Virus record (IMG/VR): IMGVR_UViG_3300044846_002962
Location: 1 to 22,244 of that record
Reading direction: 5' to 3' (one strand)
DNA from: a virus
DNA length: 22,244 nt
The notes under the pieces are model-generated. The model searched no databases and had not been told where the DNA came from. It saw only the letters and a program-made list of their open reading frames with translations. The first letter of the stretch is position 1, and the number at the start of each line of letters is the position of its first letter. A program made the position numbers and the translations under genes. This document shows, piece by piece, positions 1-22,244 of this stretch.

Positions 1-8
1 TATTTGAA

Positions 9-248
9 ATGAATAACTTAATTGATGGTGAAGATATATTTAATGAACATCATATTATGGAAATAGTTGAGACAGAGTTTACAGAGATGAATTGGTTCCA
101 TAAGATTATATTTGAAAAGTATCTAACATTAGGGAGTTTAAAGAAAGTATCTGTGGATACAAGAATACCTTTAACCTCAATTGCAAGATATGTAAAGGAA
201 ACAAAAACAACCATAAGACAGAATACATTTAGAAAATTAAATTATTAA
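9..248 (+). CDS. Small sigma-region-4-like / HTH protein (5' end may be cut by window)
   Basis: A 79-residue reading frame. The frame stays open to the left edge of the window, so the ATG used here may be internal to a longer gene. The second half (about residues 40-72) reads as a helix-turn-helix: a hydrophobic helix, a Gly-Ser turn, then LKKVSVDTRIPLTSIARYVK, which looks like sigma-70 region 4 or a related DNA-binding helix pair. The N-terminal part is acidic. Similar short sigma-like proteins occur upstream of the packaging genes in Bacteroidota phages, as far as I recall. It could be a phage transcription factor for late genes, and the window does contain a repeated promoter-like box it might read; that link is inference. 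Its stop overlaps the next ATG (ATG at 248), so it is translationally coupled to the following small gene. It could also be a generic HTH regulator. Confidence 0.55.
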   Translation: MNNLIDGEDIFNEHHIMEIVETEFTEMNWFHKIIFEKYLTLGSLKKVSVDTRIPLTSIARYVKETKTTIRQNTFRKLNY

Positions 249-418
249 TGTGTAATTGTAAAAAGAATAAAAGAGTTGAGACAAAGGTAATCATGGGAAC
301 ACCTGAACCTATTCCAACACCACAGGTAATTCAATTACCAGTGGAAGACCATTTCAATAATATAGATACAATAGAACCAATACAAAATGGAGAAGGAACT
401 ACAGGAGAAAATGGATAA
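248..418 (+). CDS. Small Cys-Lys N-terminus protein, 56 residues, unknown function
   Basis: A 56-residue reading frame whose ATG overlaps the stop codon of the preceding gene (TAATG) and whose end overlaps the next gene by about 32 bases. The N-terminus is MCNCKKNKRVETK, with a Cys-x-Cys pair at residues 2 and 4 followed by lysines. The middle is proline-rich (TPEPIPTP) and the C-terminus is acidic and glycine-rich, so most of it is probably disordered. The Cys-x-Cys-Lys start resembles the CTSCKKKK stretch of the next gene, which suggests a related metal- or nucleic-acid-binding role; this is inference. I do not recognise the family. The tight coupling on both sides and the lack of a competing frame support it as real. 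Confidence 0.6.
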   Translation: MCNCKKNKRVETKVIMGTPEPIPTPQVIQLPVEDHFNNIDTIEPIQNGEGTTGENG

Positions 419-725
419 ATTAAAACAAGAGTATATTGATAACCCACCAAAAAAGAAAAAGGGTTGTACATCTTGTAAGAAGAAAAAGAATGAAGTAACA
501 GAACTTCCACCTGTAATACAAGAGGAAGATATGTTCATTCCAACGTCGTCAGACATAAAGTTAGCATACGCAGAACTAACATCACTATTAGGAGTTAAAG
601 AAGATAAGAAAGAATTTATCAGTAAGGTATTTAAATTCTTATTCAATGAAGATTTTGATTGGGGATGTAGAAGTTGTGTTAACAAACAAGCAAGAAGATT
701 TAGAATATATGTCACAGGAAAATAA
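387..725 (+). CDS. Small four-cysteine (CxxC ... CxxC) protein, unknown function
   Basis: A 112-residue protein. The N-terminus is a charged helix (MEKELQEKMDKLKQEY), followed by a lysine-rich stretch holding C27-x-x-C30, an acidic and proline-containing spacer, an amphipathic helical part (about residues 55-88), and a C-terminal WGCRSC segment with C94-x-x-C97, then a basic tail. Two CxxC pairs could bind one zinc ion, although they are 64 residues apart. Located just upstream of the small terminase and overlapping it by 17 bases, it belongs to the packaging/late unit. I have a sense that the WGCxxC C-terminus recurs in Bacteroidota phages, but I cannot assign a function. A shadow frame on the opposite strand reads as poly-Phe and is not credible. 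Confidence 0.65.
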   Translation: MEKELQEKMDKLKQEYIDNPPKKKKGCTSCKKKKNEVTELPPVIQEEDMFIPTSSDIKLAYAELTSLLGVKEDKKEFISKVFKFLFNEDFDWGCRSCVNKQARRFRIYVTGK

Positions 726-1119
726 AGAAACTAAAAGAGGAAGAAAGACCAACGAAATAGATTACGAAGCACGTATGCCAAGGGTCTATGAATTGATGTT
801 ATATGAACATTTAGGTTATAAGGAGTTTGCAAGTAAAGCAGCAAAGGAATTTGGAATAAGTGAAAGACAGGCAGAGATGTTATGGTCTGAAGCAAGAAAA
901 AGATTAAAAGAAAGATTTGAAAGAAACAGTGAAGAAATATTACAAGACCATCTTAATCAATTATATGATTTACTTCATAGGTGTCGTGAAGAAAGGAATA
1001 AACGTGTTGAGCGAGAAGTTCTTTCAGATATTGCGAAGATACATTCGTTGGAGACAAAGAAGGTGGATGTAACATCAAACGGACAACCCATATCAATAAA
1101 CATAAACTTGAACGATTAA
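709..1119 (+). CDS. terS: Terminase small subunit (probable)
   Basis: A 136-residue protein from the ATG at 709. An earlier ATG at 646 would overlap the previous gene by 80 bases and add a segment unlike the rest; the 709 start gives a 17-base overlap, in line with the local style. After a basic KRGRK patch comes a helical region with an HTH-like segment (about residues 35-65: YKEFASKAAKEFGISERQAE), then a long charged helix likely to oligomerise (about 66-115), and a C-terminal beta strand ending ISININLND. This order (DNA-binding HTH, coiled helix, short C-terminal strand that contacts the large subunit) fits small terminases, which recognise phage DNA and hand it to the ATPase. The assignment rests on architecture and on the large terminase downstream. 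Three sugar-related genes separate the two subunits, which is unusual. Confidence 0.75.
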   Translation: MSQENKETKRGRKTNEIDYEARMPRVYELMLYEHLGYKEFASKAAKEFGISERQAEMLWSEARKRLKERFERNSEEILQDHLNQLYDLLHRCREERNKRVEREVLSDIAKIHSLETKKVDVTSNGQPISININLND

Positions 1120-1153
1120 TTTTTTTTGGACATAACCCCCGCTAAAATTTCGT

Positions 1154-1187
1154 TTTCAGACAACCTTATATACATATATATGAAATA
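1154..1187 (+). promoter_or_regulatory. Weak promoter-like segment before the methyltransferase gene
   Basis: The 60-base gap after the small terminase starts with eight T and contains TTTCAGACAAC (1154-1164), close to TTTCAGACCAC found before gene 17850. A TATATGAAATA stretch begins 17 bases after TTTCAG and matches 9 of 11 positions of the TATATTTAATA box seen elsewhere, but it would overlap the proposed ATG at 1180. If this is a promoter, the true start of the methyltransferase could be the ATG at 1213. This is the weakest of the four instances. Confidence 0.25.
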
Positions 1188-1737
1188 CACGACTACAAAA
1201 GAACAAACTTGGATGAGAGACCAAGTAGGAACGAATGGTTTATTAGACCTGATAAAAGAATTGGGAGACAACTCCAATAAAAGAATGATTGAGATTGGTT
1301 CATTCGTTGGTGAGAGTACAGTATTATTTGCACAATCATTTAAGGAAGTGATTGCAATTGATCCATTCTTGGAAGGGTATGATGATAAGGACCCAACATC
1401 ATATCTATTTGAATTTGATAATGTATATCAAACATACTTGGATAGGATTACCGTTTATTCAAACATACAGACGATTGTAGACACTTCTGATAACGCAGTG
1501 AAGGAATTGGTAGGAAAACAATTTGACTTTGTTTATATAGACGGATTACATACATACGAAGGTGTAAAGACAGATATTGTCAACTACCTACCATTGGTTA
1601 AAACAGGTGGAGTAATTGGTGGTCATGACTACACAGATAAGATACCACATTTGGTTGGAGTATATAATGCAGTAAATGAAATATTTGGTCACCCTGATAA
1701 AGTATTTGCTGATAACTCTTGGATAAAATATAAATAG
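1180..1737 (+). CDS. SAM-dependent methyltransferase (Methyltransf_24-like, probable O-methyltransferase)
   Basis: A 185-residue protein from the ATG at 1180. A TTG at 1126 also opens the frame but would translate the T-rich gap; an ATG at 1213 is the other candidate. It has the class I Rossmann methyltransferase signatures: motif I MIEIGSFVGES at residues 36-46 for SAM binding, AIDPF at 59-63, YIDGLHTYEGV around 119-129, and a GGVIGGHDY strand-loop around 143-151. The D-G-x-H pattern is typical of the Methyltransf_24 group, which methylates sugars or small hydroxylated molecules. It sits directly before two glycosyltransferase genes with a 3-base gap, so the substrate is probably a glycan, such as a host O-antigen or a decorated phage protein. 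A DNA methyltransferase is unlikely because no DPPY or PC motif is present. Confidence 0.8.
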   Translation: MKYTTTKEQTWMRDQVGTNGLLDLIKELGDNSNKRMIEIGSFVGESTVLFAQSFKEVIAIDPFLEGYDDKDPTSYLFEFDNVYQTYLDRITVYSNIQTIVDTSDNAVKELVGKQFDFVYIDGLHTYEGVKTDIVNYLPLVKTGGVIGGHDYTDKIPHLVGVYNAVNEIFGHPDKVFADNSWIKYK

Positions 1738-1740
1738 AAT

Positions 1741-2340
1741 ATGGATAAGATAGAATTTGTAATACCCACACATAAAAGGGTGGACCTACTAATAACAATA
1801 ATAAGTTCAATCGTTGCACAAACAAATCCAAATTGGAGAATACACGTTGTTGCTGATTGTCCTCCTGATGAAATTAAAGAAAGGTATTTAGATATTATTG
1901 CGTTCTTTGATGAACATAAGGATAAGATTAGATTCTCAGTAACAGATATGAGATATAACGATTGGGGACATACTCCACGTAATATTGGATTAAAACAAGC
2001 AACTGAGGAATGGGTTGTATTAACAGGTGAAGATAACTATTATGCACCAACGTTTGTTGAGAACTTCTTATCATCAGTTAAAGATAGAGATGATATTAAC
2101 TTTGCGTTTTGTAATATGGTACACAATTGGGTGAACGATGATTATATTCCTGTAAGATGTGAGATTGAATTTGGTAAGATTGATATTGGAAACTTTATGA
2201 CAAGAACCTTCAATGCACATAAATTAGAATTAAAGACAGATGTTGAACAGGCGGACTATTGGTTTATTGAAGAATACTTAGCGAGATTCCCTGAAGGGAA
2301 GATAATGCATATTGATAAAATTTTGTATGTCCACAATTAA
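1741..2340 (+). CDS. Family 2-like glycosyltransferase (GT-A fold)
   Basis: A 199-residue protein. It opens with VIPTHKR (residues 7-13), the usual first strand of GT2 enzymes, followed by a repeat of short helix-strand units and an Asp at 39 that would contact the nucleotide. GHTPRNIGLKQAT (76-88) matches the GT2 ARNxG...A segment, and GEDNYY (96-101) occupies the position of the DxD metal-binding motif, here reading E-D-N. The protein is shorter than bacterial GT2 enzymes (usually 250-330 residues) but retains the core fold. It likely transfers a sugar from a nucleotide sugar in the cytoplasm; no membrane segment is visible. It lies between a methyltransferase and a second glycosyltransferase, with a 14-base overlap to the latter. 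Donor and acceptor cannot be read from sequence. Confidence 0.82.
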   Translation: MDKIEFVIPTHKRVDLLITIISSIVAQTNPNWRIHVVADCPPDEIKERYLDIIAFFDEHKDKIRFSVTDMRYNDWGHTPRNIGLKQATEEWVVLTGEDNYYAPTFVENFLSSVKDRDDINFAFCNMVHNWVNDDYIPVRCEIEFGKIDIGNFMTRTFNAHKLELKTDVEQADYWFIEEYLARFPEGKIMHIDKILYVHN

Positions 2341-3055
2341 AGTAGCACTAGTAGTTGTAGCTAAATGGGAAGACCATTACTTAGACGAGTGGTTAGAGTA
2401 TAATCATAAGTTAGGTTTTGATAAGATTATAATGTATCAAAACGATTGGAGAACTAATATTGATAAACCATACTTACAGAAAGAAGTATGTGATGGTAGG
2501 TCAGTACAAGTTCCATTATATAACAATGTATTACATCACAATACAGAATACGATTGGATTGCGTTCATTGACTGTGATGAGTTTATTGTATTAAAGAAAC
2601 ATAACAACATCAAGGAATTAATTGAGGAGTATAAAGAACATACCAACGTAATATCATTGAATTGGTTTATACACGGAAATATGGGATTGGTTAATAGACA
2701 TTGTAATTCATTACTAAAGATGTTCCCAAAAAGAAATAGTGTAATTGATAATCATATTAAAGTGATTGTCAATGCAAGAAGTGGTGAAAGAATGATGTTA
2801 CCACACAATACACACGGACTTGCAATGGGAACTGATATGAAAAGATTCTATGGTCCATTCAATCCAAATGGTCCATCAGATGTTGCATACATTAGTCACA
2901 TACATAATAAGACAAAAGAAGATTGGAAGTTAAGATGTGATAGAGGTAGAGTTGATTGTGATATTCAACATGACCCTGATAGATGGGATAATGAAGTAGG
3001 TCAGAATGAAGATGTTGAAGACCTATCAGCGTTTAACTTCTTATATGGAAATTAA
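2327..3055 (+). CDS. Glycosyltransferase, GT92 / DUF23-like
   Basis: A 242-residue protein from the ATG at 2327; a TTG at 2312 is also in frame but less likely. Residues 13-34 (KWEDHYLDEWLEYNHKLG and following) are the hallmark N-terminal segment of GT92/DUF23-type enzymes, with a sugar-nucleotide site ending in QND at 38-40. DWIAFIDCDEFI (76-87) carries the D-x-D metal-binding motif. H191-I-H193 and the KTKEDW segment near 195-200 fit the C-terminal catalytic part. No signal peptide or membrane helix is evident, so it is probably cytoplasmic. It overlaps the preceding GT2 gene by 14 bases and the large terminase gene by 11 bases, so all three are translationally coupled. It probably adds a second sugar to the same glycan. 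The acceptor is unknown. Confidence 0.82.
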   Translation: MSTIKVALVVVAKWEDHYLDEWLEYNHKLGFDKIIMYQNDWRTNIDKPYLQKEVCDGRSVQVPLYNNVLHHNTEYDWIAFIDCDEFIVLKKHNNIKELIEEYKEHTNVISLNWFIHGNMGLVNRHCNSLLKMFPKRNSVIDNHIKVIVNARSGERMMLPHNTHGLAMGTDMKRFYGPFNPNGPSDVAYISHIHNKTKEDWKLRCDRGRVDCDIQHDPDRWDNEVGQNEDVEDLSAFNFLYGN

Positions 3056-4409
3056 TATAGACCTTACCAAAAAACAATCTCAAGCATGGAAACATTTAAT
3101 GGACCAAACAATAAACGAGGTATTGTATGGAGGTTCAGCAGGTGCAGGAAAGAGTTGGTTAGGATGTTTATGGATAAGTACCTTATGTTTAAACTATGCA
3201 GGGATAAGATGTTTGATTGGTAGAACTGTATTACAACAATTAAAGTTAACAACCCTCAATACATTATTTGAGGTATTACAACAAATGGGATTAAGGTCAG
3301 GTGAACATTATGTTTATAACGGACAATCAAATGTAATAACATTTAATAATAAGTCAGAAATAATTTTAAAGGATTTAGCGTATCAACCATCAGACCCTAA
3401 CTATGATAGTTTAGGTGGATTGGAATTGTCAGCAGTATTTATAGATGAAGCTGCTCAGATACCTCAACTTGCGTATAACATCCTTAAATCAAGGATAAGA
3501 TTTAAACTAAATGAATATAAGTTACAACCTAAGATATTGATGACGTGTAACCCTGGTCAAGTATGGTTAAAGAAAGTATTCTATCTACCATTCGTACAGG
3601 ATACCTTGCCAGACAATATGAAGTTTATTCCTGCACTACCCACAGATAACCCTCACTTACCTGAATCATATATACAGATGTTAAAGTCATTACCAACTCC
3701 TCAGAGAAGAAGATTATTGGAAGGTGATTGGAACTATATGGAAGAAGATGATAGTTTATTTGATTTTGATGCAATATCCAATTCAGTATTTAGACAAACA
3801 CCAAATGAACAAAACAAAAGATATATATCAGTTGACGTTGGTAGGTTTGGTGATGACAGGTCAGTAGCGGTGGTTTGGAATGGACTGGTTGTGATGGAAG
3901 TGTTAGTGTATAGAAAGTTATCAACGGTGGAATTAAGTAACGAAATTAAAGACCTTATTGCTAAATGGAAGATACATCCTCAACAGGTAATTGTGGATAG
4001 TGATGGCGTTGGAGGCGGAGTAGCGGATCAAATCCGTGGGGTGAACTTTGTGAACAATAGTAAAGCACTACACGAACAGAACTTCAGTAATTTAAAGAGT
4101 CAATGTTATGTAAAATTAAGTGAACTATTTAAAGAAGGAAAAATTTCCCTTAATATATTGGATAGTAGTTTGGTTGATGAATTAACTCAAGAACTACTAG
4201 CAGTTAAATTAAAAGACATAGATAAGGATAATAAAGTAGCAGTACAATCTAAGGATGATATGAAAAGGATATTAGGTAAGTCACCCGATTTATCTGATGC
4301 AGTGATGATGAGAATGTACTTTGAATTAAAGAATATGAAAGCAACAGGAAGATATGCAATAGGAGTGGTAGGTGGAAATAATTATACATCAATAAACAAT
4401 TTTAGATAA
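3045..4409 (+). CDS. terL: Terminase large subunit (packaging ATPase-nuclease)
   Basis: A 454-residue protein from the ATG at 3045; the ATG at 3006 would add 13 residues and a 50-base overlap. The N-terminal ATPase shows Walker A GGSAGAGKS (residues 29-37), Walker B VFIDEAAQ (131-138) and the coupling motif LMTCNP (165-170). The C-terminal RNase-H-like nuclease shows ISVDVGRFGDD (261-271, catalytic D264), VIVDSDGVGGG (around 315-325, D318/D320) and the final DLSDAV (415-420, D418). All the key acidic residues are present, so the enzyme should be active. It cuts concatemeric phage DNA and drives it into the prohead through the portal. Length and motif order are typical. The next gene starts one base after the stop. 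Confidence 0.97.
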   Translation: MEINIDLTKKQSQAWKHLMDQTINEVLYGGSAGAGKSWLGCLWISTLCLNYAGIRCLIGRTVLQQLKLTTLNTLFEVLQQMGLRSGEHYVYNGQSNVITFNNKSEIILKDLAYQPSDPNYDSLGGLELSAVFIDEAAQIPQLAYNILKSRIRFKLNEYKLQPKILMTCNPGQVWLKKVFYLPFVQDTLPDNMKFIPALPTDNPHLPESYIQMLKSLPTPQRRRLLEGDWNYMEEDDSLFDFDAISNSVFRQTPNEQNKRYISVDVGRFGDDRSVAVVWNGLVVMEVLVYRKLSTVELSNEIKDLIAKWKIHPQQVIVDSDGVGGGVADQIRGVNFVNNSKALHEQNFSNLKSQCYVKLSELFKEGKISLNILDSSLVDELTQELLAVKLKDIDKDNKVAVQSKDDMKRILGKSPDLSDAVMMRMYFELKNMKATGRYAIGVVGGNNYTSINNFR

Positions 4410-4410
4410 T

Positions 4411-5154
4411 ATGGTAAAGATAAAAGTAAATGAAGTAGAATATAAGGTCCCTGATTTTATATCAATTGATAACTACGTAAAGATATTCAAACAAAAAGAT
4501 TTGTTTAGTGAAGATTACTTCGCAGCAAAGATTATTAATAAACTAACTGATTGTCCCATTGAGGATTTATTAGAAGGTGATGCAGAGGAAATGAATTATG
4601 TAGCAGCATACATTATGTCATTAATCCCAACTGAAAGTCCTAAGTTCGTTGATAGATTTGAATTAGATGGAATTAGTTATGGGTTCTTTCCTAAGTGGAG
4701 AGATTTAAGTTACGCAGAGTTTGTGGATATGGATACAATCAGTACAAAAAAACCTGAAGAACTATTAAACCTATTACACATACTTGCATCAATTATGTAC
4801 AGACCAATTGTAAACGAAAGGTCTAAACACGATTTTGATATTGAGAAATACAATATTGATTCAATGAAAGAACGAGCAGAAATGTTCAAAAAGAAGTTAG
4901 ATATTAAGTACGTATTAGGTGCTCAGTTTTTTTTTATCAACTACGCAAAGACATTTTTAAGTTATACCCAAATGTCTTTGATGAAGAACCTACCAATGTG
5001 GACAAAGATAAAGCTCGCATGGAAGCTGAGGAAGATGATAATGAGTATAGTTTTCAAAAAACGTTCGGTTGGTTCGTTGTCACAAACAGAATTGCTGGAA
5101 ATGATTATTCAAAGCACGATTACATCTACGAAAAAAAGTTGGTGGAAATTCTAA
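4411..5154 (+). CDS. Tail-assembly-chaperone-like protein, proximal frame (unshifted product)
   Basis: This frame encodes 247 residues if read straight through. Residues 1-172 look like a normal protein: IKVNEVEYKVPDFISIDNYV at the start, an acidic middle, and a YAEFVDMDTI and LHILASIMYRP region, similar in feel to a single-ORF protein of Bacteroidota phages that precedes the tail genes. After a run of nine T (4927-4935) the same frame becomes Met/Lys/Trp-rich and unlike a folded domain (MKNLPMWTKIKLAWKLRKM), while the -1 frame becomes the credible one. I infer the true full-length product is made by a -1 frameshift at the T run, joining to the frame ending at 5228. Alternatives are a sequencing indel or a real short product. 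In many phages the two forms G and GT chaperone the tape measure protein. Confidence 0.65.
   Translation: MVKIKVNEVEYKVPDFISIDNYVKIFKQKDLFSEDYFAAKIINKLTDCPIEDLLEGDAEEMNYVAAYIMSLIPTESPKFVDRFELDGISYGFFPKWRDLSYAEFVDMDTISTKKPEELLNLLHILASIMYRPIVNERSKHDFDIEKYNIDSMKERAEMFKKKLDIKYVLGAQFFFINYAKTFLSYTQMSLMKNLPMWTKIKLAWKLRKMIMSIVFKKRSVGSLSQTELLEMIIQSTITSTKKSWWKF
4927..4935 (+). other. Run of nine T, candidate slippery site for -1 frameshift
   Basis: Nine consecutive T read as three Phe codons in the proximal frame. The heptamer T TTT TTT is an ideal slippery sequence for a -1 slip: both tRNAs re-pair fully. After a slip the next codon is TAT at 4935, giving FFFYQLRKDIF and then a long acidic domain in the new frame. 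The distal frame has a stop at 4905, so the shift must lie between 4908 and 5154. Homopolymer miscalling is the main alternative. Confidence 0.55.
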
Positions 5155-5228
5155 ATCAGTTATCTTATTTAATTCAATACGATAGAGAACAGGATAGGTT
5201 AATGAAACTTGCACAAAAAAGAGGATAA
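4935..5228 (+). CDS. Distal frame of the tail-assembly-chaperone-like gene (-1 frame)
   Basis: This is the -1 frame continuation, given from the first codon after the proposed slip. It reads YQLRKDIFKLYPNVFDEEP, then an acidic helical stretch, then FGWFVVTNRIAGNDY and a C-terminal helical region ending LMKLAQKRG. I recall a conserved WGWY...LA.GD segment at the C-terminus of a Bacteroidota phage protein next to the tail genes, and this segment resembles it (F-G-W-F...IAGND). A GTG at 4998 could start it as an independent gene of 76 residues, but no start context supports that and the upstream residues look like real protein. As part of a shifted fusion the total product would be about 272 residues. 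The gene ends 40 bases before the next start, within a promoter-like gap. Confidence 0.6.
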   Translation, partial: YQLRKDIFKLYPNVFDEEPTNVDKDKARMEAEEDDNEYSFQKTFGWFVVTNRIAGNDYSKHDYIYEKKLVEILNQLSYLIQYDREQDRLMKLAQKRG

Positions 5229-5268
5229 TTTCAGGATACGTTTTAATAAACTTTATATTTAATATTAG
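5225..5268 (+). promoter_or_regulatory. Promoter-like element upstream of gene 5269
   Basis: The gap holds ATAATTTCAG (5225-5234), 19 bases, then TATATTTAATATTA (5254-5267), then a G and the ATG. The same two boxes at the same 19-base spacing occur before gene 17850. The Bacteroidota housekeeping promoter is TTTG, 19-21 bases, TAnnTTTG; TATATTTA fits TAnnTTT, and TTTC could stand for the -33 box. Alternatively, it is a phage-specific late promoter or a translation enhancer next to the start codon. Confidence 0.5.
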
Positions 5269-6294
5269 ATGAGTACAGTAACCTATAAACAAATATTGAC
5301 GTATTTCAGTAGTATTGCGTTGAACCACGAACAGATTAATTCGTTTGGGTTTGGTGATTATAAACAGATTACCAACGATATACTAACTAAACAGGAACCA
5401 AAATATCCAAGGATGTATGTGGTACCTGAACAGGTTCAATTCAATCAGAACCATATTCATTATAATTTTGGTGTGGTCTTTATGGATAGAGTTGAAGATG
5501 ACTTATCCAATTTAGAAGAAGTAATGTCTGACACCTTAGAATTAGCGTCAGATATATTCACAGTATTTTATCAATCATATACATACGAACAAGGGGATTT
5601 TAGTAAGATAGCAGTAGGTGATTGGTCACCTGAGGTTGTTCCATTTACAGAAAGATTCAATACAATACTTGGTGGTCATACACTACATATCAAATTGACA
5701 ATACCGTTTGATTACAATAGTTGTAATTTACCTATTGTAAATGATTTTAGTTTTGGTCAGGATGAATCGTTTAGTTCTTATTATCAAATGATTAGAGATT
5801 GGAAACAGTTTGCACAAGCACACGAACAGGTTAATAGTTTTGGTTTTGGTGATGTGACACAACTAGTGGATGATGTAGAGACAAAAGTTGAACCATTATA
5901 TCCACGTTTATATTTTATACCTGAGACAACAACCCTCAATCAAAACCAATTAGATATAAATTTTGATGTAAGATGTTTAGATAGAGTTGAGGATGATTTA
6001 TCAAATCAACAAGATGTGTTATCTGATACCTTAGAGATTATGAAGGACTTTTATGCTAAAGCATATTTATCTGATTACGAGGTATTATGGAACGCATCAC
6101 TCAATCCAATCTTACAAGAGACACAAACAGAATTAGGTGGATGGAGTTTAATAGTTACAATACAACAGAAATTTGACTATAACAGATGTGTATTACCAAT
6201 AGATAGTTTTGCTGAAGGTATTACATGGGAAGAATTAAATAGAAGATGGATAGAAATAAATCAAGAATGGGATAGTGTTAAAAAATTAAATTAA
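5269..6294 (+). CDS. Internally duplicated structural protein, probable tail/neck component
   Basis: A 341-residue protein consisting of two related halves. Repeat 1 spans residues 20-156 and repeat 2 residues 185-311. Both begin HEQ(I/V)NSFGFGD, share LYPR-or-KYPRMY followed by a VPE/IPE segment, DRVEDDLSN and SDTLE, and end FDYN(S/R)C.LPI. Each half is an alpha-beta domain of roughly 130-140 residues, the size of tail terminator or tail completion proteins, but I cannot prove that fold. A single-domain relative with the same motifs is known to me from Bacteroidota phages as an unassigned structural protein. The C-terminus adds a short Trp-rich helix (residues 318-341). It follows the promoter-like element, so it probably starts a new transcription unit, and the fibre gene follows 4 bases after the stop. 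Function remains unknown beyond virion role. Confidence 0.7.
   Translation: MSTVTYKQILTYFSSIALNHEQINSFGFGDYKQITNDILTKQEPKYPRMYVVPEQVQFNQNHIHYNFGVVFMDRVEDDLSNLEEVMSDTLELASDIFTVFYQSYTYEQGDFSKIAVGDWSPEVVPFTERFNTILGGHTLHIKLTIPFDYNSCNLPIVNDFSFGQDESFSSYYQMIRDWKQFAQAHEQVNSFGFGDVTQLVDDVETKVEPLYPRLYFIPETTTLNQNQLDINFDVRCLDRVEDDLSNQQDVLSDTLEIMKDFYAKAYLSDYEVLWNASLNPILQETQTELGGWSLIVTIQQKFDYNRCVLPIDSFAEGITWEELNRRWIEINQEWDSVKKLN
5326..5736 (+). repeat. Intragenic domain repeat, copy 1
   Basis: Residues 20-156 of the 5269 gene product. The matching copy is at 5821-6201. The copies are clear at protein level but diverged at DNA level, so the duplication is old rather than an assembly artefact. Anchors: HEQINSFGFGD, DRVEDDLSN, SDTLE and FDYNSCNLPI. 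Confidence 0.85.
5821..6201 (+). repeat. Intragenic domain repeat, copy 2
   Basis: Residues 185-311 of the 5269 gene product. Anchors: HEQVNSFGFGD, DRVEDDLSN, SDTLE and FDYNRCVLPI. It lacks the loop carrying GDFSKIAVGDWSPE of copy 1 and is about ten residues shorter. Confidence 0.85.
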
Positions 6295-6298
6295 TAAT

Positions 6299-9200
6299 AT
6301 GGGTGCTTTAAATAATTTATACGTTAGTAGTTCGTTTCAAGGATTAATGAAACTTACAAACAGTGCAACTGGTCTTACTAATAGTTTACAAACAATACAA
6401 GCAGGTGATGGTTCTGATAGTCCGTTACAAATGAGTTTAACTCAAGTAAACATATCAGGGTCGTTTACTGTAAATAACTTACCAATCACAGGAAGTACAT
6501 CAGGAACTGCAGGTACAAGTGGTACGTCAGGTACCTCAGGTAGTAATGGTTCAAGTGGTACTAGTGGAACTTCAGGTAGTTCAGGTTCGTCAGGTACGAG
6601 TGGTAGCAATGGTTCATCAGGAACTAGTGGTACATCAGGTATAAACGGAACGTCAGGTACTTCAGGATTCAATGGTAGTTCAGGTACATCAGGAACTAGT
6701 GGGTCTTCAGGTTCTTCAGGAACAAGTGGTGGAACAGGAAGTTCAGGTACTAGTGGTACATCAGGTTCTAGTGGTTCAAGCGGAACTTCAGGAAGTAGTG
6801 GTAGTAGTGGAACGTCAGGTAGTTCAGGTTCATCAGGAACTAGTGGAACATCAGGAAGTAGTGGTACTTCAGGTACATCAGGTACTAGTGGTGTAAGTGG
6901 AACGGATGGTTCTTCAGGAACAAGTGGTGTTAGTGGAACAGACGGAAGTTCAGGAACGAGTGGTATTGATGGTACTTCAGGAACTAGTGGAACAAGTGGT
7001 ATTGATGGTACAAGTGGAACATCAGGTACATCATTTCAAAGTCCATACACAGGGGATATAATAGTTACAGGTTCAATAGATATTACAGGACAATACCTCG
7101 TTAATGGTAATCCTGTAAGTGCAGATAGAAATGGTTTAATTACAACAGGTTCAATAGGAACAGAACAATCAATCACAGGTTCGTTAGATATATTTGGTGG
7201 TGATTTAATGCTTTTTAGTTCAGGTACAACATTACCATTTAACTATACATCATCAATATCTGGTTCAACAAACGTATTGTTTGGTTGGAATAATACTGCA
7301 GTATCAGAACAACAAACAGGTTCAATATTAATATCAGGTAGTAATAATATCTTATTAAACAAACCATTTGACTCAAATGATGGTGTTAATTTTACAGGAT
7401 ATGGAACATTTATAAGTGGTTCAGGTAATATCTTCAATGGTGGATTAGGTGGTATAGTATTTAAAAGTGGTTCTGCAGCAAGACCTTCAGCAACCAATAA
7501 TATTGGTTCAGGAACAGTTACAGTTCTATTAACTAGTTCATCTTTAGCACAACCATTAATTCAGGCTAACTATCTTATAGGTAGTCCAACTATGAACCAC
7601 CAATCAGGTAGTTTTGCATTGGTAAGTAATATAATTGGTGCACAATTAACATCAAATCAAAATAATATACCTGCAGCACAAAGAGTTAGTATTAATAATA
7701 ATATTATAAATCATAATACCACATTAAATCATATTAGTTCATCAATACAAACATCAAATAATATTTTTAATAGTCAGGCTGGACAAATTAATAACCATTT
7801 TAGTAGTTCATTAAACACTGCAGCAAATACAAGAATTGATGTGTTAAGAAATATAACCAATGGTTTTGGAAACAATATATATGTTTCAGGTTCAGGTGCA
7901 TCAAATAACGTAAGACAATTTACAGACAACTTAATTGGTGGTAGAAGTAATATCGTTTCATCATCTTATGTTGGTACAAATAGTGCAGGTGTTGTATCAA
8001 CTATTATGTATGGTGAGTCATTAAACATTAGTGGTTCAAATACAACAACAGGTGGTTCAGCGTTTTTTGGTAGATTTAATGCAACAGGTTCATTACAAGA
8101 AAGTACGGCACAAACTGTATTTGTTGTGGGTAATGGAAGTAATGCAAACAATAGAAGAAATGCAATTAGAGTTGATAATAATGGTAACACAACCGTTACA
8201 GGTTCTTTAATTATATCAGGTTCAATTTATAATAGAGGTGGTAATGGTGACGTACTCAATAACTTAGCATATGGTGAAGACGCATTGAAAAATGTATCAT
8301 CATCAACAGTAAATAACGTAGGTTTAGGTTATAATACTTTATTCAATAATAGAACAGGTAATTCAAATACCGCAATTGGTGCAAATGCGTTATTAAATAA
8401 CATTAGTGGTTCTGTTAACGTTGCTATAGGTGATAATACACTTCGTGACAACATCGCAGGTAATAACGTAGCAATTGGTTCAACAAGTTTATTTAGAAAT
8501 ACTTTAGGTTCAAGTAATATTGCAATTGGTTCAAATGCAATGAGGGATAATACCGTTGGATTTAGTAACGTTGCAATTGGTGCTAATTCTTTAGTAACCA
8601 CAACAGGTTCAGTAAATAATACTGCAATTGGTGGAAATACATTATCATATTTAACAACAGGTCTATTTAATACCGCTATTGGTCTACAAGCATTAGAACA
8701 AACAACAACGGGTTCTTATAACCTTTCAATTGGTAATGAATCAGGTCAAGGTGTTCAAGGTAACTATAATATTGGTATTGGTTTCCAATCAATTAAAAAT
8801 ACAGGTCAATCAAGTAGAAACGTCGGTATTGGTTACGGTTCATTAGTAAATGGAACTGGTGGTGATAATACCGCTATAGGTACTGAAACATTACGTACTG
8901 CTGGTATAGGTAATATTGCAATTGGTTCATATGCAGGTTACAATGAAACAGGTAATGATAATTTCTATTTAAGTAGTTATTATTTTGCTTCAAACGATAC
9001 CGCAAGAAGTGGTTCGTTGATGTATGGTAAAATGAGTACCACAACATCAGGACAAACATTACAGATTAACGCAGCTACTGATATTAGAAATAATTTAGTT
9101 GTAAGTGGTTCATTGACAGTAGGTGGTAATTTACAATTCAATGTAGGTGCCTTCCAATCAACACAATCACAATCAGGTTCAGCAAACGTTTCACAATCTA

Positions 9201-9571
9201 TAAGTTATGACACAACTGATTATTCACAAGGTGTGTCAGTTACAAGTGGTTCAAGATTAACTATAACTAATAAAGGTGTTTATAATATTCAATTCTCAGC
9301 ACAATTACTTGCAGACACCGGCGCAGACGATGTGTATATTTGGTTAAAGAAAAACGGTACGAATGTAGCAGCAACTGCAGGTCACGTGGTATTAGCAAAT
9401 AATGAAGAATTAATGGCAGCTTGGAATTATGTAGTTGAATCAAACGCAGGTGACTATTTTGAATTAGTATGGCAGTCATCAAATGGTGACGCAATATTAT
9501 TAGCAGAAACAGCAACAGGAAATATACCATCAGTACCATCAATAATAACAACAGTAACACAAGTAAGATAA
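6299..9571 (+). CDS. Tail fibre with collagen-like GTS repeats, beta-roll rungs and C1q-like tip
   Basis: A 1090-residue modular protein. Residues 1-64 form a short N-terminal attachment segment. Residues 65-245 are about 60 Gly-x-y triplets, mostly Gly-Thr-Ser and Gly-Ser-Ser with occasional GSN, GIN, GFN, GVS, GTD and GID; no Pro is present. Residues 246-670 are rich in TGSL, VSGS and NNI motifs, probably trimeric beta-helix. Residues 672-880 hold thirteen rungs of the form N-x-A-I-G-x-x-x-L, like the YadA head beta-roll. Residues about 950-1090 form a beta-sandwich (SYDTTDYSQGVSV, KGVYNIQFSAQL, YFELVWQ) resembling C1q/TNF-like tips. This is the classic build of a trimeric tail fibre: rod, beta-roll shaft and receptor-binding tip. 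It sits after the duplicated structural gene. Frames on both strands inside the repeat are shadows. Confidence 0.9.
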   Translation: MGALNNLYVSSSFQGLMKLTNSATGLTNSLQTIQAGDGSDSPLQMSLTQVNISGSFTVNNLPITGSTSGTAGTSGTSGTSGSNGSSGTSGTSGSSGSSGTSGSNGSSGTSGTSGINGTSGTSGFNGSSGTSGTSGSSGSSGTSGGTGSSGTSGTSGSSGSSGTSGSSGSSGTSGSSGSSGTSGTSGSSGTSGTSGTSGVSGTDGSSGTSGVSGTDGSSGTSGIDGTSGTSGTSGIDGTSGTSGTSFQSPYTGDIIVTGSIDITGQYLVNGNPVSADRNGLITTGSIGTEQSITGSLDIFGGDLMLFSSGTTLPFNYTSSISGSTNVLFGWNNTAVSEQQTGSILISGSNNILLNKPFDSNDGVNFTGYGTFISGSGNIFNGGLGGIVFKSGSAARPSATNNIGSGTVTVLLTSSSLAQPLIQANYLIGSPTMNHQSGSFALVSNIIGAQLTSNQNNIPAAQRVSINNNIINHNTTLNHISSSIQTSNNIFNSQAGQINNHFSSSLNTAANTRIDVLRNITNGFGNNIYVSGSGASNNVRQFTDNLIGGRSNIVSSSYVGTNSAGVVSTIMYGESLNISGSNTTTGGSAFFGRFNATGSLQESTAQTVFVVGNGSNANNRRNAIRVDNNGNTTVTGSLIISGSIYNRGGNGDVLNNLAYGEDALKNVSSSTVNNVGLGYNTLFNNRTGNSNTAIGANALLNNISGSVNVAIGDNTLRDNIAGNNVAIGSTSLFRNTLGSSNIAIGSNAMRDNTVGFSNVAIGANSLVTTTGSVNNTAIGGNTLSYLTTGLFNTAIGLQALEQTTTGSYNLSIGNESGQGVQGNYNIGIGFQSIKNTGQSSRNVGIGYGSLVNGTGGDNTAIGTETLRTAGIGNIAIGSYAGYNETGNDNFYLSSYYFASNDTARSGSLMYGKMSTTTSGQTLQINAATDIRNNLVVSGSLTVGGNLQFNVGAFQSTQSQSGSANVSQSISYDTTDYSQGVSVTSGSRLTITNKGVYNIQFSAQLLADTGADDVYIWLKKNGTNVAATAGHVVLANNEELMAAWNYVVESNAGDYFELVWQSSNGDAILLAETATGNIPSVPSIITTVTQVR
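6491..7033 (+). repeat. Collagen-like Gly-Thr-Ser triplet repeat
   Basis: About 60 nine-base units inside the fibre gene. At protein level nearly all are GTS or GSS. At DNA level the units vary strongly: Ser is written TCA, TCT, TCG, AGT and AGC, Thr in all four codons, Gly mostly GGT and GGA. The spread keeps exact repeats short. Not a CRISPR array: no spacers and the units are contiguous in frame. Confidence 0.95.
8312..8940 (+). repeat. Thirteen YadA-head-like beta-roll rungs
   Basis: Residues 672-880 of the fibre. Successive rungs read NVGLGYNTL, NTAIGANAL, NVAIGDNTL, NVAIGSTSL, NIAIGSNAM, NVAIGANSL, NTAIGGNTL, NTAIGLQAL, NLSIGNESG, NIGIGFQSI, NVGIGYGSL, NTAIGTETL and NIAIGSYAG, spaced 12-20 residues apart. 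The pattern matches the left-handed beta-roll of trimeric autotransporter heads. Confidence 0.85.
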
Positions 9572-9582
9572 AAATAAAATAT

Positions 9583-9669
9583 ATGGAAGATACAAGACCA
9601 AGACCCCCAATGGAAATAATGCCAACCCCAACTCCAATACCACCATTACCACCATTTATAACTGATTAA
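9583..9669 (+). CDS. Proline-rich micro-ORF, 28 residues
   Basis: A 28-codon frame fills the gap between the fibre and the gp10-like gene. It starts with ATG in the usual A/T context (AAAATATATG), reads MEDTRPRPPMEIMPTPTPIP and ends PPLPPFITD, and its stop TAA is 2 bases before the next ATG. The spacing on both sides matches that of real genes here. The Thr-Pro stretch resembles the linkers in the two large genes downstream. It could be a real small virion peptide, a coupling leader for the next gene, or a remnant of a linker-containing tail protein. Proof is lacking. Confidence 0.45.
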   Translation: MEDTRPRPPMEIMPTPTPIPPLPPFITD

Positions 9670-9671
9670 TT

Positions 9672-10202
9672 ATGGATTTAGAAGCACTAGCACCGATTAT
9701 TGCAGACATAGTAAAACAGAGTTTGAGTGAGAAGGTTTATCTATTTGGTGCATATCAAAAAGGATTAACAAGTCGTGTTGCTAGTGGTAGATTAAGAGAT
9801 AGTATTGGTGTAGTGGTAGAGGAGAACAAACAAGGAATACAAGTGATAAGAGTCACTGCACTTGGAGGAAAGAGGTTAGAAGACACTTACGCATATTGGT
9901 TGATTAATGATAGGAAGCCAGGTAAATGGGCAAACATCAATGCAATTAAAGAGTGGATTTATAACAAAAAAAGTTTTAGAATTAGAGATTATAAGACAGG
10001 ACAATTTCTACCTAAGACAGAAAAGAATGTAGATAGTGTAGCATTTGTTATTGCAAGGTCAATAGGAAGATTTGGTTTCCAAAACAAACCAAAAAACTTT
10101 GTTGAAATATCAATAGACAAAATAATGAGTAACGAAAAAATAACACAAATCATTGAGGACGCAACCATAGATGACTTGTTAGAAAAATTAGAAGGAATAT
10201 AA
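9672..10202 (+). CDS. HK97 gp10-like neck / tail completion protein (probable)
   Basis: A 176-residue protein. An N-terminal helix is followed by ASGRLRDSIGVVVEE (residues 37-51), a beta strand pair, YWLINDRKPGKW (75-86), a helix with IKEWIYNKK (92-100), an AFVIARSIGRFGF helix (124-136) and a C-terminal NKPKNFVEISIDKI strand-helix. The order (LRDSI motif, beta strands, G-R-K-P-G-K-W turn, then a helix before an exposed loop) is that of HK97 gp10-type proteins, which join head and tail or complete the tail. In this window the position between fibre and distal-tail-like genes fits a tail-end connector. Start ATG in TAATTATG context, 2 bases after the preceding micro-ORF. The family call is from pattern memory, hence moderate confidence. 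Confidence 0.6.
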   Translation: MDLEALAPIIADIVKQSLSEKVYLFGAYQKGLTSRVASGRLRDSIGVVVEENKQGIQVIRVTALGGKRLEDTYAYWLINDRKPGKWANINAIKEWIYNKKSFRIRDYKTGQFLPKTEKNVDSVAFVIARSIGRFGFQNKPKNFVEISIDKIMSNEKITQIIEDATIDDLLEKLEGI

Positions 10203-10206
10203 TATT

Positions 10207-11805
10207 ATGGCTTTTGGATACCCACAATTATACGCAAACGGTTTAAACAATAATACCCAACTTAGAAGAGCAACCGATATGGTTTATCAAAGAGGAGGGA
10301 ACTATAATATTGTTTTAACAGGAACAACATTTGAAAGTTCAATGGAACTTGATGTAGATTTATATGGTGATGGAACTAAAGTAGGCAGGATGCAATTAGT
10401 TCCTTTTGATACTCAATTAACAGGTGGTACATATTATTACTACTTCAACTTGAGACCATATAACTATATGTCTAACTATGTACAATCAGAACACTTACAA
10501 TACTATTGGAAGAATGATTGGTTTCAAACAAACAATACTATTAACATTAACAATGAATATCCAAATATTGTTACTGCTAATTTTAAGTACGGTTATAGAT
10601 ATGTAAATGCCTCAGGAACAACTGTAACTGAATATTCAGGTTCACCAACAAACAACTTAAATCACTTTACAAACATCCCTAACTGTATTACTGCTACAGG
10701 ATTCACTGCATCAGGATTTACAAACACAGGTGAGTTTTTTGATTACGTTGGAGGACAATTCCAAATGGGTAGTGACAAATATATTCTACCAAACTTTGAC
10801 CAAGAAATTGGAACGGTTATGGGAACAGGATTAACAATCAACACATTGGACATATACAGACGATTGTCACCTATCTCTCAGTATTTGATGGATTATCCCA
10901 CCCTACCCGAACAAAGTGAAACTGCAAGGTTCTTAACCGATGCACCACGTATTCAGTATATACAACCTGATGAAAATTATGTATTATATTATCTAAACGG
11001 ACAATCAGGAGATAGAATGGTAGTAGAAGCAGATTACGCAGTGTTTAATTTATATGATAGTAGTAATACACGTTTAAGTGTAAATGGATATTGGTCACAA
11101 CAATTGAATTTTAGTGGTACAACATTTGCATCACCAACAGGTTATACAGATACGTTGACAGTTAATGCGTTACCATGTGGACCATCTGATATTGAAAATC
11201 TATTCTTATCAGGACAAACATTTACAGGAGTATCTTATTATACAGTTCAGTTGTTCTATTCTTATCCAACAAATAGTGATAATCGTGCATCAGTTGGACC
11301 TGTAGGACCAGTGAGTGAGACATTCTATTTCTACTTATACAATAACTGTCAACCACAGAATACGAGGTTGTCATTCTTGAATAGTAAAGGAGGATTTGAT
11401 TATTATACATTCAAGTCATATAGACAAGACACAAAAAAGATTACAACACAATCATACGATAGTAGATACTTTTCAACTGACTTAGCGGGACCTGACTTTA
11501 ATGTAGGTCGTTCAGTTAGAACATTTGGAACAGATGTGAATAGAGAAATTGTATTAGAATCTGAATTTTTATCTGTACCTATTGCTAATTGGTTGGAACA
11601 AATGTTCTACTCACCACAGGTATATGAAGTAAAAGAAAATTACATATCACCAATGGATAGACAAGATAAGATTTATTGGGATTTAAGACCTGTACAAATT
11701 TTATCAACTGAGGTTGAAACAATTACAAAAAAACATAGAAAGTTAAATAAATATAGAATTACATTGAAGTATGCAGATACATTCTTCGCCAACCAAGGTT
11801 TTTAA
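10207..11805 (+). CDS. Tail tip structural protein, distal-tail-like (unassigned family)
   Basis: A 532-residue, beta-rich protein with many Tyr, Asn, Gly and Thr residues, no signal peptide and no membrane helix. The N-terminal part (1-260) resembles the ordered beta layers of tail tip proteins. The C-terminal part (about 390-532) has SKGGFDYYTFKSYRQDTKK, then VNREIVLESEFLSVPIANWLEQ, then SPQVYEVKENYISP and a final strand ITLKYADTFF. This end resembles the layout of distal tail proteins, in which a conserved SEFLS-like stretch precedes a helix and a final strand. It is followed 3 bases later by the hub-like gene, matching the usual order distal tail then hub. I cannot name the family firmly; a generic structural role is safer. 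Confidence 0.55.
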   Translation: MAFGYPQLYANGLNNNTQLRRATDMVYQRGGNYNIVLTGTTFESSMELDVDLYGDGTKVGRMQLVPFDTQLTGGTYYYYFNLRPYNYMSNYVQSEHLQYYWKNDWFQTNNTININNEYPNIVTANFKYGYRYVNASGTTVTEYSGSPTNNLNHFTNIPNCITATGFTASGFTNTGEFFDYVGGQFQMGSDKYILPNFDQEIGTVMGTGLTINTLDIYRRLSPISQYLMDYPTLPEQSETARFLTDAPRIQYIQPDENYVLYYLNGQSGDRMVVEADYAVFNLYDSSNTRLSVNGYWSQQLNFSGTTFASPTGYTDTLTVNALPCGPSDIENLFLSGQTFTGVSYYTVQLFYSYPTNSDNRASVGPVGPVSETFYFYLYNNCQPQNTRLSFLNSKGGFDYYTFKSYRQDTKKITTQSYDSRYFSTDLAGPDFNVGRSVRTFGTDVNREIVLESEFLSVPIANWLEQMFYSPQVYEVKENYISPMDRQDKIYWDLRPVQILSTEVETITKKHRKLNKYRITLKYADTFFANQGF

Positions 11806-11808
11806 TAT

Positions 11809-14800
11809 ATGAGTCAACAACAAACAGTATTAAGGGTACAAACAAATATTCCTCACGCGACAATAAGTGGTACAACAGAATTTACCACATTGGATTTATA
11901 TTCTGACATTCCAATTAAGATTAATAAATCTATTGCGGAGATTGAAGATATTGGAAAGAAAAACTCTGATTTATCAATTGGATTATCTTTACCTGGTTCT
12001 AAAAAGAACAATAGATTTTTTGAATCTTTCTTTAATGTTGATTCTCAATCTTTATATTTTGATGCAACACAAAGAGTTAATATAGATGTATTATTGAATG
12101 ACGAATCGTATTTCAGAGGATATATGAGATTGAATAAGGTATCTGTGATGAATAGTAAGGTAGAATATGATGTGACTTTATATTCAACAGTAGGTGATTT
12201 ATTTGGTAAGATAGGTAATAATTTATTACAAGATTTAGATTTTAATGATAGTGAATATACTTTCAATCATATATTTAGTATGAATACAGTTACATTTGGA
12301 TTTGGTGAGTTTAATTTTTTTAATAATTCAGAAAAAACTACAACATATTTTTATCCAATTGTACATAATGGATATAACTACGAAAGTATAAGTGGTGCAA
12401 CTTTACCATATGTTAGTGGTGCTTCAGTAAACGAACAAACAAGATTATATACTTCAACATCACCTATTAGTGGATGGACAAGTTTTAGTGGTGCAACGGC
12501 AGCAGGAGTACAAAGTTTTTATATCAATTCACCGGTAGGTGGATTAAGAAACAATCAATTAAAACCTGCACTTAGTATTTGGAGTTTAATAAAGTTAATA
12601 TTCAAAACATATGGATATACTTTAAGTGGTGATTTTTTTAATTCACCATGGTTAAAAGGATTATATCTTTATGGTTATTTTAGTTCTGAAGGAACGAAGT
12701 TTGGGTATAAATTAAATAATATAGAAACATTACCAATAGAAGGTATTGAAATTGTTTTTAATGGAACAAATACGACAACAGGTTCAGCAATAGTTTGTAA
12801 AAGAGGAACAGGTATTCCTTGTTTTTGTTCTCAAGATATAAATGTTACTTTAGTTTGGAATAATCCATTACCTATTTATTTTCAAAATACAACTATTGTA
12901 CAAGGAACAAGTGGTTCAACAGTTACAATTGCGGGTAGATTATTTAGTGAAGTACAATCAGTTGCAGCAAACGTATCACGACCATTTCCCACTTATGATA
13001 AGTTCCAATTAAGATACTTACCGGTCCCTGTTGGAACAACTGTAAATTTTACTAATGGTGATTTAATTGATTTTAATTTGGTTATAGATCAAAATATAAA
13101 ACAAATAGATTTACTTAGTTCAATAGCAAAAAAGTTTGATTTAGTTTTTATTACAAACCCTGAAAATCCTAATGATATAATTATAGAACCATTTGATTTT
13201 TATATAGGTACAGGTGAAATATATGATTGGACACCTAAGTTATCACATGACAAAGGATTTACTGTTGAACCAGCACTTAACTTTATTGAAAGTACATTAT
13301 TAATGACAGACCTTGAAGATGGTGATGAAGGTAATAGAATATTTAAATTACAAAACAATCGTATATACGGACAGAATAATATATATAATCCTACAAATTT
13401 TAAATCACAAGAAAAGAAAATAGATACCATTTTTTCACCAGAATTAATTAGAAAGTGGGACAACAATATAAATTTACCATTAGGTATTAACTATTCTGCA
13501 TCAAGTGAACAATCTGATTATGATAATCAAGTTAGATGGTTATATAAGGGAGTTAAATCAAAACCTAAACTATTCTATTGGATGGGTGCAAACAATCCAT
13601 TTATAGATAAATCAAATGAAGTATTTCCATATAATGTTGCATACAACACATATACTGTAAAAGTATCAAGTCAACCAAATGAGGGAGATGTAAGTTATTT
13701 TTATAAAATACCAACAATATCTCATACAATGCCATTAGGTGGTGTTTCTGATTTAGAGAAAGTAGAAAAGGGATTTGATAATGATAAAATATGTATATTA
13801 TTTAATTCAGAATTGCCAGTAGATATTGGTGTACAAACATATAATATTTATACAGAAAACGACTTATATAATTTATTTTATGAAAATAGAATATCAAATA
13901 TATATAATCCAAATACAAGATTTGTAAATGGATATTTTGATTTAAAATATTCAGATATTCAAAATCTTCAATGGAAAGATTTAATTAAAATAAACGAACA
14001 ATATTTTTATGTAAATAAAATATCTGATTTTAATTTAACAAATAGAGAATTAACAAAAGTTGAACTTATTCAATATAATTTAAATATAAAAGAATATCCA
14101 ACAAGATATTTTAAATACCAATATTGTGACCAAACAGGTTATTCATTCTCATTTAAAACAGACTTTATAAATCCTAATTTAAGAAATACAAATGAAACTT
14201 TTGCTTTATATTATGATTTACAATTAGGTGCATTAACAGGATCAACAACAGGATTTACATCGGTATTTAAATATGTAGATACAGGTTTTACAGAAAATTA
14301 TGTTCCATATACTATGTATGAAATAACTGAAAATGAATATAACACAGGTGGTTATTACAATTGGACAAGTGATACATTAAAAACATATTTGTTTAATCTT
14401 GATGCAACATTTTATTTATTTCCACCATATTGGAATAATACAGGTAATACTTTTACAGGTGCTTCTGTTTGGGATAATTGTGGTGGTTTTAATTCCGCCG
14501 CAACTACATATGGTATAAAAGTTGGTTCATCAACTTATTACGGAGCACCAATTACACCAACTCCTACTCCAACTCCTTCTCCAACACCAGGTGGACCAAC
14601 TCCAACTCCTACACCAACACCATTACCTTTACCTGTTACAGGTTCATTATTTTATTATGACCCTGGTAACATTGCATCATATCCTGGTTCAGGAAGTGTC
14701 TTGTATGACTTATCAGGAAACGGAAGACACGCAAATATCAATACAGGTATTACATGGGTATCAGGTTCAGCAGCATACTTTAATTTAGATGGTACAGATA

Positions 14801-15297
14801 ATAATAGTATTACAGGTACAACATTAGCACAAACATATACAAGTTGGTCAATGTGGATTGGTATTCAACGAGATGTTATTGGTGATTATGATGGATTTAT
14901 GACGGATAGAACAGGAGTAACTAATCTTAATGGTTTAGGTTCATTTAGTACTAATAATCAATTTAGTTTATACGCAAACAATAATCTTGAAATTACTGAA
15001 ACTTTTCCTGGTACATTAGTAACAGGTTCTTGGATGTTCTTGGCTGGTGCTGTTGATAATACAACTTGGACAAGACAAGTATATAAATCGGGTAGTTTAA
15101 ATCCATTTACTTCAGGTTCTAAAGTTGCTGGTTCATCTAGCTTTAATAACGTAATGGTATTAGGTGAAGATAAAGAAAGTGGTGCTGATAGAACATTAGA
15201 TGGTAGAATCGGACCTGCAGTTATGTTTGATAGAAAATTAACAACAACTGAATTAACACAAATAAACGATTACTTCAAAACAAGATACGGAATATAA
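11809..15297 (+). CDS. Baseplate hub / tail-associated protein with C-terminal lectin domain
   Basis: A 1162-residue protein. The N-terminal 900 residues are beta-rich; residues about 85-140 read [25 protein letters not shown] and [15 protein letters not shown], a pattern I associate with tail-associated hub proteins of Bacteroidota phages. A Thr-Pro linker spans residues 916-942, broken by GGP. Residues 945-1162 form a concanavalin-A/LamG-like lectin: [20 protein letters not shown] with [11 protein letters not shown] next, then a WSMWIG strand and a [12 protein letters not shown] end, which match the usual jelly-roll profile. This domain recurs in tail proteins of uncultured aquatic phages. 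The likely role is to anchor the tail tip and present a glycan-binding domain. No enzyme motif (glycosidase, peptidase) is evident in the hub part. Confidence 0.7.
14554..14634 (+). repeat. Thr-Pro linker in hub gene
   Basis: Residues 916-942, thirteen Pro in 27 residues with a central GGP break. It separates the hub body from the lectin. It shares an exact 19-base segment (ACCAACTCCAACTCCTACA) with the linker of the next gene. Confidence 0.9.
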
Positions 15298-15298
15298 T

Positions 15299-17806
15299 AT
15301 GGGACCAAGAATATACCCTTCATATCAAGACACAAACATAAACGCAAAAGGTTCATTAATAATTACTTATGATGAAATTGTTAACGGACCTGGTGGTGAT
15401 AATTTTGAAATTTATGTTAATGATGTTTTAAGAGATAAATTATTTTTAGATGTTGATGGATATTATTCAACACATTTAGTTTTAAATGATGTGGTAAAAC
15501 TAAGGTTTCCTGGCGCACAACAATCATTATCAATAGATATAAGTAGAAAGAATTATACCACAGATGATAATAATGACAATGGGTTAACCTATACTTATAT
15601 TGATACTATTAATCAATTTAGTGCAACAGATTTTGAATATTCGTTTACCGCTACTACAACAAATAATAGTTATAATTTTGAATACTTAATAGGTACTTCA
15701 ACATTACAAGTAACACCAACTCCATTACCAATAGGTTTTTGTAAAGGATTCAACGGTGATGTTGTAGACATTGCAGTCCAACCTGATGGTAATATAATAG
15801 TCACAGGATTATTTGGTTCATTTACAGATAGAAATGGTATAACAACTGTTTGTCCTTATATCACAAGAATAACTTCAGGTGGAACAATTGATACTAGTTT
15901 TACTCCAAGTGCAGCAGTTCAAACATTTGTTGCCGATGGAAAATATCAAATATGTTTATTAAATAATGGTTACTTTTTATTATTTCGTAAATTTAATCAA
16001 TTTAACTTTAGGGTAAGTCCTGATGGTTTATTGCACGAATATTTACCATTAGGGGATACAACAGGTACATCACCTGTTACATATGAGAAAAGAATACCAT
16101 CAAATAATGGTACAGGTAAATGGTATATGGTTGGAAGAGGATTTACAGTAGGTGGAGTCATAAGTCCAATATATCGTTATAACGCAGATGGTTCAAGAGA
16201 TACTTCATTTAATCCACCAAGTGAAACAAGAGCGGCAACAGCGGCATTAGAATTATCAAATGGAAAGGTTGTCGTGGCGGTTGTATCAAATTATACCTAT
16301 CAATTAAATTCAGATGGTTCATTTGATTTAGATTATGATATGTGGCAACCTTTGTATGGTTATGTAGATCACATAGCAGAAGGTCAATCAGTAGATAAAA
16401 TTTATTTTACAATATATGGTGGTTTAATAATCAGAATGAACACTACAGATGGTTCAATGGATTACGGATTTTTATATGGTAATTATGGTTATGTTTCTTT
16501 TGTTCAACTTTTAGGTGCTGGCGTTGATGATGATAAAATTATATATAATAGAAATGATGGACTTAGATTAAGAAGATTAGATATATCAGGAACTACTGAT
16601 AATTCATTTACAAATAATTTGGGTTCATCAGCTGACCTTGGAGTGAATGTTAGAAGAGTAAGTCCAACTAGTGATAGTATGTATATTTTTGGTTCATTTA
16701 GTCAATGGAATGGATATAGTGTTAGTAGTTTTTTTAAATTAAATCCTGATGGTTCAGAAGATTTTAGTTTCTATAATTTTTTGTGTGAACCAACTCATAC
16801 ACCAACTCCAACTCCTACAGTTACACCAAGTCCTACTCCTACTTTGACACCAGCACCAACTGCTACACCTGCACCAACTAACACACCAACACCAACTCCA
16901 ACACCTACACCAACACCAACTCCAACACCTACACCAAACCCAACTGAAGGTCAATATATGTTAGCAGTTAAAACAGATAATTTAGTTTATAGAACAAGTG
17001 ATTATGGTACAACATGGACACAGGTAACAGGATTTACAACAGGTATGACTATTACTGATACTGCAATATCTGAAACAGGTCAGTATCAAGTTATTAGTAT
17101 ATATAATGGTACATTATATGTATCATCAAATTATGGTGTATCGTTTACATCAGTTGGTTCATCTGATACATATATAGATTGTTCAATTTCAAGTACAGGT
17201 CAATATATAAACGCAATTACAGATACTACAGCAACAAGAAAATTGGTATGGTCTACAAACTACGGTGTTTCATTCCCCAATTCATTTAGTTTAATTGGTC
17301 AAACATCAAGTGATTGTTCAATAGATGATTTTGGTAATTCTTATATTAGTTTTAGAAATGGTATTTCTAAATATATATTATCAGGAAGTTCAATGACTAC
17401 TTTGTATTCTTCTGCTACTATAAACTGGTCTAGTGTAACCGCATCTGCAGATGGAACTAAAGTTGCCGCAACAAGAACAACTGGTAGTACCGTATCATAT
17501 TCATTAAACGGAACCTCATTTACTACTGTTAATTCAGGAATAACAAATATGATAAATATAAGTGGTTCACGAAACGGTGTTTTCTTGAAAATATACTCAA
17601 TTACTGATGGTAATCGTAAGTCCTCAAATTCAGGAGTTTCTTGGTCAAATGATACATATGGATACCCTGCATTATCAAGTACAGGTAAATATCAAGCACT
17701 CGCCGTTTCAAATGATATTAAAGTGTCATCTGATTATGGTTTAACATATAGTACGGTTTATACATTAGTTGGTGCACTTTGGAAAAATTTAAGTATGAAT
17801 AGATAA
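15299..17806 (+). CDS. Two-propeller tail adhesin: delta-60 repeats and Asp-box repeats
   Basis: An 835-residue protein. Residues 1-137 form an N-terminal beta-rich domain ending in a short VTPTPLP linker (138-144). Residues about 145-495 show the delta-60 pattern: [13 protein letters not shown] near the start, and six blades ending GTIDTSF, GSRDTSF, GSFDLDY, GSMDYGF, GTTDNSF and GSEDFSF. Then a Thr-Pro linker of 52 residues (498-549). Residues 550-835 carry Asp-box motifs: [36 protein letters not shown] and SSDYGLTYS, as in sialidase-like propellers. The acidic catalytic set of a sialidase is not evident, so binding is more likely than hydrolysis. It follows the hub gene by one base. Probably a baseplate-attached receptor-binding protein, with each propeller offering a separate ligand site. 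Confidence 0.8.
16790..16945 (+). repeat. Thr-Pro linker in propeller gene
   Basis: Residues 498-549. Twenty-six Pro alternate with Thr, Ser, Ala, Val, Leu or Asn. At DNA level it is built from degenerate six-base units of the form ACNCCN, with exact repeats of ACACCAACTCCAAC-like stretches near the end. The opposite-strand frame here reads as Trp/Cys repeats and is a shadow. Confidence 0.92.
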
Positions 17807-17807
17807 A

Positions 17808-17849
17808 ATAATTTCAGACCACGATAACTAAAAAAGTATATTTAATAAT
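17808..17849 (+). promoter_or_regulatory. Promoter-like element upstream of gene 17850
   Basis: The 43-base gap holds ATAATTTCAG (17808-17817), 19 bases, then TATATTTAATA (17837-17847) directly in front of the ATG. Boxes and spacing are identical to those before gene 5269, and the start codons that follow also share ATGAGTACA. The gap follows a gene end, so the element probably starts a fresh transcript for the tail tube/tape measure region. Confidence 0.5.
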
Positions 17850-18326
17850 ATGAGTACAAGATACATACCACAACTGAATGAAACGAATTTCGTATATCCA
17901 AATTTTGAAATATCTGAATATGACGTTGATATTATACATACCTTAAATGAAAATAGCGTTGCAGGAACGGTAACCAATTTTTCTGCAACTACAATTGCAT
18001 CTACAGGAATAACATTAACTCACGATTATACTTGGGCTAAGAATAGTGCAGAAGTATTTGTTACAGCATCTAATTTATTGAATTTATTTTCAGTCCACAT
18101 GATTGCTGCAGGTCAAACATATTATAAACCTTGGAGATTAGTGGATTTGGTAACATCAGCATCAACAGGTATATCAACTGCGAGTGGTAGTAATACAATA
18201 ACCGTAACACCATCAATGATGGGATTAACCACATTTACATCAGGAACATATTACTTTGAGTTTAGATTCATAGGTTTAAAATCAATTTATCCTGTGTGTC
18301 AAACATTATCAATAACCGTACCTTAA
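17850..18326 (+). CDS. Beta-rich virion protein, candidate tail tube or decoration protein
   Basis: A 158-residue protein with many Thr, Ser and Val residues and alternating hydrophobic strands (GTVTNFSATTIASTGITLTH; SAEVFVTASNLLNLFSVHMI; SNTITVTPSMMGL; SGTYYFEFRFIGLKSIY). There is no signal peptide, membrane helix or enzyme motif. It is the first gene after a promoter-like element and lies two genes before the tape measure, so it may be made in quantity, as expected for the major tail protein; the size is small but possible. Ig-like decoration is the other option. The C-terminal part has a YFEFRF strand and one Cys. I do not recognise the family. Confidence 0.55.
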   Translation: MSTRYIPQLNETNFVYPNFEISEYDVDIIHTLNENSVAGTVTNFSATTIASTGITLTHDYTWAKNSAEVFVTASNLLNLFSVHMIAAGQTYYKPWRLVDLVTSASTGISTASGSNTITVTPSMMGLTTFTSGTYYFEFRFIGLKSIYPVCQTLSITVP

Positions 18327-18336
18327 AATTAGAAAT

Positions 18337-18531
18337 ATGAATATAGAAAGAGATTTTCAACCAATAGACCTTAACAACGTAATGTTCAAGGATTATACAG
18401 AACAGACACAAAACCTAAAAGAGATGTTAAACAATATCGTAATAGATTTTAGTTTAATACATTCTTTAGTAGGTGAAAAGACATTATTGGAACAAGCGTT
18501 CCAAGACACAAAAAAACAAATTTTAGATTAA
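18337..18531 (+). CDS. Small helical protein upstream of tape measure, unknown
   Basis: A 64-residue protein, mostly amphipathic helix (YTEQTQNLKEMLNNIVIDF and LLEQAFQDTKKQILD), with no Cys or membrane segment. It starts 10 bases after the preceding stop and its stop lies 1 base before the tape measure ATG. Position and small helical build fit a chaperone or helper of the tape measure, but that is inference from context only. The family is unknown to me. Confidence 0.6.
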   Translation: MNIERDFQPIDLNNVMFKDYTEQTQNLKEMLNNIVIDFSLIHSLVGEKTLLEQAFQDTKKQILD

Positions 18532-18532
18532 G

Positions 18533-21376
18533 ATGGCTAAAAAAGTAACAGTTGAAGTTGAAGTAAATAGTAGTCAGGTTGACCAAACCGTAAATAAGTT
18601 AGGTCAATTAAAGGACTTAGGTAGGGGATTAAAAATTCAATATGATATTGATGGAAGACCTATTGATGTTGTATTGGATAAGTCATTGAACTTACAGAAA
18701 CAAGTAAAGATATTAACTGCTGAACTACGTAGAACGAAAGAAGGTACTGCTGAGTTTCAGATGTTATCAAGAAGATTAGGTGAAGCACAGGATGGATTGG
18801 CTAAAACAACTGCTAAGTCAAAAGATTTATTCTCAACCTTATCAATGTTACCTGGTCCCGTTGGTCAATTTTTTAGTCAGTTACAGGGAGGAATAGAGTT
18901 ATTAAAAACATTTTCATCTTTTACATTTAAAGATTTAGCGTTCCAATTTGGTGAGACCGCAGATGATATTGCTGATATTGGAAAGAACTTATCTAATGTA
19001 GATGGTGAAACATTTGATTCTGTTACTGAAAGTGCTGATGGTGCGTCAGAATCTATTGAAAATATGAGTGACCAACTTGCAAATAATGCAGGTGAGGCCA
19101 CTGCAGCATCTAATGCCAATAATGAATTAAGTGAAACTATAAGTACACAACAAAAGACATTACAAGAATTAGCGAGAGAAGCAAGAAAAACAGGAGTTGA
19201 AACAGAAGAATACACGAATGCAGTTGCTAATGCAACTGATGAAGGAATAGAGTTTATTAGTGCAGAAGAAAATATGACACAAGCTTCAAAAGCTAGTGGT
19301 CAGGCGGTGGCGGGTCAAGCGGTTGCAACTGAAGGATTAGTGGTCGCAGAAAAACAAGCAACATTTTGGACGAGTACATTAGGAACAACAATTAAAACAG
19401 TTTTAATATCAACAGGTGTATTACTTGCAATTGTTGTTATTGGTGAGTTAATTGGAATGTTATATAGATTTGTAACAGGTTCAAAGGATGCTGAAATTGC
19501 AACAAGAAGTTTAACAACCGCATTAGAAGAACAACAAAGAGTTTTACAAAATGATTTGGAAGCCATTGATATGGCTAATAAGGCTGCCATAACACGTGCA
19601 AAGATTGCTGGTGCAACTGAAGAAGAAATTACAAGAATTACAAAAGAAGGTAATGCTAATAGATTAAATGAATTAATAAAATATGACGAATTTTTAATTC
19701 AAGAAAGAAGAAGATTACAACAAGACGAAAGAATTAAAGGTGAAGAAAGGGAAAAATTAACTAAGGATATTAATGATAAGATATTAAAGAATGGTCAAGA
19801 TATTACCAAACAAATCCTTAATAATGAACAATTTAGATTAGAAGAAGAATTAAGAATTACTGAGAAAGGTAGAGAAGCATCTAAGAAAGTACAAGAAAAA
19901 AAGGTTGATGATACTAAGTCAGCAAACGACTTATTACTTAAACTTCAACAGGAAAACTCTGTACAGATTTTAGATACTGAAAGAAAGAGAGAAGACCAAC
20001 AGTTGAAGAATGAAAAGATTAATGAAGAAAAGAGTATCAATAATTTAAAGATTAGTGAGGAACTTAGAGGTAAATTACTTGAACAAGTTAGATACAAATA
20101 TGGTCTAAAAATTATTGACCTTAATAAGAAAAGACAGAAAGAAGATAATGAGGCGTTTGATGAAAGTCAAAAGAAAACAAAAGAATATAATGATAAGATA
20201 TTTGAGATAATGAACGATGCAGATGAAAATGAATTATCAAGAAACAAATATACAAGGACTCGTAAGTTTGAAGATGATAAGGCAGCATTAGAAAAGGATT
20301 TAAACTTCCAAAAAGAGACCCTTGAGAATAAGATTAGAATATTAATGGCGTTAGAAAAGGCATACAAAAATGACCTTGAGAAGTTAGATAGTGAGGAACT
20401 TGCAAAGAATAGAGAAAGTGCATTAAAAAAGTTAGATGATGAATTAAGATTCTTACAAATTAGAGGTGAAGCTATAATTCAAGGTACAAGAGAGTATTTT
20501 AATAATTTAAGAACTATATCACAAAAATCTGAGGAAAGAGAATTAAAGAGTTTAGATGATAGAGCAATTAAAGAGAAACTTACAACTGAACAAATTGAAG
20601 CAGAAAAAACTGCAATCAAACAGAAGTATGCAAATGAAAGAACTAATATTGATAAACAAGAACTAAACTCTTATTTACAATTTGCAACATCAATATTAGG
20701 TGCAGCACAAAATATTGTTAGTAATATTAGTGAGATAAATCAAATGCAACAAGATATTGACCTTCAGAAAGCTGATGGTAATCTTGAGAAACAAGAAGAA
20801 ATTAAAAAGAAGTATTTTGAGAAGAATAAGAAAACTCAAATTGCTCAAGCAATAATAGGAACATTACAAGGTGCAGTTCAAGCGTATCAATCATTAGCGG
20901 TTATTCCTGTGGTTGGTCCTGCATTGGGTGCGGCTGCAGCAGCTGCGGCATTGATATTTGGTTATAAGAAAGTTGACTTAATTAGACAACAACAATATCA
21001 AAGTTCATCAGCGGGTGGTAGTGCAGAAGCGGCTAAACCTCAATTACCAAATTTTGGTAGAAACTACGAGAAAGGTGGAATGATTGGTGGTAAGAGACAC
21101 GCTGAGGGTGGAACATTAATTGAAGCAGAAAAGGGTGAAGCAATAATGACAAGAGGTGCAGTTACAATGTTTGCACCATTATTATCAGCAATGAATCAAA
21201 TGGGTGGAGGAACATCATTTGTACCATCACTTGTAACAACATCATTTGATGCACCTGTAACAAGTCAACCATCACAACAACAAGCACCAATGATAGTTAA
21301 ATCATATGTAGTATCAAGTGAATTAACATCAGAACAAAATAAACAGGCGAGATTAAAAGACCTATCAACATTATAG
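18533..21376 (+). CDS. Tail tape measure protein
   Basis: A 947-residue protein that sets tail length and travels through the tail tube during DNA delivery. The N-terminal 110 residues are a charged alpha-beta segment with VTVEVEVNSSQV and two coiled stretches. A hydrophobic helix spans about residues 289-314 (VLISTGVLLAIVVIGELIGM). Residues about 320-760 are a long, strongly charged coiled coil (Glu, Lys, Arg, Gln). A second hydrophobic part spans about 770-805 (QAIIGTLQGAVQAY; VVGPALGAAAAAAALIFGY). The C-terminus holds KGGMIGGKRHAEGGTLIEAE and EAIMTRGA (about 846-878), a motif common near the end of tape measure proteins in Bacteroidota phages. By the usual 1.5 angstrom per residue the tail would be about 140 nm. 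No lytic or peptidase motif is evident. Confidence 0.9.
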   Translation: MAKKVTVEVEVNSSQVDQTVNKLGQLKDLGRGLKIQYDIDGRPIDVVLDKSLNLQKQVKILTAELRRTKEGTAEFQMLSRRLGEAQDGLAKTTAKSKDLFSTLSMLPGPVGQFFSQLQGGIELLKTFSSFTFKDLAFQFGETADDIADIGKNLSNVDGETFDSVTESADGASESIENMSDQLANNAGEATAASNANNELSETISTQQKTLQELAREARKTGVETEEYTNAVANATDEGIEFISAEENMTQASKASGQAVAGQAVATEGLVVAEKQATFWTSTLGTTIKTVLISTGVLLAIVVIGELIGMLYRFVTGSKDAEIATRSLTTALEEQQRVLQNDLEAIDMANKAAITRAKIAGATEEEITRITKEGNANRLNELIKYDEFLIQERRRLQQDERIKGEEREKLTKDINDKILKNGQDITKQILNNEQFRLEEELRITEKGREASKKVQEKKVDDTKSANDLLLKLQQENSVQILDTERKREDQQLKNEKINEEKSINNLKISEELRGKLLEQVRYKYGLKIIDLNKKRQKEDNEAFDESQKKTKEYNDKIFEIMNDADENELSRNKYTRTRKFEDDKAALEKDLNFQKETLENKIRILMALEKAYKNDLEKLDSEELAKNRESALKKLDDELRFLQIRGEAIIQGTREYFNNLRTISQKSEERELKSLDDRAIKEKLTTEQIEAEKTAIKQKYANERTNIDKQELNSYLQFATSILGAAQNIVSNISEINQMQQDIDLQKADGNLEKQEEIKKKYFEKNKKTQIAQAIIGTLQGAVQAYQSLAVIPVVGPALGAAAAAAALIFGYKKVDLIRQQQYQSSSAGGSAEAAKPQLPNFGRNYEKGGMIGGKRHAEGGTLIEAEKGEAIMTRGAVTMFAPLLSAMNQMGGGTSFVPSLVTTSFDAPVTSQPSQQQAPMIVKSYVVSSELTSEQNKQARLKDLSTL

Positions 21377-21378
21377 TT

Positions 21379-21504
21379 ATGGCTAAAAGTAAATCATCAA
21401 ATTCAATGAAAGTTTCCTTTGGGAAACGTAAATGTGGAAGCTACAAAAAGTCCAATGGACCTAAAGATAAATCTACTAAACCCTACAATAGACAAGGTAG
21501 ATAA
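21379..21504 (+). CDS. Very small basic protein, 41 residues
   Basis: The 41-residue frame starts 2 bases after the tape measure stop. It is highly basic and ends RQGR: MAKSKSSNSMKVSFGKRKCG is followed by YKKSNGPKDKSTKPYNR and QGR. I have seen similar short basic peptides with SFGKRK, GPKDK and a final QGR in Bacteroidota phages, next to structural genes; the role is unknown, possibly nucleic acid or virion binding. A six-base hairpin (21412-21427) lies inside the gene but has no T tract. The next gene's TATATTTAATATTA box follows immediately. Confidence 0.65.
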   Translation: MAKSKSSNSMKVSFGKRKCGSYKKSNGPKDKSTKPYNRQGR

Positions 21505-21506
21505 TA

Positions 21507-21519
21507 TATATTTAATATT
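21507..21519 (+). promoter_or_regulatory. TATATTTAATATT box before gene 21520
   Basis: The 14-base string TATATTTAATATTA (21507-21520, the last A being the A of the ATG) is identical to the one before gene 5269. The upstream TTTCAG box is absent at the 19-base spacing; the bases there read CCTACA and belong to the small basic gene. It may be a weaker promoter or a start-codon context element. Confidence 0.35.
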
Positions 21520-22244
21520 ATGGTAAAGAAAGATAAAATATTTGAACTTAAGATAGAAGAAGACGACTTACTTAGTGGGGTTTCACAAGTAAGTTTAGTA
21601 GATGAACCTGCAATTATGATCAATTGGGTTGCATTTAATAAGACCCAAGAGGACTTTATAATCCCTGATGGAGAAGATATGTCATTTTCATCCAAGATAA
21701 TTGAGGTAGGTCATTCAGAAGATGATTTATTAAACGATGGTTGGGAAATGGTTAAAGAGGATTTTATATCTTCATCACCAAATTCAGAGTCAATTGAAGA
21801 TACTGAGGAAAGATTAATTAGATACAAATATGTATTAAACCCACAAGCACAAGGTGCACCAATTAAGGAAACAACAAGAGAGTTTTGTGTGGATTTACTA
21901 CAAAAGAATTTAGTGTACCGTGTAGAGGATTTGGAAGGGATTACAAACGACTTAGGTAGTTCAGCAATGGTATGGAGAGGATCTTACAATTGTCGTCATA
22001 TTTGGAAGAAAATAGAGTATAGACGTGGTGATAGAATTGTGAATAAAGGATCAGTTACTAAAGGTAGAATTGATGGTGCAGAAAGTTATGATGTATTGGG
22101 ATTACCTCAACCTGATACAAGAGTACCAGGTAAATCATCTTTTGGTTATGACAATCCATTACCAAGTTATGTGGATGAAGTATCAGGTGATACAATCTCA
22201 AAATCTTTAGTAGAACCTACAACATTCCAAGATAGTTATTCTGA
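21520..22244 (+). CDS. Head maturation / structural protein, XkdF-like N-terminus (3' end outside window)
   Basis: The frame is open to the right edge: 241 residues are visible. The N-terminal part carries SLVDEPAIMINWVAFNK (residues 25-41). This VDEPAI-x-x-x-x-VAF motif is one I associate with XkdF-like putative phage serine proteases and with head maturation proteins of Bacteroidota phages. A second part (about residues 100-170) contains RYKYVLNP, TREFC (119-123) and GSYNCRHIWKKIEYRR with the N-C-R-H-x-W motif (157-162), a Cys/His domain met in phage minor head proteins. The rest visible is polar and probably linker. So the gene likely joins a protease or scaffold-type segment to a head-associated domain. 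The catalytic residues of a protease cannot be shown here. Head genes presumably continue to the right. Confidence 0.6.
   Translation, partial: MVKKDKIFELKIEEDDLLSGVSQVSLVDEPAIMINWVAFNKTQEDFIIPDGEDMSFSSKIIEVGHSEDDLLNDGWEMVKEDFISSSPNSESIEDTEERLIRYKYVLNPQAQGAPIKETTREFCVDLLQKNLVYRVEDLEGITNDLGSSAMVWRGSYNCRHIWKKIEYRRGDRIVNKGSVTKGRIDGAESYDVLGLPQPDTRVPGKSSFGYDNPLPSYVDEVSGDTISKSLVEPTTFQDSYS

Follow-up and report, generated by a model that had tools for sequence, protein, structure and literature searches.

The window analysed here, the 22,244-base IMG/VR virus record IMGVR_UViG_3300044846_002962, contains a gene whose 3' portion appears to be read in two frames behind a common N-terminal region. Comparison with related sequences strongly supports programmed entry into the -1 frame at nine consecutive T's, and in the two best-sampled clades the 0-frame continuation past the run is, judging from its pattern of substitution, itself coding. 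Our preferred explanation, to which we give an about even chance, is programmed recoding, most likely at a ribosomal step, that produces two functional C-termini and probably a pair of tail assembly chaperones. The elements directly supported by the sequences are the conserved two-frame layout, the conserved in-phase run and selection on both frames.

Organization of the recoded gene

The features of the gene and its neighbors are collected in Table 1. In the 0 frame, positions 4924-4938 read CAG TTT TTT TTT ATC, and no other run of nine T's occurs in the window. The open stretch of the -1 frame extends from 4908 to 5228, and because of the -1 stop immediately before this interval, entry to the distal frame from further upstream is impossible. 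The predicted transframe product, which joins the shared and distal parts through the junction ...QFFFYQLRK..., is 272 aa long. The T9 run, the open reading frame coordinates and the -1 stop at 4905 given in the original prediction were all borne out by the sequence.

Table 1. Coordinates of the recoded gene, its parts and its neighbors in the window.
Feature	Position	Strand	Comment
Terminase large subunit (TerL), immediate upstream neighbor	3006..4409	+	phrog_2 E=1e-41, PF03237
Shared N-terminal region, 175 aa	4411..4935	+	relatives 55-100% identical; phrog_32199 family
Predicted 0-frame product, 247 aa (175 shared + 72-aa tail)	4411..5154	+	
Last -1-frame stop upstream of the T run	4905..4907	+	
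T9 run, putative slippage site	4927..4935	+	
In-phase heptamer T_TTT_TTT	4929..4935	+	present in all loci examined
Predicted -1-frame distal part, 97 codons + stop	4935..5228	+	
0-frame tail, 72 codons + stop (5152)	4936..5154	+	overlaps distal part
Tail-terminator-like gene, next downstream	5269..6294	+	phrog_30964; same neighbor in L176 (Flagellimonas)
Tape measure protein, 13 kb downstream	18533..21376	+	phrog_2854 E=4.5e-4, phrog_1506

We propose that the majority of copies would be read in frame 0 to give the 247-aa protein, while some would slip into the -1 frame at the T run; the resulting 272-aa protein would share residues 1-175 and end instead in a helical part coded in the -1 frame. 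Each of the two C-termini would be functional, so that 4936-5154 would be coded in two frames simultaneously. The likeliest shift step would be a ribosomal one, in which two tRNA-Phe slip in tandem into the -1 frame on U_UUU_UUU, and the longer T9 run may raise the slippage rate or add slippage by RNA polymerase. As tail assembly chaperones, the likeliest role, the short form would coat the tape measure protein, recruitment of tail tube subunits would fall to the long form, and the two forms would be made in a defined ratio. Translation of both products, the ribosomal step and the chaperone role are the parts of this scheme that we infer.

The two-frame layout is conserved among relatives

Relatives were retrieved from IMG/VR by scans with the two gene halves, with alignments of the halves and with a second-clade alignment; GTDB genomes were scanned once in addition. 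The sampled set comprises 343 loci, corresponding to 227 distinct 120-nt haplotypes, with some loci sharing one contig and some sets overlapping, and identities range from 26 to 100% (the lower end being approximate). An in-phase T_TTT_TTT was present in 343/343 loci (227 distinct sequences). In the first set, all 177 loci had a distal half shifted by -1 with respect to the proximal half, and TTTTTTT was in phase in 175/175 close relatives. In the second clade, 85/85 loci combined the in-phase heptamer with the expected kind of open -1 frame. In a third, more diverse set, the heptamer was found in 83/83 members and the distal half was in the -1 frame in 82/82 where it was recognizable.

These relatives, members of a marine and freshwater phage family, include the cultured Nonlabens phage P12024L, Flavobacteriaceae prophages, and Flagellimonas and Pricia genomes. 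The gene family is common in IMG/VR, where two queries gave at least 541 and at least 582 pattern-confirmed matches, two sets that may overlap. Phage P12024L has both the T9 run and the -1 half, with a 0-frame tail of only 25 codons; its genes 40 and 41 (L179 11995-12689) are annotated publicly as two unrelated hypothetical proteins, with no frameshift indicated.

Aligning homologues, the check suggested in the original prediction, thus revealed the same two-frame design with a T run throughout, and no single-frame relative or uninterrupted open reading frame was found among the 227 distinct sequences examined. This outcome also bears on the rival that the original prediction ranked first, a sequencing or assembly error in the homopolymer that splits one open reading frame. 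A T9 run is error-prone in principle, but the arrangement is repeated in 227 distinct sequences, whose sources are numerous metagenomes, assembled genomes and a cultured phage. Since the relatives share this arrangement without a single-frame member, we regard a homopolymer error as excluded, its remaining probability being negligible. The predicted shift at the T run is strongly supported as programmed access, by both the conserved layout and the conserved phase of the run.

Several annotated BFVD proteins of 240-267 aa, each from a single open reading frame (A0A6J5N0W0, 267 aa; A0A516L5A8, A0A6J5MY57 and others), match both the shared and the distal models. These modelled proteins suggest that single-frame relatives may occur outside the examined sets.

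Could the distal part be made separately, without any shift, from an internal start such as the GTG at 4998 or the NTG seven codons later? Almost every haplotype does have NTG triplets at distal codons 21 and 28, but they are explained by a conserved 0-frame Trp (TGG): the N has varied more than 20 times, while TGG is almost fixed. Furthermore, the -1 frame lacks ATG, GTG and TTG from its upstream stop to distal codon 20, and distal codons 1-12 are conserved as protein in the -1 frame. Distal codons 1-20, protein-conserved in that frame, would therefore be unreachable without a shift, and we consider independent initiation very improbable.

Both frames appear to be under selection downstream of the run

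The 0 frame had been thought unlike protein after the T run; instead, selection proved to act on the tail as protein-coding sequence. The 0 frame stays open for 54-72 codons past the run in the two best-sampled clades. When the -1 codons were reshuffled synonymously, few trials retained a 0 frame as open as that observed: 0-2.7% for each clade 1 haplotype and a median of 0.4% in clade 2.

Changes at -1-frame third positions are two to three times rarer in the overlap than elsewhere in the gene. On the clade 1 tree (105 haplotypes), the median number of such changes was 9 in the overlap, 19 in the proximal region and 20 beyond the 0-frame stop (Mann-Whitney p = 4e-11 and 3e-7 for the proximal and post-stop contrasts, respectively); the corresponding values in clade 2 were 4, 12 and 8 (p = 4e-12 and 0.004). 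These p values serve as a guide, since neither the sites of one gene nor the sequences of one tree are independent. In clade 1, the left change point fell at the slip codons; the right one, at distal column 64, preceded the commonest 0-frame stop by seven columns. For clade 2, the change-point method picked the first nine codons only; it resolved the left point, at the slip site, and not the right one. In codons 12-38, the fastest position is the first of the -1 frame, equivalent to the 0-frame third (15.8 changes vs 8.8 for the -1 third), and the 0 frame therefore dominates there.

Changes that create a 0-frame stop are depleted about tenfold, with 9 observed against roughly 90 expected at the rates of neighboring classes. 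The same stop-creating class showed no depletion in the proximal control, and the sign of the result held at kappa 1-4. In clade 2, with tails of 54-58 codons, the 0-frame stop occupies a single alignment column in 69/69 haplotypes. The dual-coding tests cover the two larger clades, and both clades displayed fewer synonymous changes inside the overlap as well as avoidance of stops in the other frame. Elsewhere, the length of the 0-frame tail is clade-specific (24-25, 34, 37, 40 or 62-63 codons).

RNA structure was considered as a cause of the low synonymous change and set aside: RNAalifold on 46 sequences predicted no conserved pairs downstream of the run. An 11-bp hairpin at 4945-4980, seen in the window by itself, has a z score of -0.99. 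The window's 0-frame tail carries a net charge of +11 and is predicted to be helical and then disordered. Charge was rejected as a shared property of the tails, given medians of +10 in clade 1 and -4 in clade 2.

Length and phase of the T run

The 227 haplotypes divide into 173 with T9, 39 with T10, 13 with T7, and one each with T11 and T12, so that 214 have at least nine T's; T8 was never seen. The T9 runs are built as 3+6+0, 2+6+1 or 1+6+2 around TTT TTT, which amounts to three codon registers. Residues flanking the run differ chemically (Y, W, C, S, L, F, I), and the T bases are all that is common. After clustering at 50% identity, 17 of 18 clusters contained exclusively runs of nine or more. 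A single T9 in the window is not improbable by itself, as dinucleotide shuffles give 2.9 on average. Related loci totalling 899 kb contain 150 runs of T9 or longer, about one per locus, vs four of A9 or longer. The conservation of the run is not due to chance.

Phase is conserved as well. The codons for Phe174 and Phe175 are TTT in 105/105 haplotypes, with zero TTT/TTC changes on the tree; of the invariant Phe codons used for comparison, 79, 92 and 159 changed 11-19 times and Phe83 only once. The 13 T7 haplotypes, a state that involves at least four changes on the tree (losses or regains), keep exactly the in-phase seven. In the clade tested, GGAG lies 7 nt upstream of the heptamer in 16/16 T7 sequences vs 27/89 others (Fisher p = 8e-8, uncorrected for relatedness, with one of the 16 'T7' being a T9 in another register); the window has GGTG at this point. 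The hosts, Flavobacteriia, use Shine-Dalgarno signals weakly.

The family bears the marks of two kinds of slippery site: T_TTT_TTT conforms to X_XXY_YYZ in the 0-frame phase and is under selection, and a T run of about nine or more is selected for length regardless of register, with the 13 T7 haplotypes as exceptions. Seven T's fit ribosomal slippage, whereas nine or more fit slippage by RNA polymerase. In bacterial genomes, selection against polymerase slippage shows at runs of nine (PMC1088944). The transcriptional explanation, which we rate somewhat short of even, holds that RNA polymerase slips on the A9 template and that some mRNAs, having gained one extra U, are translated normally into the same 272-aa product. 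The same two products would result, with a long-form share probably much higher than lambda's. Such slippage would account for the prevalence of T9 or longer in three registers and throughout nearly all clusters without T8, a conservation of length that a pure heptamer model does not predict. It would also agree with the absence of a conserved RNA stimulator from the sequences folded, a point that counts against the ribosomal step. Nor is the heptamer in T9 members separate evidence for the ribosome, because any T9 contains an in-phase T_TTT_TTT. Against the polymerase stand the T7 members. Although shorter than the length usually needed for polymerase slippage, they always retain the in-phase seven and, in the clade tested, the upstream GGAG; moreover, if length alone mattered, T8 would be tolerated sooner than T7. 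Weighing these T7 features against the rule of nine or more therefore places ribosomal slippage slightly ahead overall, with polymerase slippage close behind, and T9 members such as the window possibly employ both. The ribosomal heptamer proposed originally is in phase and selected, yet its standing as sole mechanism is weakened by a length rule that points at least equally to transcriptional slippage.

Comparison with known recoding systems

The gene resembles lambda G/GT in its predicted design: one tail-region gene, two products with a common N-terminus, a -1 shift, and a long form with an extra C-terminal domain. Conserved counterparts of the lambda G/GT chaperones were reportedly described by Xu, Hendrix and Duda in 2004. 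The lambda site is GGGAAAG, in contrast to the T run found here. The lambda 0 frame ends within a few codons (the T open reading frame is annotated 18 nt before the G stop), whereas 54-72 selected 0-frame codons follow the site in the two main clades of this family. The lambda gene also adjoins the tape measure gene, while ours adjoins TerL, and homology is not detectable.

Phage P2 E/E+E' is similar in having a -1 shift at a T run, TTTTTTG, with no downstream hairpin and two tail proteins (PMC3091744). It differs in its 0-frame tail of about six codons (site 19685, stop 19705; record L272), and the run here is usually nine; no homology with P2 E was found. The original prediction was correct that an all-T site departs from lambda GGGAAAG but overstated its unusualness, because P2 E/E+E' already shifts at such a site (PMC3091744).

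Shigella mxiE and IS-element genes, which are recoded by transcriptional slippage, share with this family an A9/T9 run and two overlapping open reading frames joined by a one-base insertion in the mRNA, in mxiE the insertion of a U (PMC1088944). These are not phage tail genes, and their overlap is not known to be dual-coding. By sequence, phrog_32199 and P12024L gene 40 belong to the same family as the gene in the window, and they combine T9 with a -1 distal part. In the PRFect SEA-PHAGES training set, nearly all of it annotated tail chaperones, the mean distance from the site to the 0-frame stop is 26 nt (PMC10885494), compared with 219 nt, under selection, in the window. We found no tail chaperone with a dual-coding overlap in the open-licence literature.

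Predicted structure, gene neighborhood and role

Sixteen of 17 members match phrog_32199 in the shared part; its function is not annotated in PHROGs. AlphaFold2 models, built separately for the two halves of the transframe product, gave a pLDDT of about 80 for the shared part, lower pLDDT in the first helices of the 0-frame tail followed by a disordered end, and, in the distal part, a helical domain at approximately residues 33-97 after a disordered linker. Foldseek returned no PDB fold match for the shared model, only predicted viral relatives, the best named one being from Nonlabens phage P12024S. The distal model had no Foldseek match below E 0.001, and a profile of the distal part alone proved too divergent to scan with.

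Searches for chaperone homology in Pfam, PHROG, NCBIfam, PDB sequences and Foldseek PDB were all negative, and hhalign against lambda G and T, P2 E, and T4 gp51 and gp26 gave no match. These negatives do not exclude a chaperone because the family is too divergent. T4 gp26 and gp51 were rejected as relatives, their Foldseek matches being very weak (E 0.06-0.09) and lacking hhalign support. Flavobacterium phage 6H gp10 (L189 10352-10927, minus strand), a remote structural relative, was left aside (Foldseek TM 0.27-0.33; T6, an immediate -1 stop and frames that are hard to read). About 300 unannotated bases downstream of this gene look coding in shifting frames, possibly reflecting frame errors or a different recoding. 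No family member was seen in Flavobacterium phage 11b or Cellulophaga phi10:1, which share the terminase and have a portal gene next to it.

Flagellimonas and Pricia contigs (L176, L178) repeat the order TerL, recoded gene, terminator-like gene, further tail genes and tape measure. The gene is found between TerL and the terminator-like gene rather than between the major tail protein and tape measure genes, and given this position and the lack of homology we do not file the family among tail assembly chaperones. The arrangement expected for two products from one start is nevertheless present in all loci, as read from the genes rather than the products. The description 'tail-assembly-chaperone-like' accordingly holds for a two-product gene of the tail module; the usual position and a sequence or fold match are missing.

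The gene might instead encode a recoded tail or head-tail protein other than a chaperone, for example a tail completion protein in two forms, a reading we consider the less likely one. It would fit the lack of a match to any known chaperone and a location beside TerL and the terminator-like gene, with the tape measure gene 13 kb away. However, two-product recoding in the tail module is the hallmark of the chaperone role in lambda-like and P2-like phages (PMC5009743, PMC3091744), and no other candidate was seen next to the tape measure gene, the open reading frames just upstream of it encoding only 64 aa in the window and 46 aa in P12024L. By these analogies, a tail assembly chaperone role is likely.

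Other features of the region were noted. The terminator-like protein of the window is a tandem duplication of units of about 170 residues, and its Flagellimonas relative (L176 10653-11102) consists of one 149-aa copy. Translations from 1126-3055 read as a methyltransferase-like and two glycosyltransferase-like proteins, encoded between the terminase small and large subunit genes. The 1090-aa protein at 6299-9571 has a long SGTSGSS-type repeat, which keeps other frames open too, and is probably fibrous. Two large tail-region proteins at 11809-17806 contain PTPTPTP linkers.

Implications

Frameshifted tail chaperones are textbook examples of recoding. The unusual part of this family is the long overlap with both frames selected, as opposed to known cases in which the 0 frame ends soon after the site. 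With the overlap selected in both frames, the short form would have a tail of its own and therefore would not be a truncated long form. We tentatively entertain, as a less likely but possible combination, a chaperone pair in which slippage by RNA polymerase at nine or more T's, and not the ribosome, sets the ratio and in which the C-termini, both functional, overlap in the same 160-220 bases. The rule of nine or more T's, together with its T7 exceptions, provides a natural setting in which slippage by polymerase and by ribosome can be compared inside one gene family.
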